Source: Bacteroidia bacterium (GTDB lineage: Bacteria; Bacteroidota; Bacteroidia; Chitinophagales; UBA2359). From it: a stretch of 64,000 bases of DNA. Positions 1 to 64,000 of the stretch are shown in pieces. The stretch covers positions 1 to 64,000 of the forward strand of contig JAUHXA010000004.1 in NCBI GenBank assembly GCA_030427245.1. Direction: 5' to 3'. Numbering within the stretch: position 1 is the stretch's first letter; every line of letters starts with the position of its first letter. Made by a program: the position numbers and the translations under genes. A model generated the notes under the pieces. The model had not been told where the DNA came from, did not search any database, and saw nothing but the letters and a program-made list of their open reading frames with translations.

Positions 1-71
1 TTGCGGACAAACATTCGGCAAAAATACAGATATTTTTTATTTTTTGCAATAGCTTTTCCCACTACAAACAA

Positions 72-119
72 TTTGACAGGTGCTGATTTTGCATTTGTTA
101 TCTCAAAAACCTGTCAAAC
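72..119. repeat. 10-bp inverted repeat (tttgacaggt / acctgtcaaa)
   Basis: A perfect 10-bp inverted repeat with arms at 72-81 and 109-118 and a loop of about 27 nt. It lies exactly where the reading frame of the TIR remnant downstream breaks down (stop TGA at 84). Short palindromes of this composition are often scattered in Bacteroidota intergenic DNA. The arm match is seen directly; whether it is a dispersed repeat is inference. Confidence 0.5.
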
Positions 120-533
120 TCAAGGGAGAAAATTATTAACGACAATTTAGAGAAAGCAGATTTTATCCTATTATTGGTAAGTGCCAATTCCCTTGCCTCC
201 GATTACTTCCACGATAAAGAAATGGCAAAAGCTTTGGCAAAACATGAAAATAAATCTGCTTTCGTTATGCCCATCATATTAGAACACTGTGCTTGGAAAC
301 TTACGAAACTCAAAGAATTATATGCCCTTCCCAAAAATGGAACACCTATCGTAGAATGGAATACCCCGTCCAAAGCTTACAACAGCATTGTCCAAACATT
401 ACAAAATAACATAGAACTAAAGAAAAGCGGAGAACAAATAGAAGATTGGCATCAAATGGAAGTGATTGATATGACTCCTTTGGGTATTATCATTTTACTT
501 TTTTTGGCATTTTGTTTATTCATATCAGTTTAA
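87..533 (+). pseudogene. TIR-domain protein remnant, N-terminus missing
   Basis: The frame is open from 87 and reads through an alternative TTG at 174. It contains the C-terminal half of a TIR domain: the block NLEKADFILLLVSANSLASD, then a YF-x3-EM-x-KAL helix, a PIIL strand, and a W..AY..IV end. It finishes with one hydrophobic segment at about the last 20 residues, a possible membrane anchor. The N-terminal part of a TIR domain (the FISYS strand and the loop before it, roughly 70 residues) is absent; an in-frame TGA sits at 84 and no TIR sequence is recognisable in the 83 bases before it. TIR domains in bacteria are usually NAD-consuming or signalling modules of immune systems. It sits next to a CBASS operon on the opposite strand. 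It could instead be the 3' end of a gene frameshifted just before the window starts. I judge it non-functional as it stands. Confidence 0.6.
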
Positions 534-574
534 CTATCCGATAAAGCCATTCCCTTTTGTATAGTCGTTCTAAT

Positions 575-1258
575 TCAAAAGTTCGTATTCCTATATTTTA
601 CCCATTCATTCGCTAATACCTTTTCTACCAAATCTTGCAAATTTATCAAATCCAATTTTAGCCTTTCCTTGCTTATCAATCGAAACCGTTTATATCTTTC
701 TTCGTGATTATTGCATTTCTTAATCTTTACACCACTTCCGCAATAACAAAATTCATTTGGTCTAATCTTGTTTTTCGTAAATAATCGCTCTTGTATTAAT
801 TGACAAATCACTCGAATATCTTCAATTCCAAGAATATCCATGTAGGTTTCAAAAGTAGCCACTCCAATATCATGTAGATATTCTCCATTTTTATAGCATT
901 TGTTTAGCTCATAGTAGGAATTGTTCTGTAAGAAGGGAATCAACATTTTATCAATAAAATCCAGCAAAGTTTTAACCTCTGTTTTCAATAAAATTTCCTG
1001 CATTGCTTTAGTAGTAAAGCAACAGCTACCATTGGAATAAATATGCCTATCCAATTTTCGAGGAATCCGTTCACCTGTTTCCCATACAATAGGAAACCGA
1101 GTAGGAAAACAAGAAAAATCTATTTCGACTTCATAATCATCTTCGTCCACTTTATCAACAATCAAATCTCCAATCAACAGCGATTTTTCAATATCAAGCT
1201 TTAATGAAGGATATTTTTTCAGTACTTCATCAACTTGAAATTCAATGCTACTCTGCAT
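575..1258 (-). CDS. CBASS-associated E2-like protein with C-terminal SEC-C zinc motif
   Basis: About 227 residues from ATG at 1258; a GTG at 1285 would add nine residues and overlap the upstream gene by 38 bp. The N-terminal half looks like a prokaryotic ubiquitin-conjugating (E2/UBC) fold. It has an FPIVWETGERIP segment, then DRHIYSNGSCCF, where Cys79 or Cys80 would be the catalytic cysteine. Residues about 166-185 form a SEC-C motif (RPNEFCYCGSGVKIKKC, then NNH), which binds zinc in other proteins. It is the third gene of a Cap15 / CD-NTase / E2 operon, overlapping the CD-NTase stop by 11 bp, which implies translational coupling. Short type II CBASS systems carry an E2-type protein that acts on the CD-NTase, so a role in modifying or priming the nucleotidyltransferase is likely. 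No E1 or JAB peptidase gene is nearby. Family recognition is good; function is inferred. Confidence 0.78.
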   Translation of the reverse strand: MQSSIEFQVDEVLKKYPSLKLDIEKSLLIGDLIVDKVDEDDYEVEIDFSCFPTRFPIVWETGERIPRKLDRHIYSNGSCCFTTKAMQEILLKTEVKTLLDFIDKMLIPFLQNNSYYELNKCYKNGEYLHDIGVATFETYMDILGIEDIRVICQLIQERLFTKNKIRPNEFCYCGSGVKIKKCNNHEERYKRFRLISKERLKLDLINLQDLVEKVLANEWVKYRNTNF

Positions 1259-2243
1259 ACGGTTTGGGTTTAACTGTTGTCCCACCTAAAACACTTGACA
1301 ATCGACTATTCTTGTCTTCTTCATTTTCATCCTTTCCTAAAGGAAACCTATCACCCAATTGCTCTATCAGGTATTCGCTCGCTGTCTTAAAGTTTTTCTC
1401 TTCTCCTGCCTTATCACAAGCAGTAATTAAATCGTCTAATTTCTTCAAAAAATCATTTTTTCTTGTTTCAGAAAATTCAGCAAAAACATTTTCGCCTTTA
1501 GGAGTCGTAGGACGTAAACACTTGAATTTATTAGCATCTAATTTTGCCTTTATAGCTTTGATAGTTTTTCTAAAAGCTTCATCATCATTATCCTCCAAAA
1601 CACGATTTTCTGTTGCAAGAATTGTTAAAGCAAAGCCGCTTGGAAACTTCAAATGGGAGTAAGTTGTTTCTTGGTAGTTTTTCCAAGCCTTTAGGTATCT
1701 TACTATTCTTTTTAATTTTCTATTAGCCTGATTGTTGAACCATTCATAAAACTCTCTAGGGTCACTATCTATCCACCTTTTACTTTTATGAGCCAACTCT
1801 GGAATGTCGTCTTCTTTATAGTAAATAGGTAAATCAATATGACGACCAGTTGAAAATATAACCCTTACACAAGTTGTCTTTTTTATAGGAGGTGTATTTG
1901 TGTGATTCTCTACAGATTTATAAACCCAATCATGCCAAGTTTCAATTGCTCTTTTATTATCTTCACCCTCTTTTTCTATAAAGTAAACTCCATAATCAAG
2001 GTCGTACTTCAATAACTTATTCCCCTCATCATCATCCACAGGAATAGGGTTAATGATTGTATTCATCTGAAATGAGCCTTGTGAATGAAATTTTGGCTGT
2101 AATTCATTAGGCTTATTTTCGTTAAACCAATTCCTTATTTTTGTTTTAATTGCATCTCTGCTTTTTTCAAGGCTTTCTTTTTTGCTATTGCCCAATTCAA
2201 TCATCTTATTGAATTTAGTGTAATTTCTGCTCAATACTGCCAT
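1248..2243 (-). CDS. CD-NTase (cGAS/DncV-like cyclic oligonucleotide synthase) of a CBASS system
   Basis: 331 residues. The nucleotidyltransferase core shows the GS motif (HSQGSFQMNTIINP, Gly56-Ser57), then YDLDYGVYF with metal-binding Asp81 and Asp83, and a third acidic residue in GRHIDLP (Asp137). The C-terminal half (RKLKRIVRYLKAWKNY... FPSGFALTILATE) is the helical OAS/cGAS-like lobe. Such enzymes make a cyclic di- or trinucleotide on phage infection, which activates the effector encoded by the neighbour. ATG at 2243 follows the Cap15 stop by one base, and its own stop overlaps the E2 gene. The nucleotide product and CD-NTase clade cannot be read from the sequence. The call as a CBASS CD-NTase is strong because motifs and both neighbours agree. 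Confidence 0.92.
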   Translation of the reverse strand: MAVLSRNYTKFNKMIELGNSKKESLEKSRDAIKTKIRNWFNENKPNELQPKFHSQGSFQMNTIINPIPVDDDEGNKLLKYDLDYGVYFIEKEGEDNKRAIETWHDWVYKSVENHTNTPPIKKTTCVRVIFSTGRHIDLPIYYKEDDIPELAHKSKRWIDSDPREFYEWFNNQANRKLKRIVRYLKAWKNYQETTYSHLKFPSGFALTILATENRVLEDNDDEAFRKTIKAIKAKLDANKFKCLRPTTPKGENVFAEFSETRKNDFLKKLDDLITACDKAGEEKNFKTASEYLIEQLGDRFPLGKDENEEDKNSRLSSVLGGTTVKPKPYAE

Positions 2244-2244
2244 A

Positions 2245-2853
2245 TTAGTAATCGTATTTTAAAACATGAGAAACAAATTGAAGCTCCATTTTTCCCTTTG
2301 TTTGAGGCTCTCGATTTGTGTAATAAATTCCTTTTAAAAATTTCCCTTCGTTATTCTCTATGATTTCCAAAACATTAGTTCCTCTATGTGGAGGAAATGA
2401 TTTTTGATTTCCTTTATTTTGGTAGGTAAAAACCAAGGTATAGGATTCATCCTCATTTTTGACAATGCTTTCAACAATGCTTTTGGAATCTGTCTTTTCT
2501 GTGTAGATATGTTTCTTAAAAAAACAAGTTATTTTGATTTTAGAACCCGTCTGAAATATCTCTAAAGCACACTTTTTGCTTTCTTGTATTTTAGTGATTG
2601 GATTCATGTATTCTATACGTCCTTCATACCGTCCTCCAATATTCGGCATCCAAAACAACCATTTAAAAGGAGCATATTTCCAAAGAAAAGTCTCAATGAA
2701 GAATAGGAGAGCTGTAACTACTCCGACTACAGGTAAGGTTATTACAAAATGAGCCGAAATGAATTGATTGGCAAAATAAACACCTAACCCTACTATCAAT
2801 ATTAGTAAAATGAGTGCTTGGGGCTTATAAAATCGCAAGTAATTGTTTTGCAT
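2245..2853 (-). CDS. cap15: Cap15-type CBASS effector: two transmembrane helices plus beta-barrel nucleotide sensor
   Basis: 202 residues. Two hydrophobic helices at about residues 12-32 and 36-56 are followed by a beta-rich domain that starts at PNIGGRYEGRIEY and runs to the C-terminus. This arrangement is that of Cap15, a CBASS effector whose minimal beta-barrel binds the cyclic nucleotide and whose membrane part then disrupts the inner membrane, causing abortive infection. It is the first gene of the operon and is followed after one base by the CD-NTase. The start at 2853 is an ATG; the 276-bp region upstream is shared with the divergent lipoprotein gene and must hold the promoter, but I see no convincing TAnnTTTG box. 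The domain call rests on architecture and context, not on an alignment. Confidence 0.82.
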   Translation of the reverse strand: MQNNYLRFYKPQALILLILIVGLGVYFANQFISAHFVITLPVVGVVTALLFFIETFLWKYAPFKWLFWMPNIGGRYEGRIEYMNPITKIQESKKCALEIFQTGSKIKITCFFKKHIYTEKTDSKSIVESIVKNEDESYTLVFTYQNKGNQKSFPPHRGTNVLEIIENNEGKFLKGIYYTNREPQTKGKMELQFVSHVLKYDY

Positions 2854-3129
2854 AGATTAACTTCATTAACATTCAGTTTTCTATATCAAAAAATCAACCA
2901 ACTTAATTTTGAAACTACATTCTGCCATTTACCTTATTGTTTTCTGACAAAATGGCAAATAACTTAGTAAGAGTGACTTGTTTAACTGACAAGAAATTAT
3001 CGCTTACCTCAACTTCAATAACTAATCGTTCGGAAAGAAAACATGTCATTGGGAAAAAAATACGCCTTCAAATCGTTAAAAGTGCTATATTTATAGCTAA
3101 AATGTTTTCAACATCCAAACTTCAATACT

Positions 3130-5562
3130 ATGAATCATTTCCACTTTAAGTTTAAAACACTTTTATTTTTAGCAATCTTGTTTATTTTACCTTTTTCCAG
3201 TTGTGAAAAGGAACAAGATACTCGCAACCCATTAGGAGAAGATATACCTTTAAAAGGAAGGTTGATATTTAATGCTAACTTTCCAAATGATGTAATTAGT
3301 GTTACTAATTTCCATGAAGATATTATTTTGGAGGAAGCTAAACGGTTTGAATTTGAAAGTATAAATACCGTAATCGCTTACAATGAAACAAGGGATGAGA
3401 TTGTCTATATTGGATACCCAGGCAGAATAGAGAGTACAAACTATGAATTAGGGGCTAGAGAAACTGCTTTATTTCTAAGCATGAAAGTCATACCCTATAT
3501 TCATTCGCCAGAAAATAGGTCTGCAATGCTGGAACTAAAAAACATTCTTTATGATGAAGTAGAGGAAATACATACTTTAAGTAATAAAATTGAATATTCA
3601 ATTCAGCAAAAAGGTTATTTAGATATATCATTGTTTCAGGCTGAATGGGAAAGTGCTATGCAGGCTATTATTGATTTATTTGATTTAGATGCAGAAAACC
3701 CCATTGGTAAAAGCGATATTGCAACAGGTGATAGGTATGAAATGCAAGTTAAGTACCCAGAGAACGATTACGATGGTGACACCTTTGATGAATCAAAAGG
3801 AGAATACAGAGTCAAAAGAGATTTTTATAGTAAGTATTACTCTTATGTTGGTTTAACTATTGGTGATTACAATCCTAATACAGGAGATGCTTTTGTTGAA
3901 AACCCAAATGCTATAATTGCTTATCTAAGACCCTATAATGTAGGTGCGTTTTATACGGGATTTTTTAGTATAGATAAGTGGAAGCAATATTTTTCTGATT
4001 TACGAACAACTTTATTTCATGATATAAACCACCATACAACATGGGATGCTACAAAAACAAGTGTTTATTTTAATATAAAAGCAGAAGAAAAAGATGCAAT
4101 GGTATTTTTAACTGCAAAGGAGAATAAGAAGGTTCAATTCCATAATCTTTGTTCCATCCTATTTGATTTTATGGCTGAATTTATAGGCGAAGATAATTTA
4201 ATTGACCCCTTTGTAGATTATATGTTTCAAACTTCTCGTGACAAAGCAATTCAAGTTCTAAAGGCTTTTGACGAAGGAAATTTCACTGAGGTTATTGATA
4301 TATTAGGAGAGGATTTCATAGATTTTTTAAAAGAAGAAGCGACTACTAACGGGTTATCATTAATAACTTTCAAATCAATTGAAAATTACATAACAGGTAC
4401 TCATAAAGCATGGTTTATTGCTATTGGAAATAGTATTCAACTTAGAATGGATTGGGTTTCTGCTGACAATTTCATCATTCCCATTGACTTCGAAGGTAAA
4501 AATCCACCAAGTCAACCTGTAATAGTAACCCCAGGACACAATGTTCAATTAGACAATTTGTCTTCAACTGTTTTGCAATGGGATGCATCTGATTTTGACG
4601 GAGATGATTTGAGTTATGATGTCTATATAGGAACTTGGAAATTAGAAAATATGACAAAAATAGCTTCAGATTTTAAATATACTAGCATATCTGTAAACTT
4701 GGAGGAAAACACTCGTTACCTTTGGAGAGTAATAGTTTCAGATGGTCAATACAAAAGTAAAAGCCCAACTTGGGAATTTGTAAATGGCGAAATAACAGGT
4801 GAAGAAGGTACAGGAACTCCAGTTGATGGAGAAGAACCATCAACTGGAGGAGGAGGTACTATTGATGAAGGGGAAGGAGAAGGTGGTTCGGAGAATGGAA
4901 ATGGAGGAGGAGGTTTTCCTAATCATGGTATCCCTCAAGAAGGTTTGGTTGCTTATTATCCTTTTAATGGAAATGCAGATGATGTAAGTGGTAATAATCT
5001 ACACGGCACGGCTAAAAATGGAGTTAATTTTTCTGCAAGTGATAGAAATAATAACTCCAATAAATCTATTTATATTCCAAATAGTTCGGCTTACATAACT
5101 ATACCAAATGCTCCTATTTTACAACTTCAAAGTCATACTATAGCCGCTTGGGTAAAAAGAAAGGTTGGAGTAAGTACAGGAGGGACAGGAGGCGTTTTTA
5201 ATTATGGGAGGGAAAAAGATTACTATGCTTTAGTAGCTAACGAGAGAAGAGTTAGGTCTTATATCAATTTCCCAAGTAGTAGTAATAATGAGCATAATTA
5301 TGAGAATAACACTTTGGAAGATGGAGAGTATCACTTCATAGCGTCAAGTTATGATGGCATTAACCGCAAAATTTGGATAGATGGAGAATTGAAGTCTACT
5401 ATGCCTTTTAATGAAATAATCAACTATAACAGTACAGATAATTGTTATATTGGAATGAATTTCCCAGGAGGTGATGATTGGTTCTCTGGATATATTGATG
5501 AAGTAATTATTTACAATAGAGCTTTATCTACTTCTGAAATCCAAACAATTTATAATCATTAA
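3130..5562 (+). CDS. Large lipoprotein with FnIII-like and C-terminal LamG/concanavalin-type domain
   Basis: 810 residues. The N-terminus (MNHFHFKFKTLLFLAILFIL, then PFSSC) is a lipoprotein signal peptide with the lipidated Cys at about residue 26. Residues 30-455 form a domain I do not recognise. Residues about 457-555 look like a fibronectin type III or cadherin-like fold (STVLQWDASDFDGDDLSYDV ... TRYLWRVIVSDG). A Gly/Glu-rich linker follows (about 556-600). The last 210 residues are a LamG/pentraxin-like jelly roll (GLVAYYPFNGNADDVSGNN ... GYIDEVIIYNRALSTSEI), a common glycan- or protein-binding surface module. It is divergent from the CBASS operon and probably unrelated to it. It is likely exposed at the outer membrane. 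Function unknown. Confidence 0.8.
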   Translation: MNHFHFKFKTLLFLAILFILPFSSCEKEQDTRNPLGEDIPLKGRLIFNANFPNDVISVTNFHEDIILEEAKRFEFESINTVIAYNETRDEIVYIGYPGRIESTNYELGARETALFLSMKVIPYIHSPENRSAMLELKNILYDEVEEIHTLSNKIEYSIQQKGYLDISLFQAEWESAMQAIIDLFDLDAENPIGKSDIATGDRYEMQVKYPENDYDGDTFDESKGEYRVKRDFYSKYYSYVGLTIGDYNPNTGDAFVENPNAIIAYLRPYNVGAFYTGFFSIDKWKQYFSDLRTTLFHDINHHTTWDATKTSVYFNIKAEEKDAMVFLTAKENKKVQFHNLCSILFDFMAEFIGEDNLIDPFVDYMFQTSRDKAIQVLKAFDEGNFTEVIDILGEDFIDFLKEEATTNGLSLITFKSIENYITGTHKAWFIAIGNSIQLRMDWVSADNFIIPIDFEGKNPPSQPVIVTPGHNVQLDNLSSTVLQWDASDFDGDDLSYDVYIGTWKLENMTKIASDFKYTSISVNLEENTRYLWRVIVSDGQYKSKSPTWEFVNGEITGEEGTGTPVDGEEPSTGGGGTIDEGEGEGGSENGNGGGGFPNHGIPQEGLVAYYPFNGNADDVSGNNLHGTAKNGVNFSASDRNNNSNKSIYIPNSSAYITIPNAPILQLQSHTIAAWVKRKVGVSTGGTGGVFNYGREKDYYALVANERRVRSYINFPSSSNNEHNYENNTLEDGEYHFIASSYDGINRKIWIDGELKSTMPFNEIINYNSTDNCYIGMNFPGGDDWFSGYIDEVIIYNRALSTSEIQTIYNH

Positions 5563-5583
5563 GTCACATGTAATACAAGAAAA

Positions 5584-5627
5584 AATGGGATATTGACCAG
5601 TCAAAATTCACCAATCAATATCCCATT
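5584..5627. terminator. Bidirectional intrinsic terminator between convergent genes
   Basis: Perfect 13-bp stem (aatgggatattga at 5584-5596, tcaatatcccatt at 5615-5627) with an 18-nt loop. It is preceded by an A-rich run at 5578-5585, which becomes a U-tract on the minus strand. It lies between the convergent lipoprotein gene and the 2081-residue gene, so it mainly ends minus-strand transcription. Confidence 0.75.
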
Positions 5628-5652
5628 ATCAAAGCTCAAATCACATCATAAT

Positions 5653-8600
5653 CTAAAACAATTTCCGATAAAGCACCACCTCCGAAATATTACTCTCCGA
5701 ACTCTCCAAAGTCACTCGCACATACCTCGTCCGTACATTCTCCACAACCCCCTTCCAAAGCCCATAACTCTCCAAGTGATCGCTAAACAATTCCGTCCAA
5801 TCACCAGGACTACCAACCGAAATAGTAATATCCCCTTTGCTATCCATATCACGGATATAAAACTTCGTCAAATCCGTTTCGGCGCCCAAGTCGATATAAG
5901 CATGAACAGGGTACGAAACATTGCCATCCGTAGAAGGTCGCCAGACAGTCGTAGGCGTACCACCCTTGTTGGCAGGTTCACCCGCTATGGTTTGTTCATC
6001 CACAAGTAGTTGAGCATTTCCTTTACCCGATTCATTGACGACCATAGAAGGAGTCAAGGTCATTTTGGTGTCCAAAGTATGGCGGATAGGCAACTCATTG
6101 TAGTTACCAGCCATCACAAAAACAGGGCGTTCGCTTACGTTGATGTTCACTCGGTTGTTGGCGATGGACAGTTGATTTACAACACCATCTTTGTCACCAT
6201 GCTGCATTTCTACCAAGTAGGCATTGCTTTCACCATTCAATTGAAGGCTGTAATTATTGACCGTAGTGCCATCGCTTGTAGGTGACCAAACAGCGTACAG
6301 TGCATCTCCACTTTCTTTGTGGCGGAATTGGTAAATCCATACATTCGGGTTGCCGCTCGGGATTTCCTTTTCAAAAGCCATTCCTGTGAAGCGGTTTTTC
6401 ATCGTATAAACGTAGTACCAACTTGGTTTTGGAGTCCAGTCGCCTTTGGGTCCCATCAATCCACACGTTTGAAACAAGTAGGGAGAGTTGGCGGCTACAT
6501 CTCTAAGCATGTACATGGCTGCTTTATCCACTCCTGCGGCTGCCAAAGCCAAGTAAGAACGAACCATCCATTGACCTTGTACTTCTTCGCTGTCGTAAGG
6601 ACCGATATTTGGCGCACCTTGGATGGATTCAGAATTGGAGTCGTAGCCAAATTCGGTAATCCACACCTCTACACCTGGCAAATAACGGTCACGGTAGTCC
6701 ACAAACTTTTTCATTACTCCTTTCAAATCATCGTCTTCTGGGCTGATACCGACCGAACCCAAACTGCGCTGTGCTTCTCCGTCATTGCAGTAGTGATGCA
6801 CGTTGATGACATCGAGTGGGAAGTCGCCGCCTCTGTGGTGGTCGCTCCAAAATTTGAGGGTGCGAACGTGGTCCAAGTGTGGAACAGCTACACCACTCAT
6901 GACTACTTTTGCAGTCGGGTCAGCTGCTTTGATTCCTTTGTTGGGACCCAATGCGCCCAAATGTCCGTCAGCGTCCGCACTTGCCATTGCAGCATATTCA
7001 TAAGGCGTAAAGTAGGCTTTGCGGTTCATCCACCAAGCATCTTGCTCGTTCCAATTCTCGAAGTATTTCAAGACTCCCAAACCGCTGACTCTCGGTTGGT
7101 CGGCTCTCAATTTGAGGTTGGCATCGGGAACTTGGGTGTGTCCAAATCTTGCAGCGAATTGATACATATAGTCTGCGTGTTCGATGTAAGAATGTGGGTC
7201 GGTGGCATCTCTGCCGTCCAATACAGGTTTTTCGTCCAGTTTCCATTCTTCGTAGCCTGTCATGAAGAGTGTTGAGCGCAACAAAGAAGGCGAAACGGTG
7301 ATGCCTGCGTTCAATAAGTTTTGGTAGTATCTATCAAAGTTCCAGTTTACTGCGCCGGGATTGAAGGCACATTCGTTGTTGGGATAGCCCACGTAGTTCA
7401 CATCTTGGTTTCCTTCGTCCCACAACCATTGGTGGTATTCCCGAATAAAACCCGCTACTTCCATATTGCCATTCGGGTCGTCAATGAATGCATTGATGCC
7501 AATGAATTGGTCCACTGCTGGACGTTCATGAGCGATAGGAGCAGGCACTGTTTCGGTGATGGGGCTTTGAGCAGCACCGTACAGCACTATTTCCGACATC
7601 CTTGTGGCTGGGGCTGTGATTTCTAATCGGATATAGCGGGTAGTAATCGGGTTGTTGGAGTAATCGTGCTTACTCCACTGGTCGGGCTTGTTCATTTCGT
7701 CGCTAAAGAGCGGTGTCCAATTGAAGGGCGTTCCGATGGATACATTGATGGGTTCGTTGGGCGTTGCGGTGGTTTTGTTACCATCGTTGTAGAGGAATAT
7801 TTTGGAGATTTCGTAGTCTGTGCGTAAGTCAATCAGCGCAAAACCGGGGTACAGCCACGGATTGCCGCCCATTGTCCAGTAGTTCACAGGTGCTTCGCCA
7901 TCGCCTTTTTCGGGTTCTCCAACGAGTAGTTGTTCGTCCACCAATTGCGTAGCATCACCTTGTACGGATTCGTTCAAAATCATTGCCGGGGTCAAGCTGA
8001 TTTTCTTGTGTGCGCCGCCAACTATCAAATCCGTTTTGCCTTCCGCCATGTTGGAGAGTGCGCCCAAATTGAAGTTTTCGTCCACGCCTTGTAGTACAAA
8101 ATAGTAGTTTACATTGTCGCCCAAGTCTTTGACCAATACCGATTGTTTCACGCCTTTGTTAGCAGGAGCCAACATTCCGTGATACATCGCTGCGTCTTTG
8201 ATATTTTTGGAGGTGATGGGAACGGCACTGTATCGGAGCAAGTAGTAGTCCGCTTTGCCATTGTTACCATCTTCACCTGGAGCCGTCCAACTGAGTTCTA
8301 CCGTTGAAGTTGTCGAATGGGTAGATTCCAAATCGGTGATGGCTCCTGGCAAAGTGGTGTCTGGAATTTGGGAATGGGCTTCTTTCCCGTATAAGACAAG
8401 TTCTGATACATTGCTCCCCGCCTCCATTTTGCTGATGCGAAGGTAGCGTGTATAGACTTTTACATCATGTTGTGTCCAAGATAAGTAACCTGTGAGATTA
8501 TCCGTCAATAATTCGGTCCAATTTCCCGGATAACCGTAAGAAATTCGCAAATCGCCCGCATTGCTGCCATCGTACAAGAAAATTTGGCTGATTTCGAAGG

Positions 8601-11600
8601 CTTCTCCCAAGTCAATATAACCGTGAGCAGGGTGTTTGATATTCGGTCCCCAACCTGTATGCCAAGTCGTCATCGGCACACCGCCCACACTGTTTTGTAC
8701 GTCGCCCGCCAAATTTTGTTCGTCCACCAACTCACGAGGGTCGCCAAATCCGCTTTCGTCCGTCACCATTGAAGGATTCAAAGTCAATTTGCTGACTGCT
8801 CCCAGCGTTTTCGTAGTCGTTGAAGTAGTGTTGGAAAATCCTGTCACCGCACCGTTTTCATCCGAGGTTTTGATGGCAAAATAGAACGTTTGGTTGGGCT
8901 GCAATTCGTTCACCAAAATCATTTGCTTCGAGCCACCCTTTGAAGGTAACAAAAGGTTTTTGACCTTCGATGCGCTGTTGAAGTTGGCAGTCGTAATGTT
9001 GGAAGTGCTGTATCGAATGTCGTATTGCGCTGCCGTACTGCTCACTGTCCAAGACAATTGGGTAGAAAAAGCGGTGGTATTCAATGCCTTCAAATCGGTA
9101 ATCGTTGTGGGCGCATTGCTGTAATCTTCCTCCTCACCCTCTTCTTCTTCAATGATTTCTTTGGTTTGCGCTTCTGCAATATTGGACAATGCCGAAACAT
9201 TTTGCATCTCATCTTTTACCTTCAATGCGAAATAGTAGCGTGTATTGGGCTGCAATCCCTTCACTTCCATCCCTTGAAAACTACCTGCTGCAAGGGGCGC
9301 AATCGGGTTGTTAATTACTGTGGCATTCGCAAAATTGGCAGCGGTGATGGGGCTATTACTGTATCGAATTTCGTAGCTTTTGGCTGTTCCTTCCATACCG
9401 TCATCACCTGTTGCTGTCCAATTGAGCCAAAGATTGGTTTCTCCTACTTCGGTGATGTTCAAATCTGTGATGGCTGCGGGTGCAATGGCATCCGTTTCTT
9501 CTTCTTGTGGTCTTGTGGTCGCTTCCGCAATATTGGAAATTTTGGAAACATTGGGCATTTCATCCATTGCCTTCAATGCGAAATAATAGGTCGTATTGGG
9601 CTGCAATTCGCTCACTTCAATACTTTCTTGCTCGCCAGCCAATTGAGGCACAAGATTTTGACTAATTTCCGTTGCATCTGCAAAATTGGCAGCGTCAATC
9701 ATATCGGTGCTGTACCTGATTTCATACGCTGCGGCTGTTCCTTCAATTCCATCGTCACCTGTGGCTCTCCAAGTCAAAGTCAAAGCGGTTTCGGTGATGT
9801 CCGTAGCATCTAAATCTGCAATCGCTGCGGGCAAAATAGCATCGGTTTCTTCTTGTTCGGGGCGGGTGTTCGCTGTCGCAATATTGGAAATAGCAGAGGC
9901 ATTCGGTACTTCATCCATCACCTTCACTGCAAAATAATAGCGGGTGTCGGGCTGCAATTCGCTCACTGCAATGCTTTCTATTTTGCCTGCTGATTGAGGT
10001 GAAAGGTTTTGGTTTACTTCCATTGCATTCGCAAAATTGGCTGCGGTGATTTCTTCGGTGCTGTATCGAACTTCATAAGAGTCAGCAATTCCTTCAAAAC
10101 CATCGTCACCCGTTGCGCTCCAATTCAAGGTCAAAGTTGTTTCGCCAACCTCGCTTGCTTCCAAATCTGCAATGGCAGCAGGGGCTTTGGTGTCGATATT
10201 GATTTCACCATCACCGCCATTTTCACCTACCATGCTACCATACAAGACGACTTCCGCAAAGTTGGATTTAGAAGAGGCTCTGCTGAATCGGAGGTAACGG
10301 GTCTCGACATTGACGCTGTGTTGTTTCCATTGAAGGAAATTGTCCATCGCTTCTTCAGTCAAATACACCCAACTCCCAGGCGCACCGTATTCAATCGTCA
10401 CATCGCCTACATCGTGGGTATCAAACAAAAAGATTTCCTTCAATTCGTACATTGCACCCAAATCCAAATACACACTTGCAGGGTACAAGTCGCTGTTCCA
10501 ACCGGGAAACCAAACCGTTTCGGGTTCACCACCAAAGCCATTCATCGGGTCTCCTGCAACATCTTGTTCATCCATCAACTTGTCCGCATCTCCTTCTCCT
10601 ACTTCATTCACTGCAACGGCATTGAACAAGTTGATTTTACCAAAAACATTGCTCTCACCCAAAGTTTTGCCAGTCGCAATATTGGACAAAGGCGACACAT
10701 TGAAGGCTTCGTCAAGAGCTTTCACTGCAAAGTGGTATTCCGTTCCTTCCAACAAATTGGTCAGTGTAATGCTCTGTTTTTCTCCCGCTTCTTTGGGCTG
10801 CAAATTTTGGGCAAAAACCATCGAGCTGCTGAAATTGTCATTGGTAATCGGAGACAATCCATAGCGAATATCGTACTGTCGGGCTGTCCCTTCGTTGGCA
10901 TCGTCTCCAACGGCTGTCCACTCCAATGTTGCAGTCGTCGCAGTCGTTTGTTTGACCTGCAAATCCACGATTTGGGCAGGAGCTTTTTCGTCATCGCTTG
11001 CCGCACCTGCTTCTTGACCATACAATAATATTTCGGAAATATTGGAGGCAGAGGATTCACGGGTGATGCGAACATAGCGGGTGGTCACATCGGTTTCGTG
11101 TCGATTCCATTGGAGATAGTTGCTCAAACCATCCACAAACAAAGGAATCCAATTGCCAGGATAACCATATTCTACCAAAATATCGCCTGTGTTGTTCACA
11201 TCAAACAGATAGATTTCCTTCAAATCGTACTGTTTGCCGAGGTCAATATAGGCACTTGCTGGATGAAAAGCGGGATTCCAACCAGGAAACCAAATCGTAG
11301 TCGGCACGCCTCCAATGTCGTTCAGTGGGTCGCCCGCAAATTCTTGCTCATCGACCAACAAACGGGCATCGCCATTGTTGGTTTCGTTGGTTATCATTGA
11401 AGTAGTCAGTTCGATGCGTTCTGTGGTTTGGGCGTTGGTTGTGAGGTTTAGAAATAGGAGGCATAAAATGATGGTTGCAATTTTGAAGGTGTATTCACTG
11501 AATAATGCTTTTGCAAAACCAACGCAGACATCCCCCTTGCCCCCTTCAAAGGGGGAATTACTCTTGCCTTCAAACATCCCCTTTGTCATCCACGCTAAAA

Positions 11601-11898
11601 CTCCCCCTTTGAAGGGGGTTGGGGGGATGTTACATAAAGTGGGATTCAATTTAATACTGCCAACTGCCACTTTTTGCTGCAAGAAAATAGTGTTGCCTGT
11701 GGGCATTTCTGCGCTATGTGTTGGGGCAGTTGTCATGAATTTAGAGTGATGGGCGGTTTGAAATGGAAATCCGCCTGTGATGTCCATAACTTGTCCCGAA
11801 ACCTCGGGATTTGGACAAGGATTTGAAAGTAAAATAACTTGTCCCGAAATCTCGGGATTTAGAGTAGATATATTTTTATTTTGTGATTTCATGGTCAC
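5653..11898 (-). CDS. Giant secreted protein: five discoidin-like modules, six FnIII domains and a GH-A-type glycosidase domain
   Basis: 2081 residues as the frame stands. The modules start after a signal peptide ending LLFLNLTTNAQ. Five repeats of about 130 residues with the pattern NES.xGDA..LVDEQ..AGDP...WxPG ... YIDLG ... TRYVR ... SEIxLYG look like discoidin/galactose-binding modules. Six FnIII domains carry APAAIADL ... LxWxATGDDG ... YYFAVK. A roughly 450-residue TIM-barrel-like domain follows, with FENWNEQDAW (likely acid/base Glu) and EVWITEFGYDS (likely nucleophile Glu), as in clan GH-A glycosidases; the exact GH family is not clear. It ends with a discoidin module and has no obvious T9SS tail. 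The first roughly 115 residues before the signal peptide are made of palindromic repeat DNA read in frame. The true start is therefore uncertain: 11898 or 11892, or a start nearer the signal peptide. A role in binding and cleaving polysaccharide is likely. Confidence 0.82.
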   Translation of the reverse strand: MTMKSQNKNISTLNPEISGQVILLSNPCPNPEVSGQVMDITGGFPFQTAHHSKFMTTAPTHSAEMPTGNTIFLQQKVAVGSIKLNPTLCNIPPTPFKGGVLAWMTKGMFEGKSNSPFEGGKGDVCVGFAKALFSEYTFKIATIILCLLFLNLTTNAQTTERIELTTSMITNETNNGDARLLVDEQEFAGDPLNDIGGVPTTIWFPGWNPAFHPASAYIDLGKQYDLKEIYLFDVNNTGDILVEYGYPGNWIPLFVDGLSNYLQWNRHETDVTTRYVRITRESSASNISEILLYGQEAGAASDDEKAPAQIVDLQVKQTTATTATLEWTAVGDDANEGTARQYDIRYGLSPITNDNFSSSMVFAQNLQPKEAGEKQSITLTNLLEGTEYHFAVKALDEAFNVSPLSNIATGKTLGESNVFGKINLFNAVAVNEVGEGDADKLMDEQDVAGDPMNGFGGEPETVWFPGWNSDLYPASVYLDLGAMYELKEIFLFDTHDVGDVTIEYGAPGSWVYLTEEAMDNFLQWKQHSVNVETRYLRFSRASSKSNFAEVVLYGSMVGENGGDGEINIDTKAPAAIADLEASEVGETTLTLNWSATGDDGFEGIADSYEVRYSTEEITAANFANAMEVNQNLSPQSAGKIESIAVSELQPDTRYYFAVKVMDEVPNASAISNIATANTRPEQEETDAILPAAIADLDATDITETALTLTWRATGDDGIEGTAAAYEIRYSTDMIDAANFADATEISQNLVPQLAGEQESIEVSELQPNTTYYFALKAMDEMPNVSKISNIAEATTRPQEEETDAIAPAAITDLNITEVGETNLWLNWTATGDDGMEGTAKSYEIRYSNSPITAANFANATVINNPIAPLAAGSFQGMEVKGLQPNTRYYFALKVKDEMQNVSALSNIAEAQTKEIIEEEEGEEEDYSNAPTTITDLKALNTTAFSTQLSWTVSSTAAQYDIRYSTSNITTANFNSASKVKNLLLPSKGGSKQMILVNELQPNQTFYFAIKTSDENGAVTGFSNTTSTTTKTLGAVSKLTLNPSMVTDESGFGDPRELVDEQNLAGDVQNSVGGVPMTTWHTGWGPNIKHPAHGYIDLGEAFEISQIFLYDGSNAGDLRISYGYPGNWTELLTDNLTGYLSWTQHDVKVYTRYLRISKMEAGSNVSELVLYGKEAHSQIPDTTLPGAITDLESTHSTTSTVELSWTAPGEDGNNGKADYYLLRYSAVPITSKNIKDAAMYHGMLAPANKGVKQSVLVKDLGDNVNYYFVLQGVDENFNLGALSNMAEGKTDLIVGGAHKKISLTPAMILNESVQGDATQLVDEQLLVGEPEKGDGEAPVNYWTMGGNPWLYPGFALIDLRTDYEISKIFLYNDGNKTTATPNEPINVSIGTPFNWTPLFSDEMNKPDQWSKHDYSNNPITTRYIRLEITAPATRMSEIVLYGAAQSPITETVPAPIAHERPAVDQFIGINAFIDDPNGNMEVAGFIREYHQWLWDEGNQDVNYVGYPNNECAFNPGAVNWNFDRYYQNLLNAGITVSPSLLRSTLFMTGYEEWKLDEKPVLDGRDATDPHSYIEHADYMYQFAARFGHTQVPDANLKLRADQPRVSGLGVLKYFENWNEQDAWWMNRKAYFTPYEYAAMASADADGHLGALGPNKGIKAADPTAKVVMSGVAVPHLDHVRTLKFWSDHHRGGDFPLDVINVHHYCNDGEAQRSLGSVGISPEDDDLKGVMKKFVDYRDRYLPGVEVWITEFGYDSNSESIQGAPNIGPYDSEEVQGQWMVRSYLALAAAGVDKAAMYMLRDVAANSPYLFQTCGLMGPKGDWTPKPSWYYVYTMKNRFTGMAFEKEIPSGNPNVWIYQFRHKESGDALYAVWSPTSDGTTVNNYSLQLNGESNAYLVEMQHGDKDGVVNQLSIANNRVNINVSERPVFVMAGNYNELPIRHTLDTKMTLTPSMVVNESGKGNAQLLVDEQTIAGEPANKGGTPTTVWRPSTDGNVSYPVHAYIDLGAETDLTKFYIRDMDSKGDITISVGSPGDWTELFSDHLESYGLWKGVVENVRTRYVRVTLESSESNISEVVLYRKLF
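11528..11631. repeat. Palindromic repeat of the CCCCCTTTGAAGGGGG family, inside the 5' end of a reading frame
   Basis: Two inverted halves are seen: acatcccccttg...cccccttcaaaggggg at 11528-11555 and ccccctttgaagggggttgg...gggatgtt at 11603-11631. The same arrangement, including the flanking acatccccc/gggggatgtt ends, recurs at 30730-30806. It lies within the N-terminal part of the 2081-residue frame, upstream of its signal peptide, and keeps that frame open. Dispersed palindromes of this type are common in Bacteroidota genomes; a mobility mechanism is not shown here. Confidence 0.7.
11783..11866. repeat. Two copies of a short palindrome cttgtcccgaa(a)nctcggga
   Basis: The unit aacttgtcccgaaacctcggg and its near-copy aacttgtcccgaaatctcggg occur about 50 bases apart as direct repeats; each contains the small palindrome cccgaaa..tcggg. 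They fall within the first 40 codons of the 2081-residue frame and encode the repeated peptide PE(I/V)SGQV. A related palindrome (accgagaaatcgggg) occurs at about 32449. Confidence 0.6.
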
Positions 11899-12239
11899 TT
11901 ATATTTATTTATGGGATTTGGAAAATGGGAAATAGTGGGCTTGTTGAATGGTGGACGGTGGACGGTGGACGAACTACGGGAATTGGGTTTTGAATACTGT
12001 TTTTCTTTAAAACTTTAATGCAGTATTCTATTTATTGATATTTCCACACAAGATTCCTTCGGAATGACAAAAGAAAGACAAATGTCATATTGTAAATATC
12101 CTGTGGCTAAATATGACTAAACTTAGTATCAGTCAGATATTCTTCAAAAAACACAAATCTTTTATCTGAGAAAATCAACCTGTTCGAGTTAAAACCCAAA
12201 CTACTAAACCGTCTGTCGTCAATCATCAGCCGTCTACCG
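11899..12239. other. 341-bp intergenic region with small repeats
   Basis: No gene is supported here. It holds a short tandem of the unit gtggacg (about 11950-11972), a copy of the dispersed palindrome cacaagattccttcggaatgac (12047-12068; a longer variant is at 55029-55071), and AT-rich DNA. It must contain the promoter of the minus-strand giant gene, but I see no clear TAnnTTTG box. Confidence 0.5.
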
Positions 12240-13049
12240 TTAATAAATCGAAAGCTTAGTCGTCAAAACCTCGGCTTCACCATAGACAGAGAGCATATAC
12301 AATCCTTTGTCAATGCTTCCCAAGTTCTTCAACTGCATGTTGGTCAAAGCCTTTGGAATGTCTTGGCGGAGGATGGTTTTGCCAGTGATGTCCTGCAAAA
12401 CAAGCTCATTGTAGGAGTGATTTTCGGGCAACTGAATATTGGTGAAGTTAGAAGCAGGGTTCGGAAAAACGCTTAACTTAGTTGTTATCGCACTTCCATT
12501 TACGACATCATCAATACCCACAGCTACATCTTCTTCACCTGTCGAAATACTCAAATCTTTGAGATAGACTTCACCTTTGTAGTTGAAGCCAGGATTGACA
12601 TAAAACAGCATGTAGGGAATTTCGCCATCTTGAAGTTGGTCAATGATGGAACTGAAATCGTAGGTAATGGTGGCAAATTTTTCGTTGCTGACCACGGTTT
12701 GAACGATGTCGATGTCGTTGGAAGTAGAATACATACCGTTGTGCAAATCCACTCGCATGTCAATTTGAGCAGCCGTTTTGATTTTCACAGTCACCAAAAG
12801 TTCGTCTTGAAGGTCTAAATCCAAATCCGCCAATTGAAGGGTGAATCCTTCAAAGGGATTTTTGTCCATACTGACTTTCAACACATCGTTGCTCGCTTGA
12901 AAATTGAAGTTTTCGTTGCCATACCAAGCTACAACAGGGCTATTTTGGAGAATAGGGCTGTTGTTTTGAGCTTGGACTTTTGTTACAATCGTGCCGCCAA
13001 ACCATACGGGCAGCAAAAATAAAAATAGTAATGTTGTTTTTTTCAACAT
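12240..13049 (-). CDS. Secreted protein with carbohydrate-binding-like domain and T9SS C-terminal sorting tail
   Basis: 269 residues from ATG at 13049 (MLKKTTLLFLFLLPVWFGG...VQAQ, a clear signal peptide); a further upstream start would put 24 residues before it. The middle (about 30-185) is a beta-rich jelly-roll-like region resembling carbohydrate-binding modules, with the strand pair WYGNENFNFQASNDVLKVS and EVYLKDLSIS. Residues about 195-269 are a type A Por secretion C-terminal domain (LSVFPNPASNFTNIQLPE ... LQDITGKTIL ... KGLYMLSVYG). The protein should therefore cross the outer membrane by the type IX system. It lies just upstream of the glycosidase gene on the same strand, 341 bp away, and may work on the same glycans. 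Confidence 0.82.
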   Translation of the reverse strand: MLKKTTLLFLFLLPVWFGGTIVTKVQAQNNSPILQNSPVVAWYGNENFNFQASNDVLKVSMDKNPFEGFTLQLADLDLDLQDELLVTVKIKTAAQIDMRVDLHNGMYSTSNDIDIVQTVVSNEKFATITYDFSSIIDQLQDGEIPYMLFYVNPGFNYKGEVYLKDLSISTGEEDVAVGIDDVVNGSAITTKLSVFPNPASNFTNIQLPENHSYNELVLQDITGKTILRQDIPKALTNMQLKNLGSIDKGLYMLSVYGEAEVLTTKLSIY

Positions 13050-14142
13050 GATAAAATATGATTTTGGGTGGTGAAATGAGGTGCATACGGGTATAGCAAT
13101 CCCAATTCGCTGGGCTTGCAAAATCCATAATTACCAATTGGACTTCGGGCTTAAGTAGTGCTTTCTCTTTACTTTCTTGTTTTTATTATCGGTGTAATTG
13201 TTTTTTTATTGGAGGAGTGAGGTGTCAGGTGCAAGGAGTCAGTTATAGGGCTATGAACTTTCTCTTTGCAGCAGACATACCTTCTCCATTCGCTATTTTT
13301 CAATAATTAAATTTTAGAACCTAATAGTTTGAAAACCAGCAATGTTGTGTTTGGTAAAATATAGGTTGTGAAGTAGATAAAGGATGGATAGTAACCTAAC
13401 TATTTGAAAGAAAATCAAACAGTTGATTTGAAGGCTTCTGAAAACGCTCTACAAAGATTGGGGTGGATTGTCAAGCCCATCGAGAGAGGGTTATTCTGCC
13501 AGCTAATCCTGTCTTAATGTGGTGAAAGTTAGATTCGGACACAAAGCTCTAATTCAATTTCAAAAAGTGAATTGGGCTTTGTACGAAGAATGGAACCTTT
13601 CGTACACTAAAACGGTTTATCAACCTACACAAGATATAGGTTTACCAGCCATCCATAAGAATGAGAACAGAAATCAGAATGAAATGAAAAATACTGATGG
13701 ACAGTTTTTCATAATGCTTAATCATTCACAATTTATCGTTCAACATTCAAAAAGCACTATCTGTGGGCTTGAAAAATCAGACAGCGCACTGGATGAATTG
13801 AATCGAGTTTATAGTAATAGCAGTGATTAGATTTAAAAACGGCTCATTCGTGGTTAGAGAATGAATGGGTAGATTTTTGATATCACTCAACCTTCAAAAA
13901 AAAACGACAATGTAAATGGGCTAATAAATACGTGTCGATTTTTTGTTTGGCTTTGTTCATCAAAATCTTAGGGTGTTGGTGGATTGTCACTTCGGGGATG
14001 CAATAGGGTGAAAAACCCATGTATTCCCGATGACTTTCGCTTATGTTTACGCCAACTATTTGCAAAGTGTTACAATTTGAAGCAAAAAATATTACTTTTT
14101 TGTGACAGTTGGCGTTTTCGATAAAAAATATGCGGAAAAATA
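13050..14142. other. About 1.1 kb without a convincing gene
   Basis: Frames here are short and low in coding character. The longest, 13519-13830 (+), has no recognisable domain and starts at a weak codon. The DNA is AT-rich with no large repeat that I can see. It could hold a decayed gene, or be the left margin of the remnant element around the tRNA downstream. Confidence 0.4.
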
Positions 14143-14171
14143 TTGCTACAATTGAAAAATTCCTATATTTG
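14143..14171 (+). promoter_or_regulatory. Bacteroidota-type promoter of tRNA-Met
   Basis: TTG at 14143-14145 and TATATTTG at 14164-14171 are separated by 18 bases, matching the Bacteroidota sigma-ABfr consensus (TTTG/TTG, 17-19 bases, TAnnTTTG). The box lies 26 bases before the mature tRNA, leaving room for a short leader. Confidence 0.75.
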
Positions 14172-14197
14172 CAGCCGCATTTAGCGAAATATGATAT

Positions 14198-14271
14198 GGC
14201 GAGGTAGCTCAGTTGGTTAGAGCGTCGGATTCATAACCCGGAGGTCGAGAGTTCAAATCTCTCTCTCGCCA
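14198..14271 (+). tRNA. tRNA-Met (anticodon CAT)
   Basis: A 74-nt cloverleaf. The acceptor stem GGCGAGG pairs with TCTCGCC (one G-U), the D-arm is TAGCTCAGTTGGTTAGAGC, the anticodon loop TTCATAA carries CAT, and the T-arm GAGAGTTCAAATCTCTC contains GTTCAAATC. The discriminator is A and CCA is not encoded. CAT could also belong to a lysidine-modified tRNA-Ile2, but the stem sequences fit elongator Met. It has its own promoter and terminator. Confidence 0.93.
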
Positions 14272-14278
14272 CACTTTT

Positions 14279-14320
14279 CCTCTACTCTATTCACAATGAA
14301 TAGAATAGAGGATTTTTTTT
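14279..14320 (+). terminator. Intrinsic terminator of the tRNA-Met unit
   Basis: A 14-bp stem with one mismatch (cctctactctattc at 14279-14292, gaatagaatagagg at 14298-14311), loop acaat, followed by a run of eight or more T. It sits 7 bases after the tRNA. Confidence 0.88.
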
Positions 14321-14391
14321 TAAAACTGTGTCAATACTGCTTCTCTCCTTATGTGTGTGATACGATGATTTTTCATTTTCAAATCATTGTC

Positions 14392-14658
14392 ATGACCAAA
14401 ATAACTCCCGATTATTCAGAAATTCTCCAATATGAACCCGCCCGATTGGTGGAAGGAAAGTCCAGAGGGTATATAGAGTACCGTTATTGAAATCCAAGTA
14501 ATAAGAAAATGAAATATTTTTGGCCGACTTTTAATTTGAATTGAAAGAAGATTTACCCAACTATTCCTCTACGCAGAAAAAAAGGAACAGAGATTGTGGC
14601 GGAACTGAATCGTAGTTTGAAAAATGTTGAGGCGGTAGTTTTAGAGGTAGGTTTGATA
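14392..14658 (+). pseudogene. Remnant of a tyrosine recombinase (integrase) N-terminal region
   Basis: One frame from ATG 14392 reads MTKITPDYSEI, EPARLVEGKSRGYIEYRY, stop (TGA 14488-14490), NPSNKKMKYFWPTFNLN, stop (TGA), then IPLRRKKGTEIVAELNRSLKN. This matches the usual start of Bacteroidota tyrosine recombinases: a PA.L..GK...IEY...NP...K strand pair followed by the R+K-G-EI--E-N helix that leads into the core-binding domain. Two in-frame stops and absence of everything downstream (no catalytic R..H-x-x-R..Y domain) mark it as a remnant. It begins 120 bp after tRNA-Met, the classical place for an integrase. Recognition is from sequence pattern only. Confidence 0.55.
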
Positions 14659-14859
14659 ATTTATTGCTGCAATTTTTTGAGACGTGATGAAATAAAAAAA
14701 GTGCCAGGCTGTTTCTGGTTCTTTTGCAGTCAAACCATTTTTTGCCGTTGCACCTATTCACAATGCTTTCACATCATGAGACCATTTTTAAAAAATTGAG
14801 ACTTGGTTTGATTGCAATGGCAATATACGAATGTTTATCAAAATGTCTTCAGTTATATG

Positions 14860-15318
14860 GATTCGTTGGCAAATTCCTTAATCCGCTACTTTATCTATCC
14901 AATCTATCTCCAATTTGGGCAATGCTGCTTTGAGTTGCTGGATTTGTGTGGGTATAACTTGTTCTTTGTGAATGGTTAAGTTTGTCAGTTTTGAAGGAAG
15001 CGGAATTGGTAGGTGTTTTTTGCTTCTTCACTTTTGAAAGTTTGGTACATTTCTTCGGCAGTGTGGAAATATTCTTCCCTGCAGGTGAGAATGACTTTGG
15101 CGTTTGGGGTGATGAGTTCTCGGAGCTTATCGAAGTTTTTTTGTTTTTGGTCGCTGTCTATTTCTTGTATGAGCATTTCATCAAAGCCATCGAATATGAG
15201 TAGGATTTCCTGGTTGTTGATGCGGTTGTTGGTAAAATATCGGTACTATTCGAAGAACTGAGATATTGAAGGCTAATTTTCTTTTTGCGGTTCTGAAATT
15301 CTTCGAGTGTGATGTTGG
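14860..15318 (-). pseudogene. Remnant of a NACHT-type NTPase with leucine-rich repeat end
   Basis: On the minus strand, a frame around 15240-14985 reads NQEILLIFDGFDEMLIQEID (Walker B) and then LRELITPNAKVILTCREEYF, the sensor-1 region typical of NACHT/STAND ATPases. The frame stops, and soon after comes LTIHKEQVIPTQIQQLKAALPKLEIDWI, which looks like the last repeat of an LRR domain. Upstream, ITLEEFQNRKKKI is in another frame, so there is at least one frameshift as well as an internal deletion joining the NTPase to the LRR end. No intact P-loop is seen. Such proteins are immune STAND sensors in bacteria. It adjoins the integrase remnant, so both could be pieces of the same lost element. Confidence 0.6.
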
Positions 15319-15335
15319 CATCTTATCATCTACAT

Positions 15336-15812
15336 CTACTTCAACCGCTTAAACTCAAACACAATTTCCTTCTCATTCCCCGACACAACAGCTTTCATCG
15401 TATCATCCGTCAATCGTTCATAACTGATTTTCTTAGGAAAGTCGTGCTCGGGATTTTCAAAAACCATTTTGTCGTCGCTTGATTCGGTCAGTAGAAAAGC
15501 GGTCAATTGAAGGTTGTCTGGCACATCTGCAATGTATTGAATTTTCTCACCCTCCAATTGAAGGGTTAGTTCTTCTTTGAAAACCAGTTCATCACCTTCA
15601 GTCGTCAATCCGACACCCTTCAAATTGCCATTATCTTGCAACTCCCAAAGTTCGATGGTGGTACGTTCTGGCTTTTCATTGGTGCGTTGCCATTCGCCCA
15701 CAAGCCAATGTAGTTGTTTCATTTTCAATTCCATTTGAGTATTTTTAGAATCATTATTACAAGAGTAAAACATTAAAAAACCTCCGAAAAATAAGTAAGG
15801 TAAATATTTCAT
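15336..15812 (-). CDS. DUF6265-like lipoprotein
   Basis: 158 residues. The N-terminus (MKYLPYLFFGGFLMFYSCNN) is a lipoprotein signal with Cys at residue 18. The body starts LHWLVGEWQRTNEKPERTTIELWE and contains VFENPEHDFPKKISYER, both features of the small beta-barrel family DUF6265, which is related in shape to lipocalin-like folds. No catalytic residues are evident and the ligand is unknown. It stands alone on the minus strand, with the NACHT remnant just downstream. Confidence 0.75.
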   Translation of the reverse strand: MKYLPYLFFGGFLMFYSCNNDSKNTQMELKMKQLHWLVGEWQRTNEKPERTTIELWELQDNGNLKGVGLTTEGDELVFKEELTLQLEGEKIQYIADVPDNLQLTAFLLTESSDDKMVFENPEHDFPKKISYERLTDDTMKAVVSGNEKEIVFEFKRLK

Positions 15813-15909
15813 AGAGCAGTATCCAATTTTTTGGAAGGTGAAAAATAAAAAAACAAAATAGGCTTTTTTTTTGTAAGATTAATAATAAGGATTCCAAAAG
15901 AAATAGGTC

Positions 15910-16842
15910 ATGAAGTTCTACTTACTATTAATAATGCTGCTATTTTATTTGTTCTCTTTAAATTTATCTGCCCAATTTACTAAAAATTTAGAAGCACGAA
16001 ACTGGTGGATCAACAATGTCAATTGGGATGGCAAAACACATTGGAGTAACTATCTCACCCAATCTCCTGCCTATATGGGTCCCAATGCGATTCCCGTTCC
16101 TATCATCAGCAAAGGTTTGATTGACACTCAAACCACCTTGATCGCCTCACTTCAGACACATTTTAGTCAAGGAGACAATACCCAAAATCCTTTATTGTAT
16201 TTGAATTATGCTGAAAACTCCCAAAAAATCAGTTTGTTTGCTTATTTGTATCCCGTAGAGCATTTTGTGATGAGCAATGAGGTACGAGATGAACGTCGTT
16301 TATCGGATGCATACTATGTCCCAAAAGGGTGGTCATCAGGCGATCTTTATTTTGGGGCATCCGTTCAAATACTGAAAAACAAACAAAAATTACCCGATAT
16401 TGCGTTCAGAATGGCGACCAAAACTGCTTCGGGTGGAGGAAAAGGAGCAACCCGTAATACAGATGCTCCTGCCTATTTTTTTGATGTTTCACTGGGTAAA
16501 AAGTGGTATTTTTTCGCAGAGAGCCCCACTCCAAATATGGCGGTATTTGCTATGTTGGGCTTTTATGTTTGGGAAACCAACGCTTTGTCGCTTCCCCAAA
16601 ACGATGCTTTTTTGTTTGGAATTGGTACAGACATTGACTTGGGAAATTGGGTGGTTCATTCGGATTTTTCGGGTTATTTGGGCTACAAAAACAACGGCGA
16701 TAAACCGATAGTGTATCGTTTTGGTATAGATAAACCTTTTGAGAAAGGTCATTATTTATTGAAGTACCAAACTGGTATTCACGATTTTCCCTATCAAAGT
16801 TTTGAGGCGGGGATAGCACTTTACTTGAAGGGAAAAAAATAA
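15910..16842 (+). CDS. Predicted outer-membrane or secreted beta-barrel protein, unknown family
   Basis: 310 residues with signal peptide MKFYLLLIMLLFYLFSLNLSAQ. The rest alternates hydrophobic and polar residues, with aromatic girdle-like strands (KISLFAYLYPVEHF, WYFFAESP, AVFAMLGFYVW, FEAGIALYL at the C-terminus), typical of small Bacteroidota outer-membrane barrels. No named motif was found. It is followed after 63 bp by HMG-CoA lyase on the same strand, but a functional link is not evident. Confidence 0.65.
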   Translation: MKFYLLLIMLLFYLFSLNLSAQFTKNLEARNWWINNVNWDGKTHWSNYLTQSPAYMGPNAIPVPIISKGLIDTQTTLIASLQTHFSQGDNTQNPLLYLNYAENSQKISLFAYLYPVEHFVMSNEVRDERRLSDAYYVPKGWSSGDLYFGASVQILKNKQKLPDIAFRMATKTASGGGKGATRNTDAPAYFFDVSLGKKWYFFAESPTPNMAVFAMLGFYVWETNALSLPQNDAFLFGIGTDIDLGNWVVHSDFSGYLGYKNNGDKPIVYRFGIDKPFEKGHYLLKYQTGIHDFPYQSFEAGIALYLKGKK

Positions 16843-16905
16843 TTGTATAGAAAACCGAACATTTGCTAGTCTGTTTTTTGTTTACCATAAAAATCATCCT
16901 TATAC

Positions 16906-17766
16906 ATGAAGATAATCGAATGTCCGAGAGACGCAATGCAGGGTCTCCACACTTTCATACCGACCGAGCGTAAGATAGAATACCTCAACGCACTGCTCAA
17001 GGTAGGTTTCGACACCCTTGATTTTGGGAGCTTTGTATCTCCAAAAGTAATTCCACAAATGAAGGATACCTGGAAGGTGGTGTCTAATTTGGATTTGAGT
17101 GAAACAGAGACCAAACTCTTAGCAATTGTTGCCAATGAACGAGGCGCAAGAGATGCCTGTGAATACGAACAAATTACCTATTTGGGCTTTCCTTTTTCCA
17201 TCTCCGAAAAATTTCAACTGCGAAATACGAATGCAACGCAAGAACAAGCTTTTGAAAAGGTCCAAAGTATGTTTGAACTTTCCCTTCAAAAAAACAAAAT
17301 CTTGGTCGTTTACTTGTCAATGGGTTTTGGTAATCCTTATGGCGAAATGTGGCATCCTTCTTTGGTAGAGCATTGGGCTGATCGCTTTTCTGCTATGGGC
17401 ATAGAAATCATATCCGTGGCAGATACAGTAGGTTTGGCTTCGTCGGAAGTGATTGGCAATGTGTTCAAAGAATTAACCTACAATTTTCCTGATGTAGAAT
17501 TTGGCGCGCATTTTCACACAGAATCTCACCTTTGGCGTGACAAAATGGAGGCTGCTTATCGCAATGGCTGTGGGCGTTTTGATAGTGCGATTAAGGGCTT
17601 AGGAGGCTGTCCGATGGCTCAAAATAAGCTGGTAGGTAATATGCCAACCGAAAATGTGGTAGAGTTCTTCGATGAAGAAAGAGCCGACTTTTTCATTGAT
17701 TTTGAAGCCTTTGAAGAAGCAAAACAGATGGCAGTGAAGATATTTATGGAAGAGTATGTATCTTAA
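16906..17766 (+). CDS. mvaB: Hydroxymethylglutaryl-CoA lyase
   Basis: 286 residues, close to the usual length of about 300. It cleaves HMG-CoA to acetyl-CoA and acetoacetate, the last step of leucine breakdown. The DRE-TIM barrel start reads ECPRDAMQGL (the Arg-Asp pair for metal and substrate), with FVSPKVIPQM nearby. Metal ligands lie in EFGAHFHTES, and the glycine/cysteine loop IKGLGGCPMAQ provides the catalytic cysteine, followed by NMPTENVV. It ends at a strong terminator. An acyl-CoA dehydrogenase elsewhere in the window could serve the same pathway but is not linked. Confidence 0.92.
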   Translation: MKIIECPRDAMQGLHTFIPTERKIEYLNALLKVGFDTLDFGSFVSPKVIPQMKDTWKVVSNLDLSETETKLLAIVANERGARDACEYEQITYLGFPFSISEKFQLRNTNATQEQAFEKVQSMFELSLQKNKILVVYLSMGFGNPYGEMWHPSLVEHWADRFSAMGIEIISVADTVGLASSEVIGNVFKELTYNFPDVEFGAHFHTESHLWRDKMEAAYRNGCGRFDSAIKGLGGCPMAQNKLVGNMPTENVVEFFDEERADFFIDFEAFEEAKQMAVKIFMEEYVS

Positions 17767-17781
17767 TAAAAATTCAATTCC

Positions 17782-17835
17782 AAAGTAAAAGCACAAATTC
17801 AAGAAGTCAATAAATTTGTGCTTTTACTTTTTATT
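17782..17835 (+). terminator. Strong intrinsic terminator after HMG-CoA lyase
   Basis: Perfect 18-bp stem with arms 17782-17799 (aaagtaaaagcacaaatt) and 17813-17830, a 13-nt loop, then TTATTT. It starts 15 bases after the stop codon. Confidence 0.88.
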
Positions 17836-18009
17836 TCACAACTTAATTGAAAGTCCCTCCTGCAAATCAATCCATTTTATTCAAAAAAGCCGTATTTTTC
17901 GGGCTGAATTTTTAAATCCCCATCCATTTCGTAACACTTTGAAGCCAATCTACTTAAAGTGCTACACCTCTTACTATTTACAGCTTTCAAGGCACAATCG
18001 TTTATACAG

Positions 18010-20226
18010 ATGAAAAAAATACTTACGCTTTTTTTGTTACTGACCTGTTTTCCAATTGTTTCCAGTTTTGCAGGTGGTTTTATGATGGTCAGCCCCGAAG
18101 ATTATTATTGGCGACCAACCGAGAGAATCAGTCCTTATTTACGTGCTTTCCCCGACGACTTCAATCCACATACCACCGAATTTTGGTCAGAAAAAGCAGA
18201 TATTACCATTGAAGATGGTGTAGCAACAACCGAATTGAGTCAGAGTTTTTACAATTCGTCTTTTGATACTGTTCAGGCTTATTTCTTATTGCCGATTCCC
18301 AAAAATCTACCCGTAGAGGATTTCAAATTGAAGATTGCCGATAGAACTTACAAGGCTGATTTATATACCGACGAACAGGCGCACAAAGTGATTGAAGAAA
18401 TGGTCAGACGTACCAAGAATCCAAGATACTGGGAGTTTGCCAATCAAAACCTCTACAAAGTTAGTATCTATACCTTCACTCCTCGAAGCTTGTATCACAT
18501 GCATATTACCTATACACAGAAATTACCACAGGATGATAACAAAACCTTTTTTGCCTACAATATGAGTTCCCAATCGTTTTACAAACCGCTTCGAGAATTT
18601 GACCTCAACATTCATATCAAAGCTCCTGAAGGTGAAAAAATCAAACAATTTTATTCAACTTCTCACAAGCCCGACGAAATCGAATTTAAACGAAATGGAG
18701 ACAGCGAAGGGAACATCAACATCAGCAGTCGAAAACAACCTAATCAAACCAAAAACTTGGCTTTTTACTACAGTACGGCAAAAGGTACGGTGGACTATAC
18801 GCTTTATCCTTACAAAGAATCTGGAGAGGATGGTTATTTTATGTTGAGCTTTGATGCGGGTTATGTAAGCGATGATGCAATCACCAACAAAGACGTACTT
18901 TTTGTATTGGACGCTTCTGCAGAAATGGGAACAGCCAATTTGGAGGCTTCAAAAAAAGCACTGACAACCGCCTTGAAGCAATTACACGCAAAGGATCGGT
19001 TCAACATTATTCGGTATGCAGACGATGTGGAAAAAGCTTTTGACAGCAATCAAGCTGTAAATAGCACCAATATTGGCAAAGCCACTACCTTTATCAATGC
19101 TTCAAAATCGGGTGGAAAATCCAATATGGAAGCAGCATTGAAGGCTTCAATTCCTGCAAATGCAGAGAAAGTTCATCCTTATTTTGTGGTGTTTATCAAT
19201 GGAAGTGAGGCTTCGGTGGGAGCAACTTCAGACAAGGATTTACTCGAATTGGTAAAAGACATCAGCCTCCGCAATTTACACTTTTACACCATCGGGATGG
19301 GAAAACAAATACACGTTCATTTACTGGACCAAATAGCCACACATACTTTGGGTGAAAGTCACTACATCTTGTCTTCTCAAAATGTGGAAGAACGTATTGG
19401 TGAAATTTATAGTGCGATAAACGACCCTATTGTGGTGAATCTGCATCTTTATGATATCGAAAATTTTGATGTCATAGACAGCTATCCTTCCAATGTCCGC
19501 AATCTGTTCAAAAACCGTCCGCTGTATGTGATTGGTCGCTACAAAAATTCGGGTAAAACCAAAGTTTCGATTACAGGCTCTGGAAATGGAGACTTACAAC
19601 GTTTTGACATGGAGTTTGACTTTCCCGAAGAAAACACTGCTTATCCCTACATCAAACGCTTGTGGGCAGCTCGCTCAGTGGCTGCACAATTGGACAAAAT
19701 TAGGCTGGAAGGCGATGAAGATTGGATGGAGCAGATTGCAGAAATCGCCCATGAAAATGGCATCGTTTCGCCTTACAGTAATTATGTGATTTTAGAAGAA
19801 GGATATTATGATGCCGACTTTGAACCTGCGGTGTCCTTTTTTGCAGATGAAGCTGCCTGCGAAGCAGATTTTGAAGCTATGAAACAGCCAAAAGGAGTAG
19901 AAAGTATGAAGGCAAGTTCCTTGATTCAGAAATTACATGATGTTCACAGTTTGCTGGCCCTCAACGAAACAGCCGCAAACAGTACAGAGGTAAAATACAT
20001 TGACAACCGACCGTTTTATAAAACCACAAAAGGTCTTTGGATGGATGCCCGTGTGCAGGAAGAGGATTTGAAGCCCAAAAAAGTTCCCTTCAATTCTGCT
20101 GATTATTACACGATGTTATCCGCCAATTCTGAACTAACCGATATTGTTTGGAAAGGTGAAGAAATCATTTTGTACGGCAAAGGAAAGGCATATTGGCTGG
20201 TTGAAGCAGAGAAAGAAGAGGAGTGA
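18010..20226 (+). CDS. VIT domain / von Willebrand factor A domain protein
   Basis: 738 residues from ATG at 18010 (MKKILTLFLLLTCFPIVSSFAGG, signal peptide); a start 51 bp upstream would spoil the signal. Residues about 45-190 form a VIT (vault inter-alpha-trypsin) domain, with DGVATTELSQSFYN, YFLLPIPKNLPVEDFKLKIAD, AHKVIEEMVRRTKNP and LYKVSIYTFTPRSLYHMHITY. Residues about 280-470 are a VWA domain. Its metal-binding MIDAS is weak: the expected DxSxS is DASAEMG, so metal binding may be reduced. The protein is exported, probably periplasmic or outer-membrane attached, and acts in protein-protein contacts. No operon partner is evident. Confidence 0.85.
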   Translation: MKKILTLFLLLTCFPIVSSFAGGFMMVSPEDYYWRPTERISPYLRAFPDDFNPHTTEFWSEKADITIEDGVATTELSQSFYNSSFDTVQAYFLLPIPKNLPVEDFKLKIADRTYKADLYTDEQAHKVIEEMVRRTKNPRYWEFANQNLYKVSIYTFTPRSLYHMHITYTQKLPQDDNKTFFAYNMSSQSFYKPLREFDLNIHIKAPEGEKIKQFYSTSHKPDEIEFKRNGDSEGNINISSRKQPNQTKNLAFYYSTAKGTVDYTLYPYKESGEDGYFMLSFDAGYVSDDAITNKDVLFVLDASAEMGTANLEASKKALTTALKQLHAKDRFNIIRYADDVEKAFDSNQAVNSTNIGKATTFINASKSGGKSNMEAALKASIPANAEKVHPYFVVFINGSEASVGATSDKDLLELVKDISLRNLHFYTIGMGKQIHVHLLDQIATHTLGESHYILSSQNVEERIGEIYSAINDPIVVNLHLYDIENFDVIDSYPSNVRNLFKNRPLYVIGRYKNSGKTKVSITGSGNGDLQRFDMEFDFPEENTAYPYIKRLWAARSVAAQLDKIRLEGDEDWMEQIAEIAHENGIVSPYSNYVILEEGYYDADFEPAVSFFADEAACEADFEAMKQPKGVESMKASSLIQKLHDVHSLLALNETAANSTEVKYIDNRPFYKTTKGLWMDARVQEEDLKPKKVPFNSADYYTMLSANSELTDIVWKGEEIILYGKGKAYWLVEAEKEEE

Positions 20227-20266
20227 TTGTTTCGCTTCACTGATTGTTAAATGGTTGAATTGTTGT

Positions 20267-21607
20267 TCACTGGGAGTTGTTGACTTGTCTAATCTCCAAA
20301 CTTCTCAAACGCCCTTCTTCGAGTATCATAAACACTGCACCAATGTAAAACGGCAAACAGGGAATTTTGTAGCGCACCAAGGCTCCAAAATTGTAGGTCG
20401 CAAAACCGACTGCAAACGCAAAAAACAAGGCATATAATAGGCAAAAACTGATGAAAGGTGTGGTGAAAGCAATCCGCAAACTGCGAAAAAGCCCTACCTT
20501 GTAGAGAACATAAAGTGTAATCACAATAAAAGCAGTCCCCTCTAATGCTGCAATAAGCATCACAGGATTGTTGACTTCGGTGAGATAGGGACGAAACAAG
20601 GTGACATTCACTGCCGCAGGAAATTTGGATAGAATCCCTGGAATCGAAAACTCAATTTCTCCCAAGGTATAACCTGTCTGTCCTGCATCACTCAAATAAC
20701 CGTGCCATGACTGAAAATCCATCGCCATTCCTACAAATTTTCCCAACATATAATAGCCTATGTCATACACTCTATCCGAAAAAAAGTACACTCCAAAAGC
20801 CAGTGTAAAAAAGAGGGCAAGATTAAAAACGATTTTCAAATTGTTTTGACGAGCAACTTCTCGATAATGAAAATAAAGCCAATAAACCACAGGTATGAAA
20901 AATGCCCAAAGAATATATCCTTTGATTGCGTCAATCAACAAACTGCAAATCCAAATCAGAAAAAGGGACAACACAATCTTATCTCGTTTCACAAACAGAT
21001 GGTAAACGCCATAAGTAAAGCCACCTACACAACCCATTGTCACTGTATCTTTTAGTAAGCCTGATCCCCAAAAGAAAACCGAAGGAACAAAAAACACTGC
21101 AATCGCCATGGTATCTTTTGCTTTTGGATACACATCCACAAAAACGGTATAAAGTAGCCATAAACCAGCAAAAGACAATGTAGCAAACAACAAGTTCAAA
21201 ACCCAAAAACTATTGCCACACAAGAAGCCCAAAACAGTAGCGATTCGTACTACCATATAGGTATTTTCACCACTGTAATAAGATATTTTGTCGGCCATCT
21301 CCGAAAGTCGTAGGTCGTAAGTATTGGCCTCCATAGCCCACAACTTCAAGCCCAATTTGGGAGAAGCTTCAATTGCTTCCGAAAGTGCGACCGTCGACTC
21401 ATGATATACAAAAGCATCGCCCATTCCACCATAATAAAACGCATAAATAGCACAAAAGAACAGTGCTCCCAAAATTTTGAAGCCCAAACCCCAAAGGATA
21501 TACTTTCGCCCAACATGATGTTTGTAAACGGTTTCTCGAAGGATGAAAGCCGTTACCAAAATCACCACGATAAAAACAGGCAGCAATAATATATCAAGAA
21601 GGCTCAT
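20267..21607 (-). CDS. Polytopic membrane protein, possibly glycan-related
   Basis: 446 residues with about ten to twelve hydrophobic helices and a periplasmic-looking segment after helix 2 (FYYGGMGDAFVYHESTVALSEAIE). The charged motif SGLLKDTVTMG and the late segment FRPYLTEVNNPVMLIAALE recall uncharacterised Bacteroidota proteins found with polysaccharide genes. No catalytic signature is clear, so I do not assign a reaction. The next minus-strand gene upstream is a GT-C-like protein, which fits a role in surface glycan or lipid-linked sugar metabolism. Confidence 0.6.
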   Translation of the reverse strand: MSLLDILLLPVFIVVILVTAFILRETVYKHHVGRKYILWGLGFKILGALFFCAIYAFYYGGMGDAFVYHESTVALSEAIEASPKLGLKLWAMEANTYDLRLSEMADKISYYSGENTYMVVRIATVLGFLCGNSFWVLNLLFATLSFAGLWLLYTVFVDVYPKAKDTMAIAVFFVPSVFFWGSGLLKDTVTMGCVGGFTYGVYHLFVKRDKIVLSLFLIWICSLLIDAIKGYILWAFFIPVVYWLYFHYREVARQNNLKIVFNLALFFTLAFGVYFFSDRVYDIGYYMLGKFVGMAMDFQSWHGYLSDAGQTGYTLGEIEFSIPGILSKFPAAVNVTLFRPYLTEVNNPVMLIAALEGTAFIVITLYVLYKVGLFRSLRIAFTTPFISFCLLYALFFAFAVGFATYNFGALVRYKIPCLPFYIGAVFMILEEGRLRSLEIRQVNNSQ

Positions 21608-21689
21608 TTATATTTTTAAGATTTATTGACTGGATTCCGAATTCAAATCCTCACTAATCACACTACACTCTTTTTCAATGAATAAAAAA

Positions 21690-21880
21690 AGGTTATTATT
21701 TAGTAAGCCTTGAGGTGACATCTTTTCAAAAATCAAAAATATTTGATTATCAGCAATATCTCAGGAAAAGGTGTCATCTCAAGGCAACCGCATCAAGATT
21801 ACACCTTTTTCTAAGTACTTGGTTTACAACACGTTTTTTCAAGATAGAAAAAGATGTCACCTTAATGCTGAATAGTAAGG
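21690..21880. repeat. Nested palindromic repeat array
   Basis: The block is built of inverted units. gccttgaggtgacatctttt (about 21707-21727) faces aaaaggtgtcatctcaaggc (about 21766-21785), and the outer ends carry further inverted matches (aggtgacatcttttc against aaaagatgtcacct near 21848). Bases 21747-21816 are an inverted copy of 60711-60780, with 60 of 70 bases matching by eye. It lies between two minus-strand genes; no frame is open through it. Confidence 0.7.
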
Positions 21881-23437
21881 TTAATCGGTCTTACGCAACA
21901 GCCAAATACGATCATTCCCAAAGTATCGAACAATAGAATAATTTTCCAAAAAATATTCTCCTGCAAATTTTCGATGCACATAATAATAGTCGTATTTATT
22001 GGTAATCAGCCTTTTACCACTATGCACTTCAATGTTTGGTTGAGACTGTGTATGTGAATAAAATTCAGCACTGGGTGACATCAACCAATGTACACCCAAA
22101 GATAAAGTTTTCTGTTCAGCTCTTGCTTCTCCTTCCACAAAATCCAACATTGCAGCAGTGTCTGCATCCAAAATCCATTCGTAGCTTTGACGGATATTGA
22201 GGGTTTGAAGGAGGTGAAAGGTGAGTATTGCAGCAAAGAAAAACACTGTTATTCTAACGAATAAGAACCTCTGAAAGTACAATGAAAAGGTAATCAGTAC
22301 CCACACAGCCAAAGGCAATAGATACAATGCGGTCCTACCAACGGCATATTTTCCTTCAAAAAAAAATACATAGAATTCCTGTAAAACGATTATTCCTACC
22401 AGCAAAGCACTGAATATCTGCAATCCCATTAAATTTTGGAGGCGAGAGGCCGAAAGTGAGAAATAAGATTTTTCGTTTTTTTCATCCAAAACCCATATTG
22501 ATTTTGACCTATAGTGCAAAAAATATCCAACAATCGCCCACAAAAAAGCAGCAAAAAGTAGAGGCAACACTATTGCAGCAATAATCTGCAAATCCCAGCC
22601 TTCAAAATATTGCTGACCATACAAATTCCAACGAATCAAACTCCCGACCGTATCTGCCATAAATCCAGTATGTCCACCCATATAAAAAGCTTGTCCCTCT
22701 ATTAAGTTCTTCAAAGGAACGATGGTCACCAAAGCCAAAATCAGGCTTACTCCACTCACTGGCCATACAACCTTCTCAGGCTTTACCGAAAAATCCATAA
22801 CCTTCAAACGATACTTTAAAAAGACAGAATGAATCAAAAGCAACATGGCAAGTGCTAAATAATAAAACCCAAAAGTAAAGTTGCTATATATAGCCAAAGC
22901 TGCAAAAACTATAGATAGTAGACTTCGTTTGAGGTTTTGGCAACCATTGAAGTAATCAAAAGCATACAAAACACTTCCCATCATAAAAGCAATTCCCAAA
23001 CCATAGCCCCGACTCAAAGAGAAAAATTCCAACAAATAAGGGTGAAAGTTGAGCAAGGCGATGCCTATAACTATCCAAAACGGTTTTTTAGTCAGCTTTT
23101 GAAGCAATTGCAGTGAAAAATAGAAATACAAAATATATGATAGCAAAACTGGCAAACGAATGAAAAAAACGTGATTTCCAAACAATTCTGTAGTGCCTTT
23201 CACCAAAAGTGTGTGCAAAATATGGTTGGTTGCGGAAGCGGGAACACACAAAAGCGTATTTTGTAGCGGCATCACCACATACTCCAAAAAAGTACCTGCT
23301 TCATCGTGCGTAATCGGAATGTAATAACAGCGAAGAGCGAGATAAATAAAAAGCACCAAACCTATTGACCAATAAAGTATTGAAGCAAGGTAGGTTGGAG
23401 GCGAGAATCGAAATAGGGTGTCTTTTTCGATGTTCAT
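21881..23437 (-). CDS. GT-C type (ArnT/PMT-like) membrane glycosyltransferase candidate
   Basis: 518 residues with about eleven membrane helices. After helix 1 comes YYIPITHDEAGTFLEYV, whose Asp-Glu pair in the first periplasmic loop is the hallmark of GT-C enzymes such as GT39/GT83, where it positions the metal or the lipid-phosphate sugar donor. The next helices (FIRLPVLLSYILYFYFSLQLL ... SRGYGLGIAFMMGS) fit the same fold. The C-terminal 150 residues form a soluble domain (SPSAEFYSHTQSQPNIEVHSG). Donor and acceptor cannot be told. It ends in the palindromic array and precedes another polytopic membrane protein on the same strand. Confidence 0.65.
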   Translation of the reverse strand: MNIEKDTLFRFSPPTYLASILYWSIGLVLFIYLALRCYYIPITHDEAGTFLEYVVMPLQNTLLCVPASATNHILHTLLVKGTTELFGNHVFFIRLPVLLSYILYFYFSLQLLQKLTKKPFWIVIGIALLNFHPYLLEFFSLSRGYGLGIAFMMGSVLYAFDYFNGCQNLKRSLLSIVFAALAIYSNFTFGFYYLALAMLLLIHSVFLKYRLKVMDFSVKPEKVVWPVSGVSLILALVTIVPLKNLIEGQAFYMGGHTGFMADTVGSLIRWNLYGQQYFEGWDLQIIAAIVLPLLFAAFLWAIVGYFLHYRSKSIWVLDEKNEKSYFSLSASRLQNLMGLQIFSALLVGIIVLQEFYVFFFEGKYAVGRTALYLLPLAVWVLITFSLYFQRFLFVRITVFFFAAILTFHLLQTLNIRQSYEWILDADTAAMLDFVEGEARAEQKTLSLGVHWLMSPSAEFYSHTQSQPNIEVHSGKRLITNKYDYYYVHRKFAGEYFLENYSIVRYFGNDRIWLLRKTD

Positions 23438-23465
23438 TTGAAATAAGAAAAAAGCAAGTTAAAAA

Positions 23466-24509
23466 TCACAAATCCACATCCAATTTTCGCAATAGATTCC
23501 CTACCAGAGACTTGTCACTCAAACCCACTTCATAGCGAATCCCATAAAAGAAAGCATTTTTTAGGTCAAAACTTTCCACTTTTTGCCGCCCATCCCAAAA
23601 AGTGATGTTGTTGTTGAGCAGCGTCCCTATTTCCATCTTCAAGCGAGCTTTGTTGGATAGTTTGTATTGAACCGTTGAAGTTGCTTGAAGATAGGTTGCC
23701 GACAAATGTAGCCTATCCCGCACATTTTCATCAAAAAAAAAATGCTGATTTTCAAAACCTGTTTCAAATCCACTCATGGTTGCGGCAAGCGTCACCCGAA
23801 TTTTTTTGTCTTTTTTGTAAACTAATTTGGCTTGATATGGCAGAATCAACTGCAAGTGGAAAACGGGCGGAAGGCTGATACTCGTTCCTGCAAAGGGAAC
23901 GGGCAGTACTTTGTTGTTGCGGTAGTGAATCGCAATCCCGTAATAACTCATGGAAGCCAGTTTGTTGAGTTTTGCTCGACCGATGAAGCCTGTAAAGCGG
24001 GTTTTTAGTTGGTTAAAAGTTGCTGCTTCTTCGGAAAAGGAAAGGTGGGCATTGTAGAAAATGATGCCCAATTCTGGACGAATATGTACACCTTCAATGC
24101 CTGTTGTGAAGTAATAAGCGGTGTGATTGTCTTGGTCAAAACTCAGTGAAGTGTTGCGAACACCTCCACCCACATTCCACAAGATTTGATAAGCGGTCAC
24201 ATCTACAGGAATGGTCTCAAAAACTCCCTTCAGGCCTTTGGTTGCCACCTTGAAAATATTCTTCAACTTCCCCAAATTCAAGTCAAATCCTACCCGACCT
24301 TTGATGGGAATACTTGCTTGCAAGCCAAGTGCATTGCTTCCAAAACTCAAACTGTCCAAGCCCTTCAATGAGCTTTCGGCTTGCCATTCACCAAGCCCAG
24401 TTAAGTGGGGACGAAAAAAGTGGTGAATTTCTCTGATGCCTAAGCTTTGGGCTTGAAGCATTGAAGGGATGGATAAAAATAAAAACGAAAGGAGAAGGAG
24501 TTTTTTCAT
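23466..24509 (-). CDS. Predicted outer-membrane beta-barrel protein
   Basis: 347 residues with signal peptide MKKLLLLSFLFLSIPSMLQAQ. The protein is strand-rich with recurring YGIxxRY patterns (SMSYYGIAIHYRNNKV, FFYGIRYEVGL) and ends in a short strand, as in porin-like barrels of Bacteroidota. No specific family is recognised. The gene is 28 bp upstream of the GT-C gene and probably co-transcribed with it. It diverges from the caspase operon. Confidence 0.6.
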   Translation of the reverse strand: MKKLLLLSFLFLSIPSMLQAQSLGIREIHHFFRPHLTGLGEWQAESSLKGLDSLSFGSNALGLQASIPIKGRVGFDLNLGKLKNIFKVATKGLKGVFETIPVDVTAYQILWNVGGGVRNTSLSFDQDNHTAYYFTTGIEGVHIRPELGIIFYNAHLSFSEEAATFNQLKTRFTGFIGRAKLNKLASMSYYGIAIHYRNNKVLPVPFAGTSISLPPVFHLQLILPYQAKLVYKKDKKIRVTLAATMSGFETGFENQHFFFDENVRDRLHLSATYLQATSTVQYKLSNKARLKMEIGTLLNNNITFWDGRQKVESFDLKNAFFYGIRYEVGLSDKSLVGNLLRKLDVDL

Positions 24510-24528
24510 GGTTCTAAAATAGCAATAA

Positions 24529-24560
24529 TTCGCAAATCTCTGACTTATTTTTTATATTTG
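24529..24560 (+). promoter_or_regulatory. Candidate promoter of the caspase operon
   Basis: TATATTTG at 24553-24560 matches the TAnnTTTG box. The -33 partner is weak (TTCG at 24529-24532, 20 bases away). It lies 54 bases before the ATG of the first gene, in the divergent intergenic region. Confidence 0.45.
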
Positions 24561-24614
24561 AAGTATCGAGATGATAGACAACTCATTGAAATATTGAGTA
24601 TAAAAACCGAAATC

Positions 24615-25991
24615 ATGAAAAACACCTACCTATTTTTCTTTTGTATCTGCTTTTTGGCTCAATCTTCCTTTGCCCAATCTTTTGAAGGCTACCAAAAAAA
24701 AGCCTTGCTTATTGGCAATTACGTTTATAAAGATTACCCTCATTTACCCAACACAAAAACAGACATCAACCTTCTCGGAAACAAATTGTACTCTTTTGGC
24801 TTTGAAGTAACTATGGTGGAAGATTCCCATAAGATTACCCAACAAGTACAGCAATTTTATGCAGAAGAATCTGATAGTGTTTTGTACTTTTTGTATTATG
24901 CGGGTTATGTAGGTGCGGTTGAGAACCAACCTGTTTTGGTTTCGGTAGGTGATTCCTCCAAAAAATCAGAATTTTTGGGTTTATCCGAAATCATCCAATT
25001 TCCGAAGGCAAAAAACAGCATGAATTTTTTGGTGTTGGATTGGGCGAGTTTGAACATCCAAAAAGAGATTATTGATGCACATATTGGAGTGAATTGGGAA
25101 AAATGGAGAGGAAAGCCCAAAGACAATTTCGAGATTCAAGATTATGTAAGCCGCACTTTTCCCAACTTTACGGAAAAAAACGTCTTGGTGATGCACCAAA
25201 AAAGTTTTCACCGAAATTACAGCTATGTAGAAAAATTGGTGGAAAGCCTTCAAAATGAATATGAAGCACTGCAAAAAGTTTTCAACAAATTGGAGTTTGA
25301 CATTCCCCGAACCCATTCTATTTTAGGAGGTTGGGGAACGAATGATGTCTTGACCCGTTCTTTCTTTTCAGGTATTCCTCCTTCTATGCCCGCTTTTCCG
25401 TTTCCTCCACCCGATGCCTCTGCCCATTATTCACTACCCAATGGATATTTTAGAGATTCCATCAGCCTTTACGATGTCAATACACAATTATTGGCTGCTT
25501 TAGAAGCCTGCTATTATTATGAAAATAGCTACCACCAAATCCCCAAAGGTTTTGCAATGGTGACGAGAATCGAAAAAATCAAGGAAGATGGAACGCCCTA
25601 TCCCGATACTGAACGTTGGGAGGCACATCAACCTATTCCGTCTGATACACCATTTAGTTTTTTTGCTTACTTCCGATCCTTGTTTCAAGCCAAGATAGGC
25701 ACTTATCGAATCATCGTATTTTTGGTTACCTCTGAGGGAATCCATGAAACGAAAGATAAAATGAGCATGGTCGCCGCCAAAAACTATTTATCAGGTGGCT
25801 GGAAAACTCTGCCCAATGAGTTTAAGGAAATGGAGTTCACCGATGACTATCATTGTGCTGCCCTTATCTATGAATTTGTGAAGCACGAACATGAAGAAGC
25901 AATCTTGGTGACAGAATCAAAACATCTTGGCAAAACACATTTAGAGAAAAGTAATTTTTTAAAAAACTTAGCCTATCTATCTGATAAATAG
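24615..25991 (+). CDS. Pseudo-caspase (peptidase C14-like fold, catalytic residues lost) with shared C-terminal domain
   Basis: 458 residues from ATG 24615 (signal peptide MKNTYLFFFCICFLAQ, SSFAQ). Residues about 25-165 follow the caspase-like pattern of the next gene: KALLIGN start, NTKTDINLLGNKL helix, VLYFLYYAGYVG strand and FLVLDWAS strand. The histidine of the usual YxGHG is Tyr here, and the cysteine of LDACR is Ala (LDWAS), so it should not cleave peptides. From about residue 254 (SMPAFPFPPPDASA) to the end it carries the same roughly 200-residue domain as the next gene, including GTYRIIVFLVTSEGIHE, LIYEFVKHEHEEA and GKTHLEKSNFLKNL. This tail domain recurs in Bacteroidota caspases, but I know no function for it. 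The stop is 17 bp before the active paralogue. It probably acts as a regulator or scaffold of that paralogue. Confidence 0.75.
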   Translation: MKNTYLFFFCICFLAQSSFAQSFEGYQKKALLIGNYVYKDYPHLPNTKTDINLLGNKLYSFGFEVTMVEDSHKITQQVQQFYAEESDSVLYFLYYAGYVGAVENQPVLVSVGDSSKKSEFLGLSEIIQFPKAKNSMNFLVLDWASLNIQKEIIDAHIGVNWEKWRGKPKDNFEIQDYVSRTFPNFTEKNVLVMHQKSFHRNYSYVEKLVESLQNEYEALQKVFNKLEFDIPRTHSILGGWGTNDVLTRSFFSGIPPSMPAFPFPPPDASAHYSLPNGYFRDSISLYDVNTQLLAALEACYYYENSYHQIPKGFAMVTRIEKIKEDGTPYPDTERWEAHQPIPSDTPFSFFAYFRSLFQAKIGTYRIIVFLVTSEGIHETKDKMSMVAAKNYLSGGWKTLPNEFKEMEFTDDYHCAALIYEFVKHEHEEAILVTESKHLGKTHLEKSNFLKNLAYLSDK

Positions 25992-25996
25992 CCCAA
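25687..25996 (+). repeat. 310-bp direct repeat, copy 1
   Basis: Identical base for base, by my reading, to 27120-27429. It covers the last 101 codons, the stop and a few bases beyond, of the pseudo-caspase and caspase genes. Upstream of it the two genes remain similar to about 25379/26815 but with many changes, so the identical block suggests recent gene conversion. Confidence 0.88.
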
Positions 25997-26008
25997 AACC
26001 TTCACAAA

Positions 26009-27424
26009 ATGAAAAAACAACTATTATCTCTTATTCTACTCCTGTTTGTTCAAACTCTTTTTGCACAACTTAGCTCAAAGAAATCTCCTTGGAACCTTCG
26101 TAATTCCAAGTCCCAACAAACAGCTTTGGTGATTGCAAATACCAACTACAAACATGGAGACAGACTAAATGCTCCAATTCTTGCAGCTCAAAAATTGGTT
26201 GCTACCTTGAAAAAACAAGGTATGACTGTATCAAAAGGATATAACCTCAATCGAGTGCAATTATTGAAGGTATTTCAAGATTTTGCGAGCGAACTTAAAG
26301 ACCATGACTTTGGCATTGTCTTCTATTTGGGGCATGGTTTTCAGATAGATGGAGAAAATTACCTCATTCCCATAGATGCCAATCCACAAACGAAGGAGGA
26401 AGTCAAGGACGATGCAATTAATCTGGGCGATGTGCTGAAACTGATGAACAATCCGCAAAAACCCAAAGTCATGGTCTTAGATGCCTGCCGCAACAATCCC
26501 TTTGAAAAAAACTGGACATCAGCAGAACGCAGCACTCTCAAAGATGGCTTCAATGCAGTGCAAGGACCAAGCAATACAGAAATCCTCTTTTCTACCCAAA
26601 AGAACAGCAAAGTTCGAGACGACAATCCCTACATCTCCTACTTCACGGAAGAACTCAATAAAAGAGGCTGCTTAAAAGATATGGTTCGCAACATCAACCG
26701 ACGAATGTTGCAATCTGGCAGCCAGCAAATTCCTGCTAGGTATGGCTTGCTATTGGAGAATGTGTGTTTTGGTCGTGGCAGTAATAGTAATGTGATAGTA
26801 ACTAAACCTTCCAGTTTTATGCCCGCTTTTCCGTTTCCTCCACCCGATGCTTCTGCATATCATTCTCTGCCCAATGAGTATTTTAGAGATTCCATCAGCC
26901 TCTACGATGTCAATACACAATTATTGGCTGCTTTAGAAGCCTGCTATTACTATGAAAACAGTTACTACCAAATCCCCAAAGGTTTTGCAATGGTGACGAG
27001 AATCGAAAGAATCAAGGAAGATGGAACCCCTTATCCAGGTCCTGAACGCTGGGAGGTAAACGAACTTACTCAGTCCAAACGCCGATTTAGCTTTTTGACT
27101 TACTTCCAATCCTTGTTTAAAGCCAAGATAGGCACTTATCGAATCATCGTATTTTTGGTTACCTCTGAGGGAATCCATGAAACGAAAGATAAAATGAGCA
27201 TGGTCGCCGCCAAAAACTATTTATCAGGTGGCTGGAAAACTCTGCCCAATGAGTTTAAGGAAATGGAGTTCACCGATGACTATCATTGTGCTGCCCTTAT
27301 CTATGAATTTGTGAAGCACGAACATGAAGAAGCAATCTTGGTGACAGAATCAAAACATCTTGGCAAAACACATTTAGAGAAAAGTAATTTTTTAAAAAAC
27401 TTAGCCTATCTATCTGATAAATAG
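26009..27424 (+). CDS. Caspase-like protease (peptidase C14) with C-terminal sensor-like domain
   Basis: 471 residues. The signal peptide is MKKQLLSLILLLFVQTLFAQ, so the protease acts outside the cytoplasm. The p20-like domain (about 36-235) has TALVIANTNYKHGDRLNAP, the catalytic His109 in FYLGHGFQIDGENYLIP, and Cys160 in VMVLDACRNNPF. The prokaryotic caspase motif SNTEILFSTQKNSKVRDDNPYISYFTEEL follows. Bacterial members cut after Arg/Lys or Asp and often execute cell death. The C-terminal 200 residues match the pseudo-caspase upstream, with a 310-bp identical tract. It starts 17 bp after that gene and 12 bp before the EAD11-like membrane protein, so all four genes are likely one transcript. 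The substrate is unknown. Confidence 0.88.
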   Translation: MKKQLLSLILLLFVQTLFAQLSSKKSPWNLRNSKSQQTALVIANTNYKHGDRLNAPILAAQKLVATLKKQGMTVSKGYNLNRVQLLKVFQDFASELKDHDFGIVFYLGHGFQIDGENYLIPIDANPQTKEEVKDDAINLGDVLKLMNNPQKPKVMVLDACRNNPFEKNWTSAERSTLKDGFNAVQGPSNTEILFSTQKNSKVRDDNPYISYFTEELNKRGCLKDMVRNINRRMLQSGSQQIPARYGLLLENVCFGRGSNSNVIVTKPSSFMPAFPFPPPDASAYHSLPNEYFRDSISLYDVNTQLLAALEACYYYENSYYQIPKGFAMVTRIERIKEDGTPYPGPERWEVNELTQSKRRFSFLTYFQSLFKAKIGTYRIIVFLVTSEGIHETKDKMSMVAAKNYLSGGWKTLPNEFKEMEFTDDYHCAALIYEFVKHEHEEAILVTESKHLGKTHLEKSNFLKNLAYLSDK

Positions 27425-27429
27425 CCCAA
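27120..27429 (+). repeat. 310-bp direct repeat, copy 2
   Basis: Partner of 25687-25996, 1433 bp apart. It encodes the C-terminal 101 residues of the active caspase. Recombination between the two copies would delete the active caspase and fuse the pseudo-caspase to its promoterless tail. Confidence 0.88.
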
Positions 27430-27436
27430 CAGTCCT

Positions 27437-28060
27437 ATGAAATCTAAACTCCAATCTACCTATCTCCCCTTGCTTCTAAGCACGGTTTTATTGCTGATGG
27501 TCGTTGCTCAGAACAGAGGCAACATATACGGTTCCTACGCTTTGTTTTCGTGGGCTTGGTTGTTAGTAGTGCTGCTGCCTTTGTTGTTGAAAATTTTGCT
27601 TCCTCAATATCCTGTTTTTGAAGCCCGTTTTTTGAAGATAAGTCCTTTATTGGCAATGGGTTTTATTTTTCTACAAGGCTTGATTTCCATACACCCTATT
27701 TATCTCTTAGGTATTCATTTGATAGGCTATCTGCCGCTTTTTTTCCTTCAAGTTTATGCTTACAAAACCCAAACAACTGGTGCCCTTGTTGATTCTGTAA
27801 ACGAATTAAAAAAACTGGAGTCTATAAAGGTTAATGAATGTAAAAACTACATCATCAAAGGTCGCCTCAATCGCGCTTTTGATGTACTGCAAGAAAATTT
27901 AGATGAAAAATACGCTGCCTATGAAACTTTTATATTGTTGAGTCAACAATGGCACAAAGTAGAAAGAGAACGAACACAAGGTATTATGACGACCGAACAG
28001 GCAGGCGTAGAAAATGTTCGACTTACCAAAGCCCTTTTGCAATTATTAAAAACAGCTTAA
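27437..28060 (+). CDS. Four-TM membrane protein with C-terminal Effector-Associated Domain 11-like module
   Basis: 207 residues. Four hydrophobic helices lie at about residues 8-24, 36-55, 66-84 and 87-107. The C-terminal 75 residues (KNYIIKGRLNRAFDVLQENLDEKYAAYETFILLSQQWHKVERERTQGIMTTEQAGVENVRLTKALLQLL) follow the pattern of EAD11: a K/R-G-xLxxAL helix, an xxLLSxxxxxxERxxxxGI core, and an E-x-N/V-R-L-x-xALL helix. EADs are death-like adaptor modules that pair with a matching copy on another component of bacterial conflict systems. With four helices and a basic N-terminus the EAD should face the cytoplasm, whereas the neighbouring caspases carry signal peptides. A matching EAD11 is not seen in the window. 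The EAD11 identification is by pattern and would benefit from a profile search. Confidence 0.65.
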   Translation: MKSKLQSTYLPLLLSTVLLLMVVAQNRGNIYGSYALFSWAWLLVVLLPLLLKILLPQYPVFEARFLKISPLLAMGFIFLQGLISIHPIYLLGIHLIGYLPLFFLQVYAYKTQTTGALVDSVNELKKLESIKVNECKNYIIKGRLNRAFDVLQENLDEKYAAYETFILLSQQWHKVERERTQGIMTTEQAGVENVRLTKALLQLLKTA

Positions 28061-28091
28061 TATATAATAATAAATTATTAAAAATAATGAC

Positions 28092-29717
28092 ATGAAAACC
28101 AAAATTATACTCCTTTTCCTACTCATCCCCCATCTCCTCTCCGCCCAAAGCTACTACCGCAATTGGACGGTGAAATCCAACACCCAAAAAGAAAAAATCG
28201 CCTTGGTGATTGCCAACAACTACTACAAAAGTGGCGGTCAATTGGTCGCACCGATTCCAACTGCAAAGAAATTGGCTACTAAACTCAAAAGCAAGGACAT
28301 AGACGTAATGGTGGGGCACGACCTCAGCAGAATTCAGATGTTGCAGATATTCCAAGAATTTGCGAACGAACTGAAGGATTATCAATTTGGTATTGTCTTT
28401 TATTTGGGGCATGGCTTTCAGATAGAGGGTGAGAACTATCTGATTCCCGTAGATGCGAATCCGCAAACGAAGTGGGAGGTAAAGTACAGTGCCGTCAATG
28501 TGGACGATGTATTGAAGCTCATGAACTATCCACAAAAACCCAAAGTCATTGTATTGGATGCTTGCCGAAACAACCCTTTTGAGCAGCACTGGACTTCAGC
28601 AGAACGCAGTGGCAACAGAGATGGCTTCAATGCGGTACCTGCTCCAAGCAACTCCGAAATCCTTTTCACCACCCAAAAAAACAGCAAAGTTCGAGACAAC
28701 AATCCCTACATTCAATACTTCATGGAAGAACTCGACAAAGGGGGATGTTTAGACGATATGGTACGCAACATCAGCCGAAGAATACTAAAATCTGGGAATC
28801 AACAAGTTCCTGCCAAATATGGCTTGTTATTGGACAAGGTGTGTTTTGGTCAAATGGCGGTAAGTGGCGCTTCAACCTCTTCTTTTAGTATCAAAAAACC
28901 TACAACAGTAACCTTTTCTGAAACTAAAGAAAATAGTTTTAAACTAACCGCCAAAAAGCTCGACTTTATCCCCGAAAACATGGTCTTTGTAGAAGGGGGT
29001 AGTTTTGAAATGGGCTGTGTGACAGGCGACTCCAACTGTGGGAGTGATGAAAAGCCAGCGCATCAAGTGACTTTAGACGACTTCTACATCGGCAAATACG
29101 AAGTGACCAATGCCGAGTTCTGCGAGTTCTTGAATGTCAAAGGCAACAAAACCGAAGGAGGAGCAACTTGGTTGGATATTGAAAGTAGTGCTTGCCAAAT
29201 CGAATACAAAAACAACAAATATATACCCAAATCTGGATATAGTCAATATCCTGTCATTGAAGTAACTTGGTATGGAGCGAATGCGTATGCTCAATGGAAG
29301 GGAATGAGATTGCCAACCGAAGCAGAGTGGGAATATGCGGCAAGAAGTCGGGGAAAAAGTGAGATATGGGCGGGAACTTCAACGGAAAATAGTTTGGATA
29401 AATATGCAAATTACTATGGCGACAAAGATGGCTACAGCAAAACCGCTCCTGTAGGAAAATTTCAGCCAAATGATTTGGGAGTATATGATATGAGCGGCAA
29501 TGTTTGGGAATGGTGTGCAGATTGGTACGATTCGGCTTACTACAAAAACAGTCCGAAATCCAATCCTGTCAATCAGACGAAAGCCACCTATCGCGTTTTG
29601 CGCGGCGGTAGCTGGGCCATTAATGCAGTCAATTGTCGGTCGTCTAATCGCTACTACTACTTTCCTGGCAACAGCCTCAACGACTACGGCTTCCGCCTTG
29701 CCCATAGTTTGAAGTAG
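28092..29717 (+). CDS. Caspase fused to FGE/C-type-lectin-like domain; DGR target protein
   Basis: 541 residues with signal peptide MKTKIILLFLLIPHLLSAQ. The caspase domain (about 34-255) keeps His107 (FYLGHGFQIEGENYLIP) and Cys158 (VIVLDACRNNPF) and closely parallels the second gene of the operon. A linker (about 256-295) leads to a formylglycine-generating-enzyme/SUMF1-type domain (296-541) with MVFVEGGSFEMGC, FYIGKYEVTNAEFCEF, GMRLPTEAEWEYAARS, DMSGNVWEWCADW and RVLRGGSW...GFRLAHS. In DGR systems this fold serves as a variable binding domain, not an enzyme. Residues 501-539 are the VR, whose codons 509, 510, 521-524, 526, 529, 531 and 532 differ from the template only at template adenines. 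It is the sensor-plus-effector of the cassette. The last gene before a terminator, 31 bp after the EAD11-like gene. Confidence 0.93.
   Translation: MKTKIILLFLLIPHLLSAQSYYRNWTVKSNTQKEKIALVIANNYYKSGGQLVAPIPTAKKLATKLKSKDIDVMVGHDLSRIQMLQIFQEFANELKDYQFGIVFYLGHGFQIEGENYLIPVDANPQTKWEVKYSAVNVDDVLKLMNYPQKPKVIVLDACRNNPFEQHWTSAERSGNRDGFNAVPAPSNSEILFTTQKNSKVRDNNPYIQYFMEELDKGGCLDDMVRNISRRILKSGNQQVPAKYGLLLDKVCFGQMAVSGASTSSFSIKKPTTVTFSETKENSFKLTAKKLDFIPENMVFVEGGSFEMGCVTGDSNCGSDEKPAHQVTLDDFYIGKYEVTNAEFCEFLNVKGNKTEGGATWLDIESSACQIEYKNNKYIPKSGYSQYPVIEVTWYGANAYAQWKGMRLPTEAEWEYAARSRGKSEIWAGTSTENSLDKYANYYGDKDGYSKTAPVGKFQPNDLGVYDMSGNVWEWCADWYDSAYYKNSPKSNPVNQTKATYRVLRGGSWAINAVNCRSSNRYYYFPGNSLNDYGFRLAHSLK
29592..29707 (+). 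repeat. DGR variable repeat (VR), 116 bp
   Basis: Aligned without gaps to the TR at 30311-30426, it has 103 identical positions and 13 substitutions. All 13 lie opposite an A in the TR (A to T, G or C); no C, G or T of the TR is changed. It covers the last 39 codons but two of the caspase-FGE gene. The invariant 3' block ggcttccgccttgcccatag is probably the homing initiation region (IMH). Confidence 0.96.
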
Positions 29718-29762
29718 CGGTTCATTCCATTCCAATTTTTGAGCTAAAGAACGAGTAGGCTG

Positions 29763-29795
29763 GTTTCGTGAGTACGAAGCGTTGCGGTAGCAGCG
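29763..29795 (+). other. Two adjacent tetraloop hairpins downstream of the VR
   Basis: Stem 1 pairs 29763-29769 with 29774-29780 (seven pairs with one G-T, loop gagt). Stem 2 pairs 29780-29785 with 29790-29795 (six pairs with one G-T, loop ggta). They share base 29780, so they are alternatives or stack. In the Bordetella phage DGR a small tetraloop hairpin downstream of VR stimulates homing. Here the distance from VR is about 55 bp, so the same role is only a suggestion. Confidence 0.5.
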
Positions 29796-29830
29796 AGAAC
29801 GAAACGAAACAAAGCTTACTCGAAGGGGGT

Positions 29831-29858
29831 TTGGGGGCTTGCCCCCAATGATTTTTTT
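29831..29858 (+). terminator. Intrinsic terminator after the caspase operon
   Basis: ttgggggc (29831-29838) pairs with gcccccaa (29841-29848), followed by tgattttttt. It separates the VR gene from the DGR accessory gene, which starts 30 bp downstream, so read-through or a separate promoter would be needed for the latter. Confidence 0.75.
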
Positions 29859-29878
29859 CAAAATAAAATTTTTTTTTG

Positions 29879-30247
29879 ATGCAAATTCAATTATTTACCA
29901 TACCCGTTTTGGATAATGTAACTGCTTTGAAGGAGATGAACCAATTTTTGCGGGGACATAGAATATTGGATGTTCAGCAGAGGTTTGTTGCTGCCGAGCA
30001 TGGGGCTTATTGGAGTTTTAGTATTCGGTATCTTTTGAGTGCTATCAAAGAACAGGGAGGAAAGTTGGTAGGCAATAATCAGAAGAAAAAGAAGATAGAT
30101 TACAAGACTACCCTAAGCGAGGATGCGTTCAAAGTGTTTTCTCTATTGAGGGTGTGTAGAAAAGAAATCGCTCAAGAAGATGCAGTACCTGCTTATAGAA
30201 TACCAAAGGCATATTTTGCCTTTGTTGGCATTTACCCAATATGCTAG
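29879..30247 (+). CDS. DGR accessory protein of the HRDC type, truncated
   Basis: 122 residues from ATG 29879. The N-terminus (MQIQLFTIPVLDNVTALKEM, NQFLRGHRILDVQQRFV, AYWSFSIRYL) and the following KIDYKTTLSEDAFKVFSLLRVCRKEIAQEDAVPAY match the HRDC-family accessory proteins that accompany many DGRs and likely bind nucleic acid. In intact members the HRDC continues after PAY with a segment like (A/T)IFTNEQLA and about 45 more residues. Here the frame turns into RIPKAYFAFVGIYPIC and stops, at a small palindrome (aaaggca-tattt-tgccttt, 30203-30221). The gene therefore looks broken inside the HRDC motif. It lies between VR and TR, as expected for a DGR. Confidence 0.72.
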   Translation: MQIQLFTIPVLDNVTALKEMNQFLRGHRILDVQQRFVAAEHGAYWSFSIRYLLSAIKEQGGKLVGNNQKKKKIDYKTTLSEDAFKVFSLLRVCRKEIAQEDAVPAYRIPKAYFAFVGIYPIC

Positions 30248-30310
30248 CACTAAAAAACTTAGACAAGAAATAATTGAGAAACTTGAAGGGCAATCATCGT
30301 AGGGACTCAG

Positions 30311-30426
30311 CGCGTTTTGCGCGGCGGTAGCTGGAACAATAATGCAGTCAATTGTCGGTCGTCTAATCGCAACAACAACAATCCTGACAACAGCAACAAC
30401 AACAACGGCTTCCGCCTTGCCCATAG
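30311..30426 (+). repeat. DGR template repeat (TR), 116 bp
   Basis: Partner of the VR at 29592-29707. It reads through as RVLRGGSWNNNAVNCRSSNR, NNNNPDNSNNNNGFRLAHS, so nearly every diversifiable position is an AAC/AAT Asn codon. This is typical of DGR templates, where adenine mutagenesis of AAC gives fifteen residues and never a stop. It sits 63 bp after the truncated HRDC gene. The RT that normally follows is missing. Confidence 0.96.
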
Positions 30427-30509
30427 CTCAAAAATTGGATGGATGTCTGCTTCATGAACAGATGATTGTCCTGTTCTTCCTCTTTGGAGGTGAGACAAAT
30501 AGAATGAAC

Positions 30510-30605
30510 AACTATCCAACTAGTAGGCAAGTGACCGAAAGTTGGATAGTTTTGTATTTTAGGAATTGAAAAATGTCGGCGAACCTAAAGGTGTCGCCGA
30601 CATTT
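30510..30605 (+). repeat. Two strong hairpins downstream of the TR
   Basis: aactatccaact (30510-30521) pairs perfectly with 30540-30551 and is followed by ttgtatttt, so it may be a terminator of the TR transcript. aaatgtcggcga (30571-30582) pairs perfectly with tcgccgacattt (30594-30605), with a second palindrome acctaaaggt in its loop. No coding frame crosses them. In a complete DGR the reverse transcriptase gene would be expected here. Confidence 0.65.
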
Positions 30606-30653
30606 GAAATCACTGTCGCTTCAATTGTCGCCGAGTTTGGAAAAAATACAGGT

Positions 30654-30872
30654 TTTCTTATCGCAGGATAGGGTTTATTAGTTTTCAAAAATTATTTCGT
30701 GTTTCTCTGATTACTCTAAACCCCTGTGCAACATCCCCCCCCCCGCCCCCTTCAAAGAGGGAGTTTTGGCGTGAATTCCCCCTTTGAAGGGGGTTAGGGG
30801 GATGTTAGGCAAAGTGTGGAAAACCACGAAGTAAATATCGAAAGTGAATAAATCCACCCCTGCGATAAGAAA
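30654..30872. repeat. 219-bp long imperfect palindrome (MITE-like)
   Basis: The ends are a perfect 14-bp inverted repeat (tttcttatcgcagg at 30654-30667, cctgcgataagaaa at 30859-30872). Inside, weaker inverted matches (attatttcgtgttt against the complement of aaaccacgaagtaaat) lead to a core at 30730-30806 of the acatccccc...ccccctttgaagggggtta...gggatgtt family, shared with 11528-11631. No open frame. It fills the gap between TR and the C1 peptidase gene, the position where an RT gene would lie. Confidence 0.7.
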
Positions 30873-30908
30873 CAACGATTTTCAGATCAAAATATAATTA
30901 CAAAAACC

Positions 30909-32381
30909 ATGAAAACCTTACCTATTTTCATCTACACCTTTTTCTTTTTCTATTGGACAGAAAATCTATCCGCCCAATCCGATTCCCCCTATCAATATCC
31001 GAGAGGCATTGCAGCAGGAGAAGACAGAAACTACGATGACATTCCCGAAAAAACGCCTTTGATGCGTAGTTTTTACGCAGTACCTGACCGTTTTTCCCTC
31101 AAACAATACGCACCTACTCCACAACATCAAGGAAACTACAATACCTGTACCGCTTGGGCAATCGCCTATGCCGCCCGCACCATTTTGGAAGCCCAAAAAC
31201 AAGGATGGACAAACCAATCCACAATTGACAATCATGCCTTTTCCCCCGCCTTTCAGTACCGACTGACCGAACCCTACAACAGCGATTGCGACGGAGCCTA
31301 TCCCTCCGAAGTAGTCCAAACCTTGCAGGACTTTGGCGCATTGCCCATCAAAGATTTTCAGGTGGAGGAGGGCGAAAAAAGCTGCCCCATCCAACCCATC
31401 GAACTTGCCAAACACCCCAAAGCCGCTGCCCACAAAATTGAAGCTTATGCCAAGTTGTGGACCAGCAATTACACCGATGAAGCAGACAAAATCAAACGTA
31501 CCCAAAAAAGTTTATCGGAAGGCAATCCCGTCATCATCTCCATGAAATGCCCCCCTTCCTTTGACCGTATTGGAGCAGATGGTTTGTGGACAGTCACAGA
31601 AAGCCCCGATTTTTTCCAACAAGCACAACCTGTTTTGAGGCACAGCCTTTGCGTAGTCGGCTACGATACCAACAAATTTGGCGGTGCCTTTGAAGTACAA
31701 AACAGTTGGGGAACAGATTGGGGCAATGGCGGATATGCTTGGATAAGCGAAGCAGATTTTGCGAGGTTTGTTTACCAAGCCTTTGAGTTGATACAACTAC
31801 CCACATCCGACAGCAAGGAGAATTATTTGGCAGGCAAATTTGAACTCTACAGTTTGGACGAAAGAGAAGACCTAAAAGTAGATTTACAACAAAATGCCGC
31901 TGCAAGCCCAAATCCCATCGGCTACTATCGGGTTCGCTCTCCTTTGTCGTCGGGCAGCCGAATGAGAATCTATTTAGAAAGCCAACAACCCGCCTTTGTG
32001 TATTTGTTAGGCACAGGTTCGACAGACACCTCCATAAAAACTCTGTTTCCCTTTGAAGGATACAGTGCCGCCATGAACTATCAACACTGTGAAGTAGCCC
32101 TGCCTTCCGAAGATCATTATTTTGAGATGGATGCTACCCTTGGAAAAGATTATATTATCGTTCTGTATGCCAAAGAAAAATTGGATATTGAAGCCATTCG
32201 TCAAAAAATTGCAGATACTTCGGGAACTTTGTCTCAGCGCATCCAAAATGCCCTTCCATCGAATTTGATAGAAGCTCGACAGATTGATTTTTCAAAAAAA
32301 GAGGTTGCCTTTGAAGTGAAGCAAGCGGAAGGTCAGCAGAAGGCATTGGCGGTGATTATTGAATTTGAGCATTTGGATTGA
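30909..32381 (+). CDS. Papain-family (C1) cysteine protease with C-terminal DUF4384-like domain
   Basis: 490 residues. Signal peptide at the N-terminus (MKTLPIFIYTFFFFYWTENL SAQ). The protease domain (about 60-300) has QHQGNYNTCTAWAIAYAARTI with the oxyanion Gln and catalytic Cys, the His in LRHSLCVVGYD, and the Asn in EVQNSWGTDWGNGGYAWI. Residues about 345-430 resemble DUF4384 (MRIYLESQQPAFVYLLGTGS ... TLFPFEG ... KDYIIVLYAKE), a beta-sandwich common with bacterial proteases and kinases in conflict or stress loci. It follows the caspase/DGR cassette on the same strand, 480 bp on. It might be an accessory protease of that system or simply a neighbour. Confidence 0.85.
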   Translation: MKTLPIFIYTFFFFYWTENLSAQSDSPYQYPRGIAAGEDRNYDDIPEKTPLMRSFYAVPDRFSLKQYAPTPQHQGNYNTCTAWAIAYAARTILEAQKQGWTNQSTIDNHAFSPAFQYRLTEPYNSDCDGAYPSEVVQTLQDFGALPIKDFQVEEGEKSCPIQPIELAKHPKAAAHKIEAYAKLWTSNYTDEADKIKRTQKSLSEGNPVIISMKCPPSFDRIGADGLWTVTESPDFFQQAQPVLRHSLCVVGYDTNKFGGAFEVQNSWGTDWGNGGYAWISEADFARFVYQAFELIQLPTSDSKENYLAGKFELYSLDEREDLKVDLQQNAAASPNPIGYYRVRSPLSSGSRMRIYLESQQPAFVYLLGTGSTDTSIKTLFPFEGYSAAMNYQHCEVALPSEDHYFEMDATLGKDYIIVLYAKEKLDIEAIRQKIADTSGTLSQRIQNALPSNLIEARQIDFSKKEVAFEVKQAEGQQKALAVIIEFEHLD

Positions 32382-32404
32382 ATAGTATTGAATTAAGTAA
32401 GGGT

Positions 32405-32509
32405 AAAAAAATAACTCCTCGTTTTCTTTTGCTAACATACCCCATCCCCCACCGAGAAATCGGGGCAGGCTTTTCAAAAGGGGAATATTGGTCGATGAGT
32501 TATTTTTTC
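32405..32509. terminator. Bidirectional terminator stem with a palindrome inserted in its loop
   Basis: aaaaaataactc (32406-32417) pairs with gagttatttttt (32497-32508), an A/T-flanked stem suited to ending both convergent genes (stops at 32381 and 32529). The loop is 79 nt and contains catccccc, accgagaaatcgggg and cttttcaaaagggg, units of the dispersed palindromes seen elsewhere. Confidence 0.5.
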
Positions 32510-32528
32510 TTTTTTACTAAGCAATAAA

Positions 32529-33662
32529 TTACCCATCAAAATCCACCACAACCTTTGTAGAAACAGGCACTGCTTGACAAGTCAAAATAGCCCCCTCTTG
32601 AATTTCTTCTTCTGTCAGCGCATAGTCCACATTCATGACCACCTGCCCCTCCAACAGCGAAGCCTTGCAGGTCGTACAAACGCCTGATTCACACATAAAA
32701 GGAACATCCATATTTTGCTGCAAACAAGCCGCCAAAACCGTTTCGCCTTTCTGAATCGGCACATAATGTGGTTGCCCATTCAATAGTATCATGGAAGAAA
32801 TAACTTCTTCATCGTCTTGACTGACCTTTGCAGGAATAGCCAATTTTGCAGCCGTCTTTTTTCGGTGAGCAAGGGTTTCTTGTGCTTGTTTTTCCATGTC
32901 GAAATATTCCACATACACTCGTTCCTCACCAATCCCTAAATCTTCCTTCAATGCACTTTCTACTGTTTGCATCATGGCAGTGGGACCGCAAATAAAATGC
33001 GCTGAATTTTGCCATTCCTCTTGTCCATAATTTTGCAGTAAAAAACTACTGTAATCTTTTGTTGTGTAGAAATTCCGGAGCCCTTGCCAGTCTTTTTTTG
33101 CCCTCGTAAAAATGGGGTGAAAGATGAATTTATCTGCAAATTGCTGCTGCAATTCCTTCAATTCATTCCAATAAATCGCCAGTTGTTGGTTTCGATTGGT
33201 GTAAAACAAAACTACTTTTTGCGCTTTGTATTTTTCTTCGGCCAACAAGCACTTCAAAACGGATACAATGGGTGTAATACCGCTTCCCGCAGCATACAAA
33301 AAATAGTTCTTAGCTTGGTCTGTTGGACTTGGACTGAAATCACCCAAAGGAGGAAAAATCTCCAATTCGTCTCCTTTTCGCAAAGTATCTACCAAAAAGC
33401 CTGATACCAATCCGCCTATTTTTCGCTTGATACATATTCGAAAATAATTGTCCGTTGAAGAGCAGCTCGACAAAGAATAAGACCGCAACACAAACCGCCC
33501 CAATATTCGAGTACGCAGAGTGATGTATTGTCCTGCTTTGTAAGTAAAAACATCTTTCAATCGTTTGGGAATCTGGAAATAAACAGAAATGGCGTGGCGA
33601 TTCTCTTGAACGATTTTGGAGATGTAAAGGGTATGAAATTGTTGTTTTTTGTGGGTTGGCAT
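32529..33662 (-). CDS. Ferredoxin-NADPH reductase-like flavoprotein with 2Fe-2S domain (PaaE/HCP-reductase family)
   Basis: 377 residues. FAD-binding RSYSLSS at 60-66, with the isoalloxazine-side AGQYITLR before it; NAD(P)-binding AGSGITP at about 125-131 and CGPTAMM at about 225; a C-terminal plant-type ferredoxin domain with Cys ligands in CESGVCTTC and LTCQAVP. It passes electrons from NAD(P)H to a partner oxygenase or reductase. The family includes PaaE of the phenylacetyl-CoA epoxidase and the HCP reductases. No paa genes are adjacent, so the electron acceptor is unknown. The protein is cytoplasmic, with a standalone minus-strand gene. Confidence 0.85.
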   Translation of the reverse strand: MPTHKKQQFHTLYISKIVQENRHAISVYFQIPKRLKDVFTYKAGQYITLRTRILGRFVLRSYSLSSCSSTDNYFRICIKRKIGGLVSGFLVDTLRKGDELEIFPPLGDFSPSPTDQAKNYFLYAAGSGITPIVSVLKCLLAEEKYKAQKVVLFYTNRNQQLAIYWNELKELQQQFADKFIFHPIFTRAKKDWQGLRNFYTTKDYSSFLLQNYGQEEWQNSAHFICGPTAMMQTVESALKEDLGIGEERVYVEYFDMEKQAQETLAHRKKTAAKLAIPAKVSQDDEEVISSMILLNGQPHYVPIQKGETVLAACLQQNMDVPFMCESGVCTTCKASLLEGQVVMNVDYALTEEEIQEGAILTCQAVPVSTKVVVDFDG

Positions 33663-33719
33663 TTGATGAATTTGATTGTTGCTGCAAGTTCAAAATTTAT
33701 CTTGTAAACACAAAATCTA

Positions 33720-34850
33720 TCAACAATCTCTCAAAACATGAGCCAAAGCTTCAATAAAAGCTTTATTCGCATCAGGTGTTCCTATGGTGACTCGAATACA
33801 ATCGGGTGCGCCAAAATTGGTGACAGGTCGAACCATGATTCCTTCTTTCTGCATTTTTTCTTCAAATTCTAACTCGTCCATCGGAGGTTTCATCAAGAAA
33901 AAATTGGCTTGACTTTTCCAATATTGAATGTCCAACTTGTCCAATTCGGGATATAAATAAGCTTTTCCAGCGTTGATATTGGCCACTGTTCGATTGATAA
34001 AATCTACGTCCTTCAATGCTGCAATAGCTGCCTTCAATGCCAAAGTGTTCAATAAAAAAGGTCGCCTAATTTGGTTGATGTATTGGGCAATTTCGGGAGT
34101 CGAATAGGCATAGCCAATACGCAAACCAGCCAAACCATAAGCTTTGGAGAAGCTGTTGACAGCAATCACATTTTTGCCTTTTGCTATGTATGGCAGTCCT
34201 CTCGTATAATCTTCGGCAGTGGCAAATTGGTAATAGACTTCGTCATAGACTACGATTACATGATTGGGTATCAAGGCAATCAATTCGTCAATTTTGGCTT
34301 TGGGAATATATGTTCCTGTCGGATTGTTCGGGCTACACAACCAAATTATTCTTGTGTTGTCATTGATTGCAGCTACAATTCCTGCCACATCCAATGAAAA
34401 ATCATCTCCTTTTAGAGGAACTTCTCTCACCACTGCTCCTACCTGTTTCGGAAACTGATGATAGGGAATAAATGTGGGATTGGAAACGATGCACTCCAAT
34501 CCTTCGCCCAAAAAAGCATGGGTAATCAATTCCAAAATGCCCACTCCACTATTGTCAGTAATAAACTGTTCGGGTCTTAGTTTTCCACCATAAAATTCAC
34601 TCAAAGCCACTTGCAAGCTGTCTCCTTTTTGTTCGGGATATTCATTGAGACTGTGGATGTTTTCCTTCAAAGCCTCAATCGCTAAAGGTGAAGGTCCTAA
34701 TAAATTTTCATTGGAGGACAGTTTATAAATCTGTTTATCTGTCTGGATTTGGTCTTTGGATTTTCCGCCTTTGTAGGTAGAAATAGTAGATTGAAGGTAA
34801 GGTTTGAAGAATGAGATGTTTTTTTTCATCTGTTTATTTTTGTTTTTCAA
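33720..34850 (-). CDS. hisC: Histidinol-phosphate aminotransferase-like PLP enzyme
   Basis: 376 residues; ATG at 34850, or seven codons later at 34829 (MKKNISFF). Class I/II aminotransferase fold. It has YKLSSNENLLGPSP at the N-terminus, WLCSPNNPTGTYIPK, VVYDEVYYQFA with the PLP-ring Asp, and the Schiff-base lysine in NSFSKAYGLAGLRIGY at about residue 237, then an Arg near the C-terminus (CIRVTIG) for carboxylate or phosphate binding. It moves an amino group between glutamate and histidinol phosphate or a related keto acid. No other his genes are adjacent, so a broader aromatic/other role remains possible. Confidence 0.8.
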   Translation of the reverse strand: MKNKNKQMKKNISFFKPYLQSTISTYKGGKSKDQIQTDKQIYKLSSNENLLGPSPLAIEALKENIHSLNEYPEQKGDSLQVALSEFYGGKLRPEQFITDNSGVGILELITHAFLGEGLECIVSNPTFIPYHQFPKQVGAVVREVPLKGDDFSLDVAGIVAAINDNTRIIWLCSPNNPTGTYIPKAKIDELIALIPNHVIVVYDEVYYQFATAEDYTRGLPYIAKGKNVIAVNSFSKAYGLAGLRIGYAYSTPEIAQYINQIRRPFLLNTLALKAAIAALKDVDFINRTVANINAGKAYLYPELDKLDIQYWKSQANFFLMKPPMDELEFEEKMQKEGIMVRPVTNFGAPDCIRVTIGTPDANKAFIEALAHVLRDC

Positions 34851-34953
34851 AGGTCAGATGGAACTTACCATGAATTAAATAATCATTTCCCTTTGTGTTT
34901 TAATAATTATTTAATCATGGACGTTTCATTTGTTTATTTTTTCTTTTTGAAGG

Positions 34954-35733
34954 TCAATTAACCGATATTTCCAACTCTAAACCAATTCCATCTTTGACTC
35001 CAAAAAAATCTTTGGCATTCCCGTCTCTAACTGCAATTTCCAACAAGCCACTGCTACCAATCAAACACAACGGTTGTCCTTTGTCAACATCCGAGTAGGT
35101 GCGCTTCAAAGAATCAAAATCGTAGTCTAAAAATTGAGTTGTAATTAGGAAAGGTTTCGCAATTCGGATATTCGTTATAAGGTTTCCGAAGTGATCGATG
35201 TAAATTACTTTGCCTTTGTGAATGCCCGATTTTTCGACGGATACAAAAGACGTATGTCGGTGCTGCAAGTTGGTGTTATTGCCCATTGCAGCAGGTGCGA
35301 TACCCGTTGACAAATGCGCCGCAACAGGTGCAAATATATCTCGACCATGAAAAGTAGGGCTGATATGTTTCAGAAAAAATTGAGGATTGGTAACGGATAC
35401 GGCATGATAGACTTCATTTTCAGCTAAAATCAAGTCCAATAGACCATTATCGGGCGCAATGAAGGTATGATGTGGTGTTTTGACCACGATAATTTTGCGC
35501 TTGCTGCCTACGGTTGGGTCAACTACATTTACAAAAATGGTTTTTTCGGGAAAATATCGGTAAGCACTCCACAACACAAAAGCGGCTTCGGCTACTTGTT
35601 GTGGACGAATGTGATGGGTGATGTCCAACACTTTCGCATCGGGGTTCATAGTCGAAATGACTCCTTTCATCATTCCAACGTAGGCATCTTTGGTTCCAAA
35701 ATCTGTTAGTAGAGCTATGGTCGGTGGGTTCAT
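34954..35733 (-). CDS. SAM hydroxide adenosyltransferase (DUF62 family)
   Basis: 259 residues, the usual size. The N-terminal motif ALLTDFGTKDAYVGMMKGVI contains the conserved Asp that positions water; DITHHIRPQQVAEAAFVLWSAYRYFP and FIAPDNGLLDLIL follow. The C-terminal beta-barrel has YIDHFGNLITNI and IGSSGLLEIAVRDGNA. Relatives of the fluorinases, these enzymes use hydroxide to break S-adenosylmethionine into adenosine and methionine. Trimeric and cytoplasmic. The physiological role is unsettled. Minus strand, 47 bp after the AAA+ gene, so probably co-transcribed with it. Confidence 0.9.
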   Translation of the reverse strand: MNPPTIALLTDFGTKDAYVGMMKGVISTMNPDAKVLDITHHIRPQQVAEAAFVLWSAYRYFPEKTIFVNVVDPTVGSKRKIIVVKTPHHTFIAPDNGLLDLILAENEVYHAVSVTNPQFFLKHISPTFHGRDIFAPVAAHLSTGIAPAAMGNNTNLQHRHTSFVSVEKSGIHKGKVIYIDHFGNLITNIRIAKPFLITTQFLDYDFDSLKRTYSDVDKGQPLCLIGSSGLLEIAVRDGNAKDFFGVKDGIGLELEISVN

Positions 35734-35779
35734 GGTTTTTTAATTTATTTGCATTTTAGTTGATTTGATTTCTGATTCA

Positions 35780-37282
35780 TCAAAAATTGTCATCATCTTC
35801 ATCGTATCCTCCTTCAAAACTCGACAAATCGAACATGCTATTGAACAAATCCTTGAATTGAAAACCAGATTGAACAAGCGATTTGCTGAGTTGGGAATAT
35901 TCTGCCAATCCATGCAGCAAAAATTCCATCAAAAATAATTTTTCATTTTTTGAAGCATCTCTATGATATTGTTTGACCACTTCAATCAGTCCAGGGATAC
36001 CGTATAGCTTACGGGCATAGGCTTCATTCGGCAAATCGTTCATCATATCTATTTCATTCCCATTGCCAAACCAATCAATGATCCGACGATATGGATTCGG
36101 TTTTTTACTCTTTTTGAAAGATTCTGGATCAGGGAAGTGTTCCACAAACATGGTGCGAATCGCTTTGCCAATCAAATTCTGGGCAACGATGAAAGGGCCT
36201 TCTTGTTCGCCTTCATAAACCAATTCGATTTTCCCGGTAATGGAAGGCACAACGCCCCAAAAATCCCCTACTCTTACATGTGTAGCTTTTTCGCTGTTCA
36301 ACAACATTCTGCGCTCTGCCGAACTTGCCAAGTTTTCACGAGCCGAAATCGTCAAACGAGCCGATACACCGCTTTTGGCATCTACATATTCGCTTTTTCG
36401 AGCCTCAAAAGCAATCTGCTCAATCATATCCAAAGCGGTATCGTTGAAGCTAATAGTTGAGCGTTGATTGCCCGAAAGTTTTGCTTCTTGTTCTGTTATT
36501 TTTCTCGAAATTTGGATATTGGCGGGATAATGTGTCAAAATTTGGCTTTCGATTCTATCCTTCAATGGTGTGACAATACTTCCTCGATTGGTATAGTCTT
36601 CTGGATTGGCAGTAAATACAAATTGAATATCTAAAGGCATTCGCACTTTGAAGCCCCGAATTTGAATGTCGCCTTCTTGCAAAATATTGAAGAGAGAAAC
36701 TTGAATACGAGCCTGAAGGTCAGGTAATTCATTAATCACAAAAATACCTCTGTGTGAACGAGGCACCAAACCAAAGTGAATCACTCTTTCATCCGAGTAA
36801 GGAAGTCTCAAAGTTGCGGCTTTGATGGGATCGACATCTCCAATCAAGTCGGCCACACTCACATCAGGAGTCGCCAATTTTTCGGTATAGCGGTCGTTTC
36901 GGTGCATCCAATCTATCGGCGTATCCTCTCCATGTTCCGCAATCAGGTCTTTGGCAAATCGAGAAATCGGTCGAAGCGGATCGTCATTGAGTGCCGAGCC
37001 CTTCACCACAGGTACATATTCGTCCAACAATTTGACCATCAATCGAGCGATTCGTGTTTTTGCTTGTCCTCTCAAGCCCAACAAAATAATATTGTGGCGA
37101 GACAATAAAGCCCGCTCTATGTCAGGGACAACCGTATTTTCAAAACCAATAATCCCATCAAATACGGGTTCTCGGTTGCGAAGTTTTAGGATTAGGTTAT
37201 CACGGATTTCTTCTTTTATAGACTTTGGACTGTACGCAGATGCTCGCAATTTGCCGAGCGTATCAATTTGGTGAATGTTCAT
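35780..37282 (-). CDS. MoxR / magnesium-chelatase-like AAA+ ATPase
   Basis: 500 residues. The AAA+ core (about 40-300) has a Walker A variant GLRGQAKTR at about 69-77, Walker B-like FVINELPDL (the usual Asp-Glu is Asn-Glu), sensor 1 in QFVFTANPEDYTNRG, and an arginine in TPLKDRIESQI. The C-terminal 190 residues are helical and end in an acidic tail (GGYDEDDDNF). The family couples ATP hydrolysis to remodelling of VWA-domain partners. The gene directly downstream encodes a SAM hydrolase, and no VWA partner is adjacent. The altered Walker A (no GKT/S in the normal place, but a lysine-threonine pair is present) should still bind ATP. Confidence 0.82.
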   Translation of the reverse strand: MNIHQIDTLGKLRASAYSPKSIKEEIRDNLILKLRNREPVFDGIIGFENTVVPDIERALLSRHNIILLGLRGQAKTRIARLMVKLLDEYVPVVKGSALNDDPLRPISRFAKDLIAEHGEDTPIDWMHRNDRYTEKLATPDVSVADLIGDVDPIKAATLRLPYSDERVIHFGLVPRSHRGIFVINELPDLQARIQVSLFNILQEGDIQIRGFKVRMPLDIQFVFTANPEDYTNRGSIVTPLKDRIESQILTHYPANIQISRKITEQEAKLSGNQRSTISFNDTALDMIEQIAFEARKSEYVDAKSGVSARLTISARENLASSAERRMLLNSEKATHVRVGDFWGVVPSITGKIELVYEGEQEGPFIVAQNLIGKAIRTMFVEHFPDPESFKKSKKPNPYRRIIDWFGNGNEIDMMNDLPNEAYARKLYGIPGLIEVVKQYHRDASKNEKLFLMEFLLHGLAEYSQLSKSLVQSGFQFKDLFNSMFDLSSFEGGYDEDDDNF

Positions 37283-37498
37283 ATAGTTGTCTTGGAATAA
37301 AATTTTAGGGAAGTCAAATTGGGTAATGAATGAAAATCAATTTTTGACCATTTATTTAAACTAATTAGGATGCAAATTAACACTATTTTTTTGAAATAGT
37401 TCAGCATTGGGTAAGAGGAAGTCTACCCACGAAGGGTAAAACCTTTTTTCATTCTTTTATCTTGTACCTCCATTTGCACTTTGCATTAGAATTTCTTG

Positions 37499-39436
37499 TC
37501 AATCTTCACAATATTTGCTCAACATTTGCAGGGCATCGTAGCTCCCCAACCCTTCTGCCTGTTTCCAATCTGCACAAGCCGCTTGCACCCGATTGAGGCG
37601 ATGTTTGGCATTTCCCCTCCTCAAAAACGCATCTTGATTGCGACGGTCAATATTGATGATTTGAGTAAAATCTCGAATACACCCTTCGTAATCACCTGCT
37701 ATAAACTTGAAATTGGCTCTTGCTCCATACGCTTCAATGTATTCAGGGTCAATCTGCAATGCCTTGTCAAAATCTTCCAATGCGCCTTCGTTGTCATTCA
37801 ACAAACGTTTGGTGCTTGCTCGGTTGATAAAGGCTTGTTTGAGTTGAGGATTGAGTTCGATGGCCTTATTGCAGTCTGCCAAAGAAGCTTGAAAATCGTT
37901 GAACAAGACCCGCTGAATGATGCTTCGATTGCTGTATGCTTTGCTATACTTGTCATCAATCTTCAAAGCCTTGTTATAATTGTCCAAAGCTGCTCGGTAT
38001 TTCCCCATAAAATAGAGTGAATTTCCCCGATAATTATACGCATCAATATAGTCCTTGTCCATTTTGATTACTTGGTCAAAATCCTTGATGGCCATTTCGT
38101 ATTGATGTAATTCGTATTTGGCATAGCCTCTAAAATACCAGCAATTGATTAAGTTAGGATCCAATCGAATCGCAATGTCATAGTCTTCAATGGCATCTTC
38201 AAAGCGTTTGAGTCTATACTTAGCATCTCCTCGATTGTCGTAGGGTTTGGCAAAGTCGGGGTCTAATGCAATCGCTTCGGTATGGTCGCTAATCGCCTCC
38301 TCGTATTTGCCGATGATGTATTTGCAATAGCCTCGATAGTAAAAGGCACTTTTGTTATCGGGGTCGAGTTGAACGGCTTTGGTATAATCGCTGATGGCTT
38401 GGCGAAATTTCTGCTGTTTGAAGCGGCAATTCCCTCGATTGTTGTAGGCATTCGCAAAAGTTGGATCAATGCTAATGACCTCAGTATAGTCAATTTCTGC
38501 TTCTTTGTATCGCTTCAATTTGTACTTAGAATCGGCCCTTACATTGAAGGCTTTGGCATGACCTCTCTGCAAATTGACAGCTTTTGTAGCATCTGCAATA
38601 GCTTCTTCCAACCTGTTCAAACGGTATTTAGATAAGCCTCTAAAATAGTAGGATTCTGCTTCGTTGGGCATTTGTTGAATTGCATAAGTGAAATCGCCAA
38701 TGGCTGCTTCATATTTTTTCTGCTTGAAATTGGCATAAGCTCTGTAAAAATAGGCTTTACTATAATTGGGGTCGAGCTTCAATAGATGGTTCAAATCCTT
38801 CAAACAAGCTGCAAAATTGTCAGTTTTGAAGTATAAGACACCTCGATAGTAGTAGGCATTGATATTTTGGGGATCTAACTTAATCGCCATATCGAAGTCT
38901 TTGAGGGCTGCAAGGTTGTTGTTTTGATGGTAGAATACATTGCCTCTGTTGCCGTAAGCGATGGAATATTCGGGGTCTAATTCGATGGCTTTGTCAAAGT
39001 CTTTTCTGGCGGCATCGTATTTTTTGATTTGATAATAGGTCAGCCCTCTGTTATTCAAGGCTTCTTTGTATTGTGGCTTCAAACTCAGTGCTTTGTTGAA
39101 GTCAATCAAGGCTGCGTCGTATCGCTTCAAATCGTACTTGGCATTGGCGCGATTGTAATAACCCTGAGCATATAATGGATTGACGTTGATGGCTTGTGAA
39201 AACAAACTAATGGCCCCTTCGTAATCTCCAGCTCTTGCCTTGTTACTTCCTTTTTGGTTAAGTTCTTCTACGTTTTGAGCATGACTTGTTTGGCAAAAAA
39301 CAATGAACAAAAAAACAAAAGAAATACGAGATAAAGAGGTGAGTAAGTTTTGGTTGGTTAACGTTGATAAAATTTTGAAGTGTGGCTTTTTCATTGAAAA
39401 AATACAATTTTGGCGTTTACTGATTGCTTTATTCAT
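37499..39436 (-). CDS. Exported protein made of 17 tetratricopeptide repeats
   Basis: 645 residues; an internal ATG at 39394 (MKKPHFKILS) gives a cleaner signal peptide ending FCQTSHAQ. The mature part is 17 consecutive 34-residue TPR units, each with the pattern AYxxRGxxxYxLxxYxxAIxDFxxAIxLDP. It then ends after a Cys-containing cap (CADWKQAEGLGSYDAL...CED). Such solenoids are scaffolds for protein complexes in the periplasm or at the outer membrane. A possible TAnnTTTG box (TATCTTTG) lies at 39466-39459 on the minus strand. Partner unknown. Confidence 0.88.
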   Translation of the reverse strand: MNKAISKRQNCIFSMKKPHFKILSTLTNQNLLTSLSRISFVFLFIVFCQTSHAQNVEELNQKGSNKARAGDYEGAISLFSQAINVNPLYAQGYYNRANAKYDLKRYDAALIDFNKALSLKPQYKEALNNRGLTYYQIKKYDAARKDFDKAIELDPEYSIAYGNRGNVFYHQNNNLAALKDFDMAIKLDPQNINAYYYRGVLYFKTDNFAACLKDLNHLLKLDPNYSKAYFYRAYANFKQKKYEAAIGDFTYAIQQMPNEAESYYFRGLSKYRLNRLEEAIADATKAVNLQRGHAKAFNVRADSKYKLKRYKEAEIDYTEVISIDPTFANAYNNRGNCRFKQQKFRQAISDYTKAVQLDPDNKSAFYYRGYCKYIIGKYEEAISDHTEAIALDPDFAKPYDNRGDAKYRLKRFEDAIEDYDIAIRLDPNLINCWYFRGYAKYELHQYEMAIKDFDQVIKMDKDYIDAYNYRGNSLYFMGKYRAALDNYNKALKIDDKYSKAYSNRSIIQRVLFNDFQASLADCNKAIELNPQLKQAFINRASTKRLLNDNEGALEDFDKALQIDPEYIEAYGARANFKFIAGDYEGCIRDFTQIINIDRRNQDAFLRRGNAKHRLNRVQAACADWKQAEGLGSYDALQMLSKYCED

Positions 39437-39626
39437 AGCAAGAAATATGCTAAATTTTCAAAGATAGCAAAAGGTAAGCAAAATTGTAAGTAGGAGTTTT
39501 TAAAGTTTGCCCTGGGGATGTAAGGTCATTATGCGTTCTTCGGTAGCCGTTGTATTTATTTTTTTGTATGTTCAGGCTGATAATCAAATAACAAACGATT
39601 ATCAGTCACAGATTTACTAATCACTA

Positions 39627-40193
39627 TTATGCCTTAATGTGCAATTCTGAATCAAAATCACGGTTGTTGTAATCTCCCAAATCTGTGATTCGATACGCTT
39701 TTCCTGTCTGTAAATGAAGATGGTAAATACCATTTTGACAGTCTTTTTTGGCTTCAATGCTGACTGCTATTGTATCGGGGCGTTTGGGGCTTTTTGCCAA
39801 TATTTGTACGGAATGAATTGGAAAGGGCGTAACATCTGTTTGGGTAAAATGATCAATATTAACATTGAGGATTCCTATTTCGGAGTCTGCTTCGTGCACA
39901 ATCAAGAGGGCGTGATTGTAGCTCCACTGCCAACTGATGATTTCACCTTTGATAACGATTTTTCGGGCGTGACTCGGTTGTTGAATGTCTGCCACCCAAA
40001 TAAAGCCATTTCGAAGATAGGCGACTCTATCGCCTTCTGGACTCAACTGCACCACATCTTGTTGGTGTTTTTTTGGGGAAACAATAGTTGAAGATGAACT
40101 GTTGGAGAATGCAAAAAGATGGACTTGGACAAACATAGATATGCCCACACACAAAATAAGGGAGTTTAGGAAAGGCGTAAAAATGGTCTTCAT
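39627..40193 (-). CDS. Short exported protein resembling the first blades of an S9-peptidase/WD40-like propeller
   Basis: 188 residues with a signal-like N-terminus (about 1-30). Residues about 48-185 show the propeller pattern VVQLSPEGDRVAYLRNGFIWVADI, then IISWQWSYNHALLIVHEADSEIGILNV, RPDTIAVSI and GIYHLHLQTGKAYRITDLGD. This is what the N-terminal part of a dipeptidyl-peptidase IV-type enzyme looks like, but the frame stops before the rest of a propeller or any hydrolase. It may be a truncated S9 peptidase or a small stand-alone protein. The 190 bp downstream hold no continuation that I can see. Confidence 0.5.
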   Translation of the reverse strand: MKTIFTPFLNSLILCVGISMFVQVHLFAFSNSSSSTIVSPKKHQQDVVQLSPEGDRVAYLRNGFIWVADIQQPSHARKIVIKGEIISWQWSYNHALLIVHEADSEIGILNVNIDHFTQTDVTPFPIHSVQILAKSPKRPDTIAVSIEAKKDCQNGIYHLHLQTGKAYRITDLGDYNNRDFDSELHIKA

Positions 40194-40616
40194 GCTGATA
40201 GAGTTTTGCAGTAGTTGACAAAAAATGGTCTGATGAAAGCATTAATGATAATAACGTATTTTTGTCTTTGTTTGTAGCCTTTTCTTAGAAAATTTCTTAT
40301 GCGAATATAACTAAAATGGAGGATATATGCAAGTATTATTTGTTAATTTTTTTAGCAAATTCCTCATAAAAATTGCAATTCACATGTTAGTTGGTTGATT
40401 AGTAATTGGATATTTTTGTTATAGGACATAACGTTTAGGTGTTAGCCTGATTATTACAATCAAAAAACACTCCAAAAAGTTCCCGAAATTAATTAAAATG
40501 AGATTGAAAAGACAAATGAAAATCAGGGTGAGAAGTGAGAAATTAAAAATCAACTTTTACATCTTGCTTCCTGCTTCTTTTGTCCAAAATCGCCAGATAT
40601 TTTGCAGTTCAATGAT
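40194..40616. other. 423-bp intergenic region, AT-rich
   Basis: No gene, RNA or repeat could be supported. It lies upstream of the minus-strand propeller protein and downstream of oadB, so it should contain a promoter and a terminator, but I see no clear stem. Confidence 0.4.
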
Positions 40617-41825
40617 TTACCCCAAAAACGTAATCAATACTCCTGCTGCAACTGCCGAGCCGATAACGCCTGATATATTACTCGCCATTGCATATTGAAG
40701 TAAGTGATTCGTTGGGTCGTGTTCCAAAGCGATTTCATTTGCCACTCTTGAAGCCATTGGTACAGCACTCAACCCTGTTGCTCCAATCAAAGGATTGATT
40801 TTCTTTTTAGCAAACAAATTGTAGGTTTTTACCGCCATGATGCCGCCTGTAATCGAAAAGACAAAAGCGATAAATCCGCCTACGATGATTGCAATTGTTT
40901 GAAAATTGAGGAAAGCATCAGCGGTCATTGTTGCGCCAACGGTCAAGCCCAAAAAGATGGTTGCGGTGTTCATAATACCATTAGAGGCGGTCGTACTGAG
41001 TCGTTTGGTATCGCTGCCAATTTCTTTGATGAGATTGCCGAATAACAACATCCCGACCAAGGGAACAGAGGAGGGAACAAGAAGCGAAACAATCGTCACC
41101 AACAAGATAGGAAAGATGATTTTGACGGCTTTTATATTTTTGATTTTGGTCTTATTGGGAAATTTCCTGTCCTGCTGTTTCATGTTGATTTTCAGCTCTT
41201 CTTTGGAAACAGTAAACTTCACAACCAAAGGAATAATCACTGGTACCAATGCCATGTAAGAATAGGCTGCAATCGCAATAGGACCTAATAAATGAGGTGC
41301 TAACATAATCGTGGTGTAAATCGCTGTCGGGCCGTCTGCTCCTCCAATGATACCCAAAGAAGCGGATTCTTTGAGGCTGAAACCCATCAAAAAAGCAGCT
41401 ATCAAAACGCTGAAAATACCAATCTGGGCGGCTGCTCCAAAAAAGGCCAAACGCAAATTGCGAAACATCGGACCGAAATCGGTCAATGCTCCTACTCCCA
41501 AAAAGATGATGGGCGGCAACAAACCCGTTTTGATGAGCGTGTAGTAGAGCATATTCATGATGCCGTAATCTTTGGCGAGTTCTATCACCGTAGCGTGTAG
41601 AATGGGCGCATCGCTGTCTATTGCAGGAATGACACTCATTCCTCCACCCGGAAAATTGGCTATTAATAGCCCAAAACCTATGGGCACTAATAGCAAGGGT
41701 TCGTATTGTTTTTTAATGCCCAAATACAGCAAACCAAAAGCCAATACCAGCATGAATACAATGCTGGGCTGGGCTATCAAATCGCCAAAGGCGGTCATTT
41801 GATAGAGTTTTTCTAATATATCCAT
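40617..41825 (-). CDS. oadB: Na+-translocating decarboxylase, beta subunit (membrane pump)
   Basis: 402 residues with about nine to eleven membrane segments. It carries the sodium-site signature GIIGGADGPTAIYTT (the essential Asp), and the second conserved region GATGLSAVPMASRVANE. The beta subunit decarboxylates carboxybiotin brought by the alpha subunit and exports Na+. It is the last gene of oadG-oadA-oadB, immediately after oadA (adjacent bases, no gap). Confidence 0.95.
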   Translation of the reverse strand: MDILEKLYQMTAFGDLIAQPSIVFMLVLAFGLLYLGIKKQYEPLLLVPIGFGLLIANFPGGGMSVIPAIDSDAPILHATVIELAKDYGIMNMLYYTLIKTGLLPPIIFLGVGALTDFGPMFRNLRLAFFGAAAQIGIFSVLIAAFLMGFSLKESASLGIIGGADGPTAIYTTIMLAPHLLGPIAIAAYSYMALVPVIIPLVVKFTVSKEELKINMKQQDRKFPNKTKIKNIKAVKIIFPILLVTIVSLLVPSSVPLVGMLLFGNLIKEIGSDTKRLSTTASNGIMNTATIFLGLTVGATMTADAFLNFQTIAIIVGGFIAFVFSITGGIMAVKTYNLFAKKKINPLIGATGLSAVPMASRVANEIALEHDPTNHLLQYAMASNISGVIGSAVAAGVLITFLG

Positions 41826-43775
41826 TTAATTAACTTTGATTTTCATCAACACATCATCGTCTTCTACTTCTTCTCCTGTGTTCGCCACAATTTCTGCAAT
41901 TTGTCCGCTTTTGTCTGCCTTTACTGCATTGGAGACTTTCATCGCTTCAATGTATCCGATGGTATCTCCTACATTGACCATATCCCCCACTTTTACAGCA
42001 GAGTCGCTTGGATTTTTTCGGAGATAAAATATACCTTCTAAGGGTGCTACAATGTCTTCGAGTTTTCCATTGATTTGAATGTTTGAAGGCTGCCCGTTTG
42101 TAGAAGGTTGTTGAGTCTGATTATCCTCACCATCCAAAACTCGTTGAAAATCACTTCTGTCATCTTGTGAATTGGGTGCGCCATCATAAGAAACAGTAAC
42201 GGTAAAGTCTTCGTTGCCAACTCTTACGTTAAGGGTTTTGGGTTGGAATGTAGGACTTGGGCTGGAAATGGTTTTGGTTTCCTTTGAAGGAGGCGGAGTG
42301 TTTTTGGCTTCTTTTGCAGCTTTTCTTTTCGCAAGGTCGGCTTTGAAGTTCGCCTTTGCTTCACCTGATTTGTATTTCACATATTGTTCGGGGTGCATGG
42401 CATATTCCATCAATTCTTCGTCGTCTTGTCCCAATTCCCAGCCTTTTTGCAGCATGTCTTGGCGGTAAAATTCCAGCTTGTTGGGATAGAGGTCTTGCGG
42501 ATTACCAGTGTAATATTCTCGCCCTTGTTCTTTTGCCATTGCAGCCAATTCAGGAGCAATTTTGCCTGGCAGTTCTCCTGAACGTCCCATCAACATATTC
42601 CAAACAGGATCGCCCATAATGCTCCAACGTTCCTTGCCTTTTTGCATTTGCATGATGTTTGCCAATGCAGTGTTTTTCACGTATTGACTATAAGGAGTCA
42701 CCAAAGGCGGATAGCCCATTTTGGGCCAAACATATTCTACTTCTTTGAAGAGTTCTATTAGGAGTTGGTCTTGTGTCAATGGTGGGTCGTGTCGTTTTGC
42801 TCGGCCTCTGTTGATACTGACCAAATTCTTTTCCAAATCTGCCATTAAACTGCCCATCATTCCGCCTGGCAATCCTGGAGCAATCAACAGGGAATTCATA
42901 TAGCGATTGCGGGGATTGATGTAATAGCCCAAAAAATCGTCTATGAATTCTTGGGTCAAACGACGGGTTTCCATATAGGCATCTCGATTGATAGACGGTA
43001 AGGAGAAACCTGCATCTTTGAGCATTTCGTGGATGGTGAGCAAGTCGGCATGACCTGTTCCCCAAGAAAGCGGCTCCATACCTACATCAATAATATCGGC
43101 TCCTGCCCTTGCAGCCTCCAAAGAAGTGGCTACTGAAAAACCTGGTGTGGAATGACCATGGTATTGAATCAAGGTTTTTGGGTAAGCTTTTTTGATGCCT
43201 GCAATGACTTTGCCCATTGAGACGGGTCTGCCAATTCCTGCCATATCTTTGATGCAAATTTCATCTGCTCCTGCTTCAATGAGTTTTTTGCCCAAGTCAA
43301 TATAATACTGTACCGTATGGACTTTGGAGTAGGTGATGCTCAGTGCGGCTTGTGCAATCATTCCACCTTCTTTAGCATAATGGATGGAATCGGTGATGTT
43401 TCGAGCATCGTTGAGACCATCAAAGGAGCGTGAAATGTCTGTTCCTTGCTTCTTTTTGACCTTGAACATCAACTTTCTAATATCTGCGGGGACGGGACTC
43501 ATGCGAATACCATTCAATCCTCTTTCGAGCATGTGGGTTTGGATGCCTACTTTATTGAAGGGTGTGGTCCATTCTCGCACTGCTTTGTTGGGATTTTCTC
43601 CAAACAATAAATTGATTTGCTCAAAGCCGCCACCATTCGTTTCGACTCTCGCAAAACAGCCCATTTCGATAATAGGCTCGGCAACTCTTACCAATTGATC
43701 TACTCGTGGCATATATTTACCCGATGATTGCCACATATCTCTATAAACCAAGCTTAATTTGATCTCACGCCCCAT
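41826..43775 (-). CDS. oadA: Oxaloacetate/pyruvate-type carboxyltransferase with biotinyl domain, alpha subunit of the Na+ pump
   Basis: 649 residues. The carboxyltransferase TIM barrel begins KLSLVYRDMWQSSGKYMPRVDQL, a diverged form of the usual DxHQS motif. It contains EICIKDMAGIG with the metal site and QYHGHSTPGFSVATSLEAARAGADIIDV. A variable linker (about 475-570, Ser/Gln-rich) leads to the biotinyl domain with YIEAMKVSNAVKA, whose Lys carries biotin. The substrate could be oxaloacetate, or a related keto acid, as the first motif differs from the classical one. The operon order G-A-B is conserved. It supports energy conservation by a sodium gradient. Confidence 0.92.
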   Translation of the reverse strand: MGREIKLSLVYRDMWQSSGKYMPRVDQLVRVAEPIIEMGCFARVETNGGGFEQINLLFGENPNKAVREWTTPFNKVGIQTHMLERGLNGIRMSPVPADIRKLMFKVKKKQGTDISRSFDGLNDARNITDSIHYAKEGGMIAQAALSITYSKVHTVQYYIDLGKKLIEAGADEICIKDMAGIGRPVSMGKVIAGIKKAYPKTLIQYHGHSTPGFSVATSLEAARAGADIIDVGMEPLSWGTGHADLLTIHEMLKDAGFSLPSINRDAYMETRRLTQEFIDDFLGYYINPRNRYMNSLLIAPGLPGGMMGSLMADLEKNLVSINRGRAKRHDPPLTQDQLLIELFKEVEYVWPKMGYPPLVTPYSQYVKNTALANIMQMQKGKERWSIMGDPVWNMLMGRSGELPGKIAPELAAMAKEQGREYYTGNPQDLYPNKLEFYRQDMLQKGWELGQDDEELMEYAMHPEQYVKYKSGEAKANFKADLAKRKAAKEAKNTPPPSKETKTISSPSPTFQPKTLNVRVGNEDFTVTVSYDGAPNSQDDRSDFQRVLDGEDNQTQQPSTNGQPSNIQINGKLEDIVAPLEGIFYLRKNPSDSAVKVGDMVNVGDTIGYIEAMKVSNAVKADKSGQIAEIVANTGEEVEDDDVLMKIKVN

Positions 43776-43808
43776 AGATTGATTTTTTTTGTTTGTTCTT
43801 TTTAAAAA

Positions 43809-44078
43809 TTACTCCTTGCGCTCAATCTTCACGATTCGAGCTTTTCCTTCTGACACTGCCTCTATTGCAGCCACGATTACTGCAATTTTTTTGGCAGGAA
43901 TGGCTGTTTTAGACTCTGTTGGTAAAAATGACTTGTATTTTTCGGTTGTTGAAGGTAGGTACTTGTTTACCAATCGAATCAGTACATTGCCGCTGATAAC
44001 TACCAAGAATAGGATGGTGAAAACGGTAATCATACCAATCAGCAATAAAGTAAGTGCAGAGTATAAGGTTTCTGGCAT
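43809..44078 (-). CDS. oadG: Decarboxylase gamma subunit, small membrane protein
   Basis: 89 residues; one N-terminal helix (about 10-33, LLIGMITVFTILFLVVISGNVLI) followed by a soluble tail with a PAKKIAVIVAAIEAVSEGKARIVKIER end. The gamma subunit anchors and assembles the alpha and beta subunits. It is 33 bp upstream of oadA. The overlapping ORF at 43909-44121 is not real. Confidence 0.85.
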   Translation of the reverse strand: MPETLYSALTLLLIGMITVFTILFLVVISGNVLIRLVNKYLPSTTEKYKSFLPTESKTAIPAKKIAVIVAAIEAVSEGKARIVKIERKE

Positions 44079-44492
44079 GTTGAATGAAAATTTGGGTCGA
44101 ATTTACACATAATTCGGGCAATACGCTAAACGATTGTTCAAAAATTGAAGAAAAACTATATTATTTTGACTACAAAAAAAAAGCCCCACCGAATCACCAG
44201 TGGGGCTCAATCAAAAACCATTTTTAACCCTAAAAACCTAAAAAATCTTGAAAAACTAATCCAATATATTGGTAAGGGTTTTTCACCCTTTTTGGGTATA
44301 TAACTCCTTTGATGTCAGTTTTGTTTTGAGGAATTATTGAGAAGGGTCAGTGAATGGACAGTTTTTAGTTTTCTTAACAGATACTGTTATTCGATTACTA
44401 TTCTCTTTGAACTATTGCTGTCCGTTACCGAGTCACTTACCTTGTTTATTAAAATCTGATTTCGAAGTAAGAAGGAAAGTTTCCATTATGGG
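44079..44492. other. Intergenic region between oadG and the ACT gene, with terminator
   Basis: Apart from the terminator at 44174-44207, it holds an A-rich stretch (ttaaccctaaaaacctaaaaaatcttg, near 44225-44255) and no gene. Because both neighbours are minus-strand, it carries the end of the ACT gene's transcript and the promoter of oadG. Confidence 0.5.
44174..44207 (-). terminator. Intrinsic terminator on the minus strand
   Basis: Stem agccccac (44182-44189) and gtggggct (44200-44207) with a 10-nt loop, followed on the minus strand by a run of about nine T (44182 down to 44174). It lies about 290 bp past the ACT gene and just before the oadG promoter region. Confidence 0.8.
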
Positions 44493-44900
44493 CTAAATCC
44501 TTTTGGTCATATTCCAAAGTACGCTCAATGCTTTATCGGTGTCTTTTGTATCTACAAAAATATGGTCGTGGTAATATCCTGCAATGACATTGCAGCTGAT
44601 ATTGTTCTTGCCCAATTCAGAAGAAAAGGCTGCGGTTAGTCCGACGGCTTCTAAAGAGGAATGGATATTCAGAGTAATCCACGATGCTACAAACTCAAAC
44701 GGAAGTTCAAGCCTCTCCGCATCTTTTTTGGAAACAACTACCGTAACTCCTTCTTTTTCTTTTATTTCACAAACGGTGATTTCTCGTGGAATAGATGCTA
44801 TATTGGAGACACTTGCAAAAACATATTCGCCCTCATTGAGGACAGGCTGCATATTGGCTATGAGTTCTTCCAAGTTTGTTATGCCTGTTGTATTGTGCAT
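44493..44900 (-). CDS. ACT-domain protein
   Basis: 135 residues from ATG at 44900 (MHNTTGITNLEELIANMQPVL); the frame stays open upstream to 45053, but through a repeat. Two ACT-like units appear: residues about 20-65 (EYVFASVSNIASIPREITVCEIKEKEGVTVVVSK) and about 75-132 (ASWITLNIHSSLEAVGLTAAFSSELGKNNISCNVIAGYYHDHIFV). This fold binds small molecules such as amino acids and is often regulatory; the protein resembles the stand-alone ACT family also called DUF2241. Ligand unknown. It ends at a distant terminator. Confidence 0.75.
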   Translation of the reverse strand: MHNTTGITNLEELIANMQPVLNEGEYVFASVSNIASIPREITVCEIKEKEGVTVVVSKKDAERLELPFEFVASWITLNIHSSLEAVGLTAAFSSELGKNNISCNVIAGYYHDHIFVDTKDTDKALSVLWNMTKRI

Positions 44901-44956
44901 TTTGTAAGCATTTTTATTCAAGATTTGAGTACAGGACAAAAATATATTTATTGGAT

Positions 44957-45052
44957 AAAACCTTATAGGTTTAAATCTTGAAACTTTATACAATTTTATT
45001 AATGAGATGAATTTACATAAAGAAAAACCTATAAGATTTAAATCCTGAATCA
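44957..45052. repeat. Pair of direct short repeats with palindromic core
   Basis: The unit aaaacc(t)tata(a)g(g/a)tttaaatc(t/c)tgaa occurs at about 44957-44982 and again at about 45025-45050, with the self-complementary core tttaaa and the inverted pair aaacct/aggttt. It makes the upstream start of the ACT gene unlikely. Confidence 0.5.
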
Positions 45053-45106
45053 TAAAACAATTTGTTCTGTACTAAAATTCAAAATTGCCCCAGTGCTTAG
45101 TGATGG

Positions 45107-46180
45107 TTACTCCCCAATCTTCACAACCCCAACCTCATTCATTTCCAAACTCCCCAAATACAATTTGTCACCATATTGATTCACACTCGTAATATCGTGC
45201 ATCGAACCAGAAGGGTCTTGCATATTGTGGATGACCTCACCCAACTCATTGATACCGATAAGCATCCCATAATGAATAATTTTTGGAGGAGGAATGATGG
45301 ATTCGGGCAAACGGCGAATCACCTTCCGCATAAAAGGCTTGTCGTACAAGGCTTCAAAATCTGCATTGGTGCGGATACTCGGCAGTGCCACCCAAAAAAC
45401 ACCTTTGCCATTGAAGGTAATGTTGTCGGGATAACCCGGCAATTCATTCACCAAAACCTCGCTTTGTCCTTTCTTTTCGCCCTTCATCCAAAACTTGTGA
45501 ATCCTCATTCCCATCGTCTCATTGACTAGCAAAAAATCGTCATTCGGTCCAATCGCCACGCCATTCGCAAACCGCAAATTGTCCATTTCCACTTTGGTCT
45601 CTTTGGTTTGAGGATGGTAGCTTAGTAGTCGTCCCGTAGGCTGCAATTCCCAAGCCTCTCGCATGATGCCGTCTAAATGATTTCTTTGGGAAGCATCTGT
45701 AAACCAAATCACTCCGTCCAAAGCAATATCTAAATCATCCGTAAAAAACAGTTTTTTGCCATCGACACTATCGGTCAAAATGGTGATTTTTTTGTCGGGA
45801 CTGATGGACAACAAACCCTTCACTGCATCTGCTGCAATCAAATTGCCCAAAGTATCGAACTTCAATCCCAAAACCCGACCGCCTGTATTCACAAAGGTTT
45901 CCAAATTTTCGCCTCCTTCCGAAAAACGCACAATATCTCCATTGGATAAACCTGTGTAAAATAAGCTGTCAAGCCCCATTGCCACGTCTTCGGGACCATG
46001 ACCAATCCCCTTCAATAACTGAGCTTTGTCCTTCAAATCGTTGTTCTTGGCGAAAACTCCTTCAAGCCCAGGATTGGGTGGAGGTGTGTAAGCTACTGGC
46101 TCAAAATCAACGGGGTAAAATAGGAGGTACAGCACGAGGACTGTGATTAAAAGGAGTAGAATTTGTAGAAGTTTTTTCAT
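45107..46180 (-). CDS. SMP-30/strictosidine-synthase-like six-bladed beta-propeller, membrane-anchored
   Basis: 357 residues from ATG at 46180 (MKKLLQILLLLITVLVLYLLFYP, one N-terminal anchor helix). The propeller region has LLKGIGHGPEDVAMGLDSLFYTGLSNGDIVR, GGRVLGLKFDTLGNLIAADAVKGLL, FANGVAIGPNDDFLLVNETMGMRIHKFW and FNGKGVFWVALPSIRTN. These repeats occur in strictosidine-synthase and adipocyte plasma-membrane-associated proteins, which are lactonases or arylesterases. The active-site metal ligands cannot be confirmed by eye. It begins 7 bp after the acyl-CoA dehydrogenase stop, so the two are probably co-transcribed. Confidence 0.8.
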   Translation of the reverse strand: MKKLLQILLLLITVLVLYLLFYPVDFEPVAYTPPPNPGLEGVFAKNNDLKDKAQLLKGIGHGPEDVAMGLDSLFYTGLSNGDIVRFSEGGENLETFVNTGGRVLGLKFDTLGNLIAADAVKGLLSISPDKKITILTDSVDGKKLFFTDDLDIALDGVIWFTDASQRNHLDGIMREAWELQPTGRLLSYHPQTKETKVEMDNLRFANGVAIGPNDDFLLVNETMGMRIHKFWMKGEKKGQSEVLVNELPGYPDNITFNGKGVFWVALPSIRTNADFEALYDKPFMRKVIRRLPESIIPPPKIIHYGMLIGINELGEVIHNMQDPSGSMHDITSVNQYGDKLYLGSLEMNEVGVVKIGE

Positions 46181-46187
46181 TTGGTGA

Positions 46188-47360
46188 TTATTTTTTAATC
46201 GCTGCATTGTACCCCCTTCCATCAATCAAAATCTTGGAAATAATCTCACACAAAATTTCCGAAGTTCCGCCTCCAATCTGCCCCAATCTCGAATCCCGCC
46301 ACATTCTCGCCATCGGATAGTCCTCCATATAACCATAACCGCCAAACATTTGCAAGCAGTCGAAAGTCACCTTGTCGCTCAATTGAGTAGCCAACAATTT
46401 CGCCATTGAAGCCTCTTTGACCAAATAATCGCCATCCTCATAGCGTCGGTACAAACTGTGCACAAATTCCTTGTTCATTTCAATTTCGGCAGACATCTGT
46501 GCGATTCTATGCCGCAAAACCTGAAACTTATTGATATTTCTCCCAAAAGCCTCTCGTTCACTCATGTACTGCAAAGTCACCTCCATTGCATACTCAGAAA
46601 CCGCTACTGCACCCGCTGCCATTGACAAACGCTCCGAAACAAAGTGCTGCATGATGTAGAAAAAGCCTCTGTTTTCTTCACCCAACAAATTGCCCACAGG
46701 CACACGCACATTGTCAAAAGCAATTTCGCCTGTATCCGAAGCTTTCCATCCCAATTTGTCCAATTTGGTGGCACTCACGCCTGGCGTGTCACGGTCAATA
46801 ATCATCATACTGATGCCCTTTCCTTTCGCATCGGGATTGGTCTTTACTGCCGCCACAATGTAGTCGCTGTTCACGCCATTGGTAATGAAAGTTTTAGAAC
46901 CGTTGATGAGGTAATGGTCGCCATCCCGCACCGCAGTCGTCCGCAAGGATTGCACATCCGAACCGCCAAAAGGTTCTGTGACCGCCATACAGCCAATCAG
47001 CTTTCCTTCAATGCCGGGAATCAAGTATTTCTCTTTTTGTTCCTCGTTCCCTTCTGCATTGATGTGCGTCATTGCCAACATAAAATGCGCTCCAATTGCA
47101 GCCACAAAACCACCCGAATTGACTCTTGCCATTTCTTCGTGCATTACAACCGAATACCAAATATCGGCATCCATTCCACCGTATTTTTCGGGCAGTGCCA
47201 AACCCAAATAACCCATTTCGCCAAATTTGTGGTAAATCTCTCTTGGTATTTCACCGTCTTTTTCCCATTGGTCAATATGCGGTTTGACTTCTTTTGCCAA
47301 AAAATCTCTGAGCGATTTTCTGAACATTTGGTGTTCTTCTTTGAAGTAGTATGAGTTCAT
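46188..47360 (-). CDS. Acyl-CoA dehydrogenase
   Basis: 390 residues, normal for the family. It oxidises an acyl-CoA to the enoyl-CoA using FAD and passes electrons to ETF. It has the N-terminal helical domain (EEHQMFRKSLRDFLAKEVKPH), the FAD-binding beta-domain signature CMAVTEPFGGSDVQSLRTTA, the ATKLDKLGWKASDTGEIAFDNV strands, and the C-terminal FGGYGYMEDYPMARMWRDSRLGQIGGGTSEILCEII. The base at the end of the GTSEI motif is not the Glu of MCAD, so the catalytic Glu is likely in the helix-G segment (SEYAMEVTLQYM). Substrate unknown, possibly branched or long chain. Confidence 0.88.
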   Translation of the reverse strand: MNSYYFKEEHQMFRKSLRDFLAKEVKPHIDQWEKDGEIPREIYHKFGEMGYLGLALPEKYGGMDADIWYSVVMHEEMARVNSGGFVAAIGAHFMLAMTHINAEGNEEQKEKYLIPGIEGKLIGCMAVTEPFGGSDVQSLRTTAVRDGDHYLINGSKTFITNGVNSDYIVAAVKTNPDAKGKGISMMIIDRDTPGVSATKLDKLGWKASDTGEIAFDNVRVPVGNLLGEENRGFFYIMQHFVSERLSMAAGAVAVSEYAMEVTLQYMSEREAFGRNINKFQVLRHRIAQMSAEIEMNKEFVHSLYRRYEDGDYLVKEASMAKLLATQLSDKVTFDCLQMFGGYGYMEDYPMARMWRDSRLGQIGGGTSEILCEIISKILIDGRGYNAAIKK

Positions 47361-47652
47361 ATTCTAATTGATACTTTTGATTCTTAGTTGATTCTTTTGA
47401 TACTATGGATGCTTGGGTGATACTATTGTTTCTTAGTTGATGTTATGGGTGCTTGGGTGGTGCAACTTCAACTGTTGTCAAGATCTGTAGCATCGTAAAT
47501 TAATATTCCTCTAATTTTCTACTCCCAATACGTTTCAAAGGTACACGAGTTTAGACACTAAATTCAAGAATTTTATCGGGAACTTTGTCAAAAATTGCAG
47601 TCTCAATAAAATCAGAGCAAACGCCCTATTTTCTTGCATTTTCTTCTAATTT
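47361..47652. other. Intergenic DNA before the MITE-like element
   Basis: Contains loosely repeated phrases (tgattcttttgatactatgg, gcttgggtg twice) but no gene. It lies between divergent transcripts, so it probably contains two promoters. Confidence 0.4.
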
Positions 47653-47767
47653 CAGACTTTGGACGAAGGAGCAACTTATGTCAAGATGCTATTTTGTTGT
47701 AAATTTTTAATTATCAATATTTTGCGTCTTTGCTCCTACATCCTCCTTCTTTCGTCCAAAGTCCAAT
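47653..47767. mobile_element. MITE-like element, copy 1 (115 bp)
   Basis: Identical to 49550-49664 except one base (attatcaat against attaccaat). Ends are inverted repeats of at least 13 bp (GACTTTGGACGAA and its complement ttcgtccaaagtc). The core is AT-rich, with no reading frame. This fits a miniature inverted-repeat transposable element mobilised by a transposase elsewhere. The two copies are direct repeats flanking the MuiA-like gene. Confidence 0.75.
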
Positions 47768-47854
47768 CCTATTTTTAAGAGTAAGACAAGAAAATCCTTT
47801 TCTATTGAGTTATAATCTATACAAATACTTTACACCAAAAATCCACCATTCGAT

Positions 47855-49516
47855 ATGAAAAACATCTTCTCGATTCTTGTAGCTTTTTTATGCACTTGTA
47901 CTATCCAATTCCTTCAAGCCCAAACAACAACCAAAAACCTTCAAAGTGAAATCATTGCAGCAACTGTATACCTCAATGCAGCCGAAGTGCAACGCACTGC
48001 AAAAACACAGCTCACGTCTGGCACAAACCAACTGATATTCACCGATCTCTCCAACAAAATGGATAGAAACAGTGTGCAACTTTCGGCTACAAATGGAGTG
48101 AACATACTTTCTGTTACCGTCCGACACAAAGACCGAAAACTCGAAAGCAAGCCCACTTTTATTCAAGAAATGGAAGATTCTATAGAATGGGTAAAGGACC
48201 AAATCACCTTACTCAACAATGACTTGGAAACCTATAAGCAGGAAAAGGAATTGTTACTGCAAAACAAAAGTATTGGTGGTACACAAACGGGAGTCAACAT
48301 TACCGACCTCAAACAAGCTGCCGATTTTTACCGCTCCCGCCTCAAAGACATTCACCAATTGCAGCATAAAGCCAAAAAAGAAATTGATGAACACCGAACC
48401 ATGTTGTCCAATTTGAAGCACCGCCTTCAAACACCTTTACAGAAATGGAGTACCCCTAAAAAAGAAGTATTGGCAACAGTTGAAGCAAATACTGCACAAA
48501 GCGTTGAGTTTGAATTAAAATATTTGGTAGCAAATGCGCTTTGGAGTCCAAGTTACAATTTGCGGGCAACCGACATCACCGAACCCATTAGCCTTGAATA
48601 CCAAGCCCAAGTCTATAACGACACAGGCATTGACTGGAAAAACGTGCAACTCAAGTTATCAACTGCTGACCCCACACAAAATGCCTCAAAACCTCAATTG
48701 GAAGTATGGACGCTCAACCATCAGCAACGAAACTCCTATGATGAAGGAATTGTCAATAACAGACTTTATAATTATAGCGGCTTAGACACTATTTCTGTTA
48801 TAGATCCCGTCACTTATGAAGAAAAATTAGAAGTAGTTAGGAATGAAGCGAATGTACGACAAATTGAAGTGAGTGAACTCAGTACCGAATTTATCATCGA
48901 AAAACCATACAATATTCCTGCTACTGCAAGCCCTTACGAAGTCGCAGTAATTCAATATGATTTGGAAGCAACTTACAAGCATTTTTGTGTGCCAAAATTG
49001 GATAGAGGCGTTTTCTTGTTGGCGCAGGTGACAGGTTGGACAGATTTGAACCTCATTGAAGGGCCTGCAAAAATCTATTACCAAGATACTTATATGGGGA
49101 CTTCCGAAATACAAACAAGTGGTATCAAAGATACTTTGGATTTGTCATTGGGACGTGACGAAAAGGTCGTGGTAACTCGCACCAAACGGAAAGATGAAAG
49201 TGGAAAAAAGTTTTTGGGCTTCAATGTGAAGGAAACGTTCCTCTACGAAATCGCTCTTAAAAACAACCGTTCTACGCCCATTCAATTGGAAATTCAAGAC
49301 CAAATACCCATCGCCCAAGAGAAAGACATCAACGTAGAAGCCATTGAAATCAGCAATGCAGAACAAGACGAATTGAGTGGTAGGCTTTTGTGGAAATACA
49401 CTCTGAATGCGGGTGAAAGTAAAAAACTGAAATTGGCTTTTTCGGTCAAATATCCTAAGAACAAAAATGTGGTGATTCGCAAATCAAGGGCAGTGTATTC
49501 TCCAAGGTTTTATTAA
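47855..49516 (+). CDS. MuiA-like protein (DUF4140-DUF4139)
   Basis: 553 residues with signal peptide MKNIFSILVAFLCTCTIQFLQAQ. N-terminal DUF4140 (AATVYLNAAEVQRTAKTQLTSGTNQLIFTDLSNKMDRNSVQL), a coiled coil at about 95-195, then DUF4139 to the end (NALWSPSYNLRATDI, VYNDTGIDWKNVQLKLSTADP, CVPKLDRGVFLLAQVTGW, VKETFLYEIALKNN). The family includes MuiA, named for an inhibition of mucoidy, but its biochemical role is unknown. The protein is periplasmic or outer-membrane associated. Flanked by two copies of the 115-bp element. Confidence 0.85.
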   Translation: MKNIFSILVAFLCTCTIQFLQAQTTTKNLQSEIIAATVYLNAAEVQRTAKTQLTSGTNQLIFTDLSNKMDRNSVQLSATNGVNILSVTVRHKDRKLESKPTFIQEMEDSIEWVKDQITLLNNDLETYKQEKELLLQNKSIGGTQTGVNITDLKQAADFYRSRLKDIHQLQHKAKKEIDEHRTMLSNLKHRLQTPLQKWSTPKKEVLATVEANTAQSVEFELKYLVANALWSPSYNLRATDITEPISLEYQAQVYNDTGIDWKNVQLKLSTADPTQNASKPQLEVWTLNHQQRNSYDEGIVNNRLYNYSGLDTISVIDPVTYEEKLEVVRNEANVRQIEVSELSTEFIIEKPYNIPATASPYEVAVIQYDLEATYKHFCVPKLDRGVFLLAQVTGWTDLNLIEGPAKIYYQDTYMGTSEIQTSGIKDTLDLSLGRDEKVVVTRTKRKDESGKKFLGFNVKETFLYEIALKNNRSTPIQLEIQDQIPIAQEKDINVEAIEISNAEQDELSGRLLWKYTLNAGESKKLKLAFSVKYPKNKNVVIRKSRAVYSPRFY

Positions 49517-49549
49517 ATGCTATTTTTGTGGGAGTCATAGGAGAAGTTT

Positions 49550-49664
49550 CAGACTTTGGACGAAGGAGCAACTTATGTCAAGATGCTATTTTGTTGTAAA
49601 TTTTTAATTACCAATATTTTGCGTCTTTGCTCCTACATCCTCCTTCTTTCGTCCAAAGTCCAAT
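49550..49664. mobile_element. MITE-like element, copy 2 (115 bp)
   Basis: Same as copy 1, same orientation, 1.9 kb apart. The copy starts 33 bp after the MuiA-like stop and ends 34 bp before the start of the kinase gene, so it may supply or separate regulatory signals. Confidence 0.75.
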
Positions 49665-49698
49665 ATGGTTGTTCACTTCAAAAAAAGATTACATTCAA

Positions 49699-50730
49699 AT
49701 GCCAAATACTTCAACTCCTCCCCCATTTACTACCGAAAATGCTCAAGATTTGGCTCTTGAGCATTTTAAAATCAAACCTTTGTCTATTAAAGAACTGCCC
49801 AGTTATGAAGACCGTAATTTTCATTTGAAAACAACGGACGGCAAGCAATTTATTTTGAAAATTATGGTATTGGGAACGGAGTTGGAGAAGATAGAACTGG
49901 AGCATTTGGTGATGCTTCAACTCAATGCGACTGCTTACAACCTTCAATTTCCACAACCTGTACCCAATCAACAAGGAACGGACATTACCCATTTGACAGC
50001 CTCAAATGGACAAATCTATTTTATGCGATTGCTGACATGGGTGGAGGGCCGTATGATGGCAAACATTCAACCTTGTCCGCCTGAATTGTTGGTAAAACTG
50101 GGAGAAACTTGTGGTCGCATTTGTTGGGAATTGCAGGGCTTGGATCACCCCAATGCCCATCGAAAATTTGATTGGGACAATTCTCAGGCAATTTGGACAA
50201 AAGAGAAAACAGGCATTTTTGAAGATATAGAAAAACGGACTCTTGTTAAGTATTTCATTGAACTGTACGAAAGCCAAGCACTACCTTTTTTAGATAATCT
50301 TCCTAAAAGCATCGTTCACAACGACCTGAATGACTTCAATGTAGTGGTCAAAAACGATGGTGAAAATTTGGCCATCGCAGGAGTGATTGACTTTGGAGAT
50401 GTGGTGTATACGAATACCATCAACGAATTGGCAATTTGTATTGCTTACAACTGCATGAACCAAGAAAACCCTCTGGAGGCTGTTTGTCATATCCTCAAAG
50501 GTTGTCAAAGTGTTTTTCCGTTTACCGATTCCGAAATCAAAGTTTTGTTTCCATTGATAGCCATTCGATTGGTGGTCAGTGTAACCACTTCTACTTTGAC
50601 ACTGATACAAACCCCTGAAAACAAGGAATATTTGCTGGCACACCAAGAACCCGCTTGGAGGCTTTTGAAGCAATGGAGCAAAATTTCGCCTAATGTAGCG
50701 TATGATGTATTTAGAAAAATGTGTACATAA
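49699..50730 (+). CDS. Aminoglycoside-phosphotransferase-fold small-molecule kinase
   Basis: 343 residues from ATG at 49699; the frame is open upstream but through the MITE. Kinase-like features: lysine strand DGKQFILKIM, catalytic loop SIVHNDLNDFNVVV (Asp base, Asn), and metal-binding IAGVIDFGDVVYT. The sequence resembles the hydroxylysine kinase/choline kinase-like branch of the APH family. It transfers phosphate from ATP to a small alcohol or amine; whether it gives any antibiotic resistance is not implied. The substrate is unknown. It converges with the 1122-residue secreted protein gene. Confidence 0.82.
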   Translation: MPNTSTPPPFTTENAQDLALEHFKIKPLSIKELPSYEDRNFHLKTTDGKQFILKIMVLGTELEKIELEHLVMLQLNATAYNLQFPQPVPNQQGTDITHLTASNGQIYFMRLLTWVEGRMMANIQPCPPELLVKLGETCGRICWELQGLDHPNAHRKFDWDNSQAIWTKEKTGIFEDIEKRTLVKYFIELYESQALPFLDNLPKSIVHNDLNDFNVVVKNDGENLAIAGVIDFGDVVYTNTINELAICIAYNCMNQENPLEAVCHILKGCQSVFPFTDSEIKVLFPLIAIRLVVSVTTSTLTLIQTPENKEYLLAHQEPAWRLLKQWSKISPNVAYDVFRKMCT

Positions 50731-50737
50731 TCTTAAC

Positions 50738-53700
50738 TTACGAACCAAACACTTTTTTAGTTTTTATTATTCTATGCTGACTATCATAAACTTGTAAAAC
50801 ATACACGCCTATATCCAATTTTGGCAAAACAGTATTCAAACCCTCCGCTTTGTATTTCAAAACAATTTGTCCAAAAGTATTATAAACCGCAATCGTATAA
50901 ACTTCGTCCTCCTCTCCCATCCAATCCAACAATACTTGCCGCCCATTGAAGCCCAAAACCCTATACTGCAATTTTTGCCCACTCAAACGCACCGACACCA
51001 CTTTGGAGTAGTCAAAACTACCGTCAATATCCGCCATTTTCAATCGGTAATACAATACGTTTTCTCCTTCAATATTGGAATCCATTAGCTGATAATGCTG
51101 CAATCCTTCACTGTTGCCCCTTGCTTTTACTTCTGCAATCACTTCAAAATCAACACCATCACTGCTTCGTTCTACTTCAAAATGACTGCTGTTCAACTCC
51201 GACAAAGTCCACCAATACAACTGCACATGATTTCCTTCCATCGCTTTCGCCTCCAAATCCATCAAGTCCACCGCCAAGGGTTCACCCAAACCTGTGTTTA
51301 GGTCGTCCGTCAAGGTGTTGAAAACCCGATTCGTTGCCACAGGTTCGTTGAAGTCAAAGTAAATATCCGCCTTGTTCTCGATTTTCGTTCCCAATTCCAA
51401 GCCCTCTTTCAGTTGGATGCTGTACTGCACAAAACCATGACTTTCAGGCTCGTTGGTCGTGCTGTCGGGCAATAGAATGTTGTCGAAAGTCCACACCAAA
51501 AGATTGCCAAATTTGATGTCGAAAGTATAATCGTGGCTGCTGTTGCCGAGGTTCAAAGTCGCTCCCTCCAATCCTTGCGGCAAGGTGTCGACTATCATCA
51601 CCCGAAAAGCGGTATCGTTGCCTGTGTTTTGAAAGCGGATTTTGTAGGTCAGTTTGGTGTTTTCTTCGATGTAGTGTTGTTCGCTGATGCCTTTCGGGAA
51701 TACTTGAATGTCGTTCGGGTCGAAAGAACCGATGATGGTTTGACAGTCGATGTCGACGCTCGGCGGGCGGTCGTTTTGTTCTACGCTGTTGACATAGCCG
51801 TAGGAAAAATTACCTTCTCCACAGGCTTCGACGATTGATTGAGCTTGGTCATTGAAGTGAGGAAAATGTGGACTTTGCTCTGCCTCCAAACGCACTGTTT
51901 TGCCATCCATATTCCAAAAAAACTGCTTTTTCTCACCACTCGCCAATTGAAATTTTTCTGTTTTGACCAACACATCGTTTTCATACACGTATAAATTTCG
52001 TTCTTCATCCATATTTCCACTTCCCACATTTTCCAATGAAAACGCAATGTGTTCTTCTAAACATTCCCCTTCGACTTCAATATCACTTCCGTCCCAAAGC
52101 GGATTTGGTGCTTCGCAAGGGTCATCGGGCAAAATGCGAGACTTCAAACAAATCGTGCTGCCCAAATCGGCTTCGCAAGAAATGGAATCCACAACCGTGA
52201 AAAATCCACATTCTCCAATGCCAATTGTTCCCAAGTCAAAAGTCCATTGCTGTCCTTCCTGCAATGTCGGATTTATACTGCTGGTCAAAGGAATCATTTC
52301 TTCGGGAAATTCGAGACTGATTTTGGCATCTTCGGCAGCGAGTGTTCCTTTGTTGCAGTAGCTGACTTTGTAGGTGTTTTTGAAACATCGGCGGAGTAAG
52401 GGTGTACCAATTTCGACTTCGAGTTTGGGGCAGTCGACCAATGCTTTTAAGGGGAAATTGAGGTTGGAGAGGGTATCGTAATTTTCCGAAAAATTGGCGG
52501 TGTATTCGCTTGTTCCACAGCCCATTTCGACCAGTTCGTCTTCCAATAAATAGGAAATCGTGTAGTCGCCATTGAGAAGTTCGGCTGAAAACTGTCCATA
52601 TTGATTGGTGAAGGCATATCGGGTAATTTCGGGAGTAACAATGCTGATAACTGTATTGCCTGCCCAACCTGTTTCAGTTGTTTCTGGTTCGCAGTTTTCA
52701 TTGGAGTCTAAGTATAAGTGTCCGTTGATGAGGTTGTTGTAGGATTTGCCACCGTTGTTGGTGTTAATAATATATACTTTTCTATCTCCTATATCCCAAT
52801 CCACCACTTCTGCAACAAGATAAACCCCTTGTTGCGAATTAAGTAGGCTTTCGATGTAATAAAAACTTAAATTTTCAGAATCCCCTAAATCATAATACCT
52901 TATACCACCTGATGTATTTATATGGACTACAAAAGGTATTTCCATACAATCAAATCCATTGGGTTGATAATACAAATCGTAACCACTCAAAACATATCCA
53001 TTATCAGAAATTGAATAGATTTCACTTACAGCAGATTCACAACCACAGTTCCAACAGTCTTCAACTTCACTAGGATAATCGCCATCAAAACCGTGAGTAT
53101 GTTGTTGTGTCAAATTACCTATGGGTGATAACCAAATATAATGAGGTCTAGCGTCTCCCTCACAAGAATAATCTCCACGAATAAAATAATTTTCATTTGA
53201 AGTTTGCTCAATTTTATAAAAATAATAACCACAGTAAAGCGGGTAGGGACTGGTATAATTATATTCTTTTTCTATCTCTAAGTTTCCCATCTTGTCCCAT
53301 TTTTGAAAAACTAAATAGTCTTTATCTTCATATATTGTTTCGCCATAATCAGTATATCTGAATATAAAACTAAGTCCTTCGTCTTGATTAATTATCATGT
53401 CATGAAAATCATATATGTCCATCCCTTCAAACTTGTAATAGACACTATCAATAAAATCTCCTTCGGCTGAAAAATACATGGCGAAAGCTTCATCATCGTC
53501 TATATAGTTCATTCCTGCTACCATATACCCACCATCTTTAGTTGGTTTTTGTTGTAGAATGTCTATGCATATTTCTTTATCATAATCTTTCCTCCACAGC
53601 TCACTCCCATCTTTGCTACTAATTGCAGATAACACCACTTTCGCTCCTCCTACTGTAATCACCTCCCAGTAATTGCCTGATTCCATTTCTATCAATGTAT

Positions 53701-54106
53701 ATGGAGTGTACAGTTCTGTTTCCCAAATTATTTTACCATAAGGAGTTAGTTTTGACAATTTATACTCAACAGGGTTTTTCACTTCATAACGAAGCCAATA
53801 ATTTCCATCCTTCAAAGCCTTTATTTCTTGCACCCTTATTCCTTCAATTGGCAATCCCAATTCTGCAAAAGAACGATTCATGACCACTTGTCCCAAAACA
53901 TTTATTTTCAGCAGTCTATATTCTCCATCTACCGAGATTACCACAATCAATCCATCATCAAGAGTCACATCCATATCCACATAACCCCAATCAGTATCAA
54001 CTTCTCCCAACAACAATTCCCACTGCCCTCGAACTTCTTGATTCACAACAAAAAACAAAGTCACAACAAACAAAAAAGAAAAGATAGATTTTGTAAAAGT
54101 TTTCAT
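50738..54106 (-). CDS. Large T9SS-secreted protein with DUF11-like repeat and Por tail
   Basis: 1122 residues. Signal peptide MKTFTKSIFSFLFVVTLFFVV. Residues about 30-460 form a beta-propeller-like or PQQ-like region (LKINVLGQVVMNRSF, WDKMGNLEIEKEYNY, SISDNGYVLSG repeats). The middle (about 470-720) is Cys-containing beta-sandwich material. Residues about 790-930 form a DUF11-type repeat (IGSFDPNDIQVFPKG ... KLTYKIRFQNTGNDTAFRVMIVDTLP). The last 80 residues are a Por sorting tail (LLDWMGEEDEVYTIAVYNTFGQIVLKY ... GVYVLQVYDSQHRII). It should be secreted through the type IX system and attached to the surface, likely as an adhesin or matrix protein. Standalone gene. Confidence 0.85.
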   Translation of the reverse strand: MKTFTKSIFSFLFVVTLFFVVNQEVRGQWELLLGEVDTDWGYVDMDVTLDDGLIVVISVDGEYRLLKINVLGQVVMNRSFAELGLPIEGIRVQEIKALKDGNYWLRYEVKNPVEYKLSKLTPYGKIIWETELYTPYTLIEMESGNYWEVITVGGAKVVLSAISSKDGSELWRKDYDKEICIDILQQKPTKDGGYMVAGMNYIDDDEAFAMYFSAEGDFIDSVYYKFEGMDIYDFHDMIINQDEGLSFIFRYTDYGETIYEDKDYLVFQKWDKMGNLEIEKEYNYTSPYPLYCGYYFYKIEQTSNENYFIRGDYSCEGDARPHYIWLSPIGNLTQQHTHGFDGDYPSEVEDCWNCGCESAVSEIYSISDNGYVLSGYDLYYQPNGFDCMEIPFVVHINTSGGIRYYDLGDSENLSFYYIESLLNSQQGVYLVAEVVDWDIGDRKVYIINTNNGGKSYNNLINGHLYLDSNENCEPETTETGWAGNTVISIVTPEITRYAFTNQYGQFSAELLNGDYTISYLLEDELVEMGCGTSEYTANFSENYDTLSNLNFPLKALVDCPKLEVEIGTPLLRRCFKNTYKVSYCNKGTLAAEDAKISLEFPEEMIPLTSSINPTLQEGQQWTFDLGTIGIGECGFFTVVDSISCEADLGSTICLKSRILPDDPCEAPNPLWDGSDIEVEGECLEEHIAFSLENVGSGNMDEERNLYVYENDVLVKTEKFQLASGEKKQFFWNMDGKTVRLEAEQSPHFPHFNDQAQSIVEACGEGNFSYGYVNSVEQNDRPPSVDIDCQTIIGSFDPNDIQVFPKGISEQHYIEENTKLTYKIRFQNTGNDTAFRVMIVDTLPQGLEGATLNLGNSSHDYTFDIKFGNLLVWTFDNILLPDSTTNEPESHGFVQYSIQLKEGLELGTKIENKADIYFDFNEPVATNRVFNTLTDDLNTGLGEPLAVDLMDLEAKAMEGNHVQLYWWTLSELNSSHFEVERSSDGVDFEVIAEVKARGNSEGLQHYQLMDSNIEGENVLYYRLKMADIDGSFDYSKVVSVRLSGQKLQYRVLGFNGRQVLLDWMGEEDEVYTIAVYNTFGQIVLKYKAEGLNTVLPKLDIGVYVLQVYDSQHRIIKTKKVFGS

Positions 54107-54178
54107 AGGTGAATAGGATTTGAAGTAATAGAAATAACTCTCTATTCTAAAAAACGGAAAAGCGAAAAAAGGTAAATT

Positions 54179-54889
54179 CTAAAGCACCTCCTTCAAATAC
54201 TCCCAAACCGTTTCTGCCACCAAACGATGTCCTTCTTCGGTCGGGTGAATCCCATCGGGTTGGTTGTATTTGGCAATGCCGCCCACTTTATCGAGCAAAA
54301 AAGGAATCAAAACGACTTCGTTGTTAACGGCAATGTTTTGGAATACTTTGCGGAATTCGGAAGTGTAGCGATTACCCATCGTTGGAGGAGCTTCCATCCC
54401 TGCTACGACTACTTTTGCATCTGGGTATTTTTCCTTTACCTCATCCAAAATAGCCTGTAAATTTTTTTCCGTTTCGGCGGGTTTCACCCCACGTAGAGCA
54501 TCATTACCGCCCAGTTCTAAGACAAAAATGTCGACATGTTGCTTCAATACCCATCCAATTCGGTTTGCGCCCGTTGCAGTTGTTTCGCCACTCAAGCCCG
54601 CATTGATGACTCGATAATTCAAACCCAAAGAGTCAATTTTGTCTTGAAGGATTTGGGGGTATGCCATGCCTATTTCGTCCTCCAATCCGTAGCCTGCAGT
54701 CAAACTATCTCCAAAAAATAGGATGTTTTTCTTTTTGGAATCTTTGGGATTGGCCATTTCTTCCTTTGCAGCTATAGGAGCATTGTTGGCAGAGTTGGTA
54801 TTGTCTACATTTTCTTGTGTATCAGAATTGCAGGAAAAGAAAAAGGGGGTTATCATCAACAGAATCAAAAATTGTTTTATCAATTGCAT
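54179..54889 (-). CDS. GDSL/SGNH-family esterase (TesA-like), lipoprotein
   Basis: 236 residues. Lipoprotein signal with Cys at about residue 20 (LLMITPFFFSCNSD). SGNH hydrolase blocks: block I ILFFGDSLTAGYG (Ser nucleophile), block II NAGLSGETT, block III ELGGNDALRG, block V DGIHPTEEGH (Asp-His). The family hydrolyses acyl esters or lysophospholipids; TesA also has thioesterase activity. Because it is lipidated, it should act in the periplasm or at the outer membrane. Monocistronic. Confidence 0.9.
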   Translation of the reverse strand: MQLIKQFLILLMITPFFFSCNSDTQENVDNTNSANNAPIAAKEEMANPKDSKKKNILFFGDSLTAGYGLEDEIGMAYPQILQDKIDSLGLNYRVINAGLSGETTATGANRIGWVLKQHVDIFVLELGGNDALRGVKPAETEKNLQAILDEVKEKYPDAKVVVAGMEAPPTMGNRYTSEFRKVFQNIAVNNEVVLIPFLLDKVGGIAKYNQPDGIHPTEEGHRLVAETVWEYLKEVL

Positions 54890-55028
54890 AAATAGCAGTA
54901 CATTGTTTTTTGTAATTAATTTGTTTTACAGATAAGATACAAAGAAAGTATTGATTAAGTTTTTTAACGATGATAATAATCTGCTATAACAGAGATTCTT
55001 CAAAGAAACCAAATTTTGAGGTTCTTTC

Positions 55029-55071
55029 ACACAAGATTCTCCGAGTTCTCGGAGCAGGCTCTTCGGAATGA
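55029..55071. repeat. Dispersed palindromic repeat
   Basis: cacaagattctccgagttctcgg-agcaggctcttcggaatgac is an expanded form of the unit at 12047-12068 (cacaagattccttcggaatgac), with an internal palindrome ctccgagttctcggag. It is in the intergenic region upstream of the nucleotidyltransferase. Confidence 0.5.
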
Positions 55072-55114
55072 CAGTTTAGTTGGGGTGTAGTTTCAAATAC
55101 AAAAAACAACAAAT

Positions 55115-55864
55115 ATGAAAGCAATGATTTTTGCAGCGGGTTTAGGGACTCGATTACGTCCTTTGACGAATGACAAACCCAAAGCACTTGTTGAGGTAAA
55201 CGGAAAACCACTGTTGGAGATAGTGATTTTGCAGTTGAAGAAATATGGTTTTACGGACATTGTGGTGAATGTACATTACTTTGCAAAACAAATTATACGG
55301 TTTTTAGAAGCAAAAAATAATTTTGACATTCATATCCAGATTTCGGATGAAAGTGATTTGCTACTCGAAACAGGTGGTGGGCTGCAAAAGGCAAAATCTC
55401 TTTTGACTGCCAATAACCAACCTTTTTTGGTACACAATGTGGATATATTATCGGACATCAATTTGACCGAATTGTATCAAAATCATTTGAATAACAAATC
55501 TTTGGCGACTTTGGTGGTACGAAATCGAAGGACTTCACGGTATTTGCTATTTGACCAAGCCAATCGGCTGTGTGGTTGGAAAAATGTAAAAACGGGTGAG
55601 ATTCGAATGGTTCGAGACTCAGCTGTTTCATTGAAGTTGAAGGCATTGGCTTTCAGTGGAATTCACATTATCAGTCCACGCATTTTTGATTATATGCCTT
55701 CTGAGGAGCGTGCTTTTTCAATCATTGAAACGTATCTGCAAGTAGCCAAAAAAGAAAAACTTATGGCGTATCCGAGTGATGATTCCAGATGGTTGGATGT
55801 GGGCAAACCCGAAAGTTTGGCACAAGCTGCAAAATTATATGAGGCTATACTTTTGAATTCTTAG
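55115..55864 (+). CDS. Sugar-1-phosphate nucleotidyltransferase (MurU/NDP-sugar pyrophosphorylase type)
   Basis: 249 residues. Signature MIFAAGLGTRLRPLTNDKPKALVEVNGKPLL at the start, with the GxGxR/K-P loop and the Lys that binds the nucleotide. ETGGGLQKAKSLL and FLVHNVDILSDI follow (nucleotide and metal ligands). The enzyme makes UDP-, dTDP- or CDP-activated sugar; this short single-domain form resembles MurNAc-1-phosphate uridylyltransferase used in cell-wall recycling. No amgK kinase is next to it, although an APH-fold kinase is 4 kb away at 49699. The exact sugar is unknown. Confidence 0.85.
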   Translation: MKAMIFAAGLGTRLRPLTNDKPKALVEVNGKPLLEIVILQLKKYGFTDIVVNVHYFAKQIIRFLEAKNNFDIHIQISDESDLLLETGGGLQKAKSLLTANNQPFLVHNVDILSDINLTELYQNHLNNKSLATLVVRNRRTSRYLLFDQANRLCGWKNVKTGEIRMVRDSAVSLKLKALAFSGIHIISPRIFDYMPSEERAFSIIETYLQVAKKEKLMAYPSDDSRWLDVGKPESLAQAAKLYEAILLNS

Positions 55865-56052
55865 AAATTAAAGTGGTATATTTCACCTGTTTATTTGATC
55901 ACAGATTTCGCAGATATTTCAGATGTCGCTGATAAACAATATTTTGGACAGCTAAAATATGAAAGCGTGAAACATCAAACTTTTGTTTATCAAACCTTTA
56001 TGTTTGGAACTATGAAATGTAGGTTGATAATTTGTAAAAATCTTTTATTGTA

Positions 56053-57249
56053 ATGAGTAATCGCTACAAACGAATTGAAGAACTTGGCTGGGATATGAAC
56101 TTGCTGCAAAGTACATCGGTGATGGTCGTTGGCGCAGGGGCATTGGGCAATGAGGTGTTGAAGAATTTGGCTCTTTTGGGAGTCGGTAATATTTTGGTGG
56201 CGGATATGGATACCATTGAAGACCATAATCTTACCCGAACGGTTTTGTTTCGAGACAGCGATATCGGACGCTACAAAGTGGAGGTTGCTGCCGAAAGATT
56301 GAAGGAAATGAATCCTGATGTAAACATCATTCCTGTGGTCGGCAAGGTACAAGATGTATTCGGCAGAGGGGTTTATCATCATGTGGATGTGGTCTTCGGC
56401 TGTTTGGACAATATTCAAGGTCGCATTGACATCAATCGCTATTGTTACCAAACTCAAACACTGTTTATTGATGCGGGTCTGAGGAAGTTAGACGGTGATG
56501 TGAAAGTTTTTGCCTCTCCTTTTGAAGTGTGTTTGGATTGTACCTTGACCGAACAGTTGAGGGAAGAGGCCTGGCGGCGTTTTTCTTGTTTGAAGCTTCG
56601 GCAGCGCAATGAGGACGGCAGGGCTACAATTCCTACTTCTCCTACTATTTCTTCGATTATGGCGGGATTGCAGGTACAATTGGCCATCAAGTATTTACAT
56701 GGTGGTAAAATACCAGTTAACTATCGGATGTCGGTTTATGGATTCATTGATGAACTAAATGTCTCAAAAATGAGCTTCAATCCCAGCTGCCCAACTCACA
56801 ATCTATACGACCCTCTGACTGAAGCTGATATTACACAACTCCCCTATCGTTCTGATGAATTGACAGTGCGAAAATTATTGCAACTTATCAAAGACGACTT
56901 GGGCGAAACGGCAACTGTTTCACTAGATTACGACCTCATCAATACCTTGGTCTGCAATACGCATCAAACACGGCAAGACATTCTCCGAAAACGAGGGAAT
57001 ATGTACGTGGATGAAGTCGAATGTCCCGATTGTATTGCAGATGGACTGACTTCGGTTCACTCATTGAGGAGCGAATACTTTGTGAATCAATTGGATGGAC
57101 AAGAATCGAAACACATTCTCAACAGCACTTTGCAGGAAATCGGCACGCCACTTTACCAAATTTTTAAGGTCAAAGCGGTTTTGGATGGAGAGTTGATTTA
57201 TCGGTATTATGAAATAAGCGGTGATAAGGCAAGGGTGTTTGGAGTGTAA
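56053..57249 (+). CDS. ThiF/E1-like adenylyltransferase with an extra Cys-rich C-terminal region
   Basis: 398 residues. Rossmann ATP-binding motif SVMVVGAGALGNEVLKNLALLGVGNI at about 22-47, VADMDTIEDHNLTRTVLF with the conserved Asp and Arg, and the zinc-type cysteines in CLDCTLTEQL. A catalytic-type cysteine could be FSCLKLRQR. The core ends at about 230. The remaining 165 residues include CPTH, CNTH and CPDC, and I do not recognise the fold; a beta-grasp-like stretch (ELTVRKLLQLIKDDLGE) is possible. Such enzymes adenylate a ubiquitin-like protein's C-terminus. No ubiquitin-like, E2 or JAB gene is adjacent; the only E2-like protein in the window is that of CBASS at 575, 55 kb away. Confidence 0.75.
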   Translation: MSNRYKRIEELGWDMNLLQSTSVMVVGAGALGNEVLKNLALLGVGNILVADMDTIEDHNLTRTVLFRDSDIGRYKVEVAAERLKEMNPDVNIIPVVGKVQDVFGRGVYHHVDVVFGCLDNIQGRIDINRYCYQTQTLFIDAGLRKLDGDVKVFASPFEVCLDCTLTEQLREEAWRRFSCLKLRQRNEDGRATIPTSPTISSIMAGLQVQLAIKYLHGGKIPVNYRMSVYGFIDELNVSKMSFNPSCPTHNLYDPLTEADITQLPYRSDELTVRKLLQLIKDDLGETATVSLDYDLINTLVCNTHQTRQDILRKRGNMYVDEVECPDCIADGLTSVHSLRSEYFVNQLDGQESKHILNSTLQEIGTPLYQIFKVKAVLDGELIYRYYEISGDKARVFGV

Positions 57250-57272
57250 AAAAAGTATCCCGTTTTTGTGTT

Positions 57273-57980
57273 CTAAGAACTCAAATGATTGTAGTCCTTC
57301 AATACCGTTTCTAAAAATATTCGAGGTGGTAAGTTGCTTTCTACATTCAGCAAAACCTTCAATTTGTCCACCAAAGCCAAGATTACCTGATTGTTGCCTG
57401 TACCTTTGGCATCATTCATAATTTCTTTAATGAGTGAAATATCTTTGTCTTTGAGGTTTTGAACTTGCAGAAAAGTTACTTGATAATCTTCGTCTGTAAA
57501 TTCAAATAGGGTATCGGACAACTGTTTGCGAGACTTGAGGCTGACAACCGCCGTACCTGCTGCCATGTCCCCCAATCGCTGACCTTTGCCATTCATCACA
57601 ATCGTCAATACTGCCAAGCCACCAAAGGTCATAAAAACATCAATCAAACGAAACAGCCATCGAATGAAGTAACTCGCAAAAGAGACAGGTAATCCGTCAA
57701 TATTGATGACTTTGATGTTCATTTGACGCTTGCCAATACTTTGACCATTCATAAACAGTTCACATATAAGATGATACAACCAAAGTGGAAATGCCACAAT
57801 CACCACGATTACCCAGGTAGGTAATACAGCCGAAATTTCATCTATAAAAAACAAAGCAGTTAGTAAGTAAATCCCCAAAATGGAATAGTCTATCAATCCT
57901 GCAATAAAACGCTCTCCCAATCCTGCTGCTTCATACTCAATCGCTACATTTTGGGTCGTATCAATTTGAATTCTTTCCAT
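57273..57980 (-). CDS. RDD-family membrane protein
   Basis: 235 residues with three or four helices. The RDD signature is present: AGLGERFIAGLIDYSILGIYLL, then GQSIGKRQMNIKVINIDG and the arginine-aspartate pair RLIDVFMTFGG. The soluble C-terminus (about 155-235) is helical. Members are transporters or channels of unknown substrate. It diverges from SpoIIM at 58095, an arrangement common in Bacteroidota. Confidence 0.85.
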   Translation of the reverse strand: MERIQIDTTQNVAIEYEAAGLGERFIAGLIDYSILGIYLLTALFFIDEISAVLPTWVIVVIVAFPLWLYHLICELFMNGQSIGKRQMNIKVINIDGLPVSFASYFIRWLFRLIDVFMTFGGLAVLTIVMNGKGQRLGDMAAGTAVVSLKSRKQLSDTLFEFTDEDYQVTFLQVQNLKDKDISLIKEIMNDAKGTGNNQVILALVDKLKVLLNVESNLPPRIFLETVLKDYNHLSS

Positions 57981-58094
57981 AAAAAATAATTAGTAAATTT
58001 TATTTGAGATTGTGAATTTATCAAAACTTTTGTAACCTTGGAAGGTAATTGAGATTGAAGTAGAATTTTTAACAGTTCCCAAATTAATAAAAAA

Positions 58095-59060
58095 ATGAGA
58101 GAACCCGCTTTTATCAAAAAAAACAAAGATAAATGGCAACGTTTTGAAGCTCTTCTACAACAGAAGGAAAAGCCTGCAACGCCTGACGAACGAGCGGCTC
58201 TTTTTATTCAAATTACCGACGACCTTTCGTATGCCAAAACTTTTTATCCTAAAAGTCCTATTACTCAATACTTGAACTCCTTAGCTGCAAAGGTACACCA
58301 ATCTATTTATCGCAACAAAAAAGAAGAAGGCAGCCGAATCATTCAGTTTTGGAAATACGAATTACCTTTGGTGATGTATGAAGTCCGATATAAGTTGCTG
58401 TATGCTTTTTTGATTTTCAGCATAGCAATTGCCATTGGAGTCATTTCGAGTGCGAATGACAATACCTTTGTTCGGCTGATTTTGGGTGATGGATATGTCA
58501 ATATGACGCTCGACAACATCGAAAAAGGCGATCCGATGGGCGTTTACAAACACATGGGACAGATGGAAATGTGGGTGTATATTGCTTGGAACAATGTTCG
58601 GGTTTCATTTTTAGCTTTCATTTTTGGGGTATTTGTGTCTTTCGGAACAGGGTTTATTTTGCTGCAAAACGGAATCATGCTTGGCGCATTTCAGTATTTT
58701 TTCTACCAAAAAGGACTTTTTCTCACCTCCTTTTTGACAATTTGGATACATGGAACACTCGAAATATCGGCGATTGTCATTGCAGGTTGTGCGGGTTTTG
58801 TGATGGGCAACAGTATTCTATTCCCAGGAACGTATTCTCGCAGCCAATCTTTTAGATTGGGGGCTAAAAAAGGACTGAAAATCATCGTTGGGTTGGTTCC
58901 GATTTTTATTTTAGCTGCTTTTTTTGAAGGTTTTATCACCCGATTGACTGAAATGCCCGATGTATTGAAGCTGGCCATTATTTTGATTTCTCTGGCCTTT
59001 GTGATTTGGTATTTTGTGATTTATCCGAGACATCTGGCAAAAGAGGATGTGATGGTATGA
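58095..59060 (+). CDS. SpoIIM-family membrane protein
   Basis: 321 residues: a cytosolic N-terminus with helices (about 1-95), then about six transmembrane segments. The conserved centre is VSFLAFIFGVFVSFGTGFILLQNGIMLGAFQYFF and WIHGTLEISAIVIAGCAGFVMGN. SpoIIM acts in peptidoglycan remodelling during engulfment in spore formers; in non-spore-forming Bacteroidota the family is widespread and its role unknown. It is divergent from the RDD gene, and 79 bp before a prenyl synthase start. Confidence 0.85.
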   Translation: MREPAFIKKNKDKWQRFEALLQQKEKPATPDERAALFIQITDDLSYAKTFYPKSPITQYLNSLAAKVHQSIYRNKKEEGSRIIQFWKYELPLVMYEVRYKLLYAFLIFSIAIAIGVISSANDNTFVRLILGDGYVNMTLDNIEKGDPMGVYKHMGQMEMWVYIAWNNVRVSFLAFIFGVFVSFGTGFILLQNGIMLGAFQYFFYQKGLFLTSFLTIWIHGTLEISAIVIAGCAGFVMGNSILFPGTYSRSQSFRLGAKKGLKIIVGLVPIFILAAFFEGFITRLTEMPDVLKLAIILISLAFVIWYFVIYPRHLAKEDVMV

Positions 59061-59139
59061 TAGTGTGATGGTTAAACTGGGCAATGATTCTCAGCATTTC
59101 TCAGTCCCACAATTTTTCAATTTCTGCAATCAAAACAAA

Positions 59140-60111
59140 ATGAAACATTTATCTGATATTTTTAACAACGCTTTGAAAGAAAATTGTGCTGCAAAATCTC
59201 CCTTCAATTTGTATGAACCTGTCGACTATTTGCTACAATTGGGTGGCAAAAGGGTGCGTCCAATATTGTGTCTGATAGGTTGTGAACTTTTTGATGATGA
59301 GGTAAAAAAAGCAATTCCTCCTGCAATGGGCATTGAATATTTCCACAATTTCACTTTGGCACATGATGATATCATGGATGCCGCACCTCTGCGACGTGGA
59401 AAACCTACAATGCACACCCGATATGATTTGAATACCGCTATTTTGTCGGGGGATGTGATGTTTGCAAAGGCCTATCAATTTATGTGTCAAGTAGAAAATT
59501 CGGTACTTGTGCCTGTGCTTCAAACCTTCAATCAAACCGCCATTGAAGTCTGTGAAGGTCAACAGTACGATATGGACTTTGAAACCAGAGATGTAACCGA
59601 TGTGCGGGTGGAAGATTACCTTAAAATGATTGAACTAAAAACAGCGGTTTTGATTGCTGCAAGCCTGAAAATTGGCGCATTGGTCGGTGGTGCTTCACCC
59701 TCCGAAGCACAAAGATTGTATGAATTTGGGCGATTAGCAGGCATCGCTTTTCAATTGCAGGACGATATATTGGACACTTATGGCAATGCCGAAAATTTTG
59801 GTAAGCAAGTAGGTGGTGATATTATTCAAAACAAGAAAACCTATCTGCTTTTGGAGGCAGTCAATATGGGAAGTGAAAAAATTAGGCAAAAAATAGTAGA
59901 AAATCTTTCTCTGCAATATGACAACAATGAAGAAAAGGTGGCTGAAATGAAAAATATATTTAATTCATTGAAGGTAAAAGAAAAAGCAGAAGATTTGATG
60001 GAATCCTACTATGATAAAGCGTGTAAACATTTGGATGCAACTAAACTAAGTATTTCCAAAAAACAATCCCTTCTTTCATTTATTGACTATCTAATGAAGC
60101 GAAAAAGATAA
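59140..60111 (+). CDS. Polyprenyl (geranylgeranyl-type) diphosphate synthase
   Basis: 323 residues from ATG 59140 (MKHLSDIFNNALKENCAAK). First aspartate-rich motif DDIMDAAPLRRGKPT at about 76-80, GKRVRPIL before it for diphosphate binding, second motif FQLQDDILDTYG, and GKQVGGDIIQNKKTYLLL as the lysine that binds IPP. Phe71 lies five residues before the first DDxxD and suggests a short (C15-C20) product, which is inference. Cytoplasmic; feeds quinones, carotenoids or undecaprenyl lipid. It follows SpoIIM without other isoprenoid genes. Confidence 0.88.
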   Translation: MKHLSDIFNNALKENCAAKSPFNLYEPVDYLLQLGGKRVRPILCLIGCELFDDEVKKAIPPAMGIEYFHNFTLAHDDIMDAAPLRRGKPTMHTRYDLNTAILSGDVMFAKAYQFMCQVENSVLVPVLQTFNQTAIEVCEGQQYDMDFETRDVTDVRVEDYLKMIELKTAVLIAASLKIGALVGGASPSEAQRLYEFGRLAGIAFQLQDDILDTYGNAENFGKQVGGDIIQNKKTYLLLEAVNMGSEKIRQKIVENLSLQYDNNEEKVAEMKNIFNSLKVKEKAEDLMESYYDKACKHLDATKLSISKKQSLLSFIDYLMKRKR

Positions 60112-60179
60112 TTTATGCTTAAATTGCAAGAGTAACAATAACCAATTGTTTTTTAATCCCTAATCATCCCCATTTTATT

Positions 60180-60656
60180 ATGAAAAAATTATTTTTATTG
60201 TTAAGCTGTTTAGTAATTTACCTATCGAGTGTTGCAGGCACAGGAGTTGGCATAACGAATACAAACGAAGCAGAGGAAATAGCGGATATTAATGTTGTTG
60301 AAACCGCAACCGTAGCATTTTTGGATCGTGCGCCGATTTACGATAAGGAGGTTTGTAAATTGGATATGCTCTTTGATTTATCCATTGAAGGGTTAACCGT
60401 TTCCTTCAAAAACAAAGCCGTAGGCGAATATTCAAATGTGGAGTGGACGTTTGGAGATGGCGGAGTTGCAGAAAGCAAGGATATTTCCCATACATACAAA
60501 AAAACAGGTATTTATTATTTCACAGTAATGATTCACGATCCTTCAACAGGTTGTGTGGATTTTATTGGAGGAAATTACTATTTACAAGCAGAAAATAATG
60601 CTCAAAAAATCACTCAAGAAGAAATCAATAAATCAAGGATTTTGAATCTTGAATAG
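60180..60656 (+). CDS. Exported PKD-domain protein
   Basis: 158 residues with signal peptide MKKLFLLLSCLVIYLSSVAG. Residues about 62-145 form one PKD domain with VSFKNKAVGEYSNVEWTFGDGGVAESKDISHTYKKTGIYYFTVMI, including the WTFGDG strand. No T9SS tail. It probably binds other surface proteins or polysaccharide. The gene is 68 bp after the prenyl synthase and may be independently transcribed. Confidence 0.8.
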   Translation: MKKLFLLLSCLVIYLSSVAGTGVGITNTNEAEEIADINVVETATVAFLDRAPIYDKEVCKLDMLFDLSIEGLTVSFKNKAVGEYSNVEWTFGDGGVAESKDISHTYKKTGIYYFTVMIHDPSTGCVDFIGGNYYLQAENNAQKITQEEINKSRILNLE

Positions 60657-60710
60657 AGGTTACTGGTTAGCATTTTTTCGGTCTTGCAACAAATGTGTTG
60701 TAGGCCAATT

Positions 60711-60780
60711 ATTTAGAAAAAGGTGTAATCTTGATGCGGTCACCATGAGATTACACCTTTTCTTGGGAGATTATTGATAA
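60711..60780. repeat. 70-bp palindromic repeat, inverted copy of 21747-21816
   Basis: The unit aaaaaggtgtaatcttgatgcggtc...gagattacaccttttc contains its own inverted arms (aggtgtaatct and agattacacct). In reverse complement it matches 21747-21816 at 60 of 70 positions, with the block accgcatcaagattacacctttttctaa being identical. Confidence 0.75.
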
Positions 60781-60815
60781 GTAAAACCTCGTTTCATACT
60801 ACGGTGTAAAATGAT

Positions 60816-60905
60816 TTCGAACCACAAAAGTATCAAAAGAGCACAAAAGACGTTGTTGAGTTTCAGTTCTTTACTTTTGTTTTCTTTGTGCCTTTTGTGG
60901 TTGAA
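60816..60905. repeat. Second inverted-repeat block downstream of the PKD gene
   Basis: accacaaaag at 60821-60830 is inverted at 60892-60901 (cttttgtggt), with weaker matches outside (ttcgaaccac against gtggttgaa). It separates the convergent PKD and GH13 genes and could act as a terminator in either direction. Confidence 0.6.
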
Positions 60906-60959
60906 TTAAAAATGTACAGTAGTATAATTTTGTGTCTCACCTCCCTCTTCCCCAAATTA

Positions 60960-62474
60960 TTACTTGTTTGACAAAACGATGTATTCCCAAGCGGCCAACT
61001 CCATTTCCATTCCTTCGGTCAAACCCATTGCGCCTTTTGAAAATACATTCATATAGTCGCCTACATAGTCTGCTCCTTCAAGCTGGATTTTTTGCTTTTC
61101 GGCTGATAGATTAATGATAACCACTACCTTGTCTCCATCTTTTTCACGAATAAAAGCATAGACATTTTCATCATTCCCTGTTGCGATTTTGACCAAATCC
61201 CCACCATGTTCACCATTCCAAAGCGCTTTGTTTTGATGTTTCAAATCAAATAGGTGTTTGTAAAAATCGGAATAGCTTTGGTCTCCTCCGTCCCAATCAA
61301 TCTCGTCTTTCTTAAAAAATTCCAACTGTTTGTCCATGCCAATTTCCTGCCCTGTATAAATCAAAGGCATTCCATTGAAGGTAGCAGTCAATACGGCAAA
61401 AGCTTTGTGACCATCTCCCATACGTGCAAACTCTGTTCCTGACCAAGAATTTTCGTCGTGATTGGAAGTGAATTGCATTTGATATCCTTTGTTGTAATCT
61501 TTGGCTTTTTTCGCCAACATTGCATCAATGTCCAGTGCATTTTTCTTTTCCTCCTCTGCCTCTTCTCCTTCTACCTTGTTGCCCATCACCAACTTATCAC
61601 CTTTTTTGCGGTTCGCACCTTGTGATTTGGCGATTTCATTAAGAAGGTGGTGCATTTCCCAAGCATAATCTACCACAAATGCGCCATTGTTTACAATTGC
61701 AGGAACTTCCGCTTCTGCCAACATAAATACTGGACGAATGGCATACAAAGAATCCGACGCTTGCGCCCAAAAATCAACAGGCACACCATGCGCCACATCT
61801 ACTCTAAAACCATCAATTCCAACATCTTCAATCCAAAATGCCATCGCATCAATCATGGCAGCCCTCATTTCTTGATTGTCATAATTGAGGTCTGCCACAT
61901 CTGTCCACCCCCAAGATTTGCCAGTATTGTAGTCAATCGGGTCAATCACATTCCCATCTTTGTCTTGTGTGTACCAATCGGGATGTTCTGTAATCCACTT
62001 GCTATCCCAACCAGTGTGATTCGGCACCCAATCAATGATACAATACATCCCTGCATCGTGAATCGCTTTGAGCATGTGTTTGAAGTCGTCCATTGTCCCA
62101 AAATCAGGGTTGGTTCCTTTGTAATCTGTTACGGCATAAGGGCTTCCCAATTCTCCCTTGCGCTCTTTTTTACTGATTTCATGAATCGGCATAAACCACA
62201 AAATATCTACACCCATCTCCTTCAAGCGAGAAAGATGTGCTTCAAAGGCTTTGAAAGTACCTTCAGGAGTATAGTGTCGGAGGTTCACCTCATAAATCGT
62301 GGCGTTTTTGTGCCAATCTGGAACACGAGGTTTTTCGAAAGTAGGTTTAGGTTTGGAGTCATCAGCCGTTGCGGATGTCCCTTCAGACTTTTCGGTAGCC
62401 GAATTTTGACAAGCTATCAGTAAGACGATTAACCCAATGATTAGACAGGCTATAATAATGTACGTACTCTTCAT
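60960..62474 (-). CDS. Alpha-amylase family glycoside hydrolase (GH13), lipoprotein
   Basis: 504 residues. Lipoprotein signal LIVLLIACQNS. GH13 conserved regions: IIDWVPNHTG (region I), GIDGFRVDVAHGVP (nucleophile Asp), FMLAEAEVP (acid/base Glu) and FTSNHDENSW (transition-state Asp). A C-terminal beta domain (about 425-504) follows. It hydrolyses alpha-1,4 or related glucosidic bonds; the lipid anchor places it in the periplasm or on the surface. Not in an obvious starch (sus) operon. The gene faces WbqC across a 90-bp divergent gap. Confidence 0.9.
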   Translation of the reverse strand: MKSTYIIIACLIIGLIVLLIACQNSATEKSEGTSATADDSKPKPTFEKPRVPDWHKNATIYEVNLRHYTPEGTFKAFEAHLSRLKEMGVDILWFMPIHEISKKERKGELGSPYAVTDYKGTNPDFGTMDDFKHMLKAIHDAGMYCIIDWVPNHTGWDSKWITEHPDWYTQDKDGNVIDPIDYNTGKSWGWTDVADLNYDNQEMRAAMIDAMAFWIEDVGIDGFRVDVAHGVPVDFWAQASDSLYAIRPVFMLAEAEVPAIVNNGAFVVDYAWEMHHLLNEIAKSQGANRKKGDKLVMGNKVEGEEAEEEKKNALDIDAMLAKKAKDYNKGYQMQFTSNHDENSWSGTEFARMGDGHKAFAVLTATFNGMPLIYTGQEIGMDKQLEFFKKDEIDWDGGDQSYSDFYKHLFDLKHQNKALWNGEHGGDLVKIATGNDENVYAFIREKDGDKVVVIINLSAEKQKIQLEGADYVGDYMNVFSKGAMGLTEGMEMELAAWEYIVLSNK

Positions 62475-62552
62475 TGATTTCTATTTTTTGTGTTTTGGTA
62501 TAAAAATATATTCACAAGATAAGAGGAAAAATATTTTATGTTCCTTTTTTTC

Positions 62553-62560
62553 TAACTTTG
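62553..62560 (+). promoter_or_regulatory. TAnnTTTG box 4 bases before the WbqC start codon
   Basis: TAACTTTG matches the Bacteroidota -7 consensus and is only 4 bases before the ATG at 62565. The predicted transcript would begin at or next to the start codon, so the message may be leaderless. A -33 element is not clear. Confidence 0.35.
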
Positions 62561-62564
62561 ATAC

Positions 62565-63221
62565 ATGATTACGGAAAAAAAGACCTTGCTAATAGAATCT
62601 CAGTATGCGGGCAATATTCATTATTACGCACGAATGTTGCATCATGGAAAAGTACTGATGGAAAGACATGAACACTTCCAAAAAGCCTCTTTTCGAAATC
62701 GCTGCTACATAGCGATGCCCGATGGAGTCATGCGTTTGAGTATTCCTATGCAAAAAGGTAGGAGCAATAGAAGGACAATCAATGAAATGAAAATCAGCTA
62801 CGAATGGGATTGGCAAAAACACCATTGGAATAGTTTTATGGCCGCCTACCGTTCTTCTCCCTACTTTGAATACTACGAAGACGATTTATATGCTTTATAC
62901 ACACGAAAAATGGTGTATTTATTGGACTTCAATGAGCATATCTGCCATTTTGTTTTAGAAGCCATCAATGCCAAGAGTTTGATAGATATTCAATATACCG
63001 AGGAGTTTGAAAAAAAATACGATGAATCAAAAGTCCTTGACTTTCGTTCAGCTATACTACCAAGTAAGGAACGAAGTCGCCCAGATTCTTTGTTTGAAGC
63101 GCCAGTTTACCACCAAGTTTTTGAGAAAAAAACAGGCTTTTTACCCAATTTGAGCATCTTTGATTTGTTGTTTGCAGAAGGGCCTAAAGCATTATTGGTT
63201 TTGAAAAACGCCATGTCATGA
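62565..63221 (+). CDS. WbqC-family protein
   Basis: 218 residues. Pattern of WbqC-like proteins: LLIESQYAGNIHYYARMLHHG at the start, HEHFQKASFRNRCYIAMPDGVMRLSIPM, then YEWDWQKHHWNSFMAAYRSSPYFEYYEDDL. WbqC was named from an O-antigen cluster; related proteins occur widely, and a role in amino-sugar or lipopolysaccharide assembly is proposed but unproven. It overlaps the LutA gene by 4 bp (ATGA), so the two are translationally coupled. Confidence 0.83.
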   Translation: MITEKKTLLIESQYAGNIHYYARMLHHGKVLMERHEHFQKASFRNRCYIAMPDGVMRLSIPMQKGRSNRRTINEMKISYEWDWQKHHWNSFMAAYRSSPYFEYYEDDLYALYTRKMVYLLDFNEHICHFVLEAINAKSLIDIQYTEEFEKKYDESKVLDFRSAILPSKERSRPDSLFEAPVYHQVFEKKTGFLPNLSIFDLLFAEGPKALLVLKNAMS

Positions 63222-63955
63222 GAGTTTCCATCTTTGTTCCTTGTTTTGTCGACCAGTTTTTTCCAGATACGGCTCGCAATATGGTCAAAATTTTGGAGCA
63301 AGTAGGTTGTGAGGTAGATTACAACCCCAATCAAACTTGCTGTGGACAGCCTGCCTTCAATGCAGGATTTTGGAAAGAAGCTGCCTTGGTTGCTGACAAA
63401 TTTTTGAAGGATTTTGAAGATGCGCCCATCATTGTTTGTCCTTCGGGTTCTTGTGTGGGATTCATCCGAAATCACTACGCCCAATTGTTTGAAAAAACAC
63501 ATCCGAACCATCCCCCTCTTCAAAAACAAACAGCCGCATTGACTCCAAAAATATACGAGCTAACCGAATTTTTGGTGGAGGTGATGAAGGTTGAAGATTT
63601 AAAATCCAATTTTGAAGGAACAGCTACTTATCACGATGCCTGTGGCGCACTTCGAGAATGTGGCATCAAAGACGCTCCCCGAAAATTGTTGGCAAAGGTA
63701 AAAGGGCTTCAACTCATGGAGGCTGGCAATTGCGAAACTTGCTGCGGTTTTGGGGGAACTTTTGCAGTGAAATTTGAAGCGATTTCTACTTCAATGGCAG
63801 AGCAAAAAATTGAAGGAATCTTGGCTTCTACCGAAAAGGTTAACTACATTATCTCGACTGACTTATCGTGCTTGATGCACCTTCAAGCCTATATTCAAAA
63901 ACACAAAATTCCATTGAAAACCCTACATATTGCAGATGTATTGGCTGAATTTTGA
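63218..63955 (+). CDS. lutA: LutA/YkgE-type (Fe-S)-binding CCG-domain protein
   Basis: 245 residues, full length. Two CCG domains: NQTCCGQPAFNAGFWKEA at about residues 36-55 and NCETCCGFGGTFAVKFEAIS at about 170-190, with companion Cys in FVPCFVDQFFP, DACGALREC and DLSCLMHL. The domains bind iron-sulfur clusters and accept electrons. LutA, with LutB and LutC, oxidises L-lactate to pyruvate; here lutB and lutC would lie just beyond the right edge, if present. Starts in the 4-bp overlap with WbqC. Confidence 0.9.
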   Translation: MRVSIFVPCFVDQFFPDTARNMVKILEQVGCEVDYNPNQTCCGQPAFNAGFWKEAALVADKFLKDFEDAPIIVCPSGSCVGFIRNHYAQLFEKTHPNHPPLQKQTAALTPKIYELTEFLVEVMKVEDLKSNFEGTATYHDACGALRECGIKDAPRKLLAKVKGLQLMEAGNCETCCGFGGTFAVKFEAISTSMAEQKIEGILASTEKVNYIISTDLSCLMHLQAYIQKHKIPLKTLHIADVLAEF

Positions 63956-64000
63956 TTTCGATTTCGACTAATACCCCATCGCACATCCATCTTTTCTCGA

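Follow-up and report, generated by a model that had tools for sequence, protein, structure and literature searches.

A DGR normally carries a reverse transcriptase (RT) near its template repeat (TR), which raises the question of how to read a locus of a Bacteroidia bacterium (GCA_030427245.1, contig JAUHXA010000004.1) that has a TR, no RT frame beside it and a broken HRDC accessory gene. A preliminary description of the window, that is, the whole stretch of 64,000 nucleotides analyzed, offered two options: a recently frozen DGR with its target fixed at one state of the variable repeat (VR), or an RT acting from elsewhere on the chromosome. The first proved the best supported of the two. As seen in one draft assembly, the locus is very probably a recently frozen, degenerate DGR of the HRDC class, with a caspase-FGE/C-type-lectin target, that was left in this state by a single deletion of ~1.04–1.06 kb (Table 1).

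Table 1 Features of the degenerate DGR locus (coordinates of the window)
Feature	Position	Strand	Remarks
EAD11 protein	27437-28060		Between second and third caspase genes, adjoining target gene
DGR target gene	28092-29717	+	Signal-peptide-like N-terminus, caspase (Peptidase_C14), FGE-sulfatase/C-type-lectin domain (Pfam matches)
VR, variable repeat	29592-29707	+	3′ end of target gene; 89% identical to TR
Long hairpin 3′ of VR	29752-29822	+	29700-29880 folds as DNA with z = -3.0; occurs once in genome
HRDC-type DGR accessory gene	29879-30196	+	Codons 1-106 intact, C-terminus lost to deletion; frame continues to 30247 in RT-derived sequence
Deletion junction	30196-30198	+	HRDC codon 106 joined to ~RT codon 301; ~1.04-1.06 kb probably lost
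RT remnant	30198-30302	+	Last 34 codons and stop of HRDC-class DGR RT; out of HRDC frame
TR, template repeat	30311-30426	+	Copy of VR
Conserved structured RNA element 3′ of TR	30422-30559	+	Model R1, 85 bits, E = 1.7e-18; model R2, 39.5 bits
Terminator-like hairpin ending RNA element	30507-30556	+	UAGUAG/CGAAAG internal loop
Imperfect palindrome, 219 bp	30654-30872		Dispersed repeat

Target gene and repeats

The product of the target gene matched PF00656 (5.1e-23) and PF03781 (6.8e-65), the latter spanning residues 295–537 of the 541-residue protein, and the VR occupies the 3′ end of the gene. Over 116 nt, TR and VR differ at 13 positions, every one of them an adenine in the TR, which holds 34 adenines (hypergeometric P = 1.7e-8 for this pattern); the remaining 82 non-adenine sites show no differences. 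Such a pattern is what adenine-specific DGR retrohoming leaves behind. Other VRs matching the TR, a possibility raised in the preliminary description, were absent from a search of the whole genome, and no other TR in the genome matches the VR of the window. Target-site hairpins are known from phage BPP-1, and the long hairpin 3′ of the VR may be a similar one.

Three tandem caspase-domain genes occupy the region 24600–29717 of the window; the C-terminal halves of the first two are nearly identical, and only the third carries a VR. Caspase-type targets beside an EAD11 protein are in keeping with DGR-linked conflict systems (PMC7159879).

Gene order in intact relatives

An uncultured Saprospiraceae bacterium (L020) encodes a relative of the HRDC protein, and further relatives come from genomes within the same family and class. 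All parts were resolved at nine loci (L020, L025, L026, L027, L028, L151, L152, L153 and L155), each with the order VR, HRDC, RT, TR; at a tenth, L154, HRDC, RT and a TR-like repeat are present and the VR is not resolved. At L152, one target gene lies upstream of HRDC and a second stands between RT and TR; the VRs of both differ from the TR at adenines only (19 and 22 sites). Left out were L157–L159, whose HRDC-like proteins score low and have no DGR RT beside them, and L160, in which the RT is cut by the contig end. No HRDC-class accessory genes were found in viral contigs, and viral RT matches were only ~35–42% identical.

This synteny changes where an RT should be sought. The preliminary description had proposed checking relatives for one between TR and the gene for the C1 peptidase, but 9/9 relatives place it upstream of TR, between HRDC and TR, and its absence downstream of TR is therefore uninformative. 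The preliminary description was right that this part of the window contains no intact RT frame, and the hairpins and 219-bp palindrome that it placed 3′ of TR are present. The palindrome was ruled out as a part of the DGR, being a member of a dispersed repeat for which 64 genomic matches were found, several of them spanning most of its length. With these parts assigned, the window follows the order of the HRDC class as a degenerate member: VR, HRDC, RT remnant, TR and RNA element.

Evidence for a single deletion

The HRDC frame matched its profile with 157.7 bits over positions 1–102 of 154 and is homologous to relatives as far as the PAY motif (Y codon TAT, 30194–30196), after which it reads 16 residues unrelated to theirs and ends in the stop at 30247. 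Those 16 residues stem from RT sequence translated out of its own frame. Alignments with relatives thus agree with the preliminary description that the frame breaks directly after PAY and that C-terminal residues are lost, but put the loss somewhat above its figure of ~45, as relatives extend 53–66 residues past the motif. The small palindrome noted at the break falls within coding sequence derived from the RT, immediately beyond the junction, and nothing ties it causally to the break. No intact Avd, HRDC or similar accessory protein is encoded at the locus, where the HRDC gene stops after codon 106, and a profile search of the genome (G000) revealed no second HRDC accessory gene; the other HRDC profile match listed there was rejected, as the frame that holds it, at 724 aa, has a RecQ-like length.

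The interval between HRDC and TR contains a C-terminal RT remnant that the preliminary description had overlooked. It translates as EYQRHILPLLAFTQYASTKKLRQEIIEKLEGQSS, followed by a stop, and corresponds to residues ~301 to the C-terminus of HRDC-class RTs (17/29 identical to L025 and 18/30 to L154). Searching the whole genome with the RT of L025 recovered it at 47% identity to RT residues 291–328 (E = 7.5e-5), and an RT profile built without the remnant matched it at profile positions 290–330 of 330 (32.6 bits). When compared with 500 shuffles, its score exceeded all of them against 9 of 10 relatives and tied with the best shuffle against L153. The RT stop and the TR are separated by 8 bp, compared with gaps of 18 bp (L025), 36 bp (L020) and 111 bp (L028) in relatives. 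These last 34 codons are all that the locus retains of a DGR RT.

Homology to the RT begins at GAA 30198, immediately past the point at which HRDC homology stops, and the equivalent points in five intact relatives are 1039, 1039, 1042, 1058 and 1063 bp apart. This matching spacing, together with the remnant in the HRDC–TR interval, points to one event behind both anomalies: a single deletion of ~1.04–1.06 kb would explain the truncated HRDC gene as well as the absent RT. The locus resembles intact HRDC-class DGRs (L020, L025–L028 and L151–L155) in its FGE/C-type-lectin target with VR, its HRDC gene, its TR, its 3′ RNA element and the class of its surviving RT C-terminus, but it differs from them in what the deletion removed, namely the HRDC C-terminus and ~300 of 330 RT residues (~90% of the RT). 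A functional HRDC–RT fusion was ruled out by the junction, which is out of frame.

Other reverse transcriptases and the RNA element

We surveyed the whole genome (7.58 Mb, completeness 100%) for RTs and found two RVT_1 genes, both on other contigs (C26 and C131), and no HRDC-class RT elsewhere in a genome-wide search. The RT on C26 (L004, 6456–7841), which has a PQGACTSP motif and a long coiled N-terminus, was rejected as a donor: its motif (LPQGACTSP) is not of DGR type and its best PHROG is another family. The RT on C131 (L003) belongs to a complete second DGR of the Avd class (6652–12083), comprising an RT with GLPIGNLTSQ, a bAvd, a TR (8290–8423) and a VR (8579–8712) in a 1168-aa FGE-sulfatase protein, with 16/17 TR/VR differences at adenines. 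A DGR-type RT, which the preliminary description had proposed seeking genome-wide, is thus present, the only one found in the genome, but it is of another class with its own Avd, TR and VR. Its identity to HRDC-class RTs is 35–40%, versus 44–61% within the HRDC class, and the remnant gives no alignment with it.

The sequence 3′ of TR forms an RNA element with covariation in 13/15 pairs, which was detected with a model built from ten relatives with the window excluded (R1) and with a model of the terminal hairpin (R2). The same element lies 3′ of TR in L020, L025–L028 and L151–L155. Its UAGUAG/CGAAAG loop resembles the sarcin-ricin type AGUA/GAA motif. The terminal hairpin was also found behind the Avd-class TR of C131 (L003, 8125–8173, minus strand; R2, 22.1 bits, E = 0.005, best in 20 kb) and is apparently common to HRDC-class DGRs and this Avd-class DGR, but R1 detected no element there, the proximal part being missing. 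The Rfam family RT-14 (RF02921) aligned end to end with the TR tails of both the window and C131 at scores below its gathering score of 48.1 bits (window, 29.4; L025, 42.5; L155, 29.7; C131, 22.9). Its match in the window lies just 3′ of TR and is best in the terminal UAGUA...CGAA hairpin, whereas the 5′ half of RT-14 does not fit. Because several elements match it at such sub-threshold scores, RT-14 may be a DGR template-RNA tail.

Alternative readings

The second option of the preliminary description, an RT acting from elsewhere, has a candidate in the C131 RT, which would use the TR RNA of the window and diversify its VR in trans. We consider this unlikely. It would draw on a complete DGR in the same genome, with RT, bAvd, TR and VR, and on a C131 TR tail that ends in the same type of hairpin and shares the sub-threshold RT-14 alignment; the clean TR and VR and the intact RNA element of the window also fit ongoing activity. 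Nevertheless, the C131 RT is not of the cognate class, has the low identity to HRDC-class RTs given above, uses a different accessory protein and lacks the proximal part of the RNA element behind its TR. Activity in trans on degenerate loci has been inferred for Thiohalocapsa PB-PSB1, where matching TR/VR sequences shared by several loci within a class support it (PMC10907252), whereas no other TR matches the VR of the window and the RT still present in this genome belongs to another class. Cross-class rescue is conceivable given the terminal hairpin shared by both TRs; a DGR deprived of its own RT and HRDC protein might be sustained by an RT–Avd pair of another class that recognizes the TR RNA via the UAGUAG/CGAAAG hairpin, which we rate as slightly less probable again.

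It is more doubtful still that the deletion is an artifact of assembly or binning, or is confined to part of a population with an intact allele in the source. The draft genome consists of 187 contigs, and long reads from Thiohalocapsa showed intact structural variants of seemingly broken DGR loci (PMC10907252). However, the junction lies inside a 195-kb contig, no orphan fragment of an HRDC-class RT was found on any other contig, and contamination is only 0.43% at the full completeness noted above. Finally, the paralogous caspase genes and other duplicated stretches nearby might suggest that the TR is a mere decayed duplicate of the lectin-domain end and no DGR template, but this reading is contradicted by the all-adenine differences and by the placement of HRDC, RT remnant and RNA element around the TR as in intact DGRs, and has next to no probability.

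Age of the loss and comparable loci

A recently frozen DGR is therefore the reading that we carry forward. The locus would once have been complete, with a target gene carrying the VR, an HRDC accessory gene, an RT, a TR and a structured RNA tail. Comparison with relatives indicates that a single deletion fused HRDC codon 106 with RT codon ~301; both proteins were destroyed, whereas VR, TR and RNA tail escaped. With its cognate RT and accessory protein gone, the locus would make no mutagenized TR cDNA in cis and the target would stay fixed at one VR state. Beyond the deletion itself, nothing at the locus appears decayed, and the undecayed TR, VR and RNA element suggest that the machinery was lost recently, or at least that homing last took place recently. 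The absence of change at 82 non-adenine sites sets a 95% upper bound of ~3.6% on accumulated change; intact relatives have 0 to 10 non-adenine differences per repeat pair. Because TR and VR show no non-adenine change and the RNA element is intact, the last homing was probably recent in evolutionary terms, or the VR site is still served.

A similar state was observed in another genome, G352 (99% complete), where a VR-type target gene precedes an HRDC gene that is cut short after PGIGEP, near its end (L156, contig C46, 2902–3839, minus strand), and no HRDC-class RT was detected. At least two more target-like genes, with repeats that are related, are located on its contigs C10 and C53. As this case parallels that of the window, DGRs seem to have lost their machinery and kept their targets on more than one occasion.

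Degenerate DGR loci have already been described, and the locus in the window is a clean new example. HRDC accessory genes are known from Treponema denticola, of which isolates without RT and TR keep remnant target genes (PMC4891356). As there, the core machinery has been lost and the target survives; unlike those isolates, which lost the TR too (PMC4891356), the window keeps TR, RNA element and RT remnant. The degenerate loci of Thiohalocapsa PB-PSB1 likewise have missing or pseudogenized machinery, targets resembling conflict systems and complete DGRs elsewhere in the genome (PMC10907252).

The locus provides a base-level snapshot of the death of a DGR, with the machinery probably gone in one deletion and template and target left clean. 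Loci of this sort would be overlooked by surveys that start from the RT. The comparison also revealed that the TR of HRDC-class DGRs is followed by a covarying RNA element, the last hairpin of which is apparently shared with an Avd-class DGR, and the genome that carries both offers a natural test case of whether DGR RTs can serve the template RNAs of another class.
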